From Streptomyces cyaneochromogenes (GTDB lineage: Bacteria > Actinomycetota > Actinomycetes > Streptomycetales > Streptomycetaceae), in assembly GCF_003963535.1 (NCBI RefSeq), contig NZ_CP034539.1, forward strand, positions 6,820,001-6,884,000: DNA of 64,000 nt, written 5' to 3'. The notes under the pieces were generated by a model. That model saw only the letters and a program-made list of their open reading frames with translations, did no database searches and was not told the DNA's origin. How positions within the stretch are numbered: the first letter of the stretch is position 1; every line of letters starts with the position of its first letter. Shown here piece after piece: positions 1 to 64,000 of the stretch. Both the position numbers and the translations under genes were made by a program.

Positions 1-3000
1 GCTCGCCGTGCGGGACCTCGGCGCCGACCGCCAGGTCCAGGTGGTCGATCAGGTTGAGCGCGATGAACGGCCACGCACCCTGGTTCGCCGGCTCCTCCTG
101 GGCCCACAGGTACTTCTCGGCGTTCGGGTACTTGGCGATCTCCGCCTGGAGCTCGGCACCCGGCAGCGGGTACAGGCGCTCGATGCGGATGATCGCCGTG
201 TCCGTGATGCCGCGCTTCTTCCGCTCGGCCTCGATGTCGTAGTAGACCTTGCCGGCGCAGAAGACGACCTTCTTGACCGCGGCCGGGTCGACCGACGCAT
301 CGCCGATGACCGGCTGGAACTGGCCGCTCGTGAACTCCTCCGCCTTCGAGGCCGCGGCCTTCAGACGCAGCATCGACTTCGGGGTGAAGACGACCAGCGG
401 CTTGTGGTGCGGGTTGTGCGACTGCCACCGCAGGAGGTGGAAGTAGTTCGCCGGGGACGTCGGCATCGCGACCGTCATGTTGTTCTGCGCGCACAGCTGC
501 AGGAACCGCTCCGGGCGGGCCGAGGAGTGGTCCGGGCCCTGGCCCTCGTAGCCGTGCGGCAGGAGCAGGACGACGCCGGAGGTCTGGGCCCACTTCTGCT
601 CGGCCGACGAGATGAACTCGTCCACGACCGTCTGGGCGCCGTTGACGAAGTCGCCGAACTGCGCCTCCCACATCACGAGCGCGTCGGGGCGGGCCAGCGA
701 GTAGCCGTACTCGAAGCCCATGGCCGCGTACTCGGACAGCAGGGAGTTGTAGACGTTCAGCCGCGCCTGGTCCTCGGAGAGGTACTGCAGCGGCGTGTAC
801 TCCTCGCCCGTCTCGCGGTCGATGATCACCGCGTGACGCTGGCCGAACGTACCGCGCTGCGAGTCCTGGCCGGCCAGCCGGACCGGGACGCCCTCCAGCA
901 GCAGGGAGCCGATCGCGAGGGTCTCGCCCATGCCCCAGTCGATGGTGCCGTCCTCGACCATCGACGCCCGGCGCTGCAGCTGCGGCAGCAGACGCGGGTG
1001 GACGGTGATGTGGTCGGGGATGTTGACCTGGGACTCGGCGATCCGCTTGACGGTCTCCGTGGTCACCGCCGTGTTGACGGCGACCGGGAACTCGGCCTGC
1101 GGGTCCGAGGGCTCCACGGCGGCCGGCTGCGAGGTGGCCTCGCGGACCTCCGTGAAGACCTTCTCCAGCTGGCCCTGGTAGTCCTGCAGCGCCTGCTCGG
1201 CCTCTTCCAGGGTGATGTCGCCGCGACCGATGAGGGACTCGGTGTAGAGCTTGCGCACCGAGCGCTTCTTGTCGATCAGGTCGTACATCAGCGGCTGGGT
1301 GAAGGCCGGGTTGTCCGACTCGTTGTGACCGCGGCGGCGGTAGCAGATGAGGTCGATCACGACGTCCTTGTTGAACGCCTGGCGGAACTCGAAGGCCAGG
1401 CGGGCAACGCGGACGACCGCCTCGGGGTCGTCGCCGTTCACGTGGAAGATCGGGGCCTCGATCATGCGGGCCACGTCGGTGGCGTACATCGACGAGCGCG
1501 AGGACTCCGGCGCCGCCGTGAAGCCGACCTGGTTGTTGATGACCACGTGGACCGTGCCGCCGGTGCGGTAGCCCCGCAGCTGCGACATGTTCAGGGTCTC
1601 GGCCACCACGCCCTGGCCCGCGAAGGCCGCGTCGCCGTGCAGGGCCACCGGCAGGACCGTGAAGTCCGTGCCGCCCTTGTTGATGATGTCCTGCTTGGCG
1701 CGGGCGACGCCCTCCAGGACCGGGTCCACCGCCTCCAGGTGCGAGGGGTTGGCGGTGAGCGAGACCTTGATCTGCTCGCCGTCCAGGCCGGTGAAGGTGC
1801 CCTCGGCGCCCAGGTGGTACTTCACGTCGCCGGAGCCGTGCATCGACTTCGGGTCGAGGTTGCCCTCGAACTCGCGGAAGATCTGGGCGTACGACTTGCC
1901 GACGATGTTGGCGAGGACGTTCAGGCGGCCGCGGTGGGCCATGCCGATGACGACCTCGTCCAGGCGGGACTCGGCGGCCGAGTCCAGCACGGCGTCGAGC
2001 AGCGGGATGACGGACTCGCCGCCCTCCAGCGAGAAGCGCTTCTGGCCGACGTACTTGGTCTGCAGGAAGGTCTCGAAGGCCTCCGCCGCGTTCAGCCGGC
2101 GCAGGATGCGCAGCTGCTCCTCACGCTCGGGCTTGGTGTGCCCGCGCTCGATGCGGTCCTGGATCCACTTGCGCTGCTTCGGGTCCTGGATGTGCATGAA
2201 CTCGATGCCGGTGGTGCGGCAGTACGAGTCGCGCAGCACGCCGAGGATGTCGCGCAGCTTCATCAGGGACTTGCCGGAGAAGCCGCCGACCGCGAACTCG
2301 CGCTCGAGGTCCCACAGGGTGAGGCCGTGCTCGGTGATGTCCAGGTCGGGGTGCTTGCGCTGGCGGTACTCCAGCGGGTCGGTGTCGGCCATGACGTGGC
2401 CGCGGACCCGGTAGGAGTGGATCAGCTCGAAGACGCGCGCGGCCTTGGTGACGTCGTCGTCGTGCGACGCGTCGATGTCCTTGAGCCAGCGGACCGGCTC
2501 GTAGGGGATGCGCAGCGCCTCGAAGATCTCGTCGTAGAAGTTGCCCTCGCCGAGGAGGAAGTTCGCGACGATCCGCAGGAACTCGCCGGAGGCGGCGCCC
2601 TGGATGACCCGGTGGTCGTAGGTCGACGTGAGCGTCATGACCTTCGAGATGCCGAGCTTGTTCAGGGTGTCCTGGGAGGTGCCCTGGAACTCCGCCGGGT
2701 AGTCCATGGAGCCGACGCCCATGATCACCGACTGGCCGGGCATCAGACGCGGGACCGAGTGGACGGTGCCGAGGCCACCGGGGTTGGTCAGGGAGACCGT
2801 CACGCCGGTGAAGTCGTCCATGCCCAGCTTGCCGTCGCGGGCGCGGCGGACGATGTCCTCGTAGGCCTGCCAGAACTCGAAGAAGTTCAGGGTCTCGGCC
2901 TTCTTGATGCCCGCGACCACGAGCTGGCGTTCGCCGTTGGGCTTGACCAGGTCGATGGCGAGGCCGAAGTTGATGTGCTCCGGCTTGACCAGGGTCGGCT

Positions 3001-3682
3001 TGCCGTCCTTCTCCGCGAAGGAGTAGTTCATCGATGGCATGGCCTTGATGGCCTGCACCATCGCGTAGCCGATCAGGTGCGTGAAGGAGATCTTCCCGCC
3101 CCGGGCGCGCTTGAGGTGGTTGTTGATGACGATGCGGTTGTCGAAGAGCAGCTTCACCGGGACCGCGCGCACGGACGTGGCCGTGGGCACCTCCAGCGAG
3201 GCGTTCATGTTCTTCGCGACCGCGGCGGCGGGGCCGCGCAGCGTGACCAGCTCGGGGCCGTCGGCGGCAGCGGCGGGCTCGGCCTTCTTCGGCTGAGCGG
3301 GCTTCGCGGCCGGGGCGGGGGCGGCGGGCTTCGCAGCCGGAGCCGGAGCCGCGGCGGCGGGTGCGGCGGCCGCGGGCTTCGGGGCGGCCGGGGCCGGCGC
3401 CGGGACCGACGGAGCAGCCGGGGCGGCGGGAGCGGCCGGAGCGGTGGTGGTGGCTGCGGCCCCCGCGGCCGCAGTACCCGCCGGAGCCGCGGCGCCAACG
3501 CCCGGCTTGTAGTCGGCGAAGAAGTCCCACCAGGCACGGTCCACCGAATTGGGGTCCTGGAGGTACTGCTGATAGATCTCGTCGACGAGCCACTCGTTCG
3601 GGCCGAACGCGGCAGCGGGGTTCTTGCCCGCTTGGTCGGCGTCGGTCGAGATGCTCGAGTTACTGGGGGACTGTGGCGACAC
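1..3682 (-). CDS. kgd: 2-oxoglutarate decarboxylase/dehydrogenase, E1-E2 fused (3' end cut by window)
   Basis: TCA-cycle enzyme that decarboxylates 2-oxoglutarate on thiamine diphosphate and transfers the succinyl group. About 1227 codons are visible; the C-terminal end lies left of base 1. Order of parts: a short N-terminal segment ([14 protein letters not shown], about residues 28-45), an Ala/Pro-rich linker (about 55-135), an E2-type succinyltransferase domain with the DHRxxxG-type motif [12 protein letters not shown], then the E1 domain ([38 protein letters not shown]). This fused architecture is typical of actinobacteria. The start is the GTG at 3680-3682, read [10 protein letters not shown], with a purine-rich GAGGGCGG a little upstream. 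A long open frame on the opposite strand across the whole gene is a GC-bias shadow. The function assignment is secure. Confidence 0.96.
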
Positions 3683-3963
3683 GGCGGCAACCGCCCTCTT
3701 CCGCTTCACAAGGTTATGGACAGCGGGAATAAAGGCTACGCCTCCATGGCCGGGAAGGTGAGGCCGGGCAAGGTCATCGTCGCGTAAGTCACATCGGAAA
3801 GTGTGTTTCGGGCCTGGAAATGGCGGGAAACAAGTGTGGTTCCGCTTCAGATGGGAAGGCGCGAGCACGGCCTGGCGCGACGAAAGCGCAGGCCTGGACC
3901 TGATCACACGTGTCCGTCTGCCGGGACAGCCGTGGATCTTGTGGCTCCGCTTCGAACTTTACG

Positions 3964-5070
3964 TCAACTTGGCACGGATGGCTGCCCCGGCAGTGTGACA
4001 AGAATCCGGCAGCCTCGATCGGATTCGGCCACGCCGATGTGGCCCCCGTGCAGATCGACGGCCCAGCGCGCGATCGCCAGCCCAAGGCCCGTACCGCCGT
4101 CGCTGCCCGGGCCGTGCGGACGGCGGACGGCGCCCCGGTTGAAGCGCTCGAAGACCTTGTGCCACTCCGACTTCGGGATGCCCGGCCCCTCGTCCAGGAC
4201 CTCCAGCTCCAGCGACTCCGGATACGCCCCGCGCCGCGCCTTGACCGTCACGCGGCCGTGCGCCGGGCTGTGCTTGATCGCGTTGTCGATGAGGTTGGCG
4301 ACGACCTGGTGGAGACGCTCGGGGTCGGCGTGCGCGGTCAGCTCGGGCGGGGAGACGTCGAGGTGCAGATGGACGTCCGTACGGGTGTGGCTGCCGGAGC
4401 CCGACGCCATGCCCCGGCGCGCGGAGGCGACCATGTTGGCCTCCTTCAGTACGCCGGACAGGTACGGCCAGACCTCGAAGCGCCGCAGCCGCAGCGGCAC
4501 GACGCCGTTGTCCAGGCGGGACAGGTCCAGCAGCGTCTCCACGAGCCGGCCGAGCCGCTCGGTCTGCTTCAGCGCCGTGCGCATCGTCTCGGGGTCGGCC
4601 TCGGCGATGCCGTCGACCACGTTCTCCAGGACGGCCCGCAGGCCCGCGATCGGGGTGCGCAGCTCGTGCGAGACGTTCGCCACCAGCTCCTTGCGCTGCT
4701 GGTCCTGGGCCTCCAGCTCGTCGGCCATCAGGTTGATGGTCTCGGCCAGGTCGCCCAGCTCGTCCCGGCGGTTCTCCTTCACCCGGCGCGTGTAGTCGCC
4801 CTGCGAGATGGACCGGGCCACGGTGTTCATCTCGTCCAGCGGGGCCGTCAGCGAGTGGGCCACGAACTGGGTGACCAGCAGGGTGGCGATCATCGAGAAG
4901 ACCATGATGAAGCGCAGCTCCGTCTGGTACCGCACCGCGTTCACCGACAGCCCGGTGGTGATCAGCACCGCGATGACGACCAGCGCGCCCAGCTTGGTCT
5001 TGATCGAGAACGGACGTACGCCGCCCCAGGGCTCCCCGGGGCCTCTCCGCGGAGCCGGGCCGTCGCTCAT
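3964..5070 (-). CDS. Two-component sensor histidine kinase (HAMP, HisKA, HATPase)
   Basis: Membrane histidine kinase of 368 aa, the partner of the response regulator immediately upstream. An N-terminal hydrophobic stretch (LGALVVIAVLITTGLSV, about 28-44) and a second (about 58-78) bracket a very short extracytoplasmic part. HAMP follows (TAPLDEMNTVARSISQGD), then the phosphoacceptor motif NVSHELRTPIAG and the ATP-binding N, G1 and G2 boxes (NLIDNAIKHS, DEGPGIP, GGTGLGLAIA). The ATG at 5068-5070 overlaps the regulator's TGA as ATGA, so the two are translationally coupled. The nearly absent sensor loop suggests intramembrane sensing or an accessory sensor; that is inference. The signal is unknown. 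It sits next to kgd, as I recall for S. coelicolor. Confidence 0.93.
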   Translation of the reverse strand: MSDGPAPRRGPGEPWGGVRPFSIKTKLGALVVIAVLITTGLSVNAVRYQTELRFIMVFSMIATLLVTQFVAHSLTAPLDEMNTVARSISQGDYTRRVKENRRDELGDLAETINLMADELEAQDQQRKELVANVSHELRTPIAGLRAVLENVVDGIAEADPETMRTALKQTERLGRLVETLLDLSRLDNGVVPLRLRRFEVWPYLSGVLKEANMVASARRGMASGSGSHTRTDVHLHLDVSPPELTAHADPERLHQVVANLIDNAIKHSPAHGRVTVKARRGAYPESLELEVLDEGPGIPKSEWHKVFERFNRGAVRRPHGPGSDGGTGLGLAIARWAVDLHGGHIGVAESDRGCRILVTLPGQPSVPS

Positions 5071-5804
5071 GGCGTCGGCGTCTCCAGGGCGTAGCCCACG
5101 CCGTGCACGGTCCGGATGCGCTCGGCACCGATCTTCCGGCGCAGCGCCTTGATGTGGCTGTCGACGGTCCGGGTGCCGGAGGCGTCCGCCCAGTCCCACA
5201 CCTCGGCGAGCAGCTGCTCGCGCGAGAGCACCGCGCGCGGGGTGTTCGCCAGGCACACCAGGAGGTCGAACTCGGTCGGCGTGAGGTGAACATCCTCACT
5301 GCGCACCCGCACCCGCCGCTGCGCGTGGTCGATCTCCAGCTCGCCGAGGCGCAGGATGCCCGACCGCGGGGTCGTGGCGGCCAGCGCGGCCCGCTCGACG
5401 CGGCGCAGCAGTACGTGCACGCGTGCCGCCAGCTCCCGCATCGAGAACGGCTTGGTCATGTAGTCGTCGGCGCCGACGCCGAGGCCGACCAGCATGTCGG
5501 TCTCGTCGTCGCGCGCGGTCAGCATCATCACCGGTACCGGCCGCTGGGCCTGCACCCGGCGGCAGACCTCCAGGCCGTCGAAGCCCGGCAGCATGATGTC
5601 GAGGATCAGCAGGTCGGGCTGCCAGGCCTCCGCCGTGTCGACGGCCGCCGGACCGTCACCCGCGGTCTGCACGAGGAACCCCTCGGCGCGCAGACGGGCC
5701 GCGATGGCGTCCACGATGGTCGGATCGTCCTCGACCACGAGGACCCGGCGCTGAGCGCCAGGGGTTGCCGCCGTGCCGTTGTGGGAGGTGTGTGTCTGCT
5801 CCAT
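5067..5804 (-). CDS. OmpR/PhoB-family response regulator
   Basis: DNA-binding response regulator of 245 aa. The receiver domain (about 19-130) has the acidic pair in VVEDD, the phosphoacceptor Asp in LLILDIMLPGFDG, and the conserved Lys in DDYMTKPFSMREL. A winged-helix domain follows (LTPTEFDLLVCLAN ... VDSHIKALRRKIG ... VHGVGYALE). The start is the ATG at 5802-5804, preceded by a GGGGCGGG tract; an in-frame TTG four codons upstream is less likely. Its stop overlaps the kinase start by 4 bp, so this is a cognate pair. Target genes cannot be read from the sequence. Confidence 0.94.
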   Translation of the reverse strand: MEQTHTSHNGTAATPGAQRRVLVVEDDPTIVDAIAARLRAEGFLVQTAGDGPAAVDTAEAWQPDLLILDIMLPGFDGLEVCRRVQAQRPVPVMMLTARDDETDMLVGLGVGADDYMTKPFSMRELAARVHVLLRRVERAALAATTPRSGILRLGELEIDHAQRRVRVRSEDVHLTPTEFDLLVCLANTPRAVLSREQLLAEVWDWADASGTRTVDSHIKALRRKIGAERIRTVHGVGYALETPTP

Positions 5805-5937
5805 CGCCCGCCCCAAAGTTGCTTTCCGGAATCCGTGGGGGTGATCCCGCTAACTGGCCATGCCTGCTCATGCTTGCGATTGACGCTTGAATGATCCGCG
5901 TCAGAGAAGCAGAGTACGGGGAGTCGCCGTCCCAGGG

Positions 5938-6615
5938 CTATCCAGGTCGGACGGCGAGGTGCACGACGTCCGGAACGCCCCGGGCAACGGGGATCTCTTC
6001 GGTACGCACCTGTTGGAATCCGGCATTACGCAAGGTTTCTTCGAATTCCGGGGAGGGTTGGGCGGACCATATGGCAAGCACCCCACCCGGCCTCAACGCC
6101 CCTGCACAGCCTGCCAGTCCGCCGGGTGAGTAGAGGCTGTCGTTGCCGTCGGTGACGGTCCAGTCGGGCCCGTTGTCGATGTCGAGACAGAGTGCGTCAT
6201 ACGTGGCGGAAGTCTCATGCACGTGCCGCACGAGATCCGTTTCCAGAATCTCGGTGCGCGGGTCGGCCAGGGCGCCGGCGGAGAAGCGCGACAAGGGGCC
6301 GTCAAGATGCCAGCCGATAATCGCGCTCTCACGCTCGACGACGGTGATCCGTCCGGGGCGCGGATCGGCGGCGGCATGTGCGAGCGAGAACCCGACGCCG
6401 AGCCCGCCGATCAGCACATGAGGGTCCGGCCGCCCGTCCAGCGCGCCGAGCGCGGCGTCGACCAGCAGCCGCTCCGAACGCCCGTCGGAGGTGTCCATCA
6501 GGAAGCAGCCGTTGGCGATGATCTGGAGCAACTCGCCGTGCCGCCGCAGCACGACCTCGCCGTGCGGGCCCTCGCGACGGTCCAGTACCTCGGGGGTGTC
6601 GTACGAAGTGGCCAT
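5938..6615 (-). CDS. Spermidine-synthase-like SAM-dependent methyltransferase-fold protein
   Basis: Cytoplasmic protein of 225 aa with a Rossmann fold of the spermidine synthase type: a glycine-rich SAM-binding segment HVLIGGLGVGFSLAHA, an acidic residue ending strand 2 (ITVVERESAII), and DALCLDIDNGPDW where aminopropyltransferases keep their catalytic aspartates. It is shorter than true spermidine synthases (about 280 aa), so polyamine synthesis is not assured; a methyltransferase role is equally possible. The start is the ATG at 6613-6615 (MATSYDTPEVL). It is transcribed away from the rhomboid-like gene and separated from the upstream two-component pair by about 130 bp. Confidence 0.75.
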   Translation of the reverse strand: MATSYDTPEVLDRREGPHGEVVLRRHGELLQIIANGCFLMDTSDGRSERLLVDAALGALDGRPDPHVLIGGLGVGFSLAHAAADPRPGRITVVERESAIIGWHLDGPLSRFSAGALADPRTEILETDLVRHVHETSATYDALCLDIDNGPDWTVTDGNDSLYSPGGLAGCAGALRPGGVLAIWSAQPSPEFEETLRNAGFQQVRTEEIPVARGVPDVVHLAVRPG

Positions 6616-6791
6616 CCGGCCATCCTGGCAGCCGGGGCCCGGGACGGCCGAGCGAATTACCACTCAGGGTTGACGCGGACCAGGACGTTGTTGGTTGAGA
6701 GGTTCCTGAGAATCGGCTTGTAAGTGGCGCAGGTCACAGACACCGGCGGGCTGCGGGCGAAGGGTGAGGGAAACGGAAGGAGCGCCTCACC

Positions 6792-7625
6792 TTGGAACGG
6801 ACTGCGGTTGAGGGTGCGACGGGCTCGGTTCCGGACTCCGGCGAGGCGGGCCTGCCCGATGTCGCCGGGCTGCTGGACGGGATGCCGCGGCAGCGCGGAC
6901 CACAGAGCGCTCCTGCGACGAGCGCCCGGGCGCCACTGCCCTCGGCACCCCCGGCGCCGGTCACCATCGAGGCCACCGCACCGTCCCGACCCCGTGCCGT
7001 CCGTCCCTGGCACCTCCTCCCCACCCCCACCGGCACCCCGTTCACCCTCGCCTACGCCGCCGTACTGGCCGTCACCTCCCTGGTCGCCACATACGCCGAC
7101 CCCGTCCTCGTCCACGCCCTGCACCAGGGCTCCAGCACCGATGTCGCCCACCTCGTGCAGACGCCCGTGCTGGTGCTGGTGGCCAGCGCGCTGTGGGTCG
7201 CGGGCGGGATCGTGACGCCGTACACGCTCTGTTTCCTGCTCGTGCTCACCGCGCTGGAGCGGCGGATCGGCGGTGCCCGCACGGCCGTCGTCTTTCTGGC
7301 CGGGCACGTCCTGGCGACCCTCGCGACCGAGGTCCCCGTCGGGCTCGCGGTGCTGGTCGGGCATCTCCCCGCCAGCTCGCTGCACCGCTTCGACTACGGC
7401 ATCAGCTTCGGCGTGGCGGCGAGCATCGGCGCGCTGGCCGGGCTGCTGCGGCCGTGGCTGCGGTGGCCGGTGCTGGCGCTGTTCGGCGGGATGCTGATCC
7501 AGGACCTGATCGGCTTCACGGATCCGCTGACCAACTGGGGGCACCTGATCGCCCTGGTCATCGGGGTCGGGATGTGGCCTTTGGTGCGGCGCCGACGTGC
7601 CTCGGGGTCAGTCGCCCTCGGGTGA
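6792..7625 (+). CDS. Rhomboid-like integral membrane protein
   Basis: Polytopic membrane protein of 277 aa. After about 75 residues of Pro/Ala-rich cytoplasmic tail come roughly six hydrophobic segments (starting FTLAYAAVLAVTSLVAT). A serine lies in DYGISFGVAASIG (Ser205) and a histidine in NWGHLIALVIG (His251). The serine, in a loop-helix context, and the histidine in the last helix match the dyad arrangement of rhomboid proteases, although the classical GxSG is changed to GISFG. Proteolytic activity is therefore possible but unproven. The start is TTG at 6792, supported by GGAAGGAG nine bases upstream. Its last 18 bp overlap, tail to tail, the convergent GNAT gene. Confidence 0.75.
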   Translation: MERTAVEGATGSVPDSGEAGLPDVAGLLDGMPRQRGPQSAPATSARAPLPSAPPAPVTIEATAPSRPRAVRPWHLLPTPTGTPFTLAYAAVLAVTSLVATYADPVLVHALHQGSSTDVAHLVQTPVLVLVASALWVAGGIVTPYTLCFLLVLTALERRIGGARTAVVFLAGHVLATLATEVPVGLAVLVGHLPASSLHRFDYGISFGVAASIGALAGLLRPWLRWPVLALFGGMLIQDLIGFTDPLTNWGHLIALVIGVGMWPLVRRRRASGSVALG

Positions 7626-8402
7626 CCAGACGTACGGCGTGGTCGTGGTCACCGCCTCGAAGCCCAGCCGCCGCAGGATCGGCGCGCTGTCGTCGGAGGC
7701 GTCGACGTGCAGGTACGTGACACCACGCGCGACGGCGAGGGCGGCGCGGGTCGCGACGAGCGCGCGGTAGATGCCGCGGCCGCGCCACTCGGCCAGCGTC
7801 GACCCGCCCCACAGGCTCGCGAACTCGGTGCCCTCGCGGAAGACCAGCCAGGCCGCCGAGACGACCTCGCCGTCCGCCTCGGCGACATGGACGGAGATCT
7901 CGTCCGGCGCGGACGCGACCCGGCCGATGAGATCGCCGGCGAGCCAGCTCCAGTCCTGGCCCCACACCACCGACTCCATCGCGGCGATCCGGCGCATGTC
8001 CGCGTCCGCCGTGACCCGGCGCAGCGTCACGCCCGCCGGCAGGACGGGCGCGGTGACGGCCATGTCGGCGGCGCGTCCGACCAGGACCGTCTCCACGTCC
8101 TCGGGTGTGAAGCCCGCTGCGCGGAGGCGGTCGGTGAGGTCGGCGGGGTCGTCGTGGGACCGCGTCTTCCACTCGACCGCCTCGCCGCGCGCCGCGAAGA
8201 AGTCGCGCTGCCGGGCGATGAGCCGGTCGAGTCCGGCGCCATGGACGCCGAGGGAGCGCGGGCCGCTGACCAGACCCCGGAATCCCCCGACGATCCGCAG
8301 CAGCGGGCCGTCCTGTTCGTACGTCACCCCGGCGGGCGGTGTAGGGGGCGCGCCGCGCATCTGGTCGTCGTAGGCGGCGAGAAGGAGCTCTGTGTCTGTC
8401 AC
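7608..8402 (-). CDS. GNAT-family N-acetyltransferase
   Basis: Protein of about 264 aa with a C-terminal GNAT domain. The acetyl-CoA loop is seen as STLAEWRGRGIYRALVATR, a variant of the usual Q/RxxGxG/A, followed by VTYLHVDASDDSAPILRRLGF, the late beta-strand and alpha-helix of the fold. The N-terminal half (about 1-130) is less diagnostic and may be a second, degenerate GNAT-like domain. The substrate is unknown. The start is placed at GTG 8400-8402 (MTDTELLLAAYDDQ); an in-frame TTG at 8438 would add 12 residues, and neither has a strong ribosome site. It is convergent with the rhomboid-like gene. Confidence 0.8.
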   Translation of the reverse strand: MTDTELLLAAYDDQMRGAPPTPPAGVTYEQDGPLLRIVGGFRGLVSGPRSLGVHGAGLDRLIARQRDFFAARGEAVEWKTRSHDDPADLTDRLRAAGFTPEDVETVLVGRAADMAVTAPVLPAGVTLRRVTADADMRRIAAMESVVWGQDWSWLAGDLIGRVASAPDEISVHVAEADGEVVSAAWLVFREGTEFASLWGGSTLAEWRGRGIYRALVATRAALAVARGVTYLHVDASDDSAPILRRLGFEAVTTTTPYVWSPEGD

Positions 8403-8481
8403 GGGGAAACGGTGGGGGACGGGCCGGGGCCCGTACAACCGGTTATTCGCGAAACCCCGAGGTCACAGCGTGTGTGGGTGG

Positions 8482-8499
8482 TGATCGCTCACAGCGAAC
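8482..8499. promoter_or_regulatory. ClgR-type operator upstream of lon
   Basis: TGATCGCTCACAGCGAAC fits every position of the actinobacterial ClgR consensus WNNWCGCYNANRGCGWWS as I remember it from corynebacterial work. ClgR activates clp and lon genes in actinobacteria. The site lies 75 bp before the lon start and 33 bp before the HAIR element, a sensible position for an activator. Binding is inferred from the motif and location. Confidence 0.65.
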
Positions 8500-8532
8500 G
8501 GAGGTCGGGGAACATTCGCACTCCCTCGTGCA

Positions 8533-8551
8533 TTGAGTCGGCATAGCTCAA
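8533..8551. promoter_or_regulatory. HAIR inverted repeat (HspR operator) at the lon promoter
   Basis: TTGAGT-N7-GCTCAA is an inverted repeat matching the HspR-associated inverted repeat, consensus CTTGAGT-N7-ACTCAAG, with one internal mismatch and altered outermost bases. HspR represses the dnaK operon, clpB and lon in Streptomyces. The element ends 22 bp before the lon ATG, so a bound repressor would block initiation or early elongation. Confidence 0.75.
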
Positions 8552-8573
8552 CTTGACTGCCGAAGGGGAGATC

Positions 8574-10988
<2,415 letters not shown>

Positions 10989-11033
10989 CGACGTGGTCCA
11001 GTAGCGGGCTCCGCCCGCGGGGACCGGACAGGC

Positions 11034-11067
11034 AGGGCCCGGGTCCCGTGAGGGAGGCCCGGGCCCT
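11034..11067. terminator. Hairpin between convergent lon and GH25 genes
   Basis: A perfect 10-bp stem (AGGGCCCGGG with CCCGGGCCCT) encloses a 14-base loop, midway between the stop codons of two convergent genes. There is no long T tract, as is common in Streptomyces. It probably serves both directions. Confidence 0.6.
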
Positions 11068-11099
11068 CGCCGTACGGCGGTACGTCCTCCGACGACGGG

Positions 11100-11933
11100 T
11101 CAGCCGTTCGCCAGAGCCCGGACGCGGTCCAGTGCTCCGTTGAACCTGTTGTGGTCGCCGACGGTCGGTCCGGAGGACGTGTACTGCCACATGGTGTAGT
11201 AGCTCCACCCCGCCGGCAGTTCCCCCACCTCCGCGGCGTACCGGGCGACCCACAGCGGGTTGGTGGTGGCGAAGCCGCTGTAGTTGCCGGTGCACTGCTT
11301 CCACCAGCTGGTGGCGGTGTAGATGACGGCGTCGCGGCCGGTCCGGGTCTTGTACCGGGTCAGGAAGTCGCGGATCCAGGTGACCATCTGGCTCGTGGTC
11401 TTGCCGTAGCAGGCGTTGCCGTACGGGTTCCACTCGATGTCCAGGACGCCGGGCAGGGTCTTGCCGTCGCGGGACCAGCCGCCGCCGTGGTCGACGAAAT
11501 AGTTGGCCTGGGTTGCTCCGTTGGTGGTGTCCGGGGTCGCGAAGTGGTAGGCGCCGCGGATCATGCCGACGTCGTAGGAGCCGCTGTACTGCTGGGCGTA
11601 GTAGGGGTTCGTGTAGTACGTCCCCTCGGTGGCCTTCACGTAGGCCCACTTCACCCCGCTGTTCCACAGGGTCGACCAGGCGACGTTGCCCTGGTGGCTG
11701 GAGACGTCCACGCCTTCCGTCTGGGTGGCCAGGGCGTCGTCGGGGACGCCGTGGACACCGTCGTGGGTCGCGACGCCCATGCCCATGTGGGCGGAGCCCG
11801 GGGACGGGGGGTCGTCTTCCGCGGACGCGGGAGAGGGGTGGATGGCGAGGAGGAGGGAGAGGGTCGCGGCGAGCAGGAGCCCGGCGAGGTGCGGGCGCCG
11901 AGGGCGGAGCGGTTCGGGTCTGTGCACGGACAT
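11100..11933 (-). CDS. Secreted GH25 muramidase (lysozyme)
   Basis: Secreted peptidoglycan hydrolase of 277 aa. The signal peptide has a basic start (MSVHRPEPLRPRRP), a hydrophobic core LAGLLLAATLSLLLAI, and a probable cut after SPASA. The glycoside hydrolase family 25 domain starts at GVDVSSHQGNV (about residue 74). It contains the family signatures VKWAYVKATEGTYY, MIRGAYHF and the acidic LPGVLDIEWNPYG, which includes the catalytic Asp/Glu region, and ends with WVARYAAEVG and MWQYTSSG. No separate wall-binding domain is visible. The ATG is preceded by GGAGG at 8 bp spacing. It is convergent with lon. A role in wall turnover or attack on other bacteria fits the family. Confidence 0.93.
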   Translation of the reverse strand: MSVHRPEPLRPRRPHLAGLLLAATLSLLLAIHPSPASAEDDPPSPGSAHMGMGVATHDGVHGVPDDALATQTEGVDVSSHQGNVAWSTLWNSGVKWAYVKATEGTYYTNPYYAQQYSGSYDVGMIRGAYHFATPDTTNGATQANYFVDHGGGWSRDGKTLPGVLDIEWNPYGNACYGKTTSQMVTWIRDFLTRYKTRTGRDAVIYTATSWWKQCTGNYSGFATTNPLWVARYAAEVGELPAGWSYYTMWQYTSSGPTVGDHNRFNGALDRVRALANG

Positions 11934-12183
11934 AGCGTGCCTCCGAAGGCTCGGTGGTGCTCGGTGAGGAACGCGCGGGGGTGAGGCCGCCGTTGGGGGA
12001 GCGTGGCTGTGGCGTGTGCATGCCAGTCATGCTCCGATGGAGAAGCTAGGCGCGCAGAAGCGCAGGTGGAAGGGGGTCCGGAGGCTGCCTTTGGTCTGAG
12101 CCTGCGAAATACTGGCGGAGCTGCGGCGATGACGGCGGTTGGCGGAAACTTTCAGGACCGGGACCTACCAGGCAGGGGCTGAC

Positions 12184-12696
12184 GTGCACGAAGGCGGAAA
12201 CAGCGAGGACGGGCGAGTGGAGTCCGGGAGCGCTCCCTCCGGAGGCGTGCCCGATGGCGGCATGGACCAGCCTGAATTCCTCGACCTGGAACGCGAGTTG
12301 ACGGTCCTCTTCCGGCGCGCCAGGGCCAAGCAGGGCGAGATGGCCCGCGAGGTGCATCCGGACCTGGAGTCGGCGGCGTACGGGCTGTTGGTCCGGCTGG
12401 GTGAATCCGGGCGCCAGCGGGCCACCGAACTCGCCGCCTACATCGGGGTCGGCAAGGCCACCATGTCGCGCCAGCTCCGGGCCCTGGAGGACCTCGGCCT
12501 CGTCGCGCGCGAGCCCGACCCGGCCGACGGGCGGGCGTGGCTGGTCCATCTCACCGAGGAGGGCCGCGGGCGGGTCGCGAAGGTGCGCGAGGCCCGGCGG
12601 GGCCGGTATGTCGAGCAGTTGTCCCACTGGGACCGGCACGAGGTCGCGGAGCTGGCGCGGTTGCTGAACCAGTTGAACCGGGGGATGGAGAAGTAG
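12184..12696 (+). CDS. MarR-family transcriptional regulator
   Basis: Winged-helix regulator of about 170 aa. The core runs from the dimerisation helix DLERELTVLFRRAR through the recognition region ATELAAYIGVGKATMSRQLR and the wing GLVAREPDPADGRAW to a C-terminal dimerisation helix ending NQLNRGMEK. The start is uncertain. GTG at 12184 follows an AGGGG and gives a 30-residue acidic tail; ATG at 12262 follows GGAGG and gives a bare 144-aa MarR. It is divergent from the GH25 gene and followed by the repeat tract. The ligand and targets are unknown. Confidence 0.85.
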   Translation: MHEGGNSEDGRVESGSAPSGGVPDGGMDQPEFLDLERELTVLFRRARAKQGEMAREVHPDLESAAYGLLVRLGESGRQRATELAAYIGVGKATMSRQLRALEDLGLVAREPDPADGRAWLVHLTEEGRGRVAKVREARRGRYVEQLSHWDRHEVAELARLLNQLNRGMEK

Positions 12697-12710
12697 GCCC
12701 ACGGGGTCCG

Positions 12711-13720
12711 TGACTCACCGGGTCCGTACTCACTGGGTCCGTACGCGCCGGGCCTGTGACTCAGGCGGTTCTGACTCAGGCGGCCTTTGGCTCAGGCGGC
12801 CTGTGACTCACATGGCCCCTAGCTCACGAGGCCCCTAGCTCACGAGGCCCCTAGCTCACGAGGCGCCCGGCCCTCCGGGCCCGTGGCTCGCGCGGCCTAT
12901 GACTTACGTGGCTCCTAGATCGCGCGGCCTGTGGCTCGCGCGGCCCCTGGCCCACCGGGGCCATACTCGCCGGGCCCGTGGCTTGCGCCGCCCATGACTC
13001 ACATGGCTCCTAGCTCACGCGGCCCCTGGCTGACGCGGTTCTGGCCCACATCGGGCCTGTGGCTTGCGCGGCCTGTGGCTCACGCGGACCCTGGCCCGCC
13101 GGGCCCCGGCTCACCGGGGCCGTACTCGCCGGGCCCGTGGCTTGCGCCGCCTATGACTCACATGGCTCCTAGCTCACGCGGCCCCTGGCCCGCACGGTCC
13201 CTGGCTGACGCGGCTCTGGCCCACATCGGGCCTGTGGCTCGGGCGGTCCTTGTCTCACCGGTCTCTTGGCTCACGCGGCCTGGGACTCACACGGCCCCCG
13301 GCTCGCATGGTCCCTGGCTGACGCGGCTCTGGCCCACATCGGGCCTGTGGCTCGGGCGGTCCTTGTCTCACCGGTCTCTTGGCTCACCCGGCCGGACTCA
13401 CACGGCCCCCGGCTCGCACGGTCCCTGGCTCACGCGGCCCTGGCCCACATCGGGCCCGTGGCTCACGCGGACCCTGGCCCACCGGGCCCCGGCTCACCGG
13501 GGCCGTACTCGCCGGGCCCGTGGCTAACGCGGCCTTGGCCCACGCGGTCGGGACGTCCGAGGCCTGCACGCTGGCGGTCACCGTCCCGGCCCTTGGCTCA
13601 CGCGGCCCCTGGCTCCCCAGGCCCGTCTCACCGGCCCCTTGGCTCACGCGGTCCTTGGCTCACCAGGCCCGTCTCACCGGCCCCTTGGCTTACGCGGCCC
13701 TTGGCTCACCGGCCCCGTCG
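12711..13720. repeat. Degenerate GC-rich tandem repeat tract, about 1 kb, no gene
   Basis: The interval between the MarR and PP2C genes is built from variants of a unit of about 16 bp. Exact consecutive copies of CTCACGAGGCCCCTAG are visible at 12823-12838 and 12839-12854, with a diverging third. Longer secondary repeats are superimposed: a block of about 70 bp beginning CTGACGCGGCTCTGGCCC recurs near 13207 and 13318, and a GGGGCCGTACTCGCCGGGCC segment recurs around 12956, 13117 and 13502. Translations in several frames give monotonous Gly/Pro/Ala/His strings with no start context, so I do not call a protein. Confidence 0.85.
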
Positions 13721-13721
13721 C

Positions 13722-14510
13722 TCACAGCTCCGCGTACACGACCGTCGCGTCGTCATGCGTCTTGCTCCGTCCCAGATACGCCCGCTCCTCCGCGTCGGCC
13801 GACTCCAGTGCGCGGACCCGGTTCACCAGGGCCTGCGCCCCTTCCTTGCGTACGAGGGTGAAGCAGTCCGCCCAGCCGCCCTCCCGGAACTTCTCGACCC
13901 ACCTCGTCGCCCCGTCCGTCAGCGCCGCGAGCGCCCGCACCTCCTGCCGGGCGAGCGCTCCCGTGACCGCCCGGTCGGCCACCGACGGGTCCGCGGCGGC
14001 CGTGAAGAAGCCGCCCTCCTTGTTGCGGATGTGTGCGTCGATCAGCGCGTCCGTGGCCAGGGACGCCCGTGGGAGGCGGGACAGGCGGTCGTCCAGGTAG
14101 GGGGTGACCGTGCCGTCCGGCGACTCCACCAGCAGCGCCGAGTCGGACAGGACCAGGTACTCCACCGACTCCGGCGACCACCGCGCCAGAACCACCGTTG
14201 CCTGTGGGGTACGCGGGTGAGAAAGGTCACAAGTCGTGGCGTGGGCCTCGGCGGTACGCGCGAGGGCGCGGGACAGCGCGTCGGCGAGGGGAACATCCGG
14301 GAGTGAAACGGTCAGTTCGGTCAGTGCTCCGCCGAGCCGCGCGGTGAACCAGGGGACGGAATGCAGACAGCCCGTCTCGCCCCGCGGCGGGGTCACACCG
14401 TCCAGGACCACCAGCGCGCCGCCCTGTCCCGAGGCGGGAAGTCCGACGCTCGCGAAGTCCTCGTTGGGGCGCGTCCGCTCGCCGGGCTCGGAAGCAAGCT
14501 CTGTTCGCAT
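13722..14510 (-). CDS. PP2C-like serine/threonine phosphatase
   Basis: Protein of about 262 aa with the layout of PPM/PP2C phosphatases: PNEDFASVG near the N-terminus (first metal-binding acidic site), GGALVVLDGVTPP, LSDSALLV, the metal-site motif ALTDGATRW and the C-terminal KTHDDATVVY with its DD pair. It likely dephosphorylates Ser/Thr-phosphoproteins; regulator domains are absent, so this is the catalytic domain alone. The ATG at 14508-14510 has no clear ribosome site; a GTG at 14525 with AAGG upstream is a fair alternative. The gene reads toward the repeat tract, and its stop abuts the tract's last units. Confidence 0.8.
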   Translation of the reverse strand: MRTELASEPGERTRPNEDFASVGLPASGQGGALVVLDGVTPPRGETGCLHSVPWFTARLGGALTELTVSLPDVPLADALSRALARTAEAHATTCDLSHPRTPQATVVLARWSPESVEYLVLSDSALLVESPDGTVTPYLDDRLSRLPRASLATDALIDAHIRNKEGGFFTAAADPSVADRAVTGALARQEVRALAALTDGATRWVEKFREGGWADCFTLVRKEGAQALVNRVRALESADAEERAYLGRSKTHDDATVVYAEL

Positions 14511-14879
14511 TCGGTCAGTCTGCACGAGGCCTTCACAAGGTTCGCGAAGGGGTTGCATCGGTTGCCGAATGGGTGCAGCCGCGCAGGTCAGACGCCTGAT
14601 TTGGGCTGGAATGGCGCGCTCCGGCCGGACGTGGCGGCGAATACTGCCATCGCCCGCCGCAGACGTCCAACCGGCCCGCCACGCAAGGGGTGTGCGCGCG
14701 TCGGAAGAACTTGCCCGCCAACTCCCCTCCGGGGTTCACTCCTTCGGGTGGCGGGTCAGGTGATGCGCGGCCGCCGTCCACCGGCACTGGGAGGGTCGGG
14801 AACCGCATCGAGTGTACGTACAGTCGGTTGGCATTGGTTGACGGAACGTCACTCGGACCATGGGTATCACGAGTCAGGA
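14511..14879. other. Divergent intergenic region, PP2C gene / conservon
   Basis: Holds the promoters of two divergent units. I see no protein-coding frame with plausible codon use. A short AT-richer stretch with GTGTACGTACAG near 14811-14822 is a near-palindrome and lies where a conservon promoter or operator could be. No known operator is recognised. Confidence 0.4.
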
Positions 14880-17672
14880 ATGCGAGCACCGGTGCAGAAG
14901 ATGCGGCCTCGTCGCTCAGGCAAGCAGACGGCCTCCGCAGGGGGCACGCAGCCCACTCCCGACACCACCACCGACGCCACACCCGCCGGCAAGGGGCGCC
15001 CGACACACGTACGCAACCGGCTGATCGTCGCCGTTGCCGTCGTGGCCGCCGCCATCGCCGCGGCCGGCGTCCCCTCGATCGTCGCCGCCTCCGGGCAACT
15101 GCACGACTCCCAGGAACTGGTGACGCTCGCCGAGCAGACCCAGGACGCGCTCACCCTCGCCCACTCCCTGGCCGACGAGCGCGACGAGGTCACCTCGTAC
15201 ATCGCCGCCGGCCGGCCCAAGTCCAAGGCGCCCAGCGAGCAGCGCAGCGCCCGGGTGGACCGGCAGGTCGAGGAACTGAGCGCCGACCCCGACGCCCCGG
15301 CCTCCCTCCACGACGACCTCGACGGCATCGCGGCCGTGCGCCGGGCCGCGCTCTCCGGCAAGAGCACCGCGCTGGAAGCGCACGAGGCCTACTCGGCCGC
15401 CATCAGCGAACTCCACCGGCTCGCCGAGCAACTGGCCGAGCAGATGCCGCCCCGCACGGGCCCCGGCGCCCACGCGCTGGCCGAGCTGGACTCCGCCGTG
15501 CAGCAGGCCGCCGCAGCCCGAGGCCTGCTGCTCGCCGCGCTCAGCGTGCCGACCATCACCGAGACCGTCGTCGACCCGGTCACCGGCCTCGCGACCACCC
15601 AGAAGACCTCCTCGGCCGCCGACGCCAAGCAGCGCGCCGCGCTCAGCGCCGCCGCCCAGCAGGCCCGCCTGCGCTCCGACGCGGCCCTCGCCGACTTCCA
15701 CGACACCGCCCCCAAGTCCGCGCGGACGTCGTACGACTCCACGGTCACCGGCCCCGAGGTCAACACCGCCGACCGGTACCTCGCCGCCCTCACCGACCAG
15801 TCCGCGCTCTCCGCCCGGGACCTGAACACCAACATCCAGCGCGCCGAGGGCGCCCTGTCCGCCCGCGTCGACCTGATGCGCGGCGTCGAGTCGGCCCTCT
15901 ACGAGGGCCGCACCAAGGACCTCGAACAGCTCCGCGACGACGACGTCACCGCGCTGGAGATCCGTATCGCGATCCTCGGCGCCCTGATGCTGCTCGCCGT
16001 CGGCGTCGCCACCGGCATGGCGCGCTCCCTGACCCGGCCGCTGGCCGTGCTGCGGATCGGCTCCGCGCGGCTCGCCCAGGCCGAGGACCCGGCGGCGGAG
16101 GAGCCGGTCAAGTTCACCGGCCGCAAGGACGAGTTCGCCCAGGTCGTCAACTCCGTCAACGCCCTGCACGCGCACGCCACCACCCTCCACGAGCGCATCA
16201 CCACGCTGGAGTCCGACCGCAAGCACCTCGTCGGCCAGCGCCAGAAGATGGCCGACGCCCGCGAGGAGCTGCGTACCGAACTCGCCGAGTCCGCAGCCCA
16301 GTTGGAGCGCCTGCGGGACACCATCGGCTCCACCTTCGTGAACCTCGCCCTGCGCACCCTCGGCCTGGTCGAGCGGCAACTCGCCGTCATCGAGGGCCTG
16401 GAGGAGCGCGAGCAGGACCCGGACCGGCTCGCCACGCTCTTCAAGCTCGACCACTTCGCCACGGTCATGCGCCGGCACAGCGAGAACCTCCTCGTCCTGG
16501 CCGGCACCGAGCACGTCCAGCAGCACGCCGGGCCGGTCCCACTCGTCGACGTCGTCCGTGCGGCGGTCAGCGAGATCGAGCGGTACGAGCGCGTCCGCAT
16601 CGCCGCGCTGCCGCCGCACGCGCACGTGGCCGGGTTCGTCGCCGACGACCTCTCCCACCTCCTGGCCGAGCTGATGGAGAACGCCACCGCGTTCTCCCCG
16701 CCCGACCAGCCCGTCGAGATCTCCGGCTGGCTGCTGGAGAACGGCGAGGTCATGCTCTCGGTCCAGGACGAGGGCATCGGCATGACCGAGGAGCGCCTGG
16801 CGCGGCTCAACTCCCGGCTCGCCGACTTCGACCCCGAGGCTTCCTACGACCAGGAGGGCGACGACGGCCTCGGCCTCTACGTCGTCGCCCGCCTCGCCCA
16901 CCGCCACGGCATCCGCGTCCGGCTCCGCGAGCAGAAGCAGGGCGGCATCGCGGCGGTCGCGGTCCTGTCGAAGGGCCTCCTCGTGGCGGCCCCCGCGGCC
17001 GCGGTCCCCGCCGACGCCCCGCACCGGGCCGGCACCCACACCTTCTCCCTGCCGGGCGCCGACGCGGAGGCCAACTCCAACGTCCTGCATGGCCGTTCGA
17101 AGGACGGCGACCCCTTGGTGGCGCTGGCGGAAAGGGCCGTGGGGGAGACGGCCGTACAGGAGGCGGCCGTACGGGAGACCGCTCAAGAGGGCGAGCCGGA
17201 GGACCGTAAGGCCCCTGAGGCGGCGCCCGCCGAGACGACGATGGAACTCCTGATCCCGGAGCAGCCCGCCGGCCCCGCCCAGGAGACGGAGACCCCGGTC
17301 ACCGACCCCTACGCCATCGGGCCCGACACCCATGAGCGTGCCCGGGACGAGAGGGACCAGAGGGGCGAGAGCGCCGAGGGGGAGGAACTCGTCACCGACA
17401 AGGGCCTGCCCAAGCGCACCCCGAAGATCACCGCCCCGGCCCAGGCCCCGCGCCAGCGGACCGGCGGTGTCGACGCCGACGCCCTGCGCAGAAGGCTCGG
17501 CGGCTTCCGCAGGGGAGCGGAGGCCGGCTACCGCGACGTACAGGCGGAGATCGCCGAGCAGACGGGTCAGAACAAGGCACCGACAGGGGAAACCGCGGAG
17601 TCCGCGGAAGACGCAGGACGCAACGAATCCGAAGCAGCCACGGGGGGCACCGTCGAGGAGGCAAGCAGTTGA
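14880..17672 (+). CDS. cvnA: Conservon sensor kinase CvnA (nitrate-sensor-like, HAMP, HATPase)
   Basis: Membrane histidine-kinase-like protein of about 930 aa heading a cvnABCD operon. After a basic, Thr-rich tail, a first transmembrane helix lies at about 42-65 (LIVAVAVVAAAIAAAG). An extracytoplasmic helical region (about 70-355) resembles the nitrate/nitrite-sensing NIT type (AAAARGLLLAAL), and a second membrane helix follows at about 365 (LGALMLLAVGVATGMA). Then come HAMP, coiled coil, the conservon signature KLDHFATVMRRHSENLLVLAG-like motif, and ATPase boxes LAELMENATAFSPP, VQDEGIGM and DGLGLYVVARLA. The last 190 residues are acidic and disordered. The start is ambiguous (ATG 14880, GTG 14892 or ATG 14901), since the nearby AGGA is badly spaced. 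Its TGA overlaps the cvnB start. Confidence 0.9.
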   Translation: MRAPVQKMRPRRSGKQTASAGGTQPTPDTTTDATPAGKGRPTHVRNRLIVAVAVVAAAIAAAGVPSIVAASGQLHDSQELVTLAEQTQDALTLAHSLADERDEVTSYIAAGRPKSKAPSEQRSARVDRQVEELSADPDAPASLHDDLDGIAAVRRAALSGKSTALEAHEAYSAAISELHRLAEQLAEQMPPRTGPGAHALAELDSAVQQAAAARGLLLAALSVPTITETVVDPVTGLATTQKTSSAADAKQRAALSAAAQQARLRSDAALADFHDTAPKSARTSYDSTVTGPEVNTADRYLAALTDQSALSARDLNTNIQRAEGALSARVDLMRGVESALYEGRTKDLEQLRDDDVTALEIRIAILGALMLLAVGVATGMARSLTRPLAVLRIGSARLAQAEDPAAEEPVKFTGRKDEFAQVVNSVNALHAHATTLHERITTLESDRKHLVGQRQKMADAREELRTELAESAAQLERLRDTIGSTFVNLALRTLGLVERQLAVIEGLEEREQDPDRLATLFKLDHFATVMRRHSENLLVLAGTEHVQQHAGPVPLVDVVRAAVSEIERYERVRIAALPPHAHVAGFVADDLSHLLAELMENATAFSPPDQPVEISGWLLENGEVMLSVQDEGIGMTEERLARLNSRLADFDPEASYDQEGDDGLGLYVVARLAHRHGIRVRLREQKQGGIAAVAVLSKGLLVAAPAAAVPADAPHRAGTHTFSLPGADAEANSNVLHGRSKDGDPLVALAERAVGETAVQEAAVRETAQEGEPEDRKAPEAAPAETTMELLIPEQPAGPAQETETPVTDPYAIGPDTHERARDERDQRGESAEGEELVTDKGLPKRTPKITAPAQAPRQRTGGVDADALRRRLGGFRRGAEAGYRDVQAEIAEQTGQNKAPTGETAESAEDAGRNESEAATGGTVEEASS

Positions 17673-18172
17673 CCGCGCCCAGTACCTTCGGACTGAGCAG
17701 TGAAGCCCGCAACCTGCATTGGTTGCTGACGAATCTGGTCGAGGAGGTGCCGGGCATCCAGTCAGTCGCGGTGGTCTCCTCGGACGGCCTGCTCCTGCTC
17801 TCCTCCGACGACGCCCACAACACCGAGGCCCGGGAGACGAGGAGCGACAGGCCCACCGGCCCCCGCGGCTCCTCCGCCGACCTCGCCACCATCGTCTCCG
17901 GCATCGGCAGCCTCACCATCGGCGCCGCGAAGCTGATGCAGTTCGGCGGGGTGAAGCACACGATGGTCGCGATGGACGAGGGCAGCCTGTTCGTGATGTC
18001 CATCAGCGACGGCTCCCTGCTCGGCGTGCACGGCTCCGCGGACTGCGACATGAGCGTCGTGGCCTACCACATGGCGCTCTTCGTCGGACGCGCCGGCCAC
18101 GTCCTCACCCCCGAACTCCGCAGCGAGCTACGGAAATCCCTCGAGACCGCGTCGGCAGGGAGTACCCGATGA
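17669..18172 (+). CDS. cvnB: Conservon roadblock/LC7 protein CvnB
   Basis: Protein of 167 aa with the roadblock/LC7 fold (HWLLTNLVEEVPGIQSVAVV, SSDGLLLLSS, GIGSLTIGAAKLM, GVHGSADCDMSVVAYHMALF). In conservons this family works with the CvnD GTPase, as MglB does with MglA, probably as an activating or scaffold partner on the membrane beside CvnA. The start is TTG at 17669, overlapping the cvnA stop as TTGA, with GAGGAGG upstream. This supports translational coupling. Confidence 0.92.
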   Translation: MTAPSTFGLSSEARNLHWLLTNLVEEVPGIQSVAVVSSDGLLLLSSDDAHNTEARETRSDRPTGPRGSSADLATIVSGIGSLTIGAAKLMQFGGVKHTMVAMDEGSLFVMSISDGSLLGVHGSADCDMSVVAYHMALFVGRAGHVLTPELRSELRKSLETASAGSTR

Positions 18173-18597
18173 GCAACGCCCCGAAGAACAGGCCCCAGCT
18201 CCCCGTCCGCGGCGGCGACCGCAAGCCCGCCCGCGTGCGCCCCTACTCGCTCACCGGCGGCCGTACGCGCTTCGGTCACGTCCTGCTCGTCGAGACCATC
18301 GTCGGCAGCACGGCCGCGCTGGAGGCCGCCGAGGAGCGCAAGGAACTGACGAACGGTTCCCTCACCACCCGGGTGATGCCGGAGATGCGGGCCATCGTCG
18401 AACTGTGCCGCCGGATGCGCACGGTGGCCGAGATCGCCGCGCTGCTGCAGATGCCGCTCGGCGTGGTCCGCGTGCTCCTCAGCGACCTCGCGGACCAGGG
18501 AAAGATCCGTGTGTACGGCACCGGAACCGGCCACGGTACGGGCCGGCCGGAACGCGCACTGCTGGAAAGGGTGCTGAGTGGACTCCGTCGTCTCTGA
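18169..18597 (+). CDS. cvnC: Conservon DUF742 protein CvnC
   Basis: Protein of 142 aa of the DUF742 family. The N-terminal VRPYSLTGGRTRF motif is typical, and the C-terminal half reads as a winged helix (MRTVAEIAALLQMPLGVV, VLLSDLADQGKIRVYG), so a DNA- or protein-binding role is likely. The start is ATG 18169 in an ATGA overlap with cvnB. The end overlaps cvnD by 20 bp. Tight coupling of four genes indicates a fixed stoichiometry complex. Confidence 0.92.
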   Translation: MSNAPKNRPQLPVRGGDRKPARVRPYSLTGGRTRFGHVLLVETIVGSTAALEAAEERKELTNGSLTTRVMPEMRAIVELCRRMRTVAEIAALLQMPLGVVRVLLSDLADQGKIRVYGTGTGHGTGRPERALLERVLSGLRRL

Positions 18598-19216
18598 CGC
18601 CGCTCGCGGTGTCTCCCCGCTCCTCGCCGAAGAGGGGCCCGAACAGCCCTGGCAGACGGACCGCACCCGGGCCCCCATCGCCACGAAGATCGTCGTGGCG
18701 GGTGGCTTCGGTGTCGGCAAGACCACGCTGGTCACCGCCGTCTCGGAGATCACGCCCCTGCAGACCGAGGCGCTGATGACCGAGGCGAGCGAGGAGACCG
18801 ACGACCTCACCTCGACGCCCGGCAAGCTGACCACCACCGTGGCCATGGACTTCGGCCGCATCACGCTCGACGACGACCTGGTGCTCTACCTGTTCGGCAC
18901 GCCGGGCCAGCAGCGGTTCTGGTTCATGTGGGACGACCTGGTGCGCGGCGCGATCGGCGCGGTCGTCCTGGCCGACACCCGGCGGCTGAAGGACTGCTTC
19001 CCGGCGCTGGACTACTTCGAGAGCTGCGGACTGCCGTACGTCGTCGCGGTCAACCACTTCGACGACAGTGCGCTGTTCCAGCCGGAGGACGTACGGGAGG
19101 CGTTGACGATCCCCGCCCGGATACCCGTAATGATCATGGATGCGCGCCGCCGGATCTCGGTGATCGAGACCCTGCTGTCCCTCGTCGGCCACGCGCTGGA
19201 CGAAACCCCCGAGTAG
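18578..19216 (+). CDS. cvnD: Conservon small GTPase CvnD
   Basis: Ras-like GTPase of 212 aa. Walker A is AGGFGVGKTT, the switch II region is LFGTPGQQRFW, and the base-specificity motif is VAVNHFDD (NHFD in place of NKxD, usual for the family). It is expected to cycle between GDP and GTP under CvnB and to relay the CvnA signal. GTG at 18578 lies inside cvnC with GGAAAGG upstream. A flavoprotein gene follows after 26 bp, probably in the same transcript. Confidence 0.93.
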   Translation: MDSVVSDAARGVSPLLAEEGPEQPWQTDRTRAPIATKIVVAGGFGVGKTTLVTAVSEITPLQTEALMTEASEETDDLTSTPGKLTTTVAMDFGRITLDDDLVLYLFGTPGQQRFWFMWDDLVRGAIGAVVLADTRRLKDCFPALDYFESCGLPYVVAVNHFDDSALFQPEDVREALTIPARIPVMIMDARRRISVIETLLSLVGHALDETPE

Positions 19217-19242
19217 ATCCCCGAGTAGGAGAACAGCCCCGC

Positions 19243-20496
19243 ATGCGGAAGATACTCGTCGTCGGAGCCGGCCAGTCCGGACTCCAGATAGCCCTCGGAC
19301 TTCAGTCGCACGGGTACGAGGTCACCCTGATGTCCAACCGGACGGCGGACGAGATCCGCTCCGGCCGGGTCATGTCCACGCAGTGCATGTTCGACACGGC
19401 ACTGCGGCACGAGCGCGATCTCCAGCTGAACTTCTGGGAGTCCCAGGCCCCGAAGATCGAAGGACTCGGCGTCTCGGTGGCGGCCCCCGGTTCCTGGGGC
19501 GAGGGTCCCGCGGCACGCGCGATCGACTGGCTGGGGCACCTCGACGGGTTCGCGCAGTCCGTCGACCAGCGCGTGAAGATGGCCGGCTGGATGGAGACGT
19601 TCGCCCAGCGCGGCGGGCAGCTGGTCATCCACGGCGCGGCCGTCGGCGACCTCGACTACTTCTCCCGTACGTACGACCTGGTGCTGGTCTCGGCCGGCAA
19701 GGGTGAGCTGGTCCAGATGTTCGGGCGGGACCCGGAGCGCTCTCCGTACAGCGAGCCGCAGCGCGCGCTGGCCGTGTCGTACGTCCACGGCCTGGGCCCG
19801 CGCCCGGAGCACCCGGACACCGAGGCCGTCCGCTGCAACCTCGTCCCCGGCGTCGGTGAGCTGTTCGTCATGCCCACCCTGACGACCTCCGGGCGCGCGG
19901 ACATCCTGTTCTGGGAGGGCATACCCGGCGGGCCGCTCGACGTCTTCGACGGCGTGAAGGACCCGGCGGAGCACCTCTCCCTGACCCTGGGACTCATGGA
20001 GAGGTACGTGCCGTGGGAGTACGCCCGGGCGACCGAGGTCGAGCTCACGGACGCGGGCGGCGTGCTGAGCGGGCGATACGCGCCGACCGTGCGCAACCCG
20101 ATCGGCCGGCTCCCGGGCGGCGGGCTCGTCCTGGGCGTGGCGGACGTCGTGGTGGCCAACGACCCGATCACCGGGCAGGGCTCCAACTCCGCGTCCAAGT
20201 GCGCGGCCGCGTACCTCGGCTCGATCCTCGAACACGGGGACAAGGAGTTCGACGAGGCGTGGATGCGCGCCACCTTCGACCGGTACTGGGACACCGCCCA
20301 GCACGTCACCAAGTGGACGAACGCGATGCTGGCGCCGCCGCCGGAGCACATCCTGGGCCTCATCGGCGCGGCGGGGCAGCTGCCGCAGGTGGCCGACCGG
20401 TTCGCCAACGGGTTCAATGACCCGGCCGACTTCGAGAACTATTTCTATGAGCCGGAGAAGACCCAGGCTTATCTCGCTGAGATTTCCGGGACCTGA
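19243..20496 (+). CDS. Styrene-monooxygenase-like FAD-dependent oxygenase
   Basis: FAD protein of 417 aa of the StyA/group E monooxygenase type. The N-terminal Rossmann motif is ILVVGAGQSGLQIALGLQ, and further family features include WLGHLDGFAQSVD, DLVLVSAGKGEL and, near the C-terminus, VVVANDPITGQGSNSASKCA, which lines the flavin in StyA-like enzymes. A flavin reductase partner is needed in this class; none is encoded nearby. ATG 19243 follows AGGAG at 11 bp. It lies 26 bp after cvnD. Many conservons carry a cytochrome P450 in this place, so this oxygenase may be the output enzyme of the module (inference). Its last 83 bp overlap the convergent NlpC/P60 gene. Confidence 0.88.
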   Translation: MRKILVVGAGQSGLQIALGLQSHGYEVTLMSNRTADEIRSGRVMSTQCMFDTALRHERDLQLNFWESQAPKIEGLGVSVAAPGSWGEGPAARAIDWLGHLDGFAQSVDQRVKMAGWMETFAQRGGQLVIHGAAVGDLDYFSRTYDLVLVSAGKGELVQMFGRDPERSPYSEPQRALAVSYVHGLGPRPEHPDTEAVRCNLVPGVGELFVMPTLTTSGRADILFWEGIPGGPLDVFDGVKDPAEHLSLTLGLMERYVPWEYARATEVELTDAGGVLSGRYAPTVRNPIGRLPGGGLVLGVADVVVANDPITGQGSNSASKCAAAYLGSILEHGDKEFDEAWMRATFDRYWDTAQHVTKWTNAMLAPPPEHILGLIGAAGQLPQVADRFANGFNDPADFENYFYEPEKTQAYLAEISGT

Positions 20497-21535
20497 CCTC
20501 GGGGCGTACGGCTCCCAGGACCGGGTTGGACGCGATCGGGGAGATCCTGATCTTCTCGCCGGTGCGCGGCGCCTGGACCACCTTGCCCTTGCCCAGGTAC
20601 ATGGCCACGTGGGTGGCGTCCGGGAAGTAGACGACCAGGTCGCCCGGGCGCAGTTCGGTCAGCGGGATGCGCTCGAGCCGCGCCCACTGCTCCTGGCTCG
20701 TGCGGGGGATCCGGGTGCCGGCGTGGGCCCAGGCCTTGGAGGTCAGGCCCGAGCAGTCGTACGACTTCGGGCCCTCCGCGCCCCACTTGTACGGCTTCCC
20801 GAGCTGCTTCTTGGCGTAGCGCACCGCCCGGGCGCTCTCGCGTGAGGGCTTGTGGTCGTCCTTGGCGAGGGCGCCGGATTCCAGGAAGGCCTGCTGGGCT
20901 CTGGTGGCGTCCTTCTTCTCCAGCTCGGCCAGGGCCTTGAGCTGGCCGGTGGTGAGGGCGGCCAGGAGTTCCTCGATCCGCTTGAGGCGCTTGTGGACCG
21001 CGTCCCTCTCCTTCTTCCGGCGTTCGGCGAGGGCGAGTTGGTCGTCCAGGGCCTTGCGGGCCTTGCGGGCGAGTTCGTCGGCCTTCCTTTCCGTGCCGGT
21101 CAGACGGCCTACCGTCGCGGCGCGCTCGCGGGCCAGCCGGCCGATGACGTGGCCCTGGTCCAGGGCGTGCTGGGGGTCGCGGGCCAGGAGCAGGTGTACG
21201 TACGGGGAGATGTCGGTGGTGTTCTGGTACTGCTGGCGGGCCAGGCGGCCCGCGGCGACCCGGCTGTCGTGCAGGGAGACCCGGACGCGGGACAGGGCCG
21301 TGTCCAGGCGGGTGACCTCGGTGCGCTGCCGCCTGAGGTCCTCCTCGGTCGCGTTGTAGGTCTCCGTGGCCTGTTCGGCCTCGCGGTAGAGGCGCTGAAG
21401 GTCCGTCAGGAGACCGGCGACGGAGCGTTCCTGGGGTTCGGGGGCGGCCGTCGCTTGGGTCGGTGCGAGGATCGTGCCGGCCGCCGTGGTCGCCGCGGCT
21501 GCCGTACACGCCAGACGGAGAAGCCTTCCTGACAC
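20414..21535 (-). CDS. Secreted NlpC/P60 peptidoglycan endopeptidase with coiled coil
   Basis: Secreted wall hydrolase of 373 aa. A signal peptide (LLRLACTAAAATTAAGT, cut near ATAAP) is followed by a long helical, charged region (about 35-210) predicted to form a coiled coil. The C40 NlpC/P60 domain has catalytic Cys in KSYDCSGLTSKAW and His in FPDATHVAMYLG. The domain ends normally at NPVLGAVRP, yet the frame runs on for about 30 residues rich in Arg, Ser and Pro that read through the end of the convergent flavoprotein gene. This tail may be a lost stop. The start is GTG at 21533-21535 with a near-ideal GGAGGTGA upstream. Confidence 0.92.
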   Translation of the reverse strand: MSGRLLRLACTAAAATTAAGTILAPTQATAAPEPQERSVAGLLTDLQRLYREAEQATETYNATEEDLRRQRTEVTRLDTALSRVRVSLHDSRVAAGRLARQQYQNTTDISPYVHLLLARDPQHALDQGHVIGRLARERAATVGRLTGTERKADELARKARKALDDQLALAERRKKERDAVHKRLKRIEELLAALTTGQLKALAELEKKDATRAQQAFLESGALAKDDHKPSRESARAVRYAKKQLGKPYKWGAEGPKSYDCSGLTSKAWAHAGTRIPRTSQEQWARLERIPLTELRPGDLVVYFPDATHVAMYLGKGKVVQAPRTGEKIRISPIASNPVLGAVRPEVRSRKSQRDKPGSSPAHRNSSRSRPGH

Positions 21536-21637
21536 GTCATCACCTCCGGTGCGGAGAGGCTCTCTGCTCCGCATCGCGAGCTTTAGACGCGATCGCCGGG
21601 TTCGCGCGCCAGGTGTGCGCGGATCGGCGTAAAAAGG

Positions 21638-21991
21638 TCACCCGTCGGTGTCCTCCGGCTTGCTCCGCGGCGTGGCTTCTGGCTTGCTTCGCGGCGTGGC
21701 TTCTGGCTTGGACCACGGCCAGTTCAGTCGGCGGGGCTGCGGTCCTTCGGGGGCGTACTCGTACTTCCAGCGCCGGGTGAGGCCGGTGCGGGAGCCGGGG
21801 GTGCCGGGGGTGCGGGGGACGCGGCGGTAGACCAGGACCGTGGGCGGGCCGCCGTGCGGGTCGGGGACCGGGATGCGGTACGTCTTGGGCGGGTGGCCCG
21901 TGATGCCCAGGAGCACGGGGAGGACGCGGCCGTCCATGGGGCCGCCCTCGAAGGGGGTGTCTTCGCTCTTCACGGCACCAGTGTCAGCCAT
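21638..21991 (-). CDS. Hypothetical protein with C-terminal repeats
   Basis: Protein of 117 aa without a family I recognise. The N-terminal half is globular-looking (VLPVLLGITGHPPKTYRIPVP, then PTVLVYRRVP, WKYEYAPEGP). The C-terminus ends in three copies of SKPEATPR-like repeats encoded by 24-bp direct repeats, which look recently expanded. The ATG at 21989-21991 overlaps the end of the TetR gene by 8 bp, so it is the second gene of a TetR operon. No signal peptide or membrane helix is seen. Confidence 0.7.
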   Translation of the reverse strand: MADTGAVKSEDTPFEGGPMDGRVLPVLLGITGHPPKTYRIPVPDPHGGPPTVLVYRRVPRTPGTPGSRTGLTRRWKYEYAPEGPQPRRLNWPWSKPEATPRSKPEATPRSKPEDTDG

Positions 21992-22637
21992 CCGCCGCGA
22001 GCTTCTCGGCCAGTGCGGCGGTCTGTGGATCACGGGCCGCGGTGACCGCGAGCACGGCGGTGAACTGTTCCACCAGCCAGTCCCGCAGTTCCTCCACCGG
22101 TGGTTCCTTGTCCTCGTCGAGCCAGATGAGGGAGGCCGCCTCGACCGCGGTGATCCACATCCGCACGGTCATGCGGAGGCGGAGGCCGGGGTCGGTGACC
22201 TCCAGGTGGCTGAGGATGTGCTCGGCGGCGGCGCGGCGGACTCCGTCCACTATGGCCGTCGTGCGGGACGTCTCCACGACGCTGCCGCCCTGGAGCAGTG
22301 CGCTGAAGCCGGTGTCGTGCTCGTCGACGAAGGTGAGGTAGCGGTCGAGGGCGCGGGAGAGGCGGGGGAGGAGGGGGCCCTCGCGGGGTTCGTCGAAGCA
22401 GTGCTGGAGCTCTTCGGCGGCCGAGCGGAGGGCGGCCTCGTAGAGCTGCTGCTTGCCGCCGGGGAAGTAGCGGTAGACCAGGGGGCGTGAGACGCCGGCC
22501 GCCTCTGCCACGTCGTCCAGGGACACGTCCTCGGGGGTGCGGTGGGCGAAGAGGGTGAGGGCGGCGTTGAGGAGTTGGCTGCGGCGTTCCTCGACGCTTA
22601 GGCGGCGGTAGGCGGGGGTGGGGGCCGAGGGCGTCAT
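21984..22637 (-). CDS. TetR-family transcriptional regulator
   Basis: Regulator of 217 aa. The DNA-binding domain is the standard TetR helix-turn-helix (RRSQLLNAALTLFAHR, DVSLDDVAEAAGVSRPLVYRYF), followed by an all-helical ligand-binding part. A small hypothetical gene is coupled downstream. Upstream lies the repeat-rich gap and, beyond it, the AurF-like oxygenase gene reading in the same direction. Control of the oxygenase genes is possible but not demonstrated. Confidence 0.92.
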   Translation of the reverse strand: MTPSAPTPAYRRLSVEERRSQLLNAALTLFAHRTPEDVSLDDVAEAAGVSRPLVYRYFPGGKQQLYEAALRSAAEELQHCFDEPREGPLLPRLSRALDRYLTFVDEHDTGFSALLQGGSVVETSRTTAIVDGVRRAAAEHILSHLEVTDPGLRLRMTVRMWITAVEAASLIWLDEDKEPPVEELRDWLVEQFTAVLAVTAARDPQTAALAEKLAADG

Positions 22638-22814
22638 GACCAGCAGGGTAGTCGGGTGGGGAGTGCTGGTGCTCCGGTGGTTTGGCCGGGAATGCCTGTG
22701 GTGGGGTGCGTGGGTTGCGCGGGTTCGGTGGGGGTTCGCGTCTATGCCTGCGGCAGCCTGTGCGGCCTCGGTGGGAGTTCGCGTAGCGCCTTGCGTTGCG
22801 TTGTGGGTCGGGGC

Positions 22815-22913
22815 CGCGTCGGGGGGTGTCCGTCCTCGGACCGGCGGCTGGACTTAGGCCGGGAGGTGCTGCGTGTTGACGCCGGCCACTGCGGGCGGAC
22901 ACCCCCCGACGCG
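22815..22913. repeat. 18-bp perfect inverted repeat, 63-bp spacer
   Basis: CGCGTCGGGGGGTGTCCG at 22815-22832 is exactly complementary to 22896-22913. It lies downstream of the AurF-like gene and upstream of tetR. It could end transcription of the oxygenase gene or be a dispersed element remnant. Confidence 0.6.
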
Positions 22914-22930
22914 TCCCCTTGCCGCCGTAC

Positions 22931-23002
22931 GCGGGTGCCGCGCCGCGGGGGTGCCGCGATGCGGGGGTGCCGCGCTGCGCGGGTGCCGCGCTGCGGGGGT
23001 GC
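22931..23002. repeat. Five tandem 16-bp GC-rich units
   Basis: Units GCGGGGGTGCCGCGAT/CT run head to tail: one of 14 bp, three of 16 bp and a partial copy. They end 8 bp before the stop of the AurF-like gene. No gene is seen in 22638-23009 apart from this and the inverted repeat. Confidence 0.75.
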
Positions 23003-23009
23003 ACTCGCC

Positions 23010-23948
23010 TTATGCCAGGAGGCCCGACGACTTCCAGAGCTTGCGGCCTACTCCGCGCAGTACGCCGATGTCGTCCAGGAAGTCCGTCAGCTTTTTCGCT
23101 CCCGTCTGCATGACCTCGCGGCGGTGGGCGCTGGCCTTTACCTGGGCCAGGGCCTCGCGCTTGTCCAGGCCTACGTTCGTGTAGACCTCGGGGTTGACGA
23201 AAGCGACCGAGAACACGCGGGCGAACTCGCCGGAGGTGACGCGGGTGAACTCCTGGGACCACTTCGGGGCCGTCACCATCTGGCGGCGCAGTTCCTCGCG
23301 GGCGTAGCGGACGTGGCGGGCCTCCTCGACCACGTGGATGCGGGTGACCCCGCGGACGAGGGGCTGTACCCGCTCGTCGGGGAACGTCAGGCGCTGCATC
23401 CAGTCGAGGACCTCCTCGCCGAGGAGGGTGGCGGTGAAGGAGCCGGGGGTGGTGGAGATCGTCTTGAAGAGGCGGCCCAGGTGCTGGTGTGCGCGGCTCA
23501 CGGGGTACCAGGGTGTGTCGCCGTGGGAGATCAGGCGGGCGAACATCTTGGAGTGGCGGCACTCGTCCTCTATCTCGGTGAGGGCGTAGCGGACGTGTGC
23601 GCTCGTTGCCGCCTTGTCGTAGATCTGGCGGACCAGCAACTGCATGAGGATGATCTCGAACCAGATGCCCAGGGAGGCCAGGGCCGCGGCCTCGTGCTGG
23701 GAGAGCAGGAGGCGCTGTTCCTCGCTCATGCGCTTCCACAGCGGGGTGTCGTAGAGCGAGAGCAGTTCCGGGGGCCAGAACCACTTGCCCTCCTCGAAGG
23801 GCGCGTCCCAGTCCAGCTCCTTGTCCGGGTCGAAGGAGTGCTTGGCGGAGGAGTCGAGCAGCCGTTGGGCCACCTGCTCCCGGTCCTTGAGCAGGCCGAG
23901 CGCGTCGCGGAGGCCCGCGAGCGCATCGGCGTCCGTCAGCGTCGTCAT
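23010..23948 (-). CDS. AurF-like diiron N-oxygenase family protein
   Basis: Soluble helical protein of 312 aa in the AurF (p-aminobenzoate N-oxygenase) family. All likely diiron ligands are present in order: Glu in GIWFEIILMQL, Glu and His in TEIEDECRHSKMF, Glu in LGEEVLDWM, and His/Glu/His in IHVVEEARHVRYA. AurF converts aryl-amines to nitro compounds with two irons; the substrate here is unknown, as there is no biosynthetic cluster around it. The start is ATG 23946-23948 (MTTLTDADAL) with no clear ribosome site. It is divergent, with an 89-bp gap, from a second, unrelated diiron protein gene. Confidence 0.87.
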   Translation of the reverse strand: MTTLTDADALAGLRDALGLLKDREQVAQRLLDSSAKHSFDPDKELDWDAPFEEGKWFWPPELLSLYDTPLWKRMSEEQRLLLSQHEAAALASLGIWFEIILMQLLVRQIYDKAATSAHVRYALTEIEDECRHSKMFARLISHGDTPWYPVSRAHQHLGRLFKTISTTPGSFTATLLGEEVLDWMQRLTFPDERVQPLVRGVTRIHVVEEARHVRYAREELRRQMVTAPKWSQEFTRVTSGEFARVFSVAFVNPEVYTNVGLDKREALAQVKASAHRREVMQTGAKKLTDFLDDIGVLRGVGRKLWKSSGLLA

Positions 23949-24037
23949 GTGCTTATGAGACTGCCTGTCAGCAAGGTCGTCAATCCCTCGCGCAAGAGTT
24001 GTTGACCCCGCGTCTACTACGTGTGAGCCTGCGAAGC

Positions 24038-25144
24038 ATGCCGACTTACGACCTGTACGCCTCGGATCCGGGAGACCCACTCTGGCAGGTGCCGGCGACC
24101 GGCTCGGCACGTTTCGGCTGGGAGTACGACGACGGCCGCGACCGGCTGCTGGCCCTGTACCAGAAGGGCAAGGACAAGCAGTGGGACGGGCAGAAGCGCA
24201 TTGACTGGGATCTGGAGGTCGATCCGGCCGATCCTCTCGGAACGCCCGATGAGTCCATGTCCCTGTACGGCACCAAGTACTGGGCCAAGATGACCGACAA
24301 GGACAAGGGGGAGCTGCGCAAGCACTACGCCTCCTGGCAGTTCAGCCAGTTCCTGCACGGTGAGCAGGGGGCGATGGTCTGCGCCGCGCGGATAGTGGAG
24401 TCGGTGCCGGACCTGGACGCCAAGTTCTACTCGGCGACCCAGGTGATGGACGAGGCCCGGCACGCGGAGATCTACGGGCGCTTCCTGCACGAGAAGATCG
24501 GGATGCTGTACCCGATCAACGACAATCTGCAGGCCTTGTTGGGCGACACGCTGCGGGACAGCCGGTGGGACATGCCCTACCTCGGTATGCAGGTGTTGAT
24601 CGAGGGGCTCGCGCTGGCCGCGTTCGGCATGATCCGGGACACCACCGACAAGCCGCTGCCCCAGCAGATCCTGGCGTATGTGATGCAGGACGAGGCCCGG
24701 CACGTGGCCTTCGGACGGATGGCGCTGCGGGACTACTACCGGCAGCTGAGTGACGCCGAGCTCCGCGAGCGGGAGGAGTTCGTGATCGAGGGCTGCTATC
24801 TGATGCGCGACCGGCTGCGGGGCGTGGAGGTGCTGAGGAACTTCGGCATCCCGGCCGCCGAGGCCGAGGAGTACAGCGAGCAGTCCGAATTCCTCGCCCT
24901 GTTCCGCCGGTTGCTGTTCTCCCGCATAGTCCCCTGCGTCAAGGACATCGGGCTGTGGGGGACGCGTCTGCAGCAGGCCTATGTCGACATGGGCGTGTTC
25001 GAGATGGGCGACTCCAACTTGGACCTGCTGATGGCCCAGGACGAGGAGATCGCCGAGCGGTTGGACGCCGAGCGGTTCGCGGTGGAGGAGCGGGAGCGGG
25101 TCACGGAGGTGGCGGAGGCGATCGAGGCGGGCGGCTCTCAGTAG
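24038..25144 (+). CDS. R2-like ferritin-fold diiron oxygenase
   Basis: Helical protein of 368 aa with the ferritin/ribonucleotide-reductase-R2 four-helix metal site: Glu in FLHGEQGAM, ExxH in VMDEARHAEIY, Glu in LIEGLALAAFGM and ExxH in VMQDEARHVAFGRM. It lacks the radical-transfer features of a true nucleotide reductase subunit, so an oxidase or hydroxylase role is more likely. The start is ATG 24038 (MPTYDLYASDPG). Its stop overlaps by 7 bp the stop of the convergent prodomain-like gene. It shares a promoter gap with the AurF-like gene, which suggests a common pathway (inference). Confidence 0.85.
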   Translation: MPTYDLYASDPGDPLWQVPATGSARFGWEYDDGRDRLLALYQKGKDKQWDGQKRIDWDLEVDPADPLGTPDESMSLYGTKYWAKMTDKDKGELRKHYASWQFSQFLHGEQGAMVCAARIVESVPDLDAKFYSATQVMDEARHAEIYGRFLHEKIGMLYPINDNLQALLGDTLRDSRWDMPYLGMQVLIEGLALAAFGMIRDTTDKPLPQQILAYVMQDEARHVAFGRMALRDYYRQLSDAELREREEFVIEGCYLMRDRLRGVEVLRNFGIPAAEAEEYSEQSEFLALFRRLLFSRIVPCVKDIGLWGTRLQQAYVDMGVFEMGDSNLDLLMAQDEEIAERLDAERFAVEERERVTEVAEAIEAGGSQ

Positions 25145-25431
25145 GACGTCGGGCCGAAGTCGGGCGGCGAGAGGACGGCCACCGCCTCGATGCCGTCCGC
25201 GATCTCGCGCGGCAGCCGCTCCAGCGGCAGTTCGTCCGACTGCGTTGTGTCCGGGGCCGTCCCGAAGGTCTCCAGGTACGCGGTCCGCGGACCGGTCAGC
25301 GCGAAACCCGAGGCGATCACCTCGCCCACGTCGAATCCATGGTCCGCGAAGTAGGCGAGTACTTGCTCGACGGGTTTCTGCGCAGCGAGCAGCACATGGG
25401 ACGAAAGAGGGTTCGGGGAATTCTGGGTCAC
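25138..25431 (-). CDS. Stand-alone protease-prodomain-like small protein
   Basis: Protein of 97 aa. I recognise no named family, but it lines up end to end with the N-terminal region (about residues 35-145) of the divergent subtilase. The shared features are a helix, then GFDVGEVIASGFALTGP against GFRVLQRSPQTLNIAGP, a Tyr-x-Glu-x-Phe-Gly-Thr motif in both (YLETFGT and YQEYFGT), and a terminal GIEAVAVLSPP against EGVAIEEPVY. It may be a free-standing chaperone or inhibitor of that protease. No signal peptide. Start GTG 25429-25431. Homology was judged by eye. Confidence 0.7.
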   Translation of the reverse strand: MTQNSPNPLSSHVLLAAQKPVEQVLAYFADHGFDVGEVIASGFALTGPRTAYLETFGTAPDTTQSDELPLERLPREIADGIEAVAVLSPPDFGPTSY

Positions 25432-25575
25432 GGTTCGTCCAACGGTCGAGAATCATGAGGGCATACGTCTAAATGAGTATGTCCAACGGGTGTGGTTTTC
25501 CCCTATAGATGAAGGCTGTCCGTCGAAGTCTCTTTGACGGGTCCGTCGGAATGTTCATCGGAGTTGGGGGAGAAA

Positions 25576-28020
25576 ATGCCCGATGAAGCCGGTTCAAGGC
25601 TGCCCGAAATTCTGTTCGCCCAGGCGTCGCCGCGTTCCGTCGGCGGGACCTCGCTGTTCGAGGCGGACGACGTCACCGTCGGTCAGGCGGCGGACTACAC
25701 GTCCGAGGACCAGGTCGTGGCGGCCGCCGAGGAGCGGCTGACCAGGGCCGGCTTCCGCGTCCTGCAGCGGTCCCCGCAGACCCTCAACATCGCAGGTCCG
25801 CCCGCTCTCTACCAGGAGTACTTCGGCACCCGGCTGGTCACGCAGGAACGCCGGGTCGTCAAGCCGGGCGCGCGGGAGGCGACCGCCACCTTCATCGACT
25901 CGCCGGACACCGACCTGCCCGGACTGATCTCGACCGACGGCACGCCGGCCGGCGACGTCCTTGAGGGCGTGGCCATCGAGGAGCCGGTGTACACCTTCCA
26001 GAACGCCACTCCCCCGAAGGTGAATTACTGGCATCTGGAGGTGCCGGACCAGGTGGCGGCACTGCTGGGCGCGAACCGGGCGCACCAGAATGGAATCAAG
26101 GGAAATGGAATCCGGCTGACCATGGTGGACAGCGGCTGGTTCCGGCACCCGTATTTCGTCGCCCGGAATCTCAACGGCACGGTCGTGCTCGGCCCCGGCG
26201 CGAACAACCCGGCCGGCGACGAAAGCGGCCACGGAACCGGGGAATCCGCCAACGCGTTCGCTCTGGCGCCCGGGATCGACTTCTCGATGGTCAAGGCGAA
26301 CTTCGTCAACATCCTCGGCGCGTTCAACACCGCCGTGGCCCGCACCCCGGCCCCGCAGATCATCAGCAACAGCTGGGGATACGACGTCCGGGACCACCCG
26401 TTGAGCGCCATCCAGCGGGCCCTGGCCGCCTCGGTCGCGCTCGCCGCGGCGAACGGCATCATCGTGGTGTTCTCGGCGGGCAACGGCCACCATGGCTTCC
26501 CCGCCCAGCACCCTCTTGTCATCGCCGCGGGCGGTGTGTACATCGACCAGGTGGGCAACGCCCGCGCCTCCGACTACGCCAGCGGCTTCGCCAGCCGCGT
26601 CTACCCCGGCCGCAACGTCCCCGACCTCAGCGGTCTGGTCGGGCTGCGCCCGCGCGCCGCGTACATCATGCTGCCGGTCCAGGCGGGCTGCGACATCGAC
26701 CTGGACCTGGGCAACGGGGCGGCCTTCCCGAACGGTGACGAGACCGCCCCGGACGACGGCTGGGCGGCGTTCAGCGGCACCTCGGCGGCGGCGCCGCAGA
26801 TCGCCGGCATCTGCGCGCTGATCCGCCAGACCCAGCCCAACCTGAACCTGCGCGGGATGCGCAACGCCCTGACGCGCACCGCCAAGGACGTCACGACCGG
26901 CACGTCCAACCCCGCGTCGGGCGGCCACCCCGCGCGCCCCGGCTTCGACCTGGCCACCGGCTGGGGCCTGGCCGACGCCCAGGCGGCGGTGCACGCCGCC
27001 GTCCCCGCGGCCGGCGGTCCCGCCGCCTACGCCCGGGGCAGCGACCGGCACGTCTTCTACCGCGGCGCGGACAACCTCCTGCGCGAGCTGTGGTGGTCCC
27101 CGGCGACCGGCGGCTGGCGCGTCGGCGACCTGGGCGCGACGGCGCTCGGCATCCCGGCGTCGGGCAACCCGGCCGCGTACCTTCTCGGCGACAGCCAGCA
27201 CGTGGTCTTCCGGGGCACGGACGGCCGTATCCGCGAACTGTGGTGGTCCCCGGCGAGCGGCGGCTGGCGCACGCCCGGCCTGGACGCCGCCGCCCACGGC
27301 CTGCCGGCGGCGGGCGACCCGCACGGCTATGTCCTGGGCGACAGCCAGCATGTCGTCTTCCGGGGCACGGACAGCCGTGTCCATGAGCTGTGGTGGTCGG
27401 CGGCCACGGGGTGGCGTGTGGGCGGTACGTCGGCGGTGGCGCAGGCGGTTCCGGCTGCGGGCGATCCGTTCGGTTATGTGCTGGGGGACACGCAGCATGT
27501 GGTGTACCGGGGGACGGACGGCCGCATCCACGAGCTGTGGTGGTCCGCGCCGACGGGCTGGCAGCGCGGCGGGCTGGACGCGGTGGCGCAGGGCATCGCG
27601 GCGGCGGGCGACCCCCAGGCGTACGTCCTCGGCGACAGCCAGCACGTGGTCTTCCGGGGCACGGACAGCCGCGTTCACGAACTGTGGTGGTCGGCGGCCA
27701 CGGGGTGGCGTGTGGGCGGTACGTCGGCGGTGGCGCAGGCGGTTCCGGCTGCGGGCGATCCGTTCGGCTACGTGCTGGCGGACACGCAGCACATCGTCTA
27801 CCGGGGCACGGACAGCCGTATCCACGAGCTGTGGTGGTCCGCGGCGACGGGCTGGCAGCGCGGTGGCCTGGACGCGGTGGCGCAGGGCGTCGCGGCGGCC
27901 GGCGACCCCCAGGGGTACGTCGTCGGCGACGCCCAGCGCGTCGTCCACCGGGGGACGGACGGCCTCCTGAACGAACTGTGCTGGACCGCCGCACGCGGCT
28001 GGTACATCGGAGACCTCTGA
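25576..28020 (+). CDS. Subtilisin-like serine protease with seven-repeat propeller-like C-terminus
   Basis: Protein of 814 aa. Residues 1-145 form a prodomain-like region; no signal peptide is visible, unusual for a subtilase. The S8 catalytic domain (about 150-470) has Asp185 (TMVDSGWF), His219 (ESGHGTGES), SNSWGYD for the oxyanion Asn, and Ser403 (SGTSAAAPQIAG). From about 475 to the end are seven repeats of about 49 residues with the pattern GYVLGDSQHVVFRGTD then HELWW, resembling seven-bladed fucose-binding PLL-type lectins; carbohydrate binding is inferred. A 98-residue (294-bp) double-blade unit is nearly identical at the DNA level at 27391 and 27685, so it was recently duplicated. ATG 25576 follows GGGGGAG. 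Confidence 0.88.
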   Translation: MPDEAGSRLPEILFAQASPRSVGGTSLFEADDVTVGQAADYTSEDQVVAAAEERLTRAGFRVLQRSPQTLNIAGPPALYQEYFGTRLVTQERRVVKPGAREATATFIDSPDTDLPGLISTDGTPAGDVLEGVAIEEPVYTFQNATPPKVNYWHLEVPDQVAALLGANRAHQNGIKGNGIRLTMVDSGWFRHPYFVARNLNGTVVLGPGANNPAGDESGHGTGESANAFALAPGIDFSMVKANFVNILGAFNTAVARTPAPQIISNSWGYDVRDHPLSAIQRALAASVALAAANGIIVVFSAGNGHHGFPAQHPLVIAAGGVYIDQVGNARASDYASGFASRVYPGRNVPDLSGLVGLRPRAAYIMLPVQAGCDIDLDLGNGAAFPNGDETAPDDGWAAFSGTSAAAPQIAGICALIRQTQPNLNLRGMRNALTRTAKDVTTGTSNPASGGHPARPGFDLATGWGLADAQAAVHAAVPAAGGPAAYARGSDRHVFYRGADNLLRELWWSPATGGWRVGDLGATALGIPASGNPAAYLLGDSQHVVFRGTDGRIRELWWSPASGGWRTPGLDAAAHGLPAAGDPHGYVLGDSQHVVFRGTDSRVHELWWSAATGWRVGGTSAVAQAVPAAGDPFGYVLGDTQHVVYRGTDGRIHELWWSAPTGWQRGGLDAVAQGIAAAGDPQAYVLGDSQHVVFRGTDSRVHELWWSAATGWRVGGTSAVAQAVPAAGDPFGYVLADTQHIVYRGTDSRIHELWWSAATGWQRGGLDAVAQGVAAAGDPQGYVVGDAQRVVHRGTDGLLNELCWTAARGWYIGDL

Positions 28021-28030
28021 CCCGCCCGCC

Positions 28031-28061
28031 CGTGGACCGGGGAGATCCTCCCCGGTCCACG
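28031..28061. terminator. Bidirectional hairpin after the subtilase gene
   Basis: A perfect 14-bp stem (CGTGGACCGGGGAG with its complement) closes a 3-base ATC loop between two convergent stop codons. It is a very stable structure without a T tract. Confidence 0.75.
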
Positions 28062-28069
28062 GACCGGAG

Positions 28070-28588
28070 CTAGACCTCGCAGCCCAGCCCCTGCGGCACG
28101 TCCCCCAGCACCGGCTCCGCGCCCTGCGGCGGGAACGACGTGCGCAGGGTGAAGGCGTACGGGGTCGGGCCGTTCGTGCGCAGGTGCAGCAGGCGGGACT
28201 CGGCCTCCGCGACCGTCGGGCGGTGGCCCGCCGGCACCCACCACAGGGCCGTCATCGCCTCCTGCACGCGCTCGAACCACTCGCGGCGGCGGGCGAGCAT
28301 CTCGCGGTGGCGGCCCTGGTACATGTACGCGGTCAGGGCGTTCGTGTCCCGCCACATCGTCAGGTTGACGATCAGCCACTCGTCACCGAAGACGCGCACG
28401 TCCGTCGCGTCTCCCGTGTCGCCCTGCAGGCGCCAGACGTAGCCGTCGGCGGCCTCGGCGTCGGCGTTCACGGGGTCGAGGTTGTCGACGAAGTCCTTCA
28501 ACTGCGGTGAATCCAACGGGGCCTTGAGGCGGGCGATGTTGACCTGGGCGAGTTCGTAGGCGGCTTCCGGGTCGGCAGATGTCGTCAT
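28070..28588 (-). CDS. DUF3291-type protein (antibiotic-monooxygenase-like fold)
   Basis: Cytoplasmic protein of 172 aa. The N-terminal YELAQVNIARLKAPLDSP and later FGDEWLIVNLTMWRD, YMYQGRHREMLARRREWF and MTALWWVPAGHRPTVAEAE are the pattern of the DUF3291 family, which has a dimeric alpha-beta barrel related to small cofactor-free monooxygenases. The function is unknown. Start ATG 28586-28588. It is a single gene, convergent with the subtilase gene and divergent from the NIT-domain kinase gene. Confidence 0.82.
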   Translation of the reverse strand: MTTSADPEAAYELAQVNIARLKAPLDSPQLKDFVDNLDPVNADAEAADGYVWRLQGDTGDATDVRVFGDEWLIVNLTMWRDTNALTAYMYQGRHREMLARRREWFERVQEAMTALWWVPAGHRPTVAEAESRLLHLRTNGPTPYAFTLRTSFPPQGAEPVLGDVPQGLGCEV

Positions 28589-28755
28589 GGACCGAACGAT
28601 AGGTCGGGCGGGACGCGAGCCCCAGAGGGCGTCTCAGTACGTGGGCACATGTCCCTCTTTCACAGTCGTGGCCGTGCGGGGGTGAGTACCTGTCTACGGC
28701 TGTCTTACGGGCGGGAAACCGTGCCCTGACCGGCCCGCCCGTAGCCTCACGGGGC

Positions 28756-30726
28756 ATGACGGGGAATGTACTGACCACCCTCCGCTCGACCGTCCGCCGC
28801 CGCCCGGCCGCCCTTCCCGGCTGGAGCTCGATCCGTGGCCGTATGGCCATCGTGCTGGCCGTCCCGACCTGTCTGCTGCTCGCCCTCACCGGGCTGGGCG
28901 TCGCCGACCGGGCCGCCGACTGGTCCGCCGCCCGGGAGACCGAGGCACATGTCGGGGTGCTGCTGCGGGCGCAGGAACTCGTCCGTGAGGTGCAGCGGGA
29001 ACGCGGCCTGACCAACGGGCTGTTGGGGGGTGAGGAGGGCTATCGCGACGATGTCGTCGCGCAGCGCGGCCGGACCGACGAGGCGCGGGACGCGCTGCGT
29101 GCCGCGATCGACGAGGAGAGCGGTGCGCTGCCCGGCGCCGCGCTCTCCGCCCTGCGCGCCGTCGACGTTCCCCTGGCCACCCTCACCACGACCCGCGAGG
29201 ACGTCGACGCCGGCACTGCCGACCGCGCCGCCACCCTGCGGACGTACACCAAGACCGTCACCCACCTCATCGACGCCGAGTCGGCCGGTGCCCCGGACGG
29301 TGACCGGCGTATCGCCCAGGGCGTGCAGGCGCTCCAGGCCCTCGCCCGGGCCACGGAGGCCGTCGCGCTCGAACGCGGTTCCCTCAACGGGGTGTTCGCG
29401 GCCGGGCGGTTCCGCGCGGGGGAGTACCTGGACTTCACGGAGGTCCGGGCCACCCGGGTGGCCGCGCTGGGGCAGTTCCGGCAACTCGCCGGGGGGGACG
29501 AGGAGTCCGCGCTCGACGACGCCTTCGGTACGGCCGCCGCGCGCCGGGTCGCCGGATACGAGGCGCGGGCCGAGCGGGGCGCCGACGGATCCGCCCTGGC
29601 GGTCGCCCCCGGCCGCTGGTGGGCCGACATGACGACCCTCGTCGACGATCTGCACGGTGTGCAGCGGGCGGTGGGGGACGACGTCCGCGCACGTGCCGAC
29701 GAGTCCGGGTCCGCCGCCACCCGTCAGCTCGGCGGGTTCCTCGCCCTCGGGGCGCTGATCCTCGGTGTGGCCGTCGCCCTCGCCGTCTTCTCGGCCCGCT
29801 CCATCACCCGGCCCCTCGGCGCCCTCGCCGACGAGGCGGACGCCGTCGCCGGGAACCGGCTGCCCGAGGCCGTCCGGCGGATCCAGGAGGCCGACCCCGA
29901 CGGCCCGCCGGGGCCGAAGACCGAGCGCCCTCGGCCGGCCGGTGGCGCCCGCGAGATCAGCCGTCTGGCCGCCGCTCTGCGCAACGTCGAGGACACCGCA
30001 GTCGGACTCGCCGCCGAGCAGGCCGTCCTGCGCCGCACCAGCACCGAGTCCCTGGCCAGCCTCGGCCGCCGCAACCAGAGCCTGCTCAACCGGCAGCTCG
30101 GCCTGATCACCACCCTGGAGAGCCAGGAGCTCGACCCGGACGCCCTCGCCGAGCTCTTCGAACTCGACCACCTGGCCACCCGGATGCGCCGCAACGCCGA
30201 GTCGCTGCTGGTACTCGCCGGTGAGGAGTCGCCGGCCCGGTCCTGGAAGGGCACGGTCGCCGTCGCCGACGTGGTGCGGTCGGCCGTGTCGGAGGTCGAG
30301 CAGTACCACCGGGTGGCCGCCGTCGACATCCAGCAGTGCGGGGTGCGCGGTCACTGCGTCGCCGAACTGTCCCACTTGCTCGCCGAGTTGGTGGAGAACG
30401 CGCTGATGTTCAGCCCGCCCAAGCAGCCCGTGGAGGTCTACGGCTGGCGGGACGGCACCGAGTACTGCCTGGCCGTCGTGGACCGTGGGATCGGGATGAC
30501 GCCGGAGCGCATGGCCGAGTCCAACGCCGTGCTGTCCGGCAGGGGCGCCGCCCTGCACACGGCCCCGACCAGGTTCCTCGGCCACCACGTCGTCGGCGCC
30601 CTCGCCGCCCGCCTCGGCGCCCACATCGAGCTCCGCCCCACCCAGGGCGCGGGCGTCACGGCGTACGTCGCCCTGCCCGCCGCCCTGATCCAGGAGCCGA
30701 CGTCAACGGCCGTGGCCCGAGGGTGA
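28756..30726 (+). CDS. Orphan nitrate/nitrite-sensor-type histidine kinase
   Basis: Membrane kinase of 656 aa. A first membrane helix (MAIVLAVPTCLLLALTGLG, about 30-48) precedes an extracytoplasmic NIT-like sensor region with the ERGLTNGLLGG and EAVALERGSLNGVFAAG motifs. A second helix lies at about 335 (FLALGALILGVAVALAVF). HAMP and a conservon-like dimerisation motif (ELDHLATRMRRNAESLLVLAG) come next, then ATPase boxes LAELVENALMFSPP, VVDRGIGM and a G2 region FLGHHVVGALAARLG that lacks the usual GLGL. It is thus CvnA-like, but no roadblock, DUF742 or GTPase genes follow. It converges on the PBP gene with a 2-bp gap. Confidence 0.88.
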   Translation: MTGNVLTTLRSTVRRRPAALPGWSSIRGRMAIVLAVPTCLLLALTGLGVADRAADWSAARETEAHVGVLLRAQELVREVQRERGLTNGLLGGEEGYRDDVVAQRGRTDEARDALRAAIDEESGALPGAALSALRAVDVPLATLTTTREDVDAGTADRAATLRTYTKTVTHLIDAESAGAPDGDRRIAQGVQALQALARATEAVALERGSLNGVFAAGRFRAGEYLDFTEVRATRVAALGQFRQLAGGDEESALDDAFGTAAARRVAGYEARAERGADGSALAVAPGRWWADMTTLVDDLHGVQRAVGDDVRARADESGSAATRQLGGFLALGALILGVAVALAVFSARSITRPLGALADEADAVAGNRLPEAVRRIQEADPDGPPGPKTERPRPAGGAREISRLAAALRNVEDTAVGLAAEQAVLRRTSTESLASLGRRNQSLLNRQLGLITTLESQELDPDALAELFELDHLATRMRRNAESLLVLAGEESPARSWKGTVAVADVVRSAVSEVEQYHRVAAVDIQQCGVRGHCVAELSHLLAELVENALMFSPPKQPVEVYGWRDGTEYCLAVVDRGIGMTPERMAESNAVLSGRGAALHTAPTRFLGHHVVGALAARLGAHIELRPTQGAGVTAYVALPAALIQEPTSTAVARG

Positions 30727-30728
30727 CT

Positions 30729-32204
30729 TCAGCGGCCGTGGCTTGAGCGTGACTTCAGCACCGCCTCCATCACCGCCCGCGCGATCGGCGCCGCGTCCCC
30801 GCCGCCGCTGATCTCGCCCCGGTCCGCGTCCGCGTCCTCCACCACCACGGCGACCGCGACCTTGGGCTCCAGATCGCGGTCGCCCTGCGCCCAGGAGACG
30901 AACCAGGCGTACGGCGTCCCGGAGTTGCCGAGGCCGTGCTGGGCCGTGCCGGTCTTGCCGCCGACCGTCGCGCCCGGGATCCAGGCGTTGCTGCCGGTGC
31001 CCTCGCTCACCACGTCCACCATCAGTTCCTTCAGCAGTACGGCGGTCGAGGGGCGCATCGCCTCCCGGGCGGGGCGCGACCCGGCGGTCGACACCGTGGC
31101 ACCGCTCGCCCGCGTCGTACGCTCCACCAGATACGGCGACCGCACCTTGCCGCCGTTCGCCACCGCCGCCGCGACCATCGCCATCTGCAGCGGGGTGGCC
31201 CGTGTGTTGTACTGGCCGATCGACGACAGGGCGAGCTGCGCCCTGTCCACCTTGGAGTCGAAGGTGCTCTCGGAGACCGAGAACGGAATCCTCAGATCCG
31301 GTTCGTTGAAGCCGAAGGCCCGTGCCGTCGCCGCCATCCGCTCCACCCCGACCTTGACCCCCAGCTTGGCGAACACCGTGTTGCACGACCACTCGAACGC
31401 GTTGCGCAGCGATACGTCCGCGCAGCCCTTGGACGCGTTCGTCAGCCGCGTTCTGGTGCCCGGCAGGCGGTACGGATCCGGGGAGTCCGTCCGTTTGTCC
31501 AGATCCTCGACCACTCCCGCGTCCAGGGCCGCCGCCGCGGTCACCACCTTGAAGGTCGAACCCGGCGGATAGGTCTTGCGCACCGCCCGGTTGAGCATCG
31601 GTCGGTCCGGGTCGCGGTTCAGCGACTTCCAGGACCGGGGCACCGCCGAGCCGTTCCCGGACAGCACGGACGGGTCGTAGGACGGGGCGGACACGAGGGC
31701 CAGGATCCGCCCGGTGGCCGGCTCCACGGCGGCGACCGCGCCTTTTCGGCCGGCCAGCCCCTCGAACGCCGCCTCCTGCGCACCCGGGTGCAGGGTGGTG
31801 ACGACGTCGCCGCCGGGGTTGCGGTCGCGGACGGTGTCCTTCCACAACGGGAACGGCGACAGCAGCGGGTCGGTGCCCGACAGGACACCGTCCTCGGAGT
31901 GCTCCAGGAACGTCGTGCCGTACACCTGCGAGGCGAAGCCGGTGACGGGGGCGTACATCGGGCCGTTCGTGTACGTCCGCTCGTAGCGCAGGTGTTCGCC
32001 GGTGTCCTGGGATCCGGTGACCGGTGCGCCGCCGACCAGGATGTCGCCGCGCGGCTGCCCGTAGCGGGAGATGGTGGTGCGGCGGTTGGCGATGTTGTCG
32101 TCGTAGGACGGCGCCTCGAAGACCTGGATGCGGGCGGCGTTCACGAGCAGCGCGGCCAGCAGCAGGGCGCAGAAGAAGGCCGCGTGCCGGATGTGCCGGG
32201 TCAT
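30729..32204 (-). CDS. Class B penicillin-binding protein (transpeptidase)
   Basis: Wall transpeptidase of 491 aa with one N-terminal membrane anchor (AAFFCALLLAALLVNAARIQVF). It has the class B features: Ser216 of the SxxK motif in PPGSTFKVV, SCN in FEWSCNTVFAKLG, and KTG (Lys417) in VGGKTGTAQHG. It cross-links peptidoglycan outside the membrane. It is translated from an ATG overlapping the stop of the SEDS gene (ATGA), so the pair forms a coupled glycan polymerase/transpeptidase unit, as in FtsW-FtsI and RodA-PBP2. It is not the dcw-cluster pair, so an elongation- or sporulation-specific role is likely (inference). Confidence 0.94.
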   Translation of the reverse strand: MTRHIRHAAFFCALLLAALLVNAARIQVFEAPSYDDNIANRRTTISRYGQPRGDILVGGAPVTGSQDTGEHLRYERTYTNGPMYAPVTGFASQVYGTTFLEHSEDGVLSGTDPLLSPFPLWKDTVRDRNPGGDVVTTLHPGAQEAAFEGLAGRKGAVAAVEPATGRILALVSAPSYDPSVLSGNGSAVPRSWKSLNRDPDRPMLNRAVRKTYPPGSTFKVVTAAAALDAGVVEDLDKRTDSPDPYRLPGTRTRLTNASKGCADVSLRNAFEWSCNTVFAKLGVKVGVERMAATARAFGFNEPDLRIPFSVSESTFDSKVDRAQLALSSIGQYNTRATPLQMAMVAAAVANGGKVRSPYLVERTTRASGATVSTAGSRPAREAMRPSTAVLLKELMVDVVSEGTGSNAWIPGATVGGKTGTAQHGLGNSGTPYAWFVSWAQGDRDLEPKVAVAVVVEDADADRGEISGGGDAAPIARAVMEAVLKSRSSHGR

Positions 32205-33619
32205 CGGGCCGCCTCCGCACGCACGCCGTGTCCTGTCTCCACCGTGGCCTCCTCGCCCTTGGGCACGCCGAGCCGGCTGCGCGCCTTGTCGCTCAGCCGG
32301 ATCAGCAGCGCCACGATCGCCCAGTTGGTGACCACCGACGAGCCGCCCTGGGCCAGGAACGGCATCGCCATGCCGGTCAGCGGGATCAGACCGGTCACCC
32401 CGCCCGCGATCACGAACACCTGAAGCGCCACGATCGAGGCCAGCCCCACCGCGAGCAGCCGGCCGAAGGGGTCGCGCAGGGCGAGGCCCGCCCGATAGCC
32501 GCGCTCCACCAGCAGGCCGTAGAGCAGGAAGATCGCGGACAGGCCCGCCAGTCCCAGCTCCTCCCCGGCCGTCGCCAGGATGAAGTCCGACTTGGCCGCG
32601 AAGCCGATCAGGATCGAGTGGCCGAGGCCCAGTCCCGTGCCGAGCAGACCGCCCGCGGCGAAGGCGAACAGCGACTGGGACAGCTGGTTGGGGCCCTCGC
32701 CCGCCTCGATCGAGGCGAACGGGTGCTGCCAGTCCTCGACCCTGCTGTGCACATGCGGCTCCAACTGCCCGACGGCCACCGCGCCGAGTGCCGCGAGCAG
32801 CAGGCCCACCGCGATCCAGCCGGTGCGCCCGGTCGCGACGTAGAGCAGGACCACGAACAGGCCGAAGAACAACAGCGAGGTGCCCAGATCCCGTTCGAGG
32901 ACCAGCACACCCACGCTCAGCAGCCAGATGGCGACGATCGGACCCAGGACGCGCCCGGTGGGCAGCTGCAGTCGCTCGACCCCCAGGACCCGGCGGCCGG
33001 TGTACGCCAGCGCACTGCGGTTGGCGGCCAGATACGCCGCGAAGAACACCGCGAGCAGCACCTTCGCGAACTCGCCGGGCTGGATGGAGAATCCGGCGAT
33101 CCGGATCCAGATGCGGGCGCCGTTCACGGACGGGAAGAAGATCGGCAGGGTGAGCAGTACGAGAGCGGCGACGACACACACGTAGGCGTAGCGCTGCAGC
33201 ACGCGGTGGTCGCGCAGCATGAGGACGACCACGATGAACAGCGCCACCCCCAGCGTGGACCACACGAGTTGGGTGGGCGCCGCCAGGTCGTCCGGCGTCT
33301 CCAGGTCGAGCCGGTAGATCAGGACCAGGCCGAGGCCGTTCAGCAGCACACCGATCGGCAGCAGCAGCGGGTCGGCGCAGGGGGCGCGCAGCCGCACCGC
33401 CAGATGCGCGACCAACGCCAGCACGCCGAGCCCGGCGCCGTAGCCGGCGGCGCCGGGTGGGACGGTGCCCTCCCGGGCGAGGCCGACCGCGCAGTAGCCG
33501 TACACGGAGAGCAGGACGGCCACGACGATGAGGGCCAGTTCGATGCCACGGCGCCGGGGGAGAGGCATGGCGGGAGCGGGCGCGTCCGCTGCCACCAGGG
33601 TGGTTCCGGCCTTCGTCAT
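32201..33619 (-). CDS. SEDS-family glycan polymerase (FtsW/RodA type)
   Basis: Polytopic membrane protein of 472 aa with about 10-12 hydrophobic helices. SEDS hallmarks are visible: GARIWIRIAGFSIQPGEFAKV, the LERDLGTSLLFFG segment with an aspartate in the catalytic region, FILATAGEELGLAG and PLTGMAMPFLAQGGSS. It polymerises lipid II into glycan with the PBP encoded immediately downstream. ATG 33617-33619. It is preceded by a short gap and the SH3 protein gene, which reads in the same direction. Confidence 0.94.
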   Translation of the reverse strand: MTKAGTTLVAADAPAPAMPLPRRRGIELALIVVAVLLSVYGYCAVGLAREGTVPPGAAGYGAGLGVLALVAHLAVRLRAPCADPLLLPIGVLLNGLGLVLIYRLDLETPDDLAAPTQLVWSTLGVALFIVVVLMLRDHRVLQRYAYVCVVAALVLLTLPIFFPSVNGARIWIRIAGFSIQPGEFAKVLLAVFFAAYLAANRSALAYTGRRVLGVERLQLPTGRVLGPIVAIWLLSVGVLVLERDLGTSLLFFGLFVVLLYVATGRTGWIAVGLLLAALGAVAVGQLEPHVHSRVEDWQHPFASIEAGEGPNQLSQSLFAFAAGGLLGTGLGLGHSILIGFAAKSDFILATAGEELGLAGLSAIFLLYGLLVERGYRAGLALRDPFGRLLAVGLASIVALQVFVIAGGVTGLIPLTGMAMPFLAQGGSSVVTNWAIVALLIRLSDKARSRLGVPKGEEATVETGHGVRAEAAR

Positions 33620-33662
33620 GTCCGGAACCTACCCAAATAGTCCGTCTTGTGTGCTTAGTGAC

Positions 33663-34151
33663 TCAGCACCAGCGCGGCGTGGCCCCGAGGTCGTCGATGA
33701 ACCGGGCCGATCCCCAGGCCCAGGTGCCGTCCGAGAGCAGATACCAGAGGGGATTGCCGTCGACCCGCTGGCCCGGCGTCCTGCAGAAGATCCTGACGAC
33801 GTCCCCTCGGCGGACGACCCCGATCACCCGGCTGCCCCGGTTGGGCGCACTGCGCAGCAGCAGACGGTCCGCGGTGACGCGCCCCTCGGTGAACCGGCGG
33901 CCATCGCCACCGCCTTCGTCGCCCCAGTCGCCCCCGCCCCCGTCTCCTCCGCCCTGGTCCCCGCCCCAGTCCCCTCCACCGTCTCCTCCGCCATCGCCTC
34001 CACCCTGGTCCCCGCCGCCGTCCCCGTCCCCCTGGGACTGACCCGGTTCGTCCAACTCCCACTCATCACTGGCGACAGCGGGCGTGGTGAAGGCCGCGGC
34101 GGCGAGAGCGCCGGCGACGACGGAGATGGCGAGGCGCGAGCGCAGGGCCAT
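33663..34151 (-). CDS. Secreted SH3-domain protein with Gly/Asp-rich linker
   Basis: Secreted protein of 162 aa. The signal peptide LAISVVAGALAAAAFTT has a likely cut after PAVA. A linker of about 45 residues consists almost wholly of Gly, Asp and Gln repeats. A bacterial SH3 domain follows (VTADRLLLRSAPNRGSRVIG, VRRGDVVRIFC, GNPLWYLLSDGTWAW), ending in a Cys-containing tail. SH3b domains often bind the wall. The start is ATG 34149-34151, supported by GGAGG six bases upstream; longer in-frame starts are rejected. It may form one transcript with the FtsW/PBP pair after 43 bp. Confidence 0.85.
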   Translation of the reverse strand: MALRSRLAISVVAGALAAAAFTTPAVASDEWELDEPGQSQGDGDGGGDQGGGDGGGDGGGDWGGDQGGGDGGGGDWGDEGGGDGRRFTEGRVTADRLLLRSAPNRGSRVIGVVRRGDVVRIFCRTPGQRVDGNPLWYLLSDGTWAWGSARFIDDLGATPRWC

Positions 34152-34286
34152 GGGGACCTCCATAAGAGGGTGACGAACCTGACTGAACGCCACATTAGGA
34201 GTGCGAGAAGAGGGTCGCGCGCCACGCTGCGCCATAGGAGCGCACGCCCGGAAATGAGCGCAGCGCCCCGCAGGGGCGCACGCTCA

Positions 34287-34313
34287 GGGGCGCGGGGAAC
34301 TGCGCGACAAGCC
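34287..34313 (+). repeat. Dispersed intergenic repeat, copy 1
   Basis: GGGGCGCGGGGAACTGCGCG followed by ACAAGCC, one base off from the copies at 40142 and 63293. It sits in the 205-bp gap upstream of the SH3 gene and next to the kinase stop. Confidence 0.8.
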
Positions 34314-34356
34314 CCCACGGCCCGCGGCCGACGACCAACCGGTGGTCCCGCCCCGG

Positions 34357-35595
34357 CTAGCGCAGCGTCAGCGTGGCCACGGCCCCACCATCAGCCGCAT
34401 TGGAGAACGCGAGCCGCGCCCCCAACACCTCCGCCTGCCCCAACGCGATGGTCAGCCCCAGCCCGTGCCCCTTGGACCCGCCCTCCGTACGAAACCGCTG
34501 CGGCCCATGCGCGACGAGATACCCCGGATACCCCTCACCGTGGTCCCGGACGGTCACCACGGGCCCGTCCACCGTCAGTACCACCGGCCCCCGCCCGTGC
34601 TTGTGCGCGTTCGCCACCAGGTTCCCCAGCACCCGCTCCAGCCGCCGTCGATCGGTCTCCACCACGGCGTCCCGCACGACAACGACCTCCGTGTCACCTC
34701 CGGAGGAACCCCGCACCACCCGCTCGGCCAGCGCGGCGAGCGGCTCGGTGTCCAGCTCCACCCGCTCCCGCCCGGTGTCCAGCCGCGAGATCTCCAGCAG
34801 ATCCTCGGTGAGCGTCCGCAGCGCGGCCACCCGGTCCCGCACCAACTCCGTCGGCCGCCCCGGCGGCAGCAGCTCGGCCGCCGCGTGCAGCCCCGTCAGC
34901 GGCGTCCGCAGCTCATGCGCCACGTCCGCCGTGAACCGCTGCTCGGACAGCAGCTTGCTCTGCAGCGACGACGCCATGGAGTCCAGCGCCGCGGCCACCG
35001 CGGCCACCTCGTCCGGCGGCCTGGTCGGATCCTTCGTACGGGGATCGTCGACCCGCGCGTCCAGGTCGCCGCCGCTGATCCGCCGGGCCACCTGGGCCGT
35101 GGCGTGCAGCCGGCGCGTCACCCGCGTCACCGCGAACGCGCCCACCAGCAGCGTCGCCCCGATCGCCAGCCCCGACGACCACAGGATCGCCCGGTCCAGC
35201 CCGTCGATGGTGCGGGCCTGCTGCGAGTAGTCGATCTCGACCCCGAGCACCCGCTCGCTGTCGACCGGCCCGGCCGCCCACATCGTGGGCCGCCCCCGGT
35301 GCTCGGCGACCATCGTGCCGCGCTCCCCGGCCACCGCCAGCGCCCGCAGCTCCTCGGGCAGCCCCGGCGGATCGAGGGAGACGCCGTGCCCGGCGGTGTC
35401 CCCGGCCTCGAACGCCGCCGTGGCGTCCGCCAGCCGGGACAGTGCGCGGTCGCGGGCCTGGCCGACGGTCTGGTTCGTCACCGAGACGTGCACGAGGACG
35501 CCGAGCAGCGCGGCGAGCGCACAGCACATCACCGTGATGAAGACGGCCGCCTTCACGGCGAGCGTGCCCGCCCACTGGGGCAGCGCGAGCCTCAT
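34357..35595 (-). CDS. Sensor histidine kinase (HAMP, HisKA, HATPase)
   Basis: Membrane kinase of 412 aa. Two membrane helices (AVFITVMCCALAALLGVLVHV near residue 20, and LAIGATLLVGAFAV near 145) flank a periplasm-facing domain of about 100 aa. HAMP, the phosphoacceptor motif DVAHELRTPLTGLHAA, the N box NLVANAHKHG, and G boxes VRDHGEGYPG and GHGLGLTIALGQAEVL follow. It is coupled (ATGA) to an upstream lipoprotein gene. No response regulator gene is adjacent, so it acts through a distant partner. The lipoprotein-kinase arrangement recalls CseA-CseC, but those are encoded with CseB. Confidence 0.92.
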   Translation of the reverse strand: MRLALPQWAGTLAVKAAVFITVMCCALAALLGVLVHVSVTNQTVGQARDRALSRLADATAAFEAGDTAGHGVSLDPPGLPEELRALAVAGERGTMVAEHRGRPTMWAAGPVDSERVLGVEIDYSQQARTIDGLDRAILWSSGLAIGATLLVGAFAVTRVTRRLHATAQVARRISGGDLDARVDDPRTKDPTRPPDEVAAVAAALDSMASSLQSKLLSEQRFTADVAHELRTPLTGLHAAAELLPPGRPTELVRDRVAALRTLTEDLLEISRLDTGRERVELDTEPLAALAERVVRGSSGGDTEVVVVRDAVVETDRRRLERVLGNLVANAHKHGRGPVVLTVDGPVVTVRDHGEGYPGYLVAHGPQRFRTEGGSKGHGLGLTIALGQAEVLGARLAFSNAADGGAVATLTLR

Positions 35596-36374
35596 GGGGT
35601 GCTCGCCGAGGGGGCGGCGGCGGAACGCGAGGCCGACACGGAGGACGAGGGGGAGGGCGACGGGGAGCGGTGCGACGACGAGGGCGGCGTCTGCTTGTGC
35701 CGGCCGGTGCGCAGCATCTCGTCGTTGGTGAGCAGCATCGCCTTCTGGTCGGCGGCCCAGGTCCACTGCAGCCGGTACTCGTACCCGGCGACCTCGGACG
35801 GCGAACGGATGATCACCGACCGTCCGGCCAGCTCGACCCCGCTGATGGCGTCGTCCCACCCCATCACCTTCACGAGGCGGTGCTTCTCGACGGTGTAGAC
35901 GCGCACCGCGGTGGTCCGGCCGGGCATCAGCCGGAAGCCCAGGGTCAGCTCGGGGTGTCCGTCGCCGGTGAGGTCCCGGTAGTACGGCTGGAGCACCGGG
36001 CACCTGCCGCGCCCGGCGCCCTTGTCGCACTCGGCCATCAGGCGGCCGGTCCGGGCGTACGTCGCGTCGTCGCCGGCGTAGTCCCCCGGGCTCTGGGCGA
36101 TCTCCTTGCGGATGACCGCCACCGGGTCCACGTCGAGGATGTCGTCCCCGGGGACGGTGACGCCCTTCACGACCTCCCGGTTCACCTCGCCGATCTCATA
36201 GGCCGGCCTGGACGCCGGCGTCAGCTCCGGCCACAGTTTGTCCGGGCTCACCGCGGTCTCGGTGGGGCCGGCGCCCTGGAGGCCCCCGGCGTCACCGCAG
36301 GCCGTGGCGGCAGCCAGCAGCAGTGCGACAAGGGCACTGAGCGCGGCGACGCGCGTGGGGCGGCTGCGGGGCAC
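35592..36374 (-). CDS. Lipoprotein encoded with an orphan sensor kinase
   Basis: Exported lipoprotein of 260 aa with a lipobox (LLAAATAC, lipidated Cys26). The mature part carries a segment like an FG-GAP/VCBS-type calcium loop (YYRDLTGDGHPELTLGF) and ends with a Ser/Pro-rich disordered tail after residue 225. Start GTG 36372-36374 with AGGAG six bases before. Because its stop overlaps the kinase start, it is probably a sensory modulator of that kinase, detecting something at the outer face of the membrane. The ligand is unknown. Confidence 0.88.
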   Translation of the reverse strand: MPRSRPTRVAALSALVALLLAAATACGDAGGLQGAGPTETAVSPDKLWPELTPASRPAYEIGEVNREVVKGVTVPGDDILDVDPVAVIRKEIAQSPGDYAGDDATYARTGRLMAECDKGAGRGRCPVLQPYYRDLTGDGHPELTLGFRLMPGRTTAVRVYTVEKHRLVKVMGWDDAISGVELAGRSVIIRSPSEVAGYEYRLQWTWAADQKAMLLTNDEMLRTGRHKQTPPSSSHRSPSPSPSSSVSASRSAAAPSASTP

Positions 36375-36466
36375 GGTTCTCCTGGGGCTGGGACGGTTGT
36401 CGGCCCGTACACCCTATTCGTACGGAAGTCCTTTTTGCGCACCCGGTGGGCGGACGGGCGAAACGG

Positions 36467-36973
36467 TTACTCGGCGAGTTCCTCCAGGAGGCGGGCGGTC
36501 GGCAGACCGGCCCGGAGGTACTCGACGAACAGCTCGTTGTGCAGCGCCCACGGAGAGCGGCGGGAGCGTATCAGCCGGATCGCCCGCTCGACGGCGTGGT
36601 TCCGGCGCATCAGGGCGTGGGCCACGACCAGCCCCGAGCGGTTGTACCCGTGATAACAGCGCACGAGGACCCTGCGGCCCTCGTCCAGCGCCTCGCACGC
36701 CGCCTCGGCCAGCCGTATCACCCCCGCGAGCTGGGTGCCGTCCAGCGGCCCGTCGGGAATCGGCCACACATGGTGCTCGACACCGGGATCGGGCCCGTGC
36801 CCGGGCAGCCGTAGGAGAGTCTGTACGAGATCGAACTCGTCCTGGACGACGGCGAACTCCAGTTGTCCCGAACGCCCCCGGAACTCGTGCCCGCCCATCC
36901 ACAGGCCGGGCACGATCTCGCTCCACGGACTGTCCGGAGCCGGAACGTCGGGTTGCTTCCTGCGGGTACGCAA
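36467..36973 (-). CDS. Dual-specificity / tyrosine-phosphatase-like protein
   Basis: Cytoplasmic protein of about 168 aa. The active-site loop VRCYHGYNRSGLV contains CX5R with the catalytic Cys and Arg; an upstream IPDGPLDG may hold the general acid. It is short and lacks extra domains, like bacterial dual-specificity phosphatases; the substrate could be a phosphoprotein or a small phosphate ester. The start is placed at TTG 36973 because GGGGAGG lies five bases upstream; GTG at 36991 would add six residues. It is divergent from the NERD-like gene. Confidence 0.83.
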   Translation of the reverse strand: MRTRRKQPDVPAPDSPWSEIVPGLWMGGHEFRGRSGQLEFAVVQDEFDLVQTLLRLPGHGPDPGVEHHVWPIPDGPLDGTQLAGVIRLAEAACEALDEGRRVLVRCYHGYNRSGLVVAHALMRRNHAVERAIRLIRSRRSPWALHNELFVEYLRAGLPTARLLEELAE

Positions 36974-37087
36974 CGGCGCCTCCCCAACCACCCCTCCCGG
37001 GGGGTCTGCCCAACTCCTCTCAAAGGTAACCGGCTTCTTGCCCGCGCAGCACCCCGCCTGTTCCCATGGTCAGTGGGGTGATGGTGC

Positions 37088-37897
37088 ATGAGCGGACTGC
37101 GCGTCATACCGACCTGGCGACAGGGCCAGGAACGGCTGTACGTCTGCCTCCGGGACGGGCGGAACATCGCCTGGTACGACCGTGAGGCGGCCCGGATCAA
37201 CCTGCTCAGCGAGGACCGCAGAGAGGATGTGCTGGAGGTGCTCGGCCCGTTCGTCACCGGCCCGGTGACGGTGGGCCCGCCGCCGGTGCCCACCCCGGCC
37301 GAGCTGGCCCGGCTGACCCTTCACCCGGACGACGACCTGGCGCCGAACCGTCCCGGCGAGGCGCTCCTGGTGGACCTCGACCGGGATCCCGGCCCCACGC
37401 ACCGGCTGCGGCGTCCCGACCCGCGCCGGCGCGCGCTGACGGCGGAGCAGGCGGTCGGCGAGGCCCTCGACCGGCTCGACGGCGCCGGCTGGCACGCGCT
37501 GCACTCCATCGCGCTGCCCGGCGGTGACCGCATCCACCACCTGGTGATCGGGCCCGGCGGACTCTTCGCGCTGCACGCCCTGTACGCCCGTAAGCAGAAG
37601 GTGACGATCGCCGACCCGATGGTCTCCCTCGGCCGCAGCGAGCCGCAGCCCTTGCTGCGCCGCGTCCGCGCCTACGCCGACCGGGCCTCCTACGCCCTGA
37701 CCGCCGAGGTCCACCCGGTCCTCGTCCTGGTCGCGCCGTCCGACGTGGTGATACCGGGGCCGCTGCGTGAGGTACGGGTTCTCCGGGAGAACGAGGTGGA
37801 GGGGTTGGCCCGGCTGGGCGGGGTGCTGAAGCCGGCGGATGTGGAGGCGTTGCATGCGATGGCCCGGGACCGGAGGGTGTGGGCTGCCGCCGGCTGA
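37088..37897 (+). CDS. NERD-domain-like protein (nuclease-related)
   Basis: Protein of 269 aa. The middle part (GEALDRLDGAGWHALHSIALPGGDRIHHLVIGPGG onward, with FALHALYARKQKVTI) follows the NERD pattern, distantly related to restriction-enzyme folds. The catalytic residues of active nucleases are not clearly kept, so a DNA-processing role is a guess. The N-terminal 80 residues (VIPTWRQGQERLYVCL, DGRNIAWYDRE) form a small separate domain. Start ATG 37088; GGGGTGATGG lies upstream. A GC-rich hairpin, CCTGGGGG with CCCCCAGG, sits near 37927-37950 after the stop. Confidence 0.72.
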   Translation: MSGLRVIPTWRQGQERLYVCLRDGRNIAWYDREAARINLLSEDRREDVLEVLGPFVTGPVTVGPPPVPTPAELARLTLHPDDDLAPNRPGEALLVDLDRDPGPTHRLRRPDPRRRALTAEQAVGEALDRLDGAGWHALHSIALPGGDRIHHLVIGPGGLFALHALYARKQKVTIADPMVSLGRSEPQPLLRRVRAYADRASYALTAEVHPVLVLVAPSDVVIPGPLREVRVLRENEVEGLARLGGVLKPADVEALHAMARDRRVWAAAG

Positions 37898-38042
37898 ACG
37901 CTGCTGGTCGGTCGAGGTGACCGTCCCCTGGGGGCCGGCGGCCCCCCAGGCCCCCGCTTCGGCCCTGAAGGGGCCTCGTCCTCGAACTCCCCCAGAGGGG
38001 GCACCCCCAACGGGCTGACCTGCCTGGACCGGCGTCGCGCAG

Positions 38043-38924
38043 TCAGGGCAGTGTGCCCGCCCTGTCCCCGTCCAGCAGCGGCGCCAGCAGGTCGCCGTAG
38101 TCCTGCAGCCGTGGGGCCAGGTCAGGGGCCAGGAAGGTCAGGGCCGCGGGGGAGCGGCAGTCCTGTACCTCCTCCCAGGTCACCGGGGCGGATACCGTCG
38201 GCTCGGGGCGGGCCCGCAGGGTGTACGGCGTGGCTGTCGTCTTGCGGGCGGCGTTCTGGCTCCAGTCGACGAAGACCTTTCCGGGGCGCAGGCTCTTCGT
38301 CATCCGGTGGATCACGAGCCGGGGCAGGGCCTTCTCGGCCTCCACGGCGAGTTCCTTGGCGTAGTCGGTGGCCTGCTGGGAAGGGGCCGGCCGGATGGCA
38401 GCGGTGAGATGCAGGCCCTTCGAGCCGGAGGTCTTGGCGTACGCCTCGATGCCGTCGGCGGCCAGCCGCTCGCGCAGCCAGAGGGCGGCCTCGCAGCACT
38501 CGACCACGGTCGCGGGTGAGCCCGGGTCGAGGTCGAAGACCAGGCGGTCGGCCTCGCCCGGCGCGTCGATCACCCACTGGGGCGTATGGAACTCGGTGAC
38601 GAGGTTGGCGGCCCACATCAGGCTCGCGAGGTCCTGCACGAACACCATGCGCGCCGGCCCCTCGACACGGGGCACCTCCTCGGTGGTGACCCACTCGGGG
38701 GTGCCCGGCGGGACGTTCTTGGTGAAGAACACCTGGCCGTCCGGGCCGTCGGGATAGCGGAGGAAGGACACCGGCCGGTCCCGCAGATGCGGCAGCAGGA
38801 CGTCGGCGGTGGTGGCGTAGTAGTGCAGCACCTCGCCCTTGGTGAAGCCGGTCGCCGGATACAGCACCTTCTCCAGGTTGCTGAGCGCGAGCCGTCGCCC
38901 CTCCACCTCTGTGATCGGCGTCAT
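38043..38924 (-). CDS. LigD-type polymerase/primase domain protein (NHEJ)
   Basis: Archaeo-eukaryotic primase-superfamily polymerase of 293 aa, equal to the POL domain of LigD as a separate protein; no ligase or phosphoesterase domain is attached. Motif I (RLVFDLDPGSPATVV) supplies the metal-binding DxD, SGSKGLHLTAAI is motif II, and KVFVDWSQNA gives the third Asp. It fills or trims gaps at broken DNA ends with Ku. The gene is divergent from ku across 86 bp, which fits coordinate expression. Start ATG 38922-38924. Confidence 0.93.
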   Translation of the reverse strand: MTPITEVEGRRLALSNLEKVLYPATGFTKGEVLHYYATTADVLLPHLRDRPVSFLRYPDGPDGQVFFTKNVPPGTPEWVTTEEVPRVEGPARMVFVQDLASLMWAANLVTEFHTPQWVIDAPGEADRLVFDLDPGSPATVVECCEAALWLRERLAADGIEAYAKTSGSKGLHLTAAIRPAPSQQATDYAKELAVEAEKALPRLVIHRMTKSLRPGKVFVDWSQNAARKTTATPYTLRARPEPTVSAPVTWEEVQDCRSPAALTFLAPDLAPRLQDYGDLLAPLLDGDRAGTLP

Positions 38925-39010
38925 ACGATGAGAATTCCAGAAATAATGGTTGATGTCCGTGCGAACTGCGCGAAGGTGAACTGCGCGAAACGATCGAAAG
39001 GGTGCTGCAC

Positions 39011-40069
39011 GTGCGATCGATATGGAACGGCGCCATCTCGTTCGGCCTGGTCAGCATCCCGATCAAGGTGGTGAACGCGACCGAGAGCCACTCGATCTCC
39101 TTCCGCCAGATCCACCTGGAGGACGGCGGCCGCATCCGCTACCGCAAGGTCTGCGAGCTGGACGACCGTGAGGTCGGCCAGGCGGAGATCGGCAAGGGGT
39201 ACGAGGACGCGGACGGCACGATCATCCCGATCACGGACGAGGACCTGGCCCACCTCCCGCTCCCGACCGCGAAGACGATCGAGATCGTGGCCTTCGTGCC
39301 GGCCGACCGGATCGACCCGCTGCACATGGACAGCGCGTACTACCTCGCGGTGGGCGGGGCGCCGGCGGCGAAGCCGTACACGCTGCTGCGGGAGGCGCTG
39401 AAGCGCAGCCAGAAGGTGGCGATCGCGAAGTTCGCGCTGCGGGGTCGTGAGCGGCTCGGCATGCTGCGGGTGGTCGGCGACGCCATCGCCATGCACGGGC
39501 TGCTGTGGCCGGACGAGGTGCGGGAGCCCGAGGGGGTCGCGCCGGACACGAAGGTCACGGTGAACGACAAGGAACTGGACCTCGCGGACGCCCTGATGGA
39601 CACCCTCGGCGAGATCGACCTCACCGAACTGCACGACGAGTACCGCGAGGCCGTGGAGGAGGTCGTCGCCGCGAAGGCCGCCGGCGAGGCCCCGCCGCAG
39701 GCTCCCGAACCGGCGTCGGGCGGCAAGGTCCTCGACCTGATGGCGGCCCTGGAGAACAGCGTGCGGGCGGCCAAGGAGTCGCGCGGCGAGGAGCCGGCCA
39801 AGGCGGAGGCCCAGGTCAAACGCCTGCCCCAGCGCAAGTCGGCCAGAGCCGCCCCGAAGCAGGCGGCGGGCAAGAAGTCGACGGCGACGAAGAAGACGGC
39901 GGCGAAGAAGACGGCGTCCTCGGCCAGGAAGTCGACCTCGAAGACGACCCAGGGAGCGAAGAAGACGACGGCGAAGAGCACGGCCAAGAGCACGACCAAG
40001 AGCACCGCCAAGAGCACCGCGAAGAAGACCCCGGCCAAGAAGACGACGTCCCGCAAGCGCACGGCGTGA
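39011..40069 (+). CDS. ku: Ku protein for non-homologous end joining, with histone-H1-like tail
   Basis: Protein of 352 aa. The Ku core (MRSIWNGAISFGLVSIPIKV; VAIAKFALRGRERLGMLR; GLLWPDEVRE) forms a dimeric ring on DNA ends and recruits LigD. After residue about 255 the chain becomes a run of KKTAAKK, KSTAKST and similar repeats, almost only Lys, Ala, Thr and Ser, as in the extended Ku tails of some actinobacteria, which bind DNA and help threading. Start GTG 39011 with AAAGGG eight bases before; a GTG three codons earlier is poorly spaced. Confidence 0.95.
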   Translation: MRSIWNGAISFGLVSIPIKVVNATESHSISFRQIHLEDGGRIRYRKVCELDDREVGQAEIGKGYEDADGTIIPITDEDLAHLPLPTAKTIEIVAFVPADRIDPLHMDSAYYLAVGGAPAAKPYTLLREALKRSQKVAIAKFALRGRERLGMLRVVGDAIAMHGLLWPDEVREPEGVAPDTKVTVNDKELDLADALMDTLGEIDLTELHDEYREAVEEVVAAKAAGEAPPQAPEPASGGKVLDLMAALENSVRAAKESRGEEPAKAEAQVKRLPQRKSARAAPKQAAGKKSTATKKTAAKKTASSARKSTSKTTQGAKKTTAKSTAKSTTKSTAKSTAKKTPAKKTTSRKRTA

Positions 40070-40141
40070 CCGCGCGCCTGGTCAAACCCGGCGCCCCAAG
40101 CAGGGCGGGCGGAGTCCACTGCGGTTCGGCAACGCCCTGAA

Positions 40142-40168
40142 GGGGCGCGGGGAACTGCGCGACCAGCC
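40142..40168 (+). repeat. Dispersed intergenic repeat, copy 2
   Basis: GGGGCGCGGGGAACTGCGCG followed by ACCAGCC, identical over 27 bases to the complement of 63293-63319. It lies between ku and the convergent ketosynthase gene. Confidence 0.85.
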
Positions 40169-40221
40169 ACGACGCCGCCGCTGGCGATCGACGGCATATC
40201 GCGGCACTTCGAGCGGAGCGC

Positions 40222-41505
40222 TCAGCGCTGTTGCCCTCGCACCCGCCGCAACGCCAGCACCGCGTTGTGCCCCCCGAACCCGAACGAGTTGCTGAGCACC
40301 AGGTCGCCGTCCGAGGGCAGTGCCCGGGGCGCCCCCGTCACCACATCCAGGCCGATCGCGTCGTCGACCTCCCCGCACCCCACGGTCGGTGGCACCACCC
40401 CGTGATGCAGGCTCAGCGCGGCGGCGACCGCCTCGACCCCGCCCGCGGCGCCCTGCAGATGCCCCAGGTGGCCCTTGAGCGCGGTGACCGGGACGGACCG
40501 TCGGCCGAGCACCGCCCGCAGCGCGCCCGCCTCAGCGAGGTCGCCCTCGATCGTGGCCGTGGCGTGCGCGTTCACGTGGACGACGTCCTCGACCTGGCTC
40601 CCGGCGTCCCGCAGGGCCCGCCGCAGGGCGAGGGCGACGCCGGTGCCGGACGGGTCGGGGGCCGCCATGTGATGGGCGTCGGCGGACAGGCCCCACCCCG
40701 CGGCCTCGCAGTAGATCCGCGCCCCACGGGCCCGGGCGTGCTCCTCGGCCTCCAGTACGAGGATCCCGGCACCCTCGCCGTTGACGAACCCGCCCCGGTC
40801 CTTGGCGAAGGGCCGGGAGGGCGAACCGTCGGCGAGGTCCCCGTCGGCCAGCGCCCGCATCGCCGCGAAGGACGCCATGATCGCCGGGGTGACGACCGCT
40901 TCGGCGCCGCCCGCCAGTGCGATGTCGACGCGCCCGTACCGTATGCGGTCGATCGCCTGCCCTATCGCCTCGGTCCCCGACGCGCACGCGCTCGTCACGG
41001 TCCGGGCCTCTCCGGTGATGTGCAGATCGAGGGAGACCTGGGAGGCGGCCTGGGAGGGCACGGTCATGGGGGTGGTGAGCGGCGAGACCGCGCGCGGCCC
41101 CTTCTCCCGTAACCTCCGGTCCCCGCCCACCAGCACGGACGCGTCCCCGAGGATGGCCCCCAGGCTCACCCCCACCCGCGCCGGATCGACCCCGCTCTCC
41201 CGCGTACCGCCCTCGGCGAACCCGGCATCGGCCCACGCCTCCCGAGCCGCCGATACCCCCAGCTGCGCCGCCCGGTTCATCCGCCGCGCCACCGGCCGGG
41301 GCAGCAACTGGGCGGGATCCACGGGTACGACCCCCGCGACCCGCACCGGCAGCCCGGCGAACTCCTCGCCCGCCAACTCCCGTATCCCGTGCCGCCCGTC
41401 GAGCAGCCCCTGCCACAACTCCCGGACACCGACCCCGAGGGGTGTGATCGCCCCCAGTCCGGTGACGACTACCTTGCGGGGCGCGGACGCGGCGGACTCG
41501 CTCAT
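40222..41505 (-). CDS. FabF-like beta-ketoacyl synthase
   Basis: Condensing enzyme of 427 aa. The thiolase-fold KS has its active Cys174 in TSACASGTEA, the first His in HVNAHATATIEGD and the second in ALKGHLGHLQGAAGG, so the Cys-His-His set is complete. It would extend an acyl chain from a malonyl-carrier protein. No carrier protein, acyltransferase or ketoreductase is nearby. An upstream type II thioesterase gene reads in the same direction, 91 bp away, so the two may act together in trans with fatty acid or polyketide machinery. ATG 41503-41505 with AGGGGA upstream. Confidence 0.9.
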   Translation of the reverse strand: MSESAASAPRKVVVTGLGAITPLGVGVRELWQGLLDGRHGIRELAGEEFAGLPVRVAGVVPVDPAQLLPRPVARRMNRAAQLGVSAAREAWADAGFAEGGTRESGVDPARVGVSLGAILGDASVLVGGDRRLREKGPRAVSPLTTPMTVPSQAASQVSLDLHITGEARTVTSACASGTEAIGQAIDRIRYGRVDIALAGGAEAVVTPAIMASFAAMRALADGDLADGSPSRPFAKDRGGFVNGEGAGILVLEAEEHARARGARIYCEAAGWGLSADAHHMAAPDPSGTGVALALRRALRDAGSQVEDVVHVNAHATATIEGDLAEAGALRAVLGRRSVPVTALKGHLGHLQGAAGGVEAVAAALSLHHGVVPPTVGCGEVDDAIGLDVVTGAPRALPSDGDLVLSNSFGFGGHNAVLALRRVRGQQR

Positions 41506-41596
41506 CTCGGCATGTCCCCTCTGATGTCGTTGAAAGGGAAACATGCCCAGTCTTCATGTCACTTGCACGTCCGTTCGATGCGCCGGGCCTCACGCG

Positions 41597-42349
41597 TCAC
41601 ACGAGCCGTGACGTCAGGAACCCGAGCAACTCCTCCTTGCGCGCGTTGAGATAGAAGTGGTTCCCCGGGAACGCCCGGACGTCCAGGCCCTGCGTCGTGA
41701 CATCCGACCAGGACGAGAGCGTCTCGACCGGGCACACGGGGTCGCGGTCGCCCCCGCAGGCCGTGACGGGAATTCCCAGCCGGTGCAGCTGGGCCGGGCG
41801 GTACGCCGCGAGGATCCTGAAGTCCGCGCGCAGCGCCGGCATGATCACGGGCCGCAGCTCGGGGTGGTCGTAGAGGGCCGCGCCCTCGGGGTCCAGCCAG
41901 CGGACGTAGTCCAGGATCTCGGAGTCGGCCGGGGCCGGGCGGGGTGCCAGCTCCTGCGGGAGGCGGGGCCTGGGCCGGCCCGACACGATCAGGCGGGTGA
42001 GGGTGCGGCCGGGCACGTCCTCCAGCCGGCGGGCCACCTCGTAGGCCACCGACGAACCCATGCTGTGGCCGAAGAACGCCAACGGCAGGCCGTCGGCCGG
42101 CTCGTGGAGCAGCGCCGTCGTGATCGCGTCCGCCAGCTCCTCCATCGTGGTCGGACACGGGTCGCCCAGGCGGTCCTGGCGGCCCGGGTACTGCACGGAG
42201 ACGACCTCGATCTCCGGTGGCGTCAGCATCGCCCAGTCATGGAAGGAGCCCGCCGCTCCGCCCGCGTGCGGGAAGCACAGCAGCCGGACCTTCGCGCCGG
42301 GCTCACTCACACCTCTGAACCAGCGGGTTCGTATGTCCTGGGTCGTCAT
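41597..42349 (-). CDS. Type II thioesterase (alpha/beta hydrolase)
   Basis: Editing thioesterase of about 250 aa. It has the family's start VRLLCFPHAGGAAGSFHDW, the nucleophile elbow FFGHSMGSSVAYE (Ser), VTACGGDRDPVCPV with the acid, and the His in FPGNHFYLN. Such enzymes clear stalled acyl groups from carrier proteins of polyketide or peptide synthetases. No synthase lies in this window other than the adjacent ketosynthase. The start is taken as ATG 42349; ATG 42358 adds three residues. It is divergent from the DUF574 methyltransferase gene. Confidence 0.9.
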   Translation of the reverse strand: MTTQDIRTRWFRGVSEPGAKVRLLCFPHAGGAAGSFHDWAMLTPPEIEVVSVQYPGRQDRLGDPCPTTMEELADAITTALLHEPADGLPLAFFGHSMGSSVAYEVARRLEDVPGRTLTRLIVSGRPRPRLPQELAPRPAPADSEILDYVRWLDPEGAALYDHPELRPVIMPALRADFRILAAYRPAQLHRLGIPVTACGGDRDPVCPVETLSSWSDVTTQGLDVRAFPGNHFYLNARKEELLGFLTSRLV

Positions 42350-42479
42350 GTCCCTCATTGTGATCGGTCCGTGGAACGGTCCACTGATCGAGCGATGGAC
42401 TGGCCCCACCAACTGCCGTTTCCCTAGGATGTGTTGTCGGTGAGGTGATCTCCTCGGCCGGCCTGCCCCTGGGGGAACG

Positions 42480-43298
42480 ATGGAGCCTGGAAAGCAGCTG
42501 TCCACGTCGATCGATGCCACGGTTCCGACCGCCGCGCGCATGTACGACTACTACCTCGGCGGCAAGGACAACTACGCCTCCGACCGAGCCGCCTGCGAGC
42601 AGCTGGACAAGGTCGTCCCCAGCACCCGCGCCCTCGCCCTGAACAACCGGCGCTTCCTCCAGCGGGTGGTCAGGACCCTGGCCGAGGACTACGGCATCCG
42701 GCAGTTCCTGGACCACGGCTCCGGTCTGCCCACCCAGAACAACGTCCACCAGGTCGCGCAGTCCGTCGACCCGTCCTCGCGCGTGGTGTACGTCGACAAC
42801 GACCCGATGGTCCTGGTCCACGGCCGTGCCCTGCTCGAGCAGAACGACAACACCGCCGTCATCCACGCCGACATGCGCGAGACCGACGCCATCTTCGCCC
42901 ACGCGGACACCGAGCGCCTGATCGACCTCTCGCAGCCGGTGGCGGTGCTGTTCAACTCGGTGTTCCACTGCATCCCCGACAGCGACACCGACGGTCCGCT
43001 CGCGGTGGTCCGCCGGGTCCGCGAACGGCTCGCGCCCGGCAGCTACATGGTGATGTGCCAGCTGGTCAGCGAGGACCCCGAGGTCCGCAAGTTCGTCACC
43101 GACTTCATGGACCAGGCCACGCAGGGACACTGGGGCCGGGTGCGCGAGGAGAAGGACGTCGCGGAGTTCTTCGAGGGGCTGGAGATCCTCGAACCCGGCC
43201 TGGTGGAGGTCTCCACCTGGCGCCCGGACACCGAGGTGGCGCCGCGCCAGCTCACCCAGGAGTGGATCGAGTTCGGCGGCGTGGGCCGGCTTCCGTAG
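42480..43298 (+). CDS. DUF574 SAM-dependent methyltransferase-like protein
   Basis: Protein of 272 aa of the actinobacterial DUF574 (Methyltransf_19) family. The characteristic PTAARMYDYYLGGKDNYASDR start is present, then LDHGSGLPTQNNVH and VVYVDNDPMVLVHGRALL, the SAM-binding segments, and RLAPGSYMVMCQLV. Streptomyces genomes hold many paralogues, often next to XRE/DUF397 genes as here. The substrate is unknown. ATG 42480 with a GGGGG tract upstream. It converges on the XRE gene with a 6-bp gap. Confidence 0.88.
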   Translation: MEPGKQLSTSIDATVPTAARMYDYYLGGKDNYASDRAACEQLDKVVPSTRALALNNRRFLQRVVRTLAEDYGIRQFLDHGSGLPTQNNVHQVAQSVDPSSRVVYVDNDPMVLVHGRALLEQNDNTAVIHADMRETDAIFAHADTERLIDLSQPVAVLFNSVFHCIPDSDTDGPLAVVRRVRERLAPGSYMVMCQLVSEDPEVRKFVTDFMDQATQGHWGRVREEKDVAEFFEGLEILEPGLVEVSTWRPDTEVAPRQLTQEWIEFGGVGRLP

Positions 43299-43304
43299 GA
43301 AGGC

Positions 43305-44225
43305 TCAGGTCGCCGGGGAGTAACGGGCCTTCGTCTCGCGCAGCCGCTCCAGCGACTCGCGCGGGTTGAGGGCCTCGTCGCCCAGCCGGTCCAGGACGAT
43401 CCGGTACTCCTCCGTCTCGTCCTGGTCCTCCAGGAACGCGGCGCTCTTGATGTGCTCCAGATAGACGATGTCGGGCAGATCGACGCCGCCGAAGCGCAGA
43501 TACGTGACGGGAATGGCGGGCGCGGAGGCGTTGGTCACGTCCAGCGGAACGATCTGCACGGTCACATGGGGGAGCCGGGCCATCTCCTCCAGGTACTCGA
43601 GCTGCTCACGCATCACCTCGCGGCTGCCCAGCACCCGCAGCAGCACCGACTCGTCGACGATCGCCCACAGCCGGGGAGCCTCGGCGCGCTGCAGCAGCTC
43701 CCGCCGGCGCATCCGGAGCTCCACGCGCCGCTGCACCTCACGGGCCGGCGCCGAGGGCAGCCCGCGCTCCACCACGGCCCGGGTGTAGGCCTCGGTCTGC
43801 AGCAGGCCGGGAACGTACTGGAGTTCAAAGGTACGGATGGCCGTCGCGGCCTCCTGCAGCCCGACCAGCCGGTCGAACCACTCCGGCATCAGCCGTTTGT
43901 CATAGCGCTGCCACCACCCCGGCTCACCGGCGCGTCGCAGCAACTGCAGCAGCACCGAGGCCTCGTAGTCCTCGGACCCGTACAGCTTCAGGAGCGTGCG
44001 GACGTCGCCCTCCGTGGGCGGGCGGCGGCCCTTTCCCGCCTCGATGCGCGACAGCTTCGCGGGGCTGAACCCGGCGGCACGCGCCGCCTGGTCCTGGGAG
44101 AGACCGACGTCCTCGCGAATACCGGCCAGCTGAACGCCGACCAGCATCTTCAGCAGGGTCGGCGCGGGCTCGGTGCGGGCCAGATACGGTTCGAGGCGGG
44201 AGATGCGAGGTGACTCGACGGACAT
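43305..44225 (-). CDS. XRE-family regulator with DUF5753 C-terminus
   Basis: Cytoplasmic regulator of 306 aa. An N-terminal helix-turn-helix (LAGIREDVGLSQDQAARAAGFSPAKLSRIEAG, about 34-65) is joined to the C-terminal DUF5753 part (IRTFELQYVPGLLQT, RRELLQRAEAPRLWAIVDE, VTVQIVPLD, TEEYRIVLDRL). Genes of this type pair with a DUF397 protein, as here 142 bp upstream in the same orientation, and with anti-sigma-like ATP-binding proteins. Such sets influence sporulation and antibiotic production in Streptomyces. Confidence 0.92.
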   Translation of the reverse strand: MSVESPRISRLEPYLARTEPAPTLLKMLVGVQLAGIREDVGLSQDQAARAAGFSPAKLSRIEAGKGRRPPTEGDVRTLLKLYGSEDYEASVLLQLLRRAGEPGWWQRYDKRLMPEWFDRLVGLQEAATAIRTFELQYVPGLLQTEAYTRAVVERGLPSAPAREVQRRVELRMRRRELLQRAEAPRLWAIVDESVLLRVLGSREVMREQLEYLEEMARLPHVTVQIVPLDVTNASAPAIPVTYLRFGGVDLPDIVYLEHIKSAAFLEDQDETEEYRIVLDRLGDEALNPRESLERLRETKARYSPAT

Positions 44226-44367
44226 CCTGACTCCCCGTAGACCGGCATACGACAGACCGCATTATCGCATCACGCCGCCTCGTGTCGCCGGGACCGCAGG
44301 AAGTGGGGGAGTCAACGTCCGCTTCCCTGCGGGCCTTTGGCCCCGTGCCGGGGTCCGGGAGGACGGG

Positions 44368-44598
44368 TCAGACCAGGTGGTCGAACTCTCCCTCCTTCGC
44401 GCCCGCCAGGAAGGCGGAGATCTCGGCGGGCGTGTAGACGAGGGCGGGCCCGTCGGGATGGCGGGAGTTGCGCATCGCGATGCTGCCGTCGCTCAGGGAG
44501 GCCACCTCGACGCAGTTGCCCTCGGCATTGCTGTGCCGGCTCTTGATCCAGCGGACGTCCAACGTGCTTGCCCGTACGCCGTTCGGTGCTGTTGGCAC
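44368..44598 (-). CDS. DUF397 small protein
   Basis: Protein of 76 aa matching DUF397: VRWIKSRHSNAEGNCVEVA, IAMRNSRHPDGPALVYT and AEISAFLAGAKEGEFDHL. Partner of the XRE/DUF5753 protein, encoded upstream of it in the same orientation, like a toxin-antitoxin style or regulator pair. The start is GTG at 44596-44598 because an exact AAGGAG lies six bases before it; upstream in-frame codons give a longer, unsupported product. Confidence 0.87.
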   Translation of the reverse strand: MPTAPNGVRASTLDVRWIKSRHSNAEGNCVEVASLSDGSIAMRNSRHPDGPALVYTPAEISAFLAGAKEGEFDHLV

Positions 44599-44797
44599 TG
44601 CACTCTCCTTGCTCACGTTCCGCCACGCGTACGCCCCCGCGGCCTCGGCGGGCCGGGACCGCACCACGTGCTCTGCGTCGGCACCGCTCGCGCAATTTCC
44701 CGTGAAATTGCACGGAGGCGCCATCGGCGTGGATAATAGCCCTTGGCGTCAACTGCTGCTCAGTCGCCTCGTCCTGACCCTGTATCAGGGAGACGTT

Positions 44798-45394
44798 GTG
44801 TCCTTACCTGCGTACGAAGGGCTTCGACTGCCCGGTAGCGCCGCGTCACGCGAGGGGCTGACCGTCTCGCCGGAAGCGCGCCCCGACGCCCCGGACCGGC
44901 ACCGTCTCAGCAGGCCCGAGGCCCCGCACACCCCCTCCCGCTCGGTCGCCCTGCGCCTCACCGGCGCCGAACAGGACTGCGGCAGGGCCCGCGACTTCGT
45001 CCGTCGCACCCTCGGCGAATGGGATCTGGACCACTGCGGCGCCGACGCCCTCATGGTGGTCACCGAACTCGCCGCCAACGCCGTACTGCACGGCGTATCG
45101 CACTCGGTGGCTCGCGCCTCGGCCCGTTCCGCGGCCCGTTCCCCGGCTTCCCCGGTCTGCGGCGAGGCGGAGATCTGGCTGCGGCTCAGCCTGCGCCGCC
45201 CCGCCCATCTGGTCTGCGCCGTCACCGACCCCTGCGACAGCCCGCCCGTGTACCCGCACGCGAGCGACCCCCTCGACGAGCACGGCCGGGGGCTGCGCAT
45301 CATCGACGCCCTGTCCGAACACTGGGGCTGGACCCGGCGGCAGCCCATGGGCAAGACGGTCTGGGCGATGCTCCCGACCGGTCGGCAGGCCTGA
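44798..45394 (+). CDS. ATP-binding anti-sigma-factor-like protein (TTA codon)
   Basis: Protein of 198 aa with a HATPase_c domain of the SpoIIAB/RsbW type: VVTELAANAVLHG (N box), VCAVTDPCDSPP (G1) and DEHGRGLRIIDALSEHWG (G2). These single-domain proteins bind sigma factors or act as protein kinases, and are typical partners of XRE/DUF397 genes in Streptomyces. GTG 44798 follows AGGGAG. The third codon is TTA, the rare codon read by the bldA tRNA, so translation may be tied to development. It is divergent from the DUF397 gene. Confidence 0.88.
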   Translation: MSLPAYEGLRLPGSAASREGLTVSPEARPDAPDRHRLSRPEAPHTPSRSVALRLTGAEQDCGRARDFVRRTLGEWDLDHCGADALMVVTELAANAVLHGVSHSVARASARSAARSPASPVCGEAEIWLRLSLRRPAHLVCAVTDPCDSPPVYPHASDPLDEHGRGLRIIDALSEHWGWTRRQPMGKTVWAMLPTGRQA

Positions 45395-45608
45395 TCCGGC
45401 AGACCCCGCGTCCGCACATGTGCCGGTGCGCGCGAACATTTCGGCAAGTGCCCCAATAGGCCGCCATATTTGGGATGTCCCCGACGGCGGTGTAACGCGG
45501 TCGCGTTCACGCGGCGCAGAACCAGCCAGAAGCGGGTCACAGTCAATGGCCGAATTCGGCTCCTTGGGGTGACCCATCGGCCCAGTGACGCATCAGATCG
45601 GATTTCTC

Positions 45609-45959
45609 GTGAACACCGACCCGGTTTCCGGATACCAGACGTACGACCAGCCCTCGGACCATGACCGCGCCCGGCGCAACCAGGCCGCCGCACGCAGAGC
45701 GGCCCTGACCATCTGCACGATCGCCGACGTCGCGGCCGGTGTGCTCGGCCTGTGGATCGTGCTGTTCCTGCTCGACGCCAATCAGGGCAACGCCTTCGTG
45801 GAACTCGTCCGTGGCACGGCCGACTGGCTTGCGGGATGGGCACGGGACATTTTCACGATGGACACAGAGGGGTTGCGAATTCTCCTCAATTACGGGCTTC
45901 CGGCCGTGTTGTATTTGTTGGTCGGGCATGGAATCGCTGCCCGACTGAACAGGGTCTGA
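45609..45959 (+). CDS. Small two-helix membrane protein
   Basis: Protein of about 116 aa. A polar N-terminus (MNTDPVSGYQTYDQ) and an Arg/Ala-rich stretch precede two membrane helices, ADVAAGVLGLWIVLFLL and LLNYGLPAVLYLLVGHGI. I recognise no named family. The start is uncertain: GTG 45609 gives the product described, while GTG 45585 adds eight residues. A second small gene follows 28 bp later in the same direction, probably on one transcript. Confidence 0.72.
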   Translation: MNTDPVSGYQTYDQPSDHDRARRNQAAARRAALTICTIADVAAGVLGLWIVLFLLDANQGNAFVELVRGTADWLAGWARDIFTMDTEGLRILLNYGLPAVLYLLVGHGIAARLNRV

Positions 45960-45987
45960 CGGAACAACCAGTGGAAGGATCGGCATT

Positions 45988-46185
45988 GTGACGCGTAGTC
46001 CCGCCGAAAACGATCACCTGCCGATCTATGAGGATCTGGTGCGCGAACGCGGCGACGTCGTGGCGGAGGCCCAGATAGCCGCCGCTCACACCCAGAACCA
46101 GGCGACGGCACTGCTGGGCGACGCGGAACCGAACCCCCGCTGGGACGCGCCGACCGGGCACCAGGTTCCCTCCGCCTTCGGGTAG
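45988..46185 (+). CDS. Small hypothetical protein
   Basis: Soluble, acidic protein of 65 aa with a central amphipathic helix (YEDLVRERGDVVAEAQIAAAHTQ). There is no membrane helix or signal peptide. GTG 45988 follows a good GGAAGGAT at 9 bp, and codon use is typical of the genome, so it is probably real. It converges on the aldolase gene. The function cannot be inferred. Confidence 0.65.
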   Translation: MTRSPAENDHLPIYEDLVRERGDVVAEAQIAAAHTQNQATALLGDAEPNPRWDAPTGHQVPSAFG

Positions 46186-46223
46186 GCGGCCGACCCGGAC
46201 GGGCGGCCGCCTACCGTGTTCCA

Positions 46224-47243
46224 TCAGGCCACGCTCTGCGCGCGGCCGGCCAGGTCCAGCGCGATGTCGGTGATCATGTCCTCCTGACCGCCGACCATGC
46301 CCCGCCGGCCGACCTCGACCAGGATGCCGCGGGTGTCCAGGCCGTAGCGTGCGGCCGCCGTCTCGGCGTGCCGCAGGAAGCTGGAGTACACGCCCGCGTA
46401 GCCGAGGCTGAGGGTCTCGCGGTCCACCCGCACCTCGCGGTCCTGCAGCGGTCGTACGAGATCGTCGGCCGCGTCCATCAAGGGGAACAGGTCGCAGGCG
46501 TGCTCCCAGCCCATCAGGTCGGCGACCGCGACGAACGCCTCCAGGGGGCAGTTGCCGGCGCCCGCGCCCTGCCCGGCGAGCGAGGCGTCGACCCGTACCG
46601 CGCCGCTCTCGACGGCCACCACGGTGTTGGCGACGCCCAGGGCGAGGTTGTGGTGGGCGTGGATGCCGAGCTCGGTGGCCGGGTCGAGGACGTCGCGGTA
46701 GGCGCGGAAGCGGTCGCGGACGCCGTCCATGGTGAGGCGGCCGCCGGAGTCGGTGACGTAGACGCAGTGGGCGCCGTAGGACTCCATCAGCTTGGCCTGA
46801 CGGGCGAGTTCGGCCGGTTCGGTCATGTGGGACATCATCAGGAACCCGGCGACGTCCATGCCCAGGTCGCGGGCGGCGGCGATGTGCTGGGCGGAGATGT
46901 CGGCCTCGGTGCAGTGGGTGGCCACCCGGACGCTCCGGATGCCGAGGGCGTGGGCCTGCCTCAGGTCGTGCAAGGTGCCGATGCCGGGCAGCAGCAGGGT
47001 GGTGGGCACCGCGTGCTGCGTGGCGTCGACCACCGCCTCGATCCACTCCCAGTCGGTGTGGGCGCCGACGCCGTAGTTGATGCTGGAGCCGGCCAGACCG
47101 TCGCCGTGCGCGATCTCGATGGCGGCCACGCCGGCGGTGTCCAGGGCAGCGGCGATGGCGCGGGCCTGGTCGACGGTGTAGCGGTGCCGGACGGCGTGCA
47201 TGCCGTCCCGCAGGGTGACGTCCTGGACGTAGAGCCTGGTCAC
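46224..47243 (-). CDS. 4-hydroxy-2-oxovalerate aldolase
   Basis: Class II pyruvate aldolase of 339 aa (DmpG/MhpE/BphI family) that splits 4-hydroxy-2-oxoacids to pyruvate and an aldehyde in aromatic meta-cleavage pathways. The metal-site motifs [12 protein letters not shown] and [16 protein letters not shown] are intact, as is [14 protein letters not shown] at the end. The family normally works in a complex with acetaldehyde dehydrogenase, which channels the toxic aldehyde; here that gene is reduced to its 3' end directly upstream, overlapping this start (GTGA). Start GTG 47241-47243 with AAGGAGG upstream. The enzyme looks intact but lacks its partner in this window. Confidence 0.93.
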
Positions 47244-47345
47244 TTGGCTGCCTCCTTGCGACGGTGGGCGGCCATGCGTTCCGCGGTGCGCAGCGCGGCC
47301 GAGGTCATGATGTCGAGGTTTCCGGCGTAGGCCGGGAGGTCAGCG
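47240..47345 (-). pseudogene. Acetaldehyde dehydrogenase, C-terminal remnant
   Basis: Only the last 35 codons remain: [15 protein letters not shown] then [21 protein letters not shown] and stop. [15 protein letters not shown] is the signature C-terminus of DmpF/MhpF acetaldehyde dehydrogenases, whose gene normally precedes the aldolase. Everything 5' of about 47345 is replaced by a transposase-derived N-terminus in another frame, so no dehydrogenase can be made. The stop overlaps the aldolase start. Confidence 0.82.
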
Positions 47346-47436
47346 AGACGTTCCCTGTGACTTCCTCGGCGTGGCGCAGGACCGCCAGGCGATGATGGGC
47401 TTGGCGGTCCTGCTGCTGTTGCAGCGAAGGGGGCAT
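47305..47436 (-). mobile_element. Transposase N-terminal fragment (IS481-like)
   Basis: An open frame of 43 codons starts at ATG 47434-47436 with GGAG eight bases before. It reads MPPSLQQQQDRQAHHRLAVL, then [13 protein letters not shown], like the helix-turn-helix start of IS481-type transposases (HAEEVTGNVALTCRYYGIS). After NVSLT the similarity ceases and the DNA becomes the dehydrogenase remnant read in a different frame, ending at TGA 47305-47307. It is a deletion scar of an insertion sequence. Confidence 0.7.
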
Positions 47437-47528
47437 GGCAGATCTCCGTAGTGGTCGGAGACCGCGAGTGTCAACAACGTCCGGCAGTTTTATACCTAGC
47501 GCCTACCGCTGACACCACACCCGAGGAA

Positions 47529-47563
47529 CGGGGCCCATCGCGCATCCCGCGCGGTGGGCCCCG
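47529..47563. terminator. Strong hairpin upstream of the 47.6 kb gene
   Basis: A 15-bp stem (CGGGGCCCATCGCGC against its complement with one G-T pair) closes a 5-base loop. It lies 37 bp before the next start. It could insulate that gene from upstream transcription or act as a 5'-UTR structure. Confidence 0.6.
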
Positions 47564-47600
47564 CCCCATGCACCACCAGCACCTGATGGAGAAAACCCAC

Positions 47601-48047
47601 GTGGAGAAGATCGAATTCGCGGACATCGTCCAGGTCTATCTCCGGACGCTGCCGCAGGCCGCCGATGTCCTGCAGGAGATTCCGGAGCCGCAGCGATCGA
47701 GCTTCGAGGCCTGGCCGGACGGCGAGGTGTCGGATCTGTTCGACTTCCTCCCCATGGCGTTCATGCGTCCGTTCCTGATGCCGCTCCTGCGCGAGGAGCC
47801 GGCCGACCGTGCAACGCTGACGGCGTGTGTCGAGTTCGTCGAGGGGCTCGCCCGGAACCCGGACTCCTACATCCAGAACGCCCTGCACTTCGAGGTCTAC
47901 GAGCAGTTCCTGGAGGGCCGCGAAGTCCTGCTCCGGGCACTGCGGTACCTCGGGCCCGTCGCGGGCGACGCCCTGCGCACCATGCTCGAGAAGAACTACC
48001 CGGCAACGCTCGCGAGCCTGACCGAGGGACAGGAGGACTGCCGCTGA
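47601..48047 (+). CDS. Hypothetical protein, conserved-looking
   Basis: Soluble protein of 148 aa, probably all helical: IVQVYLRTLPQAADVLQ, DLFDFLPMAFMRPFLMPLL, TLTACVEFVEGLARNPDSYIQNALHFEV and LRTMLEKNYPATLASL. I cannot name a family with certainty; such short helical proteins occur in toxin-immunity and metabolic contexts. GTG 47601 is preceded by GGAG at 9 bp; ATG 47586 in frame adds five residues. It lies just after the transposase/dehydrogenase scar. Confidence 0.7.
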   Translation: MEKIEFADIVQVYLRTLPQAADVLQEIPEPQRSSFEAWPDGEVSDLFDFLPMAFMRPFLMPLLREEPADRATLTACVEFVEGLARNPDSYIQNALHFEVYEQFLEGREVLLRALRYLGPVAGDALRTMLEKNYPATLASLTEGQEDCR

Positions 48048-48686
48048 GGGGACCGTCATGCCGCAGACCGGTGGGACGGTGGAGCGTGTTCTCGGCCTGC
48101 CTGGCAGAGGAACCACGAACGATCACTCGCCCCACGCACCAGGCCGCTCCACATGTCCGAAGCCCCCACGCCCGGGCCCGCGAGATGGAGCCTTCCTGCC
48201 CGACTGGAGCCCGTACGGCCCCCTCGCCCACCGCGTGGGCGCCTCCTCCGGTTCCCCGGCCCCGGAGCAGTCCTGGCGCGTGGTGCTCGTACGGGCCGCG
48301 CCCGGCATCGGTTCGCGGCCTGAGCACGTCTCCTCCGACGCCGGGAACCACGTCGGCATGACGCAGCGCCTTGGAAAGGCTCCGCGAATGACGATGGCTC
48401 CCGGCTGCGAGATCCCGCGGCAGCTGCGAACGTGGACTGGCTGATGGGGTGTCCGGGCACTGTGCCGGCCCATCTGTATGTGCGCATGAGACGCGCTGGG
48501 CGCCCGTGGGAAGGAGACTGCTTCGTCCCGAAGCAACTTGGGTGGGATTTCTACCTCGGGCTGGTGTGTCTCTCACCTGTGCTGATGATCTCCAGGCGTT
48601 CGCGCTCGCCCGCCGCTGTTCGCCGGCGTTGTCACGCAGTCAGACACTCACCTGGTGCGGCTCCCGGTGCGCGGGATCAGCGGACG
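48048..48686. other. Gene-free accessory interval
   Basis: Several overlapping open frames exist on both strands, but none has a ribosome site, a recognisable domain or consistent codon bias, and they exclude one another. The composition is mixed. I take it as eroded DNA at the edge of the accessory stretch. Confidence 0.5.
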
Positions 48687-50060
48687 TCAGCTCAGTTGGG
48701 ATTCCACCTCGCCACCCAAAGGGCCCCAATTTTCATCGACTGTTGATTGAATGTTACTTTCCAGTTGTCTGCGGAACTGATCGATCTCGAAATCAACCTG
48801 TTGCAGTTGCTCGTGAACAATTCTTGCGTGAATGCGAGCTCCCTCTAGGGTTTTCGTGACGTCAGCCAGCTCGGCCTCAGCCAGGTTCGCCGCGGCAGGC
48901 TTCGTGGCCAGGTAGCTACGCAGACTCTTCTGCTTCGCCTTGTAAAATCGGATTTGATGTCCTGCTTCCGCCACCAATTGCCGCGCCTGCTCGCGCCTTA
49001 CGATTAGCTCTTTTGCGCTCTCAAACGCCTCGGAAGATTCATCGCCGTCTTCTCGCATTTTTTCCAGTAGTTCATCAAGGGTTCTTGCGCGCGCCACCGA
49101 AACACGCATTCCTTGAGTTCTAGGTGTCGACGCTGGACTGCTGGGTACATTAAGGGCGACCGCTTCTAGAGTCTCTTTACTGACGTCAGCCCCTAGGTGC
49201 TCTTGAGCGAGCGCAAGGAACTCGCTCGGGCGCAATAGATAGAATTGAACCCCTGCTCTATCTTTCATTTCCGCCACAAGCTCTGGCCTAGGCCCCAATC
49301 GGTACTCTCTATCCCTCCTGACCCAGTCCTCCTTATTGTCGCGTGTAACGAAGAGGATCGCCCTGGATCCACGCTCGCCTTCTTTGATGATTTGCTCCCA
49401 AAGGACTAGGTCGCCGATAGCTCTCGACTTGTCTTTATGGGCATCGCAGTAACCTGGCGGGATCTTCTTGTCGAACCTGATGTCCGCCTGCTTGGTTACG
49501 CTGTCCATCTCATCAACGGACAACGGGGGGCCGACTTTCCCGGTGAGTATTTCATCTACAGCGCGTAGGATATGGTCGTCGCGCAGCGCGCTCGCGATGC
49601 TGATGTCCGAAGAGTCGCGCAATGCCCTAACATCTCTGACGATGTGGGAAATAGAATCAGCGAGGCTACTTGCCGCCTCAGAGAATTTATCCTGCGGTGC
49701 ACCGCATGCCTCTCTGAGGCGCTCTAGCGATCCGAAAGCCTGCTTTTTGATGGCGTCGAACTCTTCCAAGAAGACTTTGAACAGCGCGGCTTGATCGCGA
49801 ATCGCGTTGAATCTGCGCTCGTGGAACTCTTGGCCGACTCGATGAGGGATCCACAGCCTCTCACCTGCCGCCCGAAAAGCGTTGATCTGCTCGGCCCGAA
49901 CCTCCGGAATTACACGATATAGGTCGAGCAGTACGTTCGCATCTAAGACGATGGTGGCTTCCTTTAGGGCTTTTTCCAGCTCAGTGGCTGTGGGGCTATA
50001 GTGCCCCGGAAACCAGTATCGAAGGTCTCCTGTCGTCGACGACACCTCGCCCTGACTCAC
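48687..50060 (-). CDS. PIN-like-domain protein (DUF4935 type), horizontally acquired
   Basis: Protein of 457 aa. An N-terminal PIN-like nuclease domain starts at ATIVLDANVLLDLYRV (first Asp), continues with WIPHRVGQEFHERR (acidic residue) and ends about residue 290 with AILFVTRDNKEDW (late Asp), typical of the PIN_8/DUF4935 family found in defence islands. The C-terminal 170 residues form a charged coiled coil (DELLEKMREDGDESSEAF, EAGHQIRFYKAKQKS). Codon use is clearly poorer in G and C than in its neighbours, which signals recent transfer. Start GTG 50058-50060. It is probably an RNA- or DNA-cleaving effector, activity unproven. Confidence 0.85.
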   Translation of the reverse strand: MSQGEVSSTTGDLRYWFPGHYSPTATELEKALKEATIVLDANVLLDLYRVIPEVRAEQINAFRAAGERLWIPHRVGQEFHERRFNAIRDQAALFKVFLEEFDAIKKQAFGSLERLREACGAPQDKFSEAASSLADSISHIVRDVRALRDSSDISIASALRDDHILRAVDEILTGKVGPPLSVDEMDSVTKQADIRFDKKIPPGYCDAHKDKSRAIGDLVLWEQIIKEGERGSRAILFVTRDNKEDWVRRDREYRLGPRPELVAEMKDRAGVQFYLLRPSEFLALAQEHLGADVSKETLEAVALNVPSSPASTPRTQGMRVSVARARTLDELLEKMREDGDESSEAFESAKELIVRREQARQLVAEAGHQIRFYKAKQKSLRSYLATKPAAANLAEAELADVTKTLEGARIHARIVHEQLQQVDFEIDQFRRQLESNIQSTVDENWGPLGGEVESQLS

Positions 50061-50390
50061 CGCTACCCCCCCATGTTGATTGGCAGGTACTCTATCGAAT
50101 CTTCTGGGCTATTTCCTGCGGTTTAAGGAGATTGATCGACAAGGTTGTCGTGGTGGCTTTGGGCTGGAGTTTCAATGACCGGGCCAAGCCCGTGGGGTGC
50201 CCGCTGCCATGCGGGCGGCAGCTCGCCCCGGAGATCGTTTGCGCCTCAGCCGACCAACGTCAGCCACGACGGCGGGCACACCGACCGATCAGGCGCGCGT
50301 GTGCCTCGCTGCACCCCCACTGACTTCAACCACGGTGTCGGCTTTGTGTCGTCGACCCAGCGCAGGATTCCCGGCAGCGCAGCGAAAAGC
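50061..50390. other. Intergenic gap with no gene seen
   Basis: Lies between two minus-strand genes. It includes the likely promoter of the PIN gene in an AT-richer stretch near 50090-50150. No protein or RNA feature is recognised. Confidence 0.45.
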
Positions 50391-50846
50391 TCAGAGCCGG
50401 AGTTCCGCGAGCACTGGGTTGGCGGCGAGTTTTGGGTGTTCGTTGCTGAGCTGCGTCAGCACGGCCTCTCGAAAGATCAGCCAGGCGTTCCTGAGATCAA
50501 CGCGTTCGCAGACCGCCTCTGCCATGGCGTACGTGCACGAAACCCGCACCTCCTCGCCTTTGGGGTGGAAGCTGATCAGCTCGGCGTTCTCCGTGAAGCC
50601 GATCGTCGTCTGCTCGCCCCGCTCCAGGTGTTCGAGTGCCCCCTTCATCGACCACAGGAAGTCGAACACGGGCGTCCAGGACCACGGCGGGCTCAGTTCG
50701 GCCTCGCCGATCGTGAACGTAAGGTCCGACAGGAAGTAGTACCAGCGCAGGTCAGCACGGCTGACGACGGCGAGGTCCACTCCTTTGCGGTTCTCCCGGC
50801 CTTGGTCCACGTAGGGGCCGGTCTGGCCGTATTCGATCTTGATCAT
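50391..50846 (-). CDS. Hypothetical protein
   Basis: Protein of 151 aa, soluble, with beta-rich segments (RWYYFLSDLTFTIGEAEL, TTIGFTENAELISFHPKGEEVRVSCTYA) and a C-terminal helix (LRNAWLIFREAVLTQL). The layout resembles small Streptomyces proteins of unnamed DUF families encoded near toxin or immunity genes; I assign no function. Start ATG 50844-50846 with GGGGA just upstream. It reads toward the PIN gene after 330 bp, so co-transcription is doubtful. Confidence 0.68.
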   Translation of the reverse strand: MIKIEYGQTGPYVDQGRENRKGVDLAVVSRADLRWYYFLSDLTFTIGEAELSPPWSWTPVFDFLWSMKGALEHLERGEQTTIGFTENAELISFHPKGEEVRVSCTYAMAEAVCERVDLRNAWLIFREAVLTQLSNEHPKLAANPVLAELRL

Positions 50847-51051
50847 TTGTCCCCTGTTAGCGGTAGCGCGATGCGAATTCCCATCATCCGCGACGGGTGC
50901 GGCGGAGGTTCAGTGACGGAGTCAAGTCGCCTGCGCGGTGGGCGGAATCGGGGCGAAGGCCCTGTTGTCGCGTAGCAGGGCCCAGAGGACGCTAGTGCTG
51001 TGACCGCATAGGTTCGTCGGATCGCTGAACTGCGAGCAGTAGTCTCATCGG

Positions 51052-51540
51052 ATGATTGACCGCGGATTTTTCGACCGGACCGGACGGCGCGTCACCTTAC
51101 GGGAGGTGGGCGACGAGAACTGGCGCGCGGTCGCTGACATCGTGCCTCTCGACGAGCAGCGAAGTCATGTCCCCGCCATGGCAGCCCGCTACCTCTTGTT
51201 GTCGATGCGTGAGGACAACTGGAACTCGCTGGCGGTCTACGCCGACGACGCGGTCGTCGGACACGTCATGTGGGGTCTGGACGAGGACGGCTCGCACTGG
51301 ATCGGGGGAATGCTGATCGATGGCGCCGAGCAGGGCAAGGGCCTCGGCCGCGCCCTTCTGCTGACCATGACGGGCTGGTTGGTGGCGCAGGAGGGCTGCT
51401 GGGCGATCCGGCTGGCATATCAGCCGGACAACGCCGTTGCCGGACGGCTCTACACATCGCTGGGTTTCGTGCCGACGGGAGCAGTTGATGGTGATGAGGT
51501 CATCGCCGAGTTGGCACCAAGCCGGATCGGTAATCGCTGA
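51052..51540 (+). CDS. GNAT-family acetyltransferase (TTA codon)
   Basis: Enzyme of 162 aa. The GNAT core is present: SLAVYADDAVVGHVMWG, HWIGGMLIDGAEQGKGLGRALLLTM with the Q/RxxGxG/A acetyl-CoA loop, and IRLAYQPDNAVAGRLYTSLGF. Its length and sequence resemble spermidine/diamine or aminoglycoside-type GNAT enzymes; the substrate is open. Codon 16 is TTA, so translation depends on the bldA tRNA. Start ATG 51052. An IS630 fragment starts 30 bp after its stop. Confidence 0.85.
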   Translation: MIDRGFFDRTGRRVTLREVGDENWRAVADIVPLDEQRSHVPAMAARYLLLSMREDNWNSLAVYADDAVVGHVMWGLDEDGSHWIGGMLIDGAEQGKGLGRALLLTMTGWLVAQEGCWAIRLAYQPDNAVAGRLYTSLGFVPTGAVDGDEVIAELAPSRIGNR

Positions 51541-51570
51541 GAAGTGACGGGGGCGGATCACCGGGCCCGG

Positions 51571-52225
51571 TCATGCTGCGGCTGAGCGGGGGTGTCCGCC
51601 CCAGCGGATGCCTTTCTCGCTGCGGATACGAGCACGCTCGCGGCGTTGGGCGGCCAGGACGTCGGGGTGGCGGGCGTTGGCGTTGCGCCAGCGCGGGTAG
51701 GCGTGCAGGGCACGGGTCTGGACGGTGTGGTTCGGATGGTGGGAGTTGGCCAGGGTGAACTGCCGCAGCGGTCCGAAGTGGGCCTCGATCGGGTTGGCCC
51801 AGGAGGCGTTGGTCGGGGTGAAGCACTGCTCCAGCTTGTTTTTCTTCGCCCAGGCGCGGATCTTGGTGCCCTTGTGCGCGGAGAGGTTGTCCATGATCAC
51901 GTAGATCGGGGCGCCGTCCGGACGCGCGGCGCGGGTCGACTTCAGCGCGGTCAGGGAGTTCACGGCTCCCTTGCGTCGGCGGTTGACGCCTCACAGGGTG
52001 TCGTCGCCGACCGAGTAGCAGCCGTGGAAGTAGGTCACCCCGTGGGTGCGGTGGTAGGTCGCCGGCACCCGGTCGGGGCGGCCCCGTTCGGCCCAGCAGG
52101 ACCCACCGGTGGGGCGGATGCCCAGCGGGCCGAACTCGTCGAACGCGAAAACGCGGTCGGGGAAGCGCTCCAGGACGTGTTCGATGCGGTCCAGTTTGGT
52201 GTCGCGCTCGGGGTCGGCCGGGGCT
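51571..52225 (-). mobile_element. IS630-family transposase fragment A (internal stop)
   Basis: Minus-strand remains of a DDE transposase. FPDRVFAFDEFGPLGIRP, THGVTYFHGCYSVGDDTL, then a TGA at 51991-51993 where a Trp codon is expected, then GVNRRRKGAVNSLTALK, VIMDNLSAHKG and NASWANPIEAHFGPLR with the last catalytic Glu. The frame is otherwise unbroken. The N-terminal DNA-binding part is missing, cut at about 52225 where fragment B begins on the other strand. It is inactive. Confidence 0.85.
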
Positions 52226-52701
52226 CCGGATGGGTGTCGATGGCGGGTATGACCTGCTACAAGCCGGGCGAGCGGTCCCGGCTGATCTACGCCATCCGCG
52301 AGTACCGAGGGCGCAAGGGCGATCCGAAGGGCTTCGGCTGGCGGGACCTCCGCGACCTCTTGGTGCGTGCCCGCATCCAGCTCGGCGGGCCGATCGTGCT
52401 GGTCTGGGACAACGTCCGCCCCCACCTGACCGCCGGGATGCGGGAGTTCATCGCCGCGAATGCCGCCTGGCTCACCGTGTTCCAGCTCCCCACCTACGCG
52501 CCGGACCTGAACCGGCAGGAGGGCATCTGGTCGTTGGTCAAACGCGACCTCGGCAACCTCGCCGCAACTGACCTGGGCCAGATCACCAGGGCCGTGAAGC
52601 GCAGGCTCAAGCAGATCCACTATCGCCCGGATTTCGTCGACAGCTGCCTTGCAGGCACCGGCCTCATCACGGACGACGGACTGGCGCTGCAGATTCGTTA
52701 G
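52226..52701 (+). mobile_element. IS630-family transposase fragment B
   Basis: Plus-strand C-terminal half of a different IS630-type transposase: VSMAGMTCYKPGERSRLIYA, IVLVWDNVRPHLTAGMRE with the second Asp, and LPTYAPDLNRQEGIWSLVKR with the final Glu. It lacks the N-terminal half and any start of its own. Its TAG overlaps by 4 bp the stop of the next minus-strand gene. It lies back to back with fragment A, so two elements recombined or deleted here. Confidence 0.85.
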
Positions 52702-53111
52702 TCGACGTAGTACCGGTCGTAGACGGCGGAGCGCTCCTCCACTGAGAAGCCGTCGAATTCACCGTCTGCCTCGAGCTCGCGCAGTCGATCCAGTGCCGCC
52801 GTCGCAGAAGGTGCACGGTTGGCCGAGAGGTGGGCCTTCGTCGCGTCGAGCCCGTGCCCCAGCAGGAATTCGATGTCGATCGAGCACGCTGCGTCGAAGC
52901 TGGCTTGCTTCGCACTCCAGATCAGGAGCACGTCGTCGAGGTCGCCGCTGTTGAACAGCTGGAAGCAGCAGAGCCTCATCAGCTCAGTGTCGCCGTCGCC
53001 CTGGGCGCGTCGCTCACGCGCCGTGTGCTCTCTGAGGAGTGCACGGATCTCGTCGAGTTCCGCGCCGACGGGGCGAAGCCCGTAGCGGCGCCAGCTTTCG
53101 TTGACATCCAT
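52698..53111 (-). CDS. Hypothetical protein
   Basis: Soluble acidic protein of 137 aa, mostly helical: LDEIRALLREHTARERRAQG, ELMRLCCFQLFNSGDLDDVLLIWSAK, SIDIEFLLGHGLDATKAHL and ATAALDRLRELEADG. I do not recognise the family; the pattern resembles cytosolic immunity-type proteins, but that is a guess. Start ATG 53109-53111 with AAGGAG ten bases upstream; a longer GC-rich N-terminal extension is rejected. Confidence 0.7.
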   Translation of the reverse strand: MDVNESWRRYGLRPVGAELDEIRALLREHTARERRAQGDGDTELMRLCCFQLFNSGDLDDVLLIWSAKQASFDAACSIDIEFLLGHGLDATKAHLSANRAPSATAALDRLRELEADGEFDGFSVEERSAVYDRYYVD

Positions 53112-53226
53112 CGCTGGGCTCCTTGAACGTCCGGTCCGGCCCGTGCCTATCGGCCCCACCCATCGCCGTTCGGTCGGACGACGGCCCCTCTGCCGGTCAC
53201 AGTATGCACACCGAGGGCCAGCCGAT

Positions 53227-53266
53227 GTGGGTCGGCGGTCACCGGCGCCGGTGACCGCCGACCCAC
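53227..53266. repeat. 40-bp perfect palindrome
   Basis: GTGGGTCGGCGGTCACCGGC is followed at once by its exact complement. There is no spacer and no T tract. It lies upstream of the hypothetical gene and downstream of tRNA-Arg. It could be a terminator, a dimeric protein site or an element end. Confidence 0.8.
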
Positions 53267-53440
53267 GCCACCCGACATCACCCGTTCAAGTTGAGTAGTC
53301 CAAAGCCTCCAGTGATCAGGGCCGCCATACCCTCGTTCATCGCATCGTCCTCATCGCGGTTGGTGCGGCCTGGTGCCACGCCTTACGGCTGACGGGTGTG
53401 TCGGAGGTGTGTCGCGCGTATCGCAGATAGTGCGCGAACA

Positions 53441-53500
53441 GTGAGAGACAACGAGAGAGAGCGGGAGTCAGTGAGAGACAACGAGAGAGAGCGGGAGTCA
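53441..53500. repeat. Two exact 30-bp tandem repeats
   Basis: GTGAGAGACAACGAGAGAGA followed by GCGGGAGTCA occurs at 53441-53470 and again at 53471-53500. The purine-rich strand bias is unusual for this genome. Confidence 0.9.
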
Positions 53501-53523
53501 GTGAGACTGACTCCCGCTCTCTC
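53485..53523 (-). terminator. 18-bp perfect hairpin downstream of tRNA-Arg
   Basis: GAGAGAGCGGGAGTCAGT, loop GAG, then the exact complement. It overlaps the second 30-bp repeat and begins 52 bp beyond the tRNA 3' end, so it can terminate tRNA transcription from the minus strand. Confidence 0.65.
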
Positions 53524-53575
53524 ATGTCGGCATTCGCACTGGTCAGAGCTTGATTCTTGCTGTCTGACTGGCGAG

Positions 53576-53647
53576 TGCCCCCGGCAGGATTCGAACCTGC
53601 GCACACGGCTCCGGAGGCCGTTGCTCTATCCCCTGAGCTACGGGGGC
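53576..53647 (-). tRNA. tRNA-Arg (anticodon CCG)
   Basis: A complete cloverleaf on the minus strand: acceptor GCCCCCG pairing with CGGGGGC, D-loop TAGCTCAGGGGATAGAGC, anticodon stem ACGGC/GCCGT with loop CTCCGGA, and T arm GCAGGTTCGAATCCTGC. The anticodon CCG reads CGG. CCA is not encoded. tRNA genes of this kind are common integration sites for actinomycete integrative elements. Its 3' end faces the accessory genes to the left. Confidence 0.96.
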
Positions 53648-53806
53648 GTGTCGGGCGCCTTGCTCGGCGGCGACGGGTAGAACCCTACCAGCTTCAGGGG
53701 GGTGTTCATGAACGGGTTTCCGGGCGTGGCACCCGCGTCACCTGGGGTGGCTTGCCCGCAGGGGGTGGAAGTGGGGAAAACCCGGACGCGGTGGCCGGTC
53801 CGGACC

Positions 53807-53812
53807 TACTCT
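53807..53812 (+). promoter_or_regulatory. -10 box of a probable leaderless promoter
   Basis: TACTCT (TAnnnT) ends 6 bases before the GTG of the CheY-like gene, leaving no room for a ribosome site. Leaderless transcripts are frequent in Streptomyces. Confidence 0.45.
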
Positions 53813-53818
53813 CGAGTT

Positions 53819-54400
53819 GTGCCAGGCGCGTCGGGCCGGGTGCTTGTTGTGGACGACAACAAGGTCATCCGGCAGCTGATCAGGGTCAATCTCGAGCTGG
53901 AGGGGCTTGAGGTCGTGACCGCGGCCGATGGTGCCGAGTGTCTGGAAGTCGTTCATCAGGTGCGGCCCGACGTGGTCACTCTGGATGTGGTCATGCCCCG
54001 ACTGGACGGGCTGCGTACCGCCGCTCGGCTGCGCTCCGACCCCCGTACCCGCGATCTTCCTCTCGCCATCATCAGCGCCTGTACGCAGTACGAGATCGAG
54101 AGCGGCCTCGATGTCGGCGTCGACGCCTTCCTCGCCAAGCCTTTCGAACCCGCCGAACTCGTCGTCCTCGTACGGCAGTTGATCGAGCGGGGCCGGGTCG
54201 CCGAGCGGATCCGTGGCGCCGAGCGCAGCGGGGAGCTGGGCGGCCGAGGGGATGGGCGAGGCGATACCCGAGTCGAGGTCCGGGGCGATACCCGGGTCGA
54301 GGTGCGTGGCGATGCCCGGCTAGAGGTCCGGGGCGCTGACGGCGCCGTCTTCGGGAGCGTCTGTGGAGCCGAGGAGGCGGCCGGGCGCACCGGCGGCTGA
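53819..54400 (+). CDS. CheY-like response regulator with repeat tail
   Basis: Protein of 193 aa. The receiver domain (about 8-125) has VLVVDDNKVIRQL (acidic pair), DVVTLDVVMPRLDG (phosphoacceptor Asp) and VDAFLAKPFEPAEL (Lys). No output domain follows, only a Gly/Arg/Asp-rich tail made of three GDTRVEVR-like units encoded by near-identical 24-bp repeats. No kinase is adjacent. The GTG at 53819 appears leaderless. It lies upstream of nrtL-lysA; a part in that operon is unclear. Confidence 0.88.
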   Translation: MPGASGRVLVVDDNKVIRQLIRVNLELEGLEVVTAADGAECLEVVHQVRPDVVTLDVVMPRLDGLRTAARLRSDPRTRDLPLAIISACTQYEIESGLDVGVDAFLAKPFEPAELVVLVRQLIERGRVAERIRGAERSGELGGRGDGRGDTRVEVRGDTRVEVRGDARLEVRGADGAVFGSVCGAEEAAGRTGG

Positions 54401-54567
54401 CACCTCCGGCGATGCGCCGCGATGGCGCACACAGGTCGCCCCGACCCGCGGGTCGACCACTCCCTGCACGGCATCCCGTTGACCGGTCGCCCCCCGGCAC
54501 CGGCCCCCAGTCGTCCACATCCCGGACCCTCGTCAAACCCATTCGCATACCCACCCCCCTCCTCCCA

Positions 54568-54573
54568 TACGCT
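54568..54573 (+). promoter_or_regulatory. -10 box of a probable leaderless promoter for nrtL
   Basis: TACGCT ends 7 bases before the GTG of nrtL, in a C-rich stretch lacking a ribosome site. Confidence 0.4.
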
Positions 54574-54580
54574 TGTCCCC

Positions 54581-55657
54581 GTGACCCCCGTCGAGCTCTC
54601 CCGTACCGTCCTGTGGGCGGTGCGTCGTGCCGTCGACGAGGGAGAACTGCATGTCCCGGTGCCGGAGCGGGCCGTCGTCACCGCTCCCGGGCCCGGTGGC
54701 CGTGGCGACTACGCCACCAACGTCGCCCTCCAGCTCGCCCGCCCGGCCGGGCAGCCGCCGCGGGACGTCGCCGAGATCCTCCAGGCGCACCTGCGTACCG
54801 CCGACGGCGTCGCCGACGTCGTCGTCACCGGACCCGGGTTCCTCAACATCAGCCTGCGCGACGCCGCCTCCACCGCTGTCGTCGAGGAGATCCTCGGGCG
54901 GGGCCGGCGCTACGGGCACGCCGTCGGGGCCAGCGGGGGCATCCGGCAGTTGCAGGCCGCCCACGAAGTGCGCGCCGTCGTCCTCGCCGACGCCCTCGGC
55001 CGCATCCTGCGCTCGCAGGGCGCCGCTGTCCGCGTCGGTTGTGAGACCCGCCCCGCGCCGGAGTGGGAAGTCGTTCTGGGCGTGCGCCTCGACACCCACG
55101 GCAAGCTCGTGTTCCCTGAGCCCCTGGTCGTCGAGGTACGGCCCGTCCCGGCCGCCGCCGACCCCCTGCGCCTCGGCCGTGACGCCGCCCGCTGGGCCCT
55201 CCTGCACCCCGCCGCCCACGACCGGCCCCGTATCACCGACGAGCACCTCGTCCAACGCGAGAGCAACCCTCTCTTCCGTGTCCGTTACGCCCACGCCCGC
55301 ACCCGGGCGCTCAGCCGCAACGCCGCCGACCTGGGATTCGACGCCGGTCCCGGGGACGTAGGACACGACGTACGACACGACGTACGGCACGATGGACGAC
55401 ACCACCTCACCGTCCTGCTCGCCGACCATCCCCGAGTCCTGGCCCAAGCCGCGGCGCACTACGCCCCGGACCGACTCGCCCGGCACCTCGTCACCGTCGC
55501 CGATGCCGTGCTGCCCCTCCTGCCCGACGTCCTCCCGCGCGGTGCGGAGAAACCCTCGGCCGCCCACCGTGCCCGGCTCGCCCTTGCCGAAGCCGCCGGG
55601 ACGGTGCTGGCCGGTGGCCTGTCCCTGCTCGGTATCGACGCACCCGATCACCTCTGA
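54581..55657 (+). CDS. nrtL: ArgS-related anticodon-binding protein NrtL (no catalytic core)
   Basis: Protein of 358 aa that keeps the two tRNA-binding ends of arginyl-tRNA synthetase but not the catalytic middle. The N-terminal additional domain is seen as [26 protein letters not shown] and [11 protein letters not shown]; the C-terminal DALR anticodon-binding domain as [20 protein letters not shown] and [22 protein letters not shown]. No HIGH or KMSKS signature lies between them, so it cannot charge tRNA. A lineage-specific [12 protein letters not shown] repeat is inserted. It is 20 bp upstream of lysA, and a tRNA-Arg gene is about 0.9 kb away. A tRNA-binding regulatory role is inference. 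Confidence 0.88.
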
Positions 55658-55677
55658 GAGAGCCGAAGAGAAGAACG

Positions 55678-57069
55678 ATGAGCCGTTCCGCACACCCCGC
55701 CGGGCCCCGTCACGCCGACGTCCTCCCCGAGGGCCACTACTCCGCCCCGCCGGCCGACCTCAACGACCTCGACCCCAAGGTGTGGGCCCAGACCGTCGCC
55801 CGTGACGCCGAAGGCGTGGTCACCGTCGGCGGTATCGACGTCAAGACGCTCGCCGAACAGCACGGCACCCCGTCCTACGTTCTCGACGAGGCCGACTTCC
55901 GGGCCCGGGCCCGGGCCTGGCGCGCCGCCTTCGGGACCGACGCCGACGTCTTCTACGCCGGCAAGGCGTTCCTCTCCCGTGCCGTCGTGCGCTGGCTGCA
56001 CGAGGAGGGGCTGAACCTCGACGTCTGCTCCGGCGGTGAGCTCGCCACCGCCCTGTCCGCCGGGATGCCGGCCGACCGCATCGCCTTCCACGGCAACAAC
56101 AAGTCCGTCGACGAGATCACCCGGGCCGTCGACGCCGGCGTCGGACGGATCGTCCTCGACTCCTTCCAGGAGATCGTCCGCGTCGCCCACATCGCACAGT
56201 CACTGGGCAAGCGGCAGAGGGTTCAGATCCGGGTCACCGTGGGCGTGGAAGCGCACACGCACGAGTTCATCGCCACCGCCCACGAGGACCAGAAGTTCGG
56301 CATTCCGCTCGCTGGCGGGCAGGCCGCGGAGGCCGTGCGGCGGGCCCTGCAGCTCGACGGGCTCGAGCTCATCGGGATCCACTCGCACATCGGGTCGCAG
56401 ATCTTCGACATGTCCGGCTTCGAGGTCGCCGCGCACCGGGTCGTCGGGCTGCTCAAGGACATCAGGGACGAGCACGGGGTCGAACTGCCCGAGATCGACC
56501 TCGGTGGTGGCCTCGGCATCGCCTACACCAGCGACGACGACCCCCGCGAACCCCACGAGATCGCCAAGGCGCTCACCGAGATCGTCACCCGTGAGTGTGA
56601 GGCCGCCAAGCTGCGGACGCCGCGGATCTCGGTCGAGCCGGGGCGTGCCATCGTCGGGCCGACGGCCTTCACGCTCTACGAGGTCGGCACCATCAAGCCC
56701 CTCGACGGGCTGCGGACGTATGTCTCCGTCGACGGCGGCATGTCCGACAACATCCGTACGGCGTTGTACGACGCGGAGTACAGCGTCGCCCTCGTCTCCC
56801 GGACCAGCGACGCCGCGCCGATGCTCGCACGCGTCGTCGGCAAGCACTGCGAGAGTGGGGACATCGTCGTGAAGGACGCGTTCCTGCCCGCCGACCTGGC
56901 ACCGGGTGACCTCATCGCCGTACCGGCCACGGGTGCCTACTGCCGGTCCATGGCCAGCAACTACAACCATGTGCTCCGGCCGCCCGTCGTCGCCGTGAAC
57001 GACGGCGAGTCCCGGGTGATCGTCCGTCGGGAGACGGAGGAGGACCTCCTGCGTCTCGACGTCGGGTGA
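55678..57069 (+). CDS. lysA: Diaminopimelate decarboxylase
   Basis: PLP enzyme of 463 aa making L-lysine from meso-diaminopimelate, the last step of lysine synthesis. The PLP lysine is in [15 protein letters not shown], with [19 protein letters not shown] and EPGRAIVGP forming the alanine-racemase-fold barrel, and the C-terminal Cys region [12 protein letters not shown] and [12 protein letters not shown] closing the site. ATG 55678 follows GAAGAGAAG. It is directly behind nrtL, so co-transcribed. Confidence 0.96.
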
Positions 57070-57236
57070 CCCACCCGGTCGACCGGGCAGAACCGGAAAA
57101 CCCCGGGCGGAAGATCTCCTGTCTTCCACCCCCGTACAAATGAAATAGATGTCTCACGATCCGGACGAAGGGCAGAAACTCCCGTCCGGTGAGTGAGACT
57201 GGTGCAACCGTAGACGGTATGAGGAAACGAGGTCGG

Positions 57237-58529
57237 ATGATGCGTACGCGTCCGCTGAAGGTGGCGCTGCTGGGCTGTGGGGTTGTTGGCTCAGAGGTGG
57301 CGCGCATCATGACGACGCACGCCGACGACCTCGCCGCCCGGATCGGCGCCCCCGTGGAGCTCGCGGGTGTGGCCGTACGGCGGCCCTCCAGGGTCCGTGA
57401 GGGCATCGACCCCGCGCTGATCACCACCGACGCCACCGCCCTCGTCAAACGCGGGGACATCGACGTCGTGGTCGAGGTCATCGGCGGTATCGAGCCCGCC
57501 CGCACCCTCATCACCACCGCCTTCGAGCACGGCGCGTCGGTCGTGTCCGCCAACAAGGCGCTCCTCGCCCAGGACGGCGCCGCCCTCCACGCGGCGGCGG
57601 AGGCGAACAGCAAGGACCTCTACTACGAGGCCGCCGTCGCCGGAGCCATCCCGCTGATCCGCCCGCTGCGCGAGTCCCTCGCCGGCGACAAGGTCAACCG
57701 GGTGCTGGGCATCGTCAACGGCACGACGAACTTCATCCTCGACAAGATGGACTCGACCGGCGCCGGCTACCAGGAGGCCCTCGACGAGGCCACCGCCCTG
57801 GGGTACGCGGAGGCCGACCCGACCGCCGACGTCGAGGGGTTCGACGCCGCCGCCAAGGCAGCGATCCTCGCCGGAATCGCCTTCCACACGCGCGTGCGTC
57901 TCGACGACGTCTACCGCGAGGGCATGACCGAGGTGACCGCGGCCGACTTCGCCTCCGCCAAGGAGATGGGCTGCACCATCAAGCTGCTCGCCATCTGCGA
58001 GCGGGCCGGGGACGGGGCCTCCGTCACCGCGCGCGTGCACCCCGCCATGATCCCGCTGACCCACCCGCTCGCCTCGGTGCGCGGCGCGTACAACGCCGTG
58101 TTCGTGGAGTCGGACGCCTCCGGTCAGCTCATGTTCTACGGCCCCGGCGCGGGCGGTTCCCCGACCGCGTCCGCCGTGCTCGGCGACCTCGTCGCCGTCT
58201 GCCGCAACCGGCTCAGCGGGGCAACGGGGCCCGGCGAGTCGGCGTATGCCGCCCTGCCCGTCTCACCGATGGGCGACGTCGTCACGCGCTATCACATCAG
58301 CCTCGACGTGGCGGACAAACCGGGTGTTCTCGCCCAGGTGGCGACCGTGTTCGCTGAGCACGGAGTCTCGATCGATACGGTTCGCCAGCAGGGCAAGGAC
58401 GGCGAGGCCTCCCTCGTCGTCGTCACCCACCGTGCGTCCGACGCGGCCCTCGGCGGGACCGTCGAGGCGTTGCGCAAGCTCGACACCGTGCGGGGTGTCG
58501 CCAGCATCATGCGGGTTGAAGGAGAGTAA
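57237..58529 (+). CDS. hom: Homoserine dehydrogenase
   Basis: NAD(P)H enzyme of 430 aa reducing aspartate semialdehyde to homoserine. An N-terminal Rossmann motif VALLGCGVVGSEVAR, the catalytic region VNGTTNFILDKM, DPTADVEGFDAAAK with the catalytic acidic residues, and a C-terminal ACT domain (DVADKPGVLAQVATVFAEHGVSIDTVRQ) for threonine feedback. Start ATG 57237 or the adjacent ATG 57240; GAGG is upstream. It is 167 bp after lysA and 6 bp before thrC. Confidence 0.96.
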   Translation: MMRTRPLKVALLGCGVVGSEVARIMTTHADDLAARIGAPVELAGVAVRRPSRVREGIDPALITTDATALVKRGDIDVVVEVIGGIEPARTLITTAFEHGASVVSANKALLAQDGAALHAAAEANSKDLYYEAAVAGAIPLIRPLRESLAGDKVNRVLGIVNGTTNFILDKMDSTGAGYQEALDEATALGYAEADPTADVEGFDAAAKAAILAGIAFHTRVRLDDVYREGMTEVTAADFASAKEMGCTIKLLAICERAGDGASVTARVHPAMIPLTHPLASVRGAYNAVFVESDASGQLMFYGPGAGGSPTASAVLGDLVAVCRNRLSGATGPGESAYAALPVSPMGDVVTRYHISLDVADKPGVLAQVATVFAEHGVSIDTVRQQGKDGEASLVVVTHRASDAALGGTVEALRKLDTVRGVASIMRVEGE

Positions 58530-58535
58530 CCAGCA

Positions 58536-59594
58536 ATGACCCACCAGTGGCGCGGAATCATCGAGGAGTACCGGGACCGGCTGCCCGTCTCCGACACCAC
58601 GCCGGTCGTGACGCTCCGCGAGGGCGGCACGCCCCTCGTGCCCGCGCAGGTGCTCTCCGAGCGCACGGGCTGCGAGGTCCACCTCAAGGTGGAGGGTGCG
58701 AACCCGACGGGATCCTTCAAGGACCGCGGCATGACCATGGCCATCAGCAAGGCCAAGGAGGAGGGGGCGAAGGCGGTCATCTGCGCCTCGACCGGCAACA
58801 CCTCCGCCTCGGCCGCCGCCTACGCCGTGCGCGCGGGCATGGTTTCGGCCGTTCTCGTCCCGCAGGGCAAGATCGCGCTCGGCAAGATGGGCCAGGCCCT
58901 CGTGCACGGCGCGAAGATCCTCCAGGTCGACGGCAACTTCGACGACTGCCTCACGCTCGCCCGCGACCTGAGCGACAACTACCCCGTGGCGCTGGTCAAT
59001 TCGGTCAACCCGGTGCGTATCGAGGGGCAGAAGACGGCCGCCTTCGAGATCGTGGACATGCTGGGCGACGCACCCGACATCCACGTCCTGCCGGTGGGCA
59101 ACGCGGGCAACATCACCGCGTACTGGAAGGGCTACACGGAGTACGCCGCCGACGGTGTCTCGAAACAGACCCCGCGCATGTGGGGTTTCCAGGCCTCCGG
59201 CTCCGCGCCCATCGTGCGCGGCGAGGTCGTCAAGGACCCGTCGACCATCGCCACCGCCATCCGTATCGGCAACCCGGCGTCCTGGCAGTTCGCCCTGGCG
59301 GCGAAGGACGAGTCCGGCGGGTTCATCGACGAGGTGACGGACCGTGAAATCCTGCGCGCCTACCGCCTGTTGGCCGCTCAGGAGGGCGTTTTCGTGGAGC
59401 CCGCCTCCGCCGCGTCCGTCGCCGGTCTGCTGAAGGCCGCCGAGCAGGGCAAGGTCGACCCGGGGCAGAAGATCGTGTGCACCGTCACCGGCAACGGCCT
59501 CAAGGACCCCGACTGGGCCGTCGCCGGCGCCCCGCAGCCCGTCACCGTCCCGGTCGACGCGGCCACGGCGGCCGAGCGCCTCGGCCTGGCGTAA
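58536..59594 (+). CDS. thrC: Threonine synthase
   Basis: PLP enzyme of 352 aa converting O-phosphohomoserine to threonine. The PLP lysine lies in [32 protein letters not shown] binds phosphate, and [15 protein letters not shown] forms the cofactor-phosphate cup. It is the short, bacterial class typical of actinobacteria. GGAG lies before ATG 58536, six bases after hom, so the two are coupled. Confidence 0.96.
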
Positions 59595-59925
59595 GCGCCG
59601 CCACACTCCGTCGCAGTAGGCTCGCGTCGGCGAGGCAGAGGGCGCTTACCTGGGGAACTTCCCTACGGGGGGTGCACAGGGGGCTTACGACACGCATCGT
59701 GCGCCGCCTGTGCGCCCTATGTCGCCACAGAACCTACCTTCGATAGGCTGTACTGAACCCGCCCGCCGCATATGCCTCCGCATGGGGCACGTGGCCGCGC
59801 CGTCTCCGCGGCCCGCAAGCGGCAGGGGCACGCCACCGGCCTCCCGGCCGGACGCGGCTCCAGGGTCCGTCGTACGTCATCGAATGTCTTCGACAATCAC
59901 GCAGCTCAAGGAGAGTCATCGAGAG
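59595..59925. other. thrC-thrB intergenic region
   Basis: This 331-bp gap holds no gene I can support. Its right end has an in-frame ATG at 59884 that would add 14 residues to ThrB. The gap is long for an operon, so thrB may have its own promoter. Confidence 0.45.
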
Positions 59926-60843
59926 ATGGCCGGTCCAGCGTTCCGCGCCGCCGCCGTCCGGGTGCGCGTCCCCGCCACCAGCGCCAACCTCGGCCCGGGC
60001 TTCGATGCCCTAGGCCTGTCGCTGGGGCTCTACGACGACGTCGTCGTCCGGGTCGCCGACTCAGGGCTGCACATCGACATCGCGGGTGAGGGCAGCGAGA
60101 CGCTCCCGCGTGACGAAAGCCACCTTCTCGTACGCTCCCTGCGCACCGCCTTCGATCTGCTGGGCGGCCAGCCGCGCGGCCTGGAGATCGTCTGCGCCAA
60201 CCGCATCCCGCACGGCCGGGGCCTCGGCTCCTCGTCGGCCGCCATCTGCGCCGGCATCGTCGCCGCGCGCGCCGTGACGATAGGCGGCGAGGCCAGGCTC
60301 GACGACGCGGCCCTGCTGGAGCTCGCCACCGAGATCGAGGGCCACCCCGACAACGTCGCGGCCTGTCTGCTCGGCGGATTCACCCTCTCCTGGATGGAGG
60401 GCGGTGCCGCGCGGGCGATCAGGATGGATCCCGCCGATTCCATCGTTCCGGTGGTTTTCGTGCCCGGAAAGCCGGTCCTCACCGAGACCGCGCGCGGCCT
60501 GCTCCCGCGCACCGTGCCGCACGTCGACGCCGCCACCAACGCGGGCCGTGCCGCCCTGCTCGTCGAGGCCCTGACCAGGCGCCCCGAGCTGCTGCTGCCC
60601 GCCACCGAGGACCGTCTGCACCAGGAGTACCGCGCGCCGGCGATGCCCGAGAGCGCGGCGCTGGTGGAGCGGCTGCGCGCCGACGGAGTCCCGGCGGTCA
60701 TCTCCGGCGCGGGCCCGACCGTTCTGGCACTGGCCGATCAGGACAGTGCCGACAAGGTGTCCCATCTGGCAGGCGAGGGGTGGGCCGCGAACCGGCTCGA
60801 CCTCGACGCCCAGGGAGCGAGCGTGCTGCCGCTTGCGACCTGA
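59926..60843 (+). CDS. thrB: Homoserine kinase
   Basis: GHMP-family kinase of 305 aa that phosphorylates homoserine with ATP. The first motif is VRVPATSANLGPGFDALG, the ATP loop IPHGRGLGSSSAAICAG, and the third motif GVPAVISGAGPTVLAL. ATG 59926 follows GAGAG, with AAGGAG further up. It ends about 400 bp before rho. Confidence 0.95.
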   Translation: MAGPAFRAAAVRVRVPATSANLGPGFDALGLSLGLYDDVVVRVADSGLHIDIAGEGSETLPRDESHLLVRSLRTAFDLLGGQPRGLEIVCANRIPHGRGLGSSSAAICAGIVAARAVTIGGEARLDDAALLELATEIEGHPDNVAACLLGGFTLSWMEGGAARAIRMDPADSIVPVVFVPGKPVLTETARGLLPRTVPHVDAATNAGRAALLVEALTRRPELLLPATEDRLHQEYRAPAMPESAALVERLRADGVPAVISGAGPTVLALADQDSADKVSHLAGEGWAANRLDLDAQGASVLPLAT

Positions 60844-60931
60844 CACACGGTTGCCGGATTTCGAGAGGGGGAATGTTTGTTGGATCCGGTAGTGTTAACC
60901 TCAAGTCTGCACCCGACCCCACCATGGCGAG

Positions 60932-61255
60932 GTGCTTCGTGTCCCCGTCCGGGACAGACATTCTTCCGGGAGCCTCCCAAGCCGCACTGTGTTCCGTACG
61001 ACGTACGCGGGCAGTACCTCGTACGCGGGCACTGAGCGACTCGCCGGGCACGCTCCGGAACTGGCGCGACCGAGCCGAATGACACCGACACTCAGTGCCA
61101 CGGTTCTGGGAAGCGCCATCACCAGATATTCCCTCCGCCGCTTTGGCGGACCACCGCCCCGGCACGGTCCACACACCAAGGACCGAAGCCGGACAGCACA
61201 ACCGGTCGCCGAGCCAGACAGGCCGACGTCCGCTCCAGGGAAGGACCCTTCGTGA
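60932..61255 (+). CDS. Possible leader ORF of rho (overlaps rho start)
   Basis: An open frame of 107 codons fills the rho 5' leader and ends at TGA 61253-61255, overlapping the rho GTG as GTGA. It begins at GTG 60932 without a strong ribosome site. Third-position GC is lower than in ordinary genes here, so it may be a translated leader that couples to rho or simply an untranslated leader. It is Arg/Pro/Ser-rich with no domain ([20 protein letters not shown]). I favour a regulatory leader at moderate confidence. Confidence 0.35.
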
Positions 61256-63234
61256 GCGACACCACCGATCTGATGGGCGCACGTGTCGAGGAGACCGCTG
61301 CCGCGCCCGCCACGGACGCCTCCGCGCCTGCCAGCGGTGCCGGCTCCCGGCGGCGCCGCGGTACCGGCCTCGAGGGCATGGTGCTGGCCGAGCTGCAGCA
61401 GGTCGCATCCGGCCTCGGCATCAGGGGCACCGCGCGTATGCGCAAGAGCCAGCTGATCGAGGTCATCAAGGAGGCGCAGGCCGGGGGAGGTGCCGCGGCT
61501 CCGAAGACGGAGGCCGCCACCGAGACCAAGCCCAAGCGCCGCGCCACCTCCAAGGCTCGTACCGGCGAAGACGCCGAGAAGAAGGCGGAGAAGGCGGCTG
61601 AGGCCCCCGCCGAGAAGGCCGTGGCCCAGCAGCAGATCGAGATTCCCGGCCAGCCGGCCAGCGAGGACGCGCCGGCCGAGCGCCGTCGTCGTCGTGCCAC
61701 CGCCGAGGCGGGCGCCCCCGAGACGGTCGCCGCCGAGGCCAAGAGCGAGCCGAAGGCTGAGACGCCCGCGCAGTCGCAGGCCCAGCAGGGCGACGCCAAG
61801 GGCGACGCCGGTGACGGCGAGGGCCGTCGTCGCGACCGCCGTGAGCGCGGCCGCGACCGTGACCGTGGTGACCGCGGTGACCGTCGCAAGGGCGACGAGC
61901 AGCAGGGCGGCGGCCGTCAGGACCGCCAGCAGGGCCAGCAGCAGGGCGGCGGCCGCCAGGACCGTCAGCGCGACAACGGCCCGCAGGACGACGACGACTT
62001 CGAGGGCGGCCGTCGTGGCCGTCGCGGGCGTTACCGCGACCGCCGTGGCCGTCGTGGCCGCGACGACGTGCAGGAGCCGCAGATCAACGAGGACGACGTC
62101 CTGATCCCCGTCGCGGGCATCCTGGACATCCTCGACAACTACGCCTTCATCCGTACGTCGGGCTACCTGCCGGGCCCCAACGACGTGTACGTCTCCCTCG
62201 CCCAGGTCCGCAAGAACGGCCTGCGCAAGGGCGACCACATCACCGGTGCGGTCCGTCAGCCCAAGGAAGGCGAGCGGCGCGAGAAGTTCAACGCGCTCGT
62301 CCGCCTGGACTCCGTCAACGGCATGGCGCCCGAACACGGCCGCGGCCGCCCGGAGTTCAACAAGCTCACCCCGCTGTACCCGCAGGACCGGCTCCGTCTG
62401 GAGACCGACCCGGGTGTGCTGACCACCCGCATCATCGACCTCGTGTCGCCGATCGGTAAGGGCCAGCGCGGTCTGATCGTGGCCCCGCCGAAGACCGGTA
62501 AGACCATGATCATGCAGGCGATCGCCAACGCGATCACGCACAACAACCCCGAGTGCCACCTGATGGTCGTCCTCGTCGACGAGCGTCCGGAAGAGGTCAC
62601 CGACATGCAGCGGTCGGTCAAGGGCGAGGTCATCTCCTCGACCTTCGACCGTCCGGCCGAGGACCACACCACGGTCGCCGAGCTCGCCATCGAGCGCGCC
62701 AAGCGTCTGGTGGAGCTGGGCCACGACGTCGTCGTACTGCTCGACTCGATCACGCGTCTGGGCCGTGCGTACAACCTCGCCGCCCCGGCCTCCGGCCGCA
62801 TCCTGTCCGGTGGTGTCGACTCGACCGCCCTGTACCCGCCGAAGCGCTTCTTCGGTGCGGCCCGCAACATCGAGGACGGCGGCTCGCTGACCATCCTCGC
62901 CACCGCCCTGGTGGACACCGGGTCCCGCATGGACGAGGTGATCTTCGAGGAGTTCAAGGGCACCGGCAACATGGAGCTCAAGCTCGACCGGAAGCTCGCC
63001 GACAAGCGCATCTTCCCGGCGGTGGACGTCGACGCGTCCGGTACCCGTAAGGAAGAGATCCTGCTCGGCAACGAGGAGCTCTCCGTCGTCTGGAAGCTGC
63101 GCCGGGTGCTGCACGCGCTCGACCAGCAGCAGGCGATCGAGCTGCTGCTCGACAAGATGAAGCAGACCAAGTCGAACGTCGAGTTCCTGATGCAGATCCA
63201 GAAGACGACGCCGACGCCCGGCAACGGCGACTAG
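61252..63234 (+). CDS. rho: Transcription termination factor Rho
   Basis: Hexameric RNA helicase/ATPase of 660 aa ending untranslated transcripts. A Rho N domain ([18 protein letters not shown]) is followed by a long low-complexity insertion (about residues 80-280) rich in Arg, Asp, Gln and Gly, including repeated GGGRQDRQ, as in other high-GC actinobacteria, where it binds RNA. The RNA-binding cold-shock domain ([20 protein letters not shown]) precedes the ATPase with Walker [10 protein letters not shown] (about 412-420), [12 protein letters not shown] and [18 protein letters not shown] 61252 follows GGGAAGGA. A strong terminator follows the gene. Confidence 0.97.
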
Positions 63235-63292
63235 GCGCTCCGCTAAGAGAGCCGAAGAACCACGGTCGTACTTCGGCCGCGGGTCGGCTTGA

Positions 63293-63319
63293 GGCTGGTC
63301 GCGCAGTTCCCCGCGCCCC
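63293..63319 (-). repeat. Dispersed intergenic repeat, copy 3
   Basis: The complement of 27 bases at 40142-40168, found just before the rho terminator. It ends with CGCGCCCC followed by TTGGGGCG, which can itself fold. Confidence 0.85.
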
Positions 63320-63328
63320 TTGGGGCGT

Positions 63329-63370
63329 AAAGGCCGCCCCCCGTCAGACAGTGACGGGGGGCGGCCTTTT
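63329..63370 (+). terminator. Intrinsic terminator of rho
   Basis: An 18-bp perfect stem (AAAGGCCGCCCCCCGTCA with its complement), loop GACAG, ending in TTTT. The best-formed terminator in the window. Confidence 0.9.
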
Positions 63371-63436
63371 GGCGCTGATAGGGACGGGCGCATCCCGTGC
63401 GCCCCTTCCTACTCACGCATCCCTGGGGGGACCTTC

Positions 63437-64000
63437 TTGACCACCACCATGTCCGGCAGCGGTCGTCACAGACGCCGGATACGTATCGGGCTGCCCGTCG
63501 CCGCCGCCGGTGTGGCCGCGGCCGTCGCCGCCGCGCTGCTGACCTCGTCCGCGGGGGCCGCGACCGCGCTGCCCGAGCCCACCGTGAAGCCCGCCACCAG
63601 CTCCGCCTCGCTCGCCGAGCTGGAGCGGCGCGTCGCGGGTGCCGTCGCCGGTGACGACACCGCGGGGGAGACGACCGAGAAGTCGTCGTACGGCGCGAGC
63701 ACCACCAGCTCCTCCGACGACTCCACCGTGAGCCCCATGGTCATCGGCGGGACCGAGACCACCATCACCTCCGCGCCCTGGATGGCGCAGCTCTGGTACT
63801 ACGACGACCAGGGCACCACCGACGAGGCCGACGACCTCGGGTTCTTCTGCGGAGGCGCCGTCGTCGCGCCGACGAAGATCCTCACCGCCGCGCACTGCGT
63901 CAAGGGCTACGACTGGTACAACTACGGCGCCGTCGTCACCGGCACCGCCCAGCTGCCGACCACCGACGACGCCGGCAACACCGACCTGCACGGTGGCACC
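63437..64000 (+). CDS. Secreted trypsin-like serine protease (3' end cut by window)
   Basis: The first 188 codons are visible. The signal peptide runs through VAAAGVAAAVAAALLTSSAGAAT; a Ser/Thr-rich propeptide (about 45-100) follows. The mature S1A domain starts near VIGGTETTITSAPWMAQLWY and contains the catalytic His in TKILTAAHCVKG with the flanking Cys pair (FFCGGAVV). Asp and Ser lie beyond the window. The start is TTG 63437 with GGGGGG six bases before; ATG 63449 is possible. It is a monocistronic extracellular protease. Confidence 0.88.
   Translation, partial: MTTTMSGSGRHRRRIRIGLPVAAAGVAAAVAAALLTSSAGAATALPEPTVKPATSSASLAELERRVAGAVAGDDTAGETTEKSSYGASTTSSSDDSTVSPMVIGGTETTITSAPWMAQLWYYDDQGTTDEADDLGFFCGGAVVAPTKILTAAHCVKGYDWYNYGAVVTGTAQLPTTDDAGNTDLHGGT

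Follow-up and report, generated by a model that had tools for sequence, protein, structure and literature searches.

A stand-alone relative of a subtilase prodomain encoded beside its protease in Streptomyces cyaneochromogenes

To our knowledge, the stand-alone subtilase propeptides described as inhibitors come mainly from eukaryotes. Among such proteins, SUB1-ProM, TgMIC5 and the eukaryotic POIA1 are what we take to be the MEROPS I9 type. The accessible text on SUB1-ProM describes a free protein of propeptide fold whose modelled C-terminus reaches into the active site of a subtilase (PMC6993865). IPI (BsuPI) of Bacillus subtilis is reported, in the available part of its source, to inhibit the intracellular subtilisin Isp1, and use of another start would give it a signal peptide (PMC3901451). 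According to the accessible sections on CspB of Clostridium, the prodomain of this protease stays on the enzyme and covers an active site that is itself competent, and when provided in trans it prevents labelling of the active site, an effect that requires its last residues (PMC3567191). No account of a subtilase paired with a free prodomain was found in the literature searched, which consisted mainly of titles and abstracts, with most subscription papers lying outside it, and a review on RiPP proteases uses neither "prodomain" nor "propeptide" in its available text (PMC10885120).

The gene pair and its predicted products

The window analysed here is a stretch of 64,000 nucleotides of the Streptomyces cyaneochromogenes genome, and the features of the pair are as follows.

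25136..28069, no strand: two-gene insertion with an AurF-like gene and a DUF3291 gene as neighbours (empty site in locus L170 of genome G001)
25138..25431, minus strand: stand-alone prodomain-like protein, 97 aa, start GTG, C-terminus SPPDFGPTSY (HMM and hhalign to protease prodomains)
25432..25575, no strand: divergent intergenic region between the small gene and the protease gene
25566..25572, plus strand: ribosome-binding site GGGGGAG of the protease gene (read from the sequence)
25576..28020, plus strand: S8 subtilase with its own prodomain and C-terminal repeats, 814 aa (Pfam Peptidase_S8, E 1.6e-17; DUF346, E 7e-9; AF2 model)
25576..26025, plus strand: protease prodomain, about residues 1-150 (AF2; Foldseek)
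26035..27003, plus strand: catalytic domain, about residues 154-476 (phmmer match to subtilisin BPN' from residue 164; alignment)
26128..26130, plus strand: Asp185, catalytic, no variation in 68 aligned proteases
26230..26232, plus strand: His219, catalytic, no variation in the same 68
26482..26484, plus strand: Asn303, oxyanion hole, no variation in the same 68
26782..26784, plus strand: Ser403, catalytic, within SGTSAAAPQ, no variation in the same 68
26986..28017, plus strand: seven DUF346-like repeats of 49-50 aa each (residues 471-814), possible beta-propeller (Pfam; self-identity; tandem periods)

Both genes were found where the sequence-only reading had placed them, and a consensus scan of positions 25000-25700 gave neither a sigma-70-like promoter nor a terminator. 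The protease frame encodes 828 aa if it is started at TTG and 814 aa from ATG 25576; the latter is most likely the start, because GGGGGAG precedes it at 25566-25572 and the MPD beginning is preserved in the orthologue L158. The S8 order Asp, His, Ser is present and the triad is intact in the 68-sequence alignment, the roles of Asp185, His219, Ser403 and Asn303 being those that we presume from the S8 motif. Foldseek with the protease model matched subtilisins and gave as its top match intact pro-kumamolisin (E 4e-19), and the protease's own, complete prodomain was modelled by AF2 at high confidence. By fold and triad the protein is thus classed as an S8 subtilase, with a predicted proteolytic activity.

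That the 97-aa protein is a divergent, stand-alone copy of the prodomain of the adjoining protease had been proposed from the sequence, and profile comparison agreed with this proposal. The small-protein and protease-prodomain profiles aligned by hhalign over 121 columns with Prob 99.1 and E 5e-19, and the controls (the catalytic domain, whole and in two halves, and the small alignment reversed) stayed at Prob 0.8 or below; the control columns were chosen clean, as long upstream ORF extensions can carry prodomain columns into the control region (E 4.5e-5). An HMM of the small proteins from which the two copies of this genome had been excluded matched residues 24-116 of the window protease (828-aa ORF) with E 3.1e-12, and the prodomain HMM left 12 of 63 small proteins without a match. 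Compared pairwise by BLASTP, the small protein and its own protease gave a weak match (E 0.014, 27 residues), and this comparison was rejected as the sole test of kinship. Taken together, the sequence comparisons confirmed the 97-aa gene product as a stand-alone relative of the neighbouring prodomain. Because small proteins and protease prodomains form nearly separate groups in a tree, the small protein looks like an old paralogue of the protease prodomain.

The AF2 model of the small protein (pLDDT 87.3) has an alpha/beta fold with the predicted topology of a prodomain. VIA-align placed pro-kumamolisin residues 31-172 first (94 of 97 residues), with a Z of 7.6 that is under the safe level of the program while unrelated folds reach up to 6.4, and pro-subtilisins and POIA1 also appear in its list; Foldseek with the same model gave nothing below E 0.001. 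The only PDB sequence match under E 0.1 was kumamolisin 1t1e (E 5.9e-4). At E 0.1 or better, Pro-kuma_activ (PF09286) was matched by 19 of 58 small proteins and every other Pfam family by two at most, Inhibitor_I9 and BsuPI being absent from the 13 families matched. The small protein of locus L029 passes the curated cut-off of PF09286 (34.8 bits vs 23.5), and that of the window matched no Pfam family. None of the 58 matched an NCBIfam model at E 0.01.

The orthologue of the small gene in genome G626 (97 aa, 71% identity) retains the GTG start and the divergent orientation, with a dN/dS of 0.37, so that the small gene behaves as a real gene; for both genes of the pair, dN/dS is consistent with purifying selection. 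The best 12-residue hydrophobicity means near the N-terminus were 0.61 for the protease and 1.13 for the small protein; therefore, neither carries a signal-peptide-like stretch, as had been supposed for the protease. Across the family, an N-terminal extension reminiscent of a lipoprotein signal was noted by eye in 7 of 64 small proteins, whereas no protease exceeded the hydrophobicity cut-off used, which fits poorly with both partners being always cytoplasmic; the location of the two proteins is something that we only infer.

At the other end, 22 of the 64 small proteins share a PPxFGP terminus. The ends are uniform in 60 of the 64 in their positions relative to the family's own HMM, and this uniformity was dropped as evidence for a cut site since it was measured against that HMM. 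The argument for a cut site comes instead from the coincidence of two results, namely that the last residues of the small protein align by hhalign with protease residues near 145, and that residues 143-146 form a loop with pLDDT <50 in the AF2 model. This loop is a likely self-cleavage region.

With regard to the C-terminal part, the seven repeats of about 49 residues noticed in the sequence were recovered at residues 471-814 (49-50 aa each, 51% self-identity at period 49, DNA tandem periods of 147 and 294 bp), but their reading as a seven-bladed propeller of the PLL type was overstated: no solved PLL chain was matched by sequence (one chance antibody match, E 0.067), the AF2 model of this region is of low confidence, and the nearest orthologue is 99 aa shorter, i.e. 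about two repeats fewer. Pfam matched DUF346 in three stretches (35.7 bits against a cut-off of 22), so that the repeats can be assigned to that family by sequence; they probably steer this protease to a ligand, perhaps a glycan. Among the best two candidates in each of 392 genomes, only the match in G626, besides the genome's own, runs far into the repeats (1-717), and that in G734 stops at 520.

Linkage and a proposed mode of control

Small-gene relatives were found at 63 of 78 loci with a protease relative, or at 65 when two degenerate ones are counted, so that the linkage expected from the initial reading holds in other genomes; neither of the outcomes named as contradicting it, i.e. no profile match or a small gene missing beside most orthologues, occurred. 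Ten of the 78 loci, among those that could be judged, gave no small gene, including L036 and L040, whose proteases group with that of the window. Since the locus DNA searched gave no radical SAM match and no oxygenase-like match for 37 of the 63 pairs, the constant partner of the small gene is the protease. In the reverse test on the best 10 candidates of each of 396 genomes of the phylum, separate short matches adjoined a protease in all cases but one (the window gene, the terminal-repeat gene, G335, G575 and G283), the exception being G229, with no protease seen in 9 of 21 kb. A single-sequence search with the small protein in 150 genomes of the genus returned its own copies and one weak match, in G055 (E 9.7e-4), whose reading frame is interrupted by two stops.

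The pairing recurs across phyla, in many bacteria and some archaea, a recurrence that suggests that such enzymes are restrained by means of two genes. We consider it fairly probable that the pair is a protease module in which the free prodomain keeps the mature S8 subtilase inactive. The protease would fold with its own N-terminal pro-kumamolisin-like prodomain and remove it by a cut in the loop around residue 145; the free prodomain would then dock on the mature enzyme where the built-in one sat, with SPPDFGPTSY occupying and inhibiting the active-site cleft, and the enzyme would remain silent until a putative trigger removed this second prodomain by displacement or degradation.

The fold and homology of the small protein would fit equally well with a trans-acting folding chaperone that is then degraded, leaving no lasting inhibition, and the CspB prodomain provided in trans restores folding, according to the accessible part of PMC3567191. 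Nevertheless, a trans chaperone is not obviously needed, because the protease retains its own complete prodomain, and the loci with a protease and no detected small gene also argue against this explanation, which we regard as unlikely.

The arrival of the pair at this locus can be read from L170 in the related genome G001, where both flanks lie 97 bp apart and are 89-90% identical to those of the window; because this site is empty, the pair here is a 2.9-kb insertion of two genes as a unit. A second pair is located in the terminal repeats of the same genome. The two pairs are not most simply traced to a duplication within the genome, as their proteases fall into different groups, that of the window with L009, L036 and L040 and that of the terminal repeats with L025, L028, L024 and L052. 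The insertion, the copy in the terminal repeats and the sporadic spread of the protease (8 of 199 genomes of the genus at E 1e-30, own included) could also be those of a selfish or defence cassette encoding a protease toxin and its antidote, for defence or competition, and a PADLOC scan of the pair and two relatives gave a weak subtilase match (E 1.6e-7). However, that match spans the generic S8 domain, and the flanking proteins scanned with Pfam (AurF-like, TetR, DUF3291 and NIT/histidine-kinase-like) include no recognised defence gene, which makes a toxin with its antidote quite improbable.

Relatives with proline-rich tails

The C-terminus of the protease varies in relatives and is often a proline-rich tail, with RiPP-type enzymes alongside. 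At 26 of the 63 pairs, the locus DNA searched encodes an oxygenase-like protein or a radical SAM relative. The three radical SAM relatives scanned, two of which belong to pairs, all match the RiPP C-methyltransferase model TIGR03975; a search of the window's genome for a TIGR03975 gene gave none. When tails were read by eye, each of the 25 loci with a proline-rich one (frameshifted L063 excluded) had one of these enzymes. When tail and enzyme were called by rule in 66 rows (excluding L020, whose tail is masked), 21 had both, none the tail alone, 6 the enzyme alone and 39 neither; L026 and L081 have tails by eye, yet fall under the proline threshold of the rule. The association corresponds to 4 phylogenetically independent pairs on supported branches and is not significant. 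The QhpE model matched the L031 protease with E 3.8e-9, far below its cut-off.

That the small protein is itself a substrate or precursor, i.e. a prodomain-like leader bound by the protease whose C-terminal PPDFGP is modified and released, would suit the enzymes near those 26 pairs, the TIGR03975 matches and the shared PPxFGP end, but is very unlikely, as neither enzyme is seen at the other pairs, the small-protein end is conserved rather than variable, the enzymes follow the protease tail, and the lack of a detectable TIGR03975 gene in this genome rules against such a reading for the window pair.

Beyond the proposed control of the protease by its free prodomain, we put forward, tentatively and with considerable doubt, a widespread prokaryotic platform of caged proteases in which the subtilase and the trans prodomain are constant and the C-terminal module can be exchanged, being DUF346 repeats in this copy and a proline-rich tail in relatives. 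The tailed protease might itself be a RiPP-like precursor: the neighbouring enzymes would C-methylate and oxidise its tail, the free prodomain would meanwhile keep the protease locked, and on release it might cut out the product.

Comparison with described systems

If the proposed control holds, this protease-linked family across bacteria and archaea would represent a simple genetic system for the safe storage and unlocking of a subtilase. It would also name a gene family beyond the reach of NCBIfam models, and it provides an entry point to RiPP-type clusters whose protease carries a putative modified tail.

QhpE and the RiPP leader proteases are S8 enzymes like the window protease and come from peptide maturation pathways; a TIGR03975 gene beside the protease, as in a RiPP cluster, is seen in relatives and was not found in the window's genome. 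PF09286, the sole Pfam family that many of the small proteins match, is in kumamolisin the N-terminal part of a sedolisin (S53) protease, whereas here the corresponding protein is encoded by a separate gene beside an S8 protease. The pair resembles SUB1-ProM, TgMIC5 and POIA1 in its free protein of predicted propeptide fold, and the small protein shows the I9-type combination of a propeptide fold without a protease domain (Prob 99.1; predicted topology; 97 aa). Those three are eukaryotic, whereas the family described here occurs in bacteria and archaea, has a pro-kumamolisin-like sequence and a gene adjoining that of the protease, and its inhibition is predicted. IPI/BsuPI has an immunoglobulin-like, all-beta fold, in contrast to the predicted alpha/beta fold of the small protein; as described for IPI in the available text, some small proteins here may gain a signal peptide from an alternative start. 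Finally, the CspB prodomain is encoded within the protease gene, with no separate second copy described in the accessible part of PMC3567191, whereas at this locus a separate gene exists.

The small protein and the prodomain of the adjoining protease

The gene pair consists of a small gene, encoding a 97-residue protein, and a protease gene, encoding an S8 subtilase of 814 residues (828 as a TTG-started open reading frame).

25431-25138, minus strand: small gene, stand-alone prodomain-like protein
25576-28020, plus strand: protease gene

In the protease a prodomain is followed by the S8 catalytic domain and then by seven repeats that match DUF346; residues Asp185, His219, Ser403 and Asn303 were unchanged across 68 of 68 aligned proteases. 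The sequence-only reading had described a protease without a signal peptide, and a strongly hydrophobic N terminus was indeed seen in neither of the two window proteins. It had also likened seven C-terminal repeats to a PLL-type propeller; the seven repeats were recovered, modelled without confidence, and may form such a propeller. Since these repeats contain a 294-bp tandem unit (27196-27984; two repeats per unit, 2.7 copies, 86% match), they appear to bear the sign of a recent expansion.

The pairwise match between the small protein and its own protease was weak (E 0.014 over 27 residues), and it is at the family level that the sequence resemblance to the prodomain is clear. An HMM of the small proteins, built without either copy from the window's genome, matched at E <1e-3 the N-terminal part of 79 of the 83 protease ORFs scanned, a set that includes near-duplicate loci; for the window protease the match had E 3.1e-12. 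In the reverse direction, an HMM of prodomain segments, which had been excised using the small-protein HMM, had matches at E <1e-3 in 48 of 63 small proteins (2.5e-4 for that of the window) and none at all in 12 of them. When the prodomain segments were excised by alignment columns instead (residues 5-150), hhalign joined both families with a probability of 99.1 (E 5e-19), versus 0.8 or less for the controls (the catalytic domain, whole and as two halves, and a reversed alignment), which confirmed the earlier proposal of a free prodomain copy. Among PDB sequences, the profile from alignment A3 had kumamolisin as its single match below E 0.1 (residues 32-160, E 5.9e-4).

The predicted structure of the small protein (mean pLDDT 87.3) runs strand, helix, strand, strand, helix, (short helix), strand. 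Its top VIA-align match was pro-kumamolisin residues 31-172 (Z 7.6, 94 of 97 residues, 23% identity), followed at Z 5-6.4 by subtilisin propeptides and POIA1 intermingled with unrelated folds; Foldseek alone returned nothing below 0.001 with this model. The best Foldseek match of the protease model was intact pro-kumamolisin (E 4e-19), and then came fervidolysin and pro-subtilisin E. Within protease residues 11-470 all ten-residue blocks averaged a pLDDT of at least 85 except 141-150 (mean 56; residues 143-146 below 50), a modelled loop that is likely the cleavage loop.

Linkage and history of the pair

Scanning genome contigs with five aligned proteases yielded 78 loci that span many phyla, with archaeal titles on two, and because many are metagenome-assembled, individual assignments may be wrong. 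Among the loci searched, phmmer seeded with both small proteins of the window's genome gave 29 relatives at E 1e-5. With an iterated HMM the small gene was located in 63 of the 78 loci (62 if the near-identical records L021 and L048 are counted once); the linkage seen in the window recurs across phyla. The gene was degenerate or broken in L078 and L094, three loci were set aside (L020, masked in part; L059 and L096, truncated), and it was not found in ten (L027, L032, L035, L036, L038, L040, L052, L074, L075 and L083). The small gene lies on the strand of the protease in 58 of 62 loci and on the opposite one in 4, so the divergent order of the window is the rarer one. In 20 loci it is located at least 1.2 kb downstream of the protease, all 20 having a relative of the radical SAM enzyme of L031, and in the eight loci read out (8/8) the radical SAM gene sits between the two.

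The search was also run from the small gene, scoring the ten best candidates per genome in 396 genomes of the phylum. The separate short matches were the window gene, both copies of the terminal-repeat gene, and genes of G335, G575, G283 and G229. All adjoin a protease except that of G229, beside which none was present within the 9 of 21 kb of contig inspected. The other matches fell within open frames of at least 315 residues, some being protease prodomains of the same loci.

In a quick tree that joins the 63 small proteins with 77 prodomains, and in which several long branches are unsure, 3 label changes suffice versus about 46 with shuffled labels. The small gene therefore looks like a single old paralogue, not like a copy made anew several times. 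Judging from genome comparison, the window pair is an insertion. In L170, a locus of genome G001, the AurF-like and DUF3291 genes are 97 bp apart and both flanks are 89-90% identical to the window, and in genome G007 the gap is 34 bp and the DUF3291 gene is broken up; five other genomes have 0.4-1.3 kb there that blastn did not match to the window. In related genomes, the slot between these genes (25136-28069 in the window) is nearly empty or occupied by other sequence.

Genome G626 harbors an orthologous pair with both genes, the small protein being 71% identical (dN/dS 0.37) and the protease 82% identical to window residues 1-476 (dN/dS 0.32). The G626 protease (715 residues) is about two repeats shorter, and the assembly, in about 1350 contigs, could have collapsed near-identical repeats. 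The window's genome is one 10.68-Mb contig, and since its second pair is about 73 kb from each contig end, it presumably lies in terminal inverted repeats. In that pair (L018, 6833-8889) the protease has no C-terminal repeats, and the small gene lies about 40 bp downstream of it in the same orientation.

Proteases with other C termini and neighbors

Many related proteases stop at the end of the catalytic domain. As read by eye, 25 loci encode a proline-rich tail that mostly ends with a short acidic motif. Each of the 25 has the radical SAM relative and/or an oxygenase-like protein, enzymes of which the tail may be a substrate; the association was not significant after phylogenetic correction. 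The tails consist of PIxPI-type repeats, e.g. in L023, L024, L026, L031, L033, L037, L041, L044, L046 and L058. All three radical SAM relatives scanned (L031, L060 and L036) match TIGR03975, a RiPP C-methyltransferase model, far above the cut-off; L036 has no small gene, and the window's genome yielded no TIGR03975 gene. The oxygenase-like label is weak, only one of five members tested (L042) having a match, at E 0.002 and below the cut-off, to 2OG-Fe(II) oxygenase models.

Four loci (L029, L035, L039 and L065) share a LanC-like gene, the member scanned being that of L029, where it is accompanied (9663-13969) by an LxmK-resembling kinase (below the cut-off) and a HopA1-family protein, a set reminiscent of class V lanthipeptide clusters. 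In the same genus, the more distant proteases of L012-L015 adjoin AMP-binding genes and, in L012 and L015, also aminotransferase-like genes, all named by eye.

A putative regulator of the protease

Since the protease already has its own prodomain, a regulatory role is the best reading of the additional copy. The core of the sequence-only reading, a free prodomain beside a protease, now stands with cross-phylum support, its seven-bladed propeller apart. The last residues of the small protein align by hhalign near protease residue 145, inside the low-pLDDT loop, and in 60 of 64 small proteins at most 10 residues separate the C terminus from the point where the family's own HMM stops matching (exceptions, L033, L054, L061 and L088). 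Among these 64 ends, 22 contain PPxFGP and 6 another FGP-like motif, 20 have an aromatic residue within the last five positions and 16 none of these. An in-frame N-terminal extension resembling, by eye, a lipoprotein signal was present in 7 of the 64 (L029, L030, L037, L069, L071, L080 and L093), and no protease in this survey passed the hydrophobicity cut-off at the N terminus.

We infer that the small protein probably inhibits the protease: a free prodomain whose end lies close to the cleavage position has what a product-like inhibitor requires. Precedents for a prodomain end in this position are offered by SUB1-ProM, whose C-terminal residues were modelled as reaching into the active site (PMC6993865), and by the CspB prodomain, for which product-like inhibition was shown (PMC3567191).
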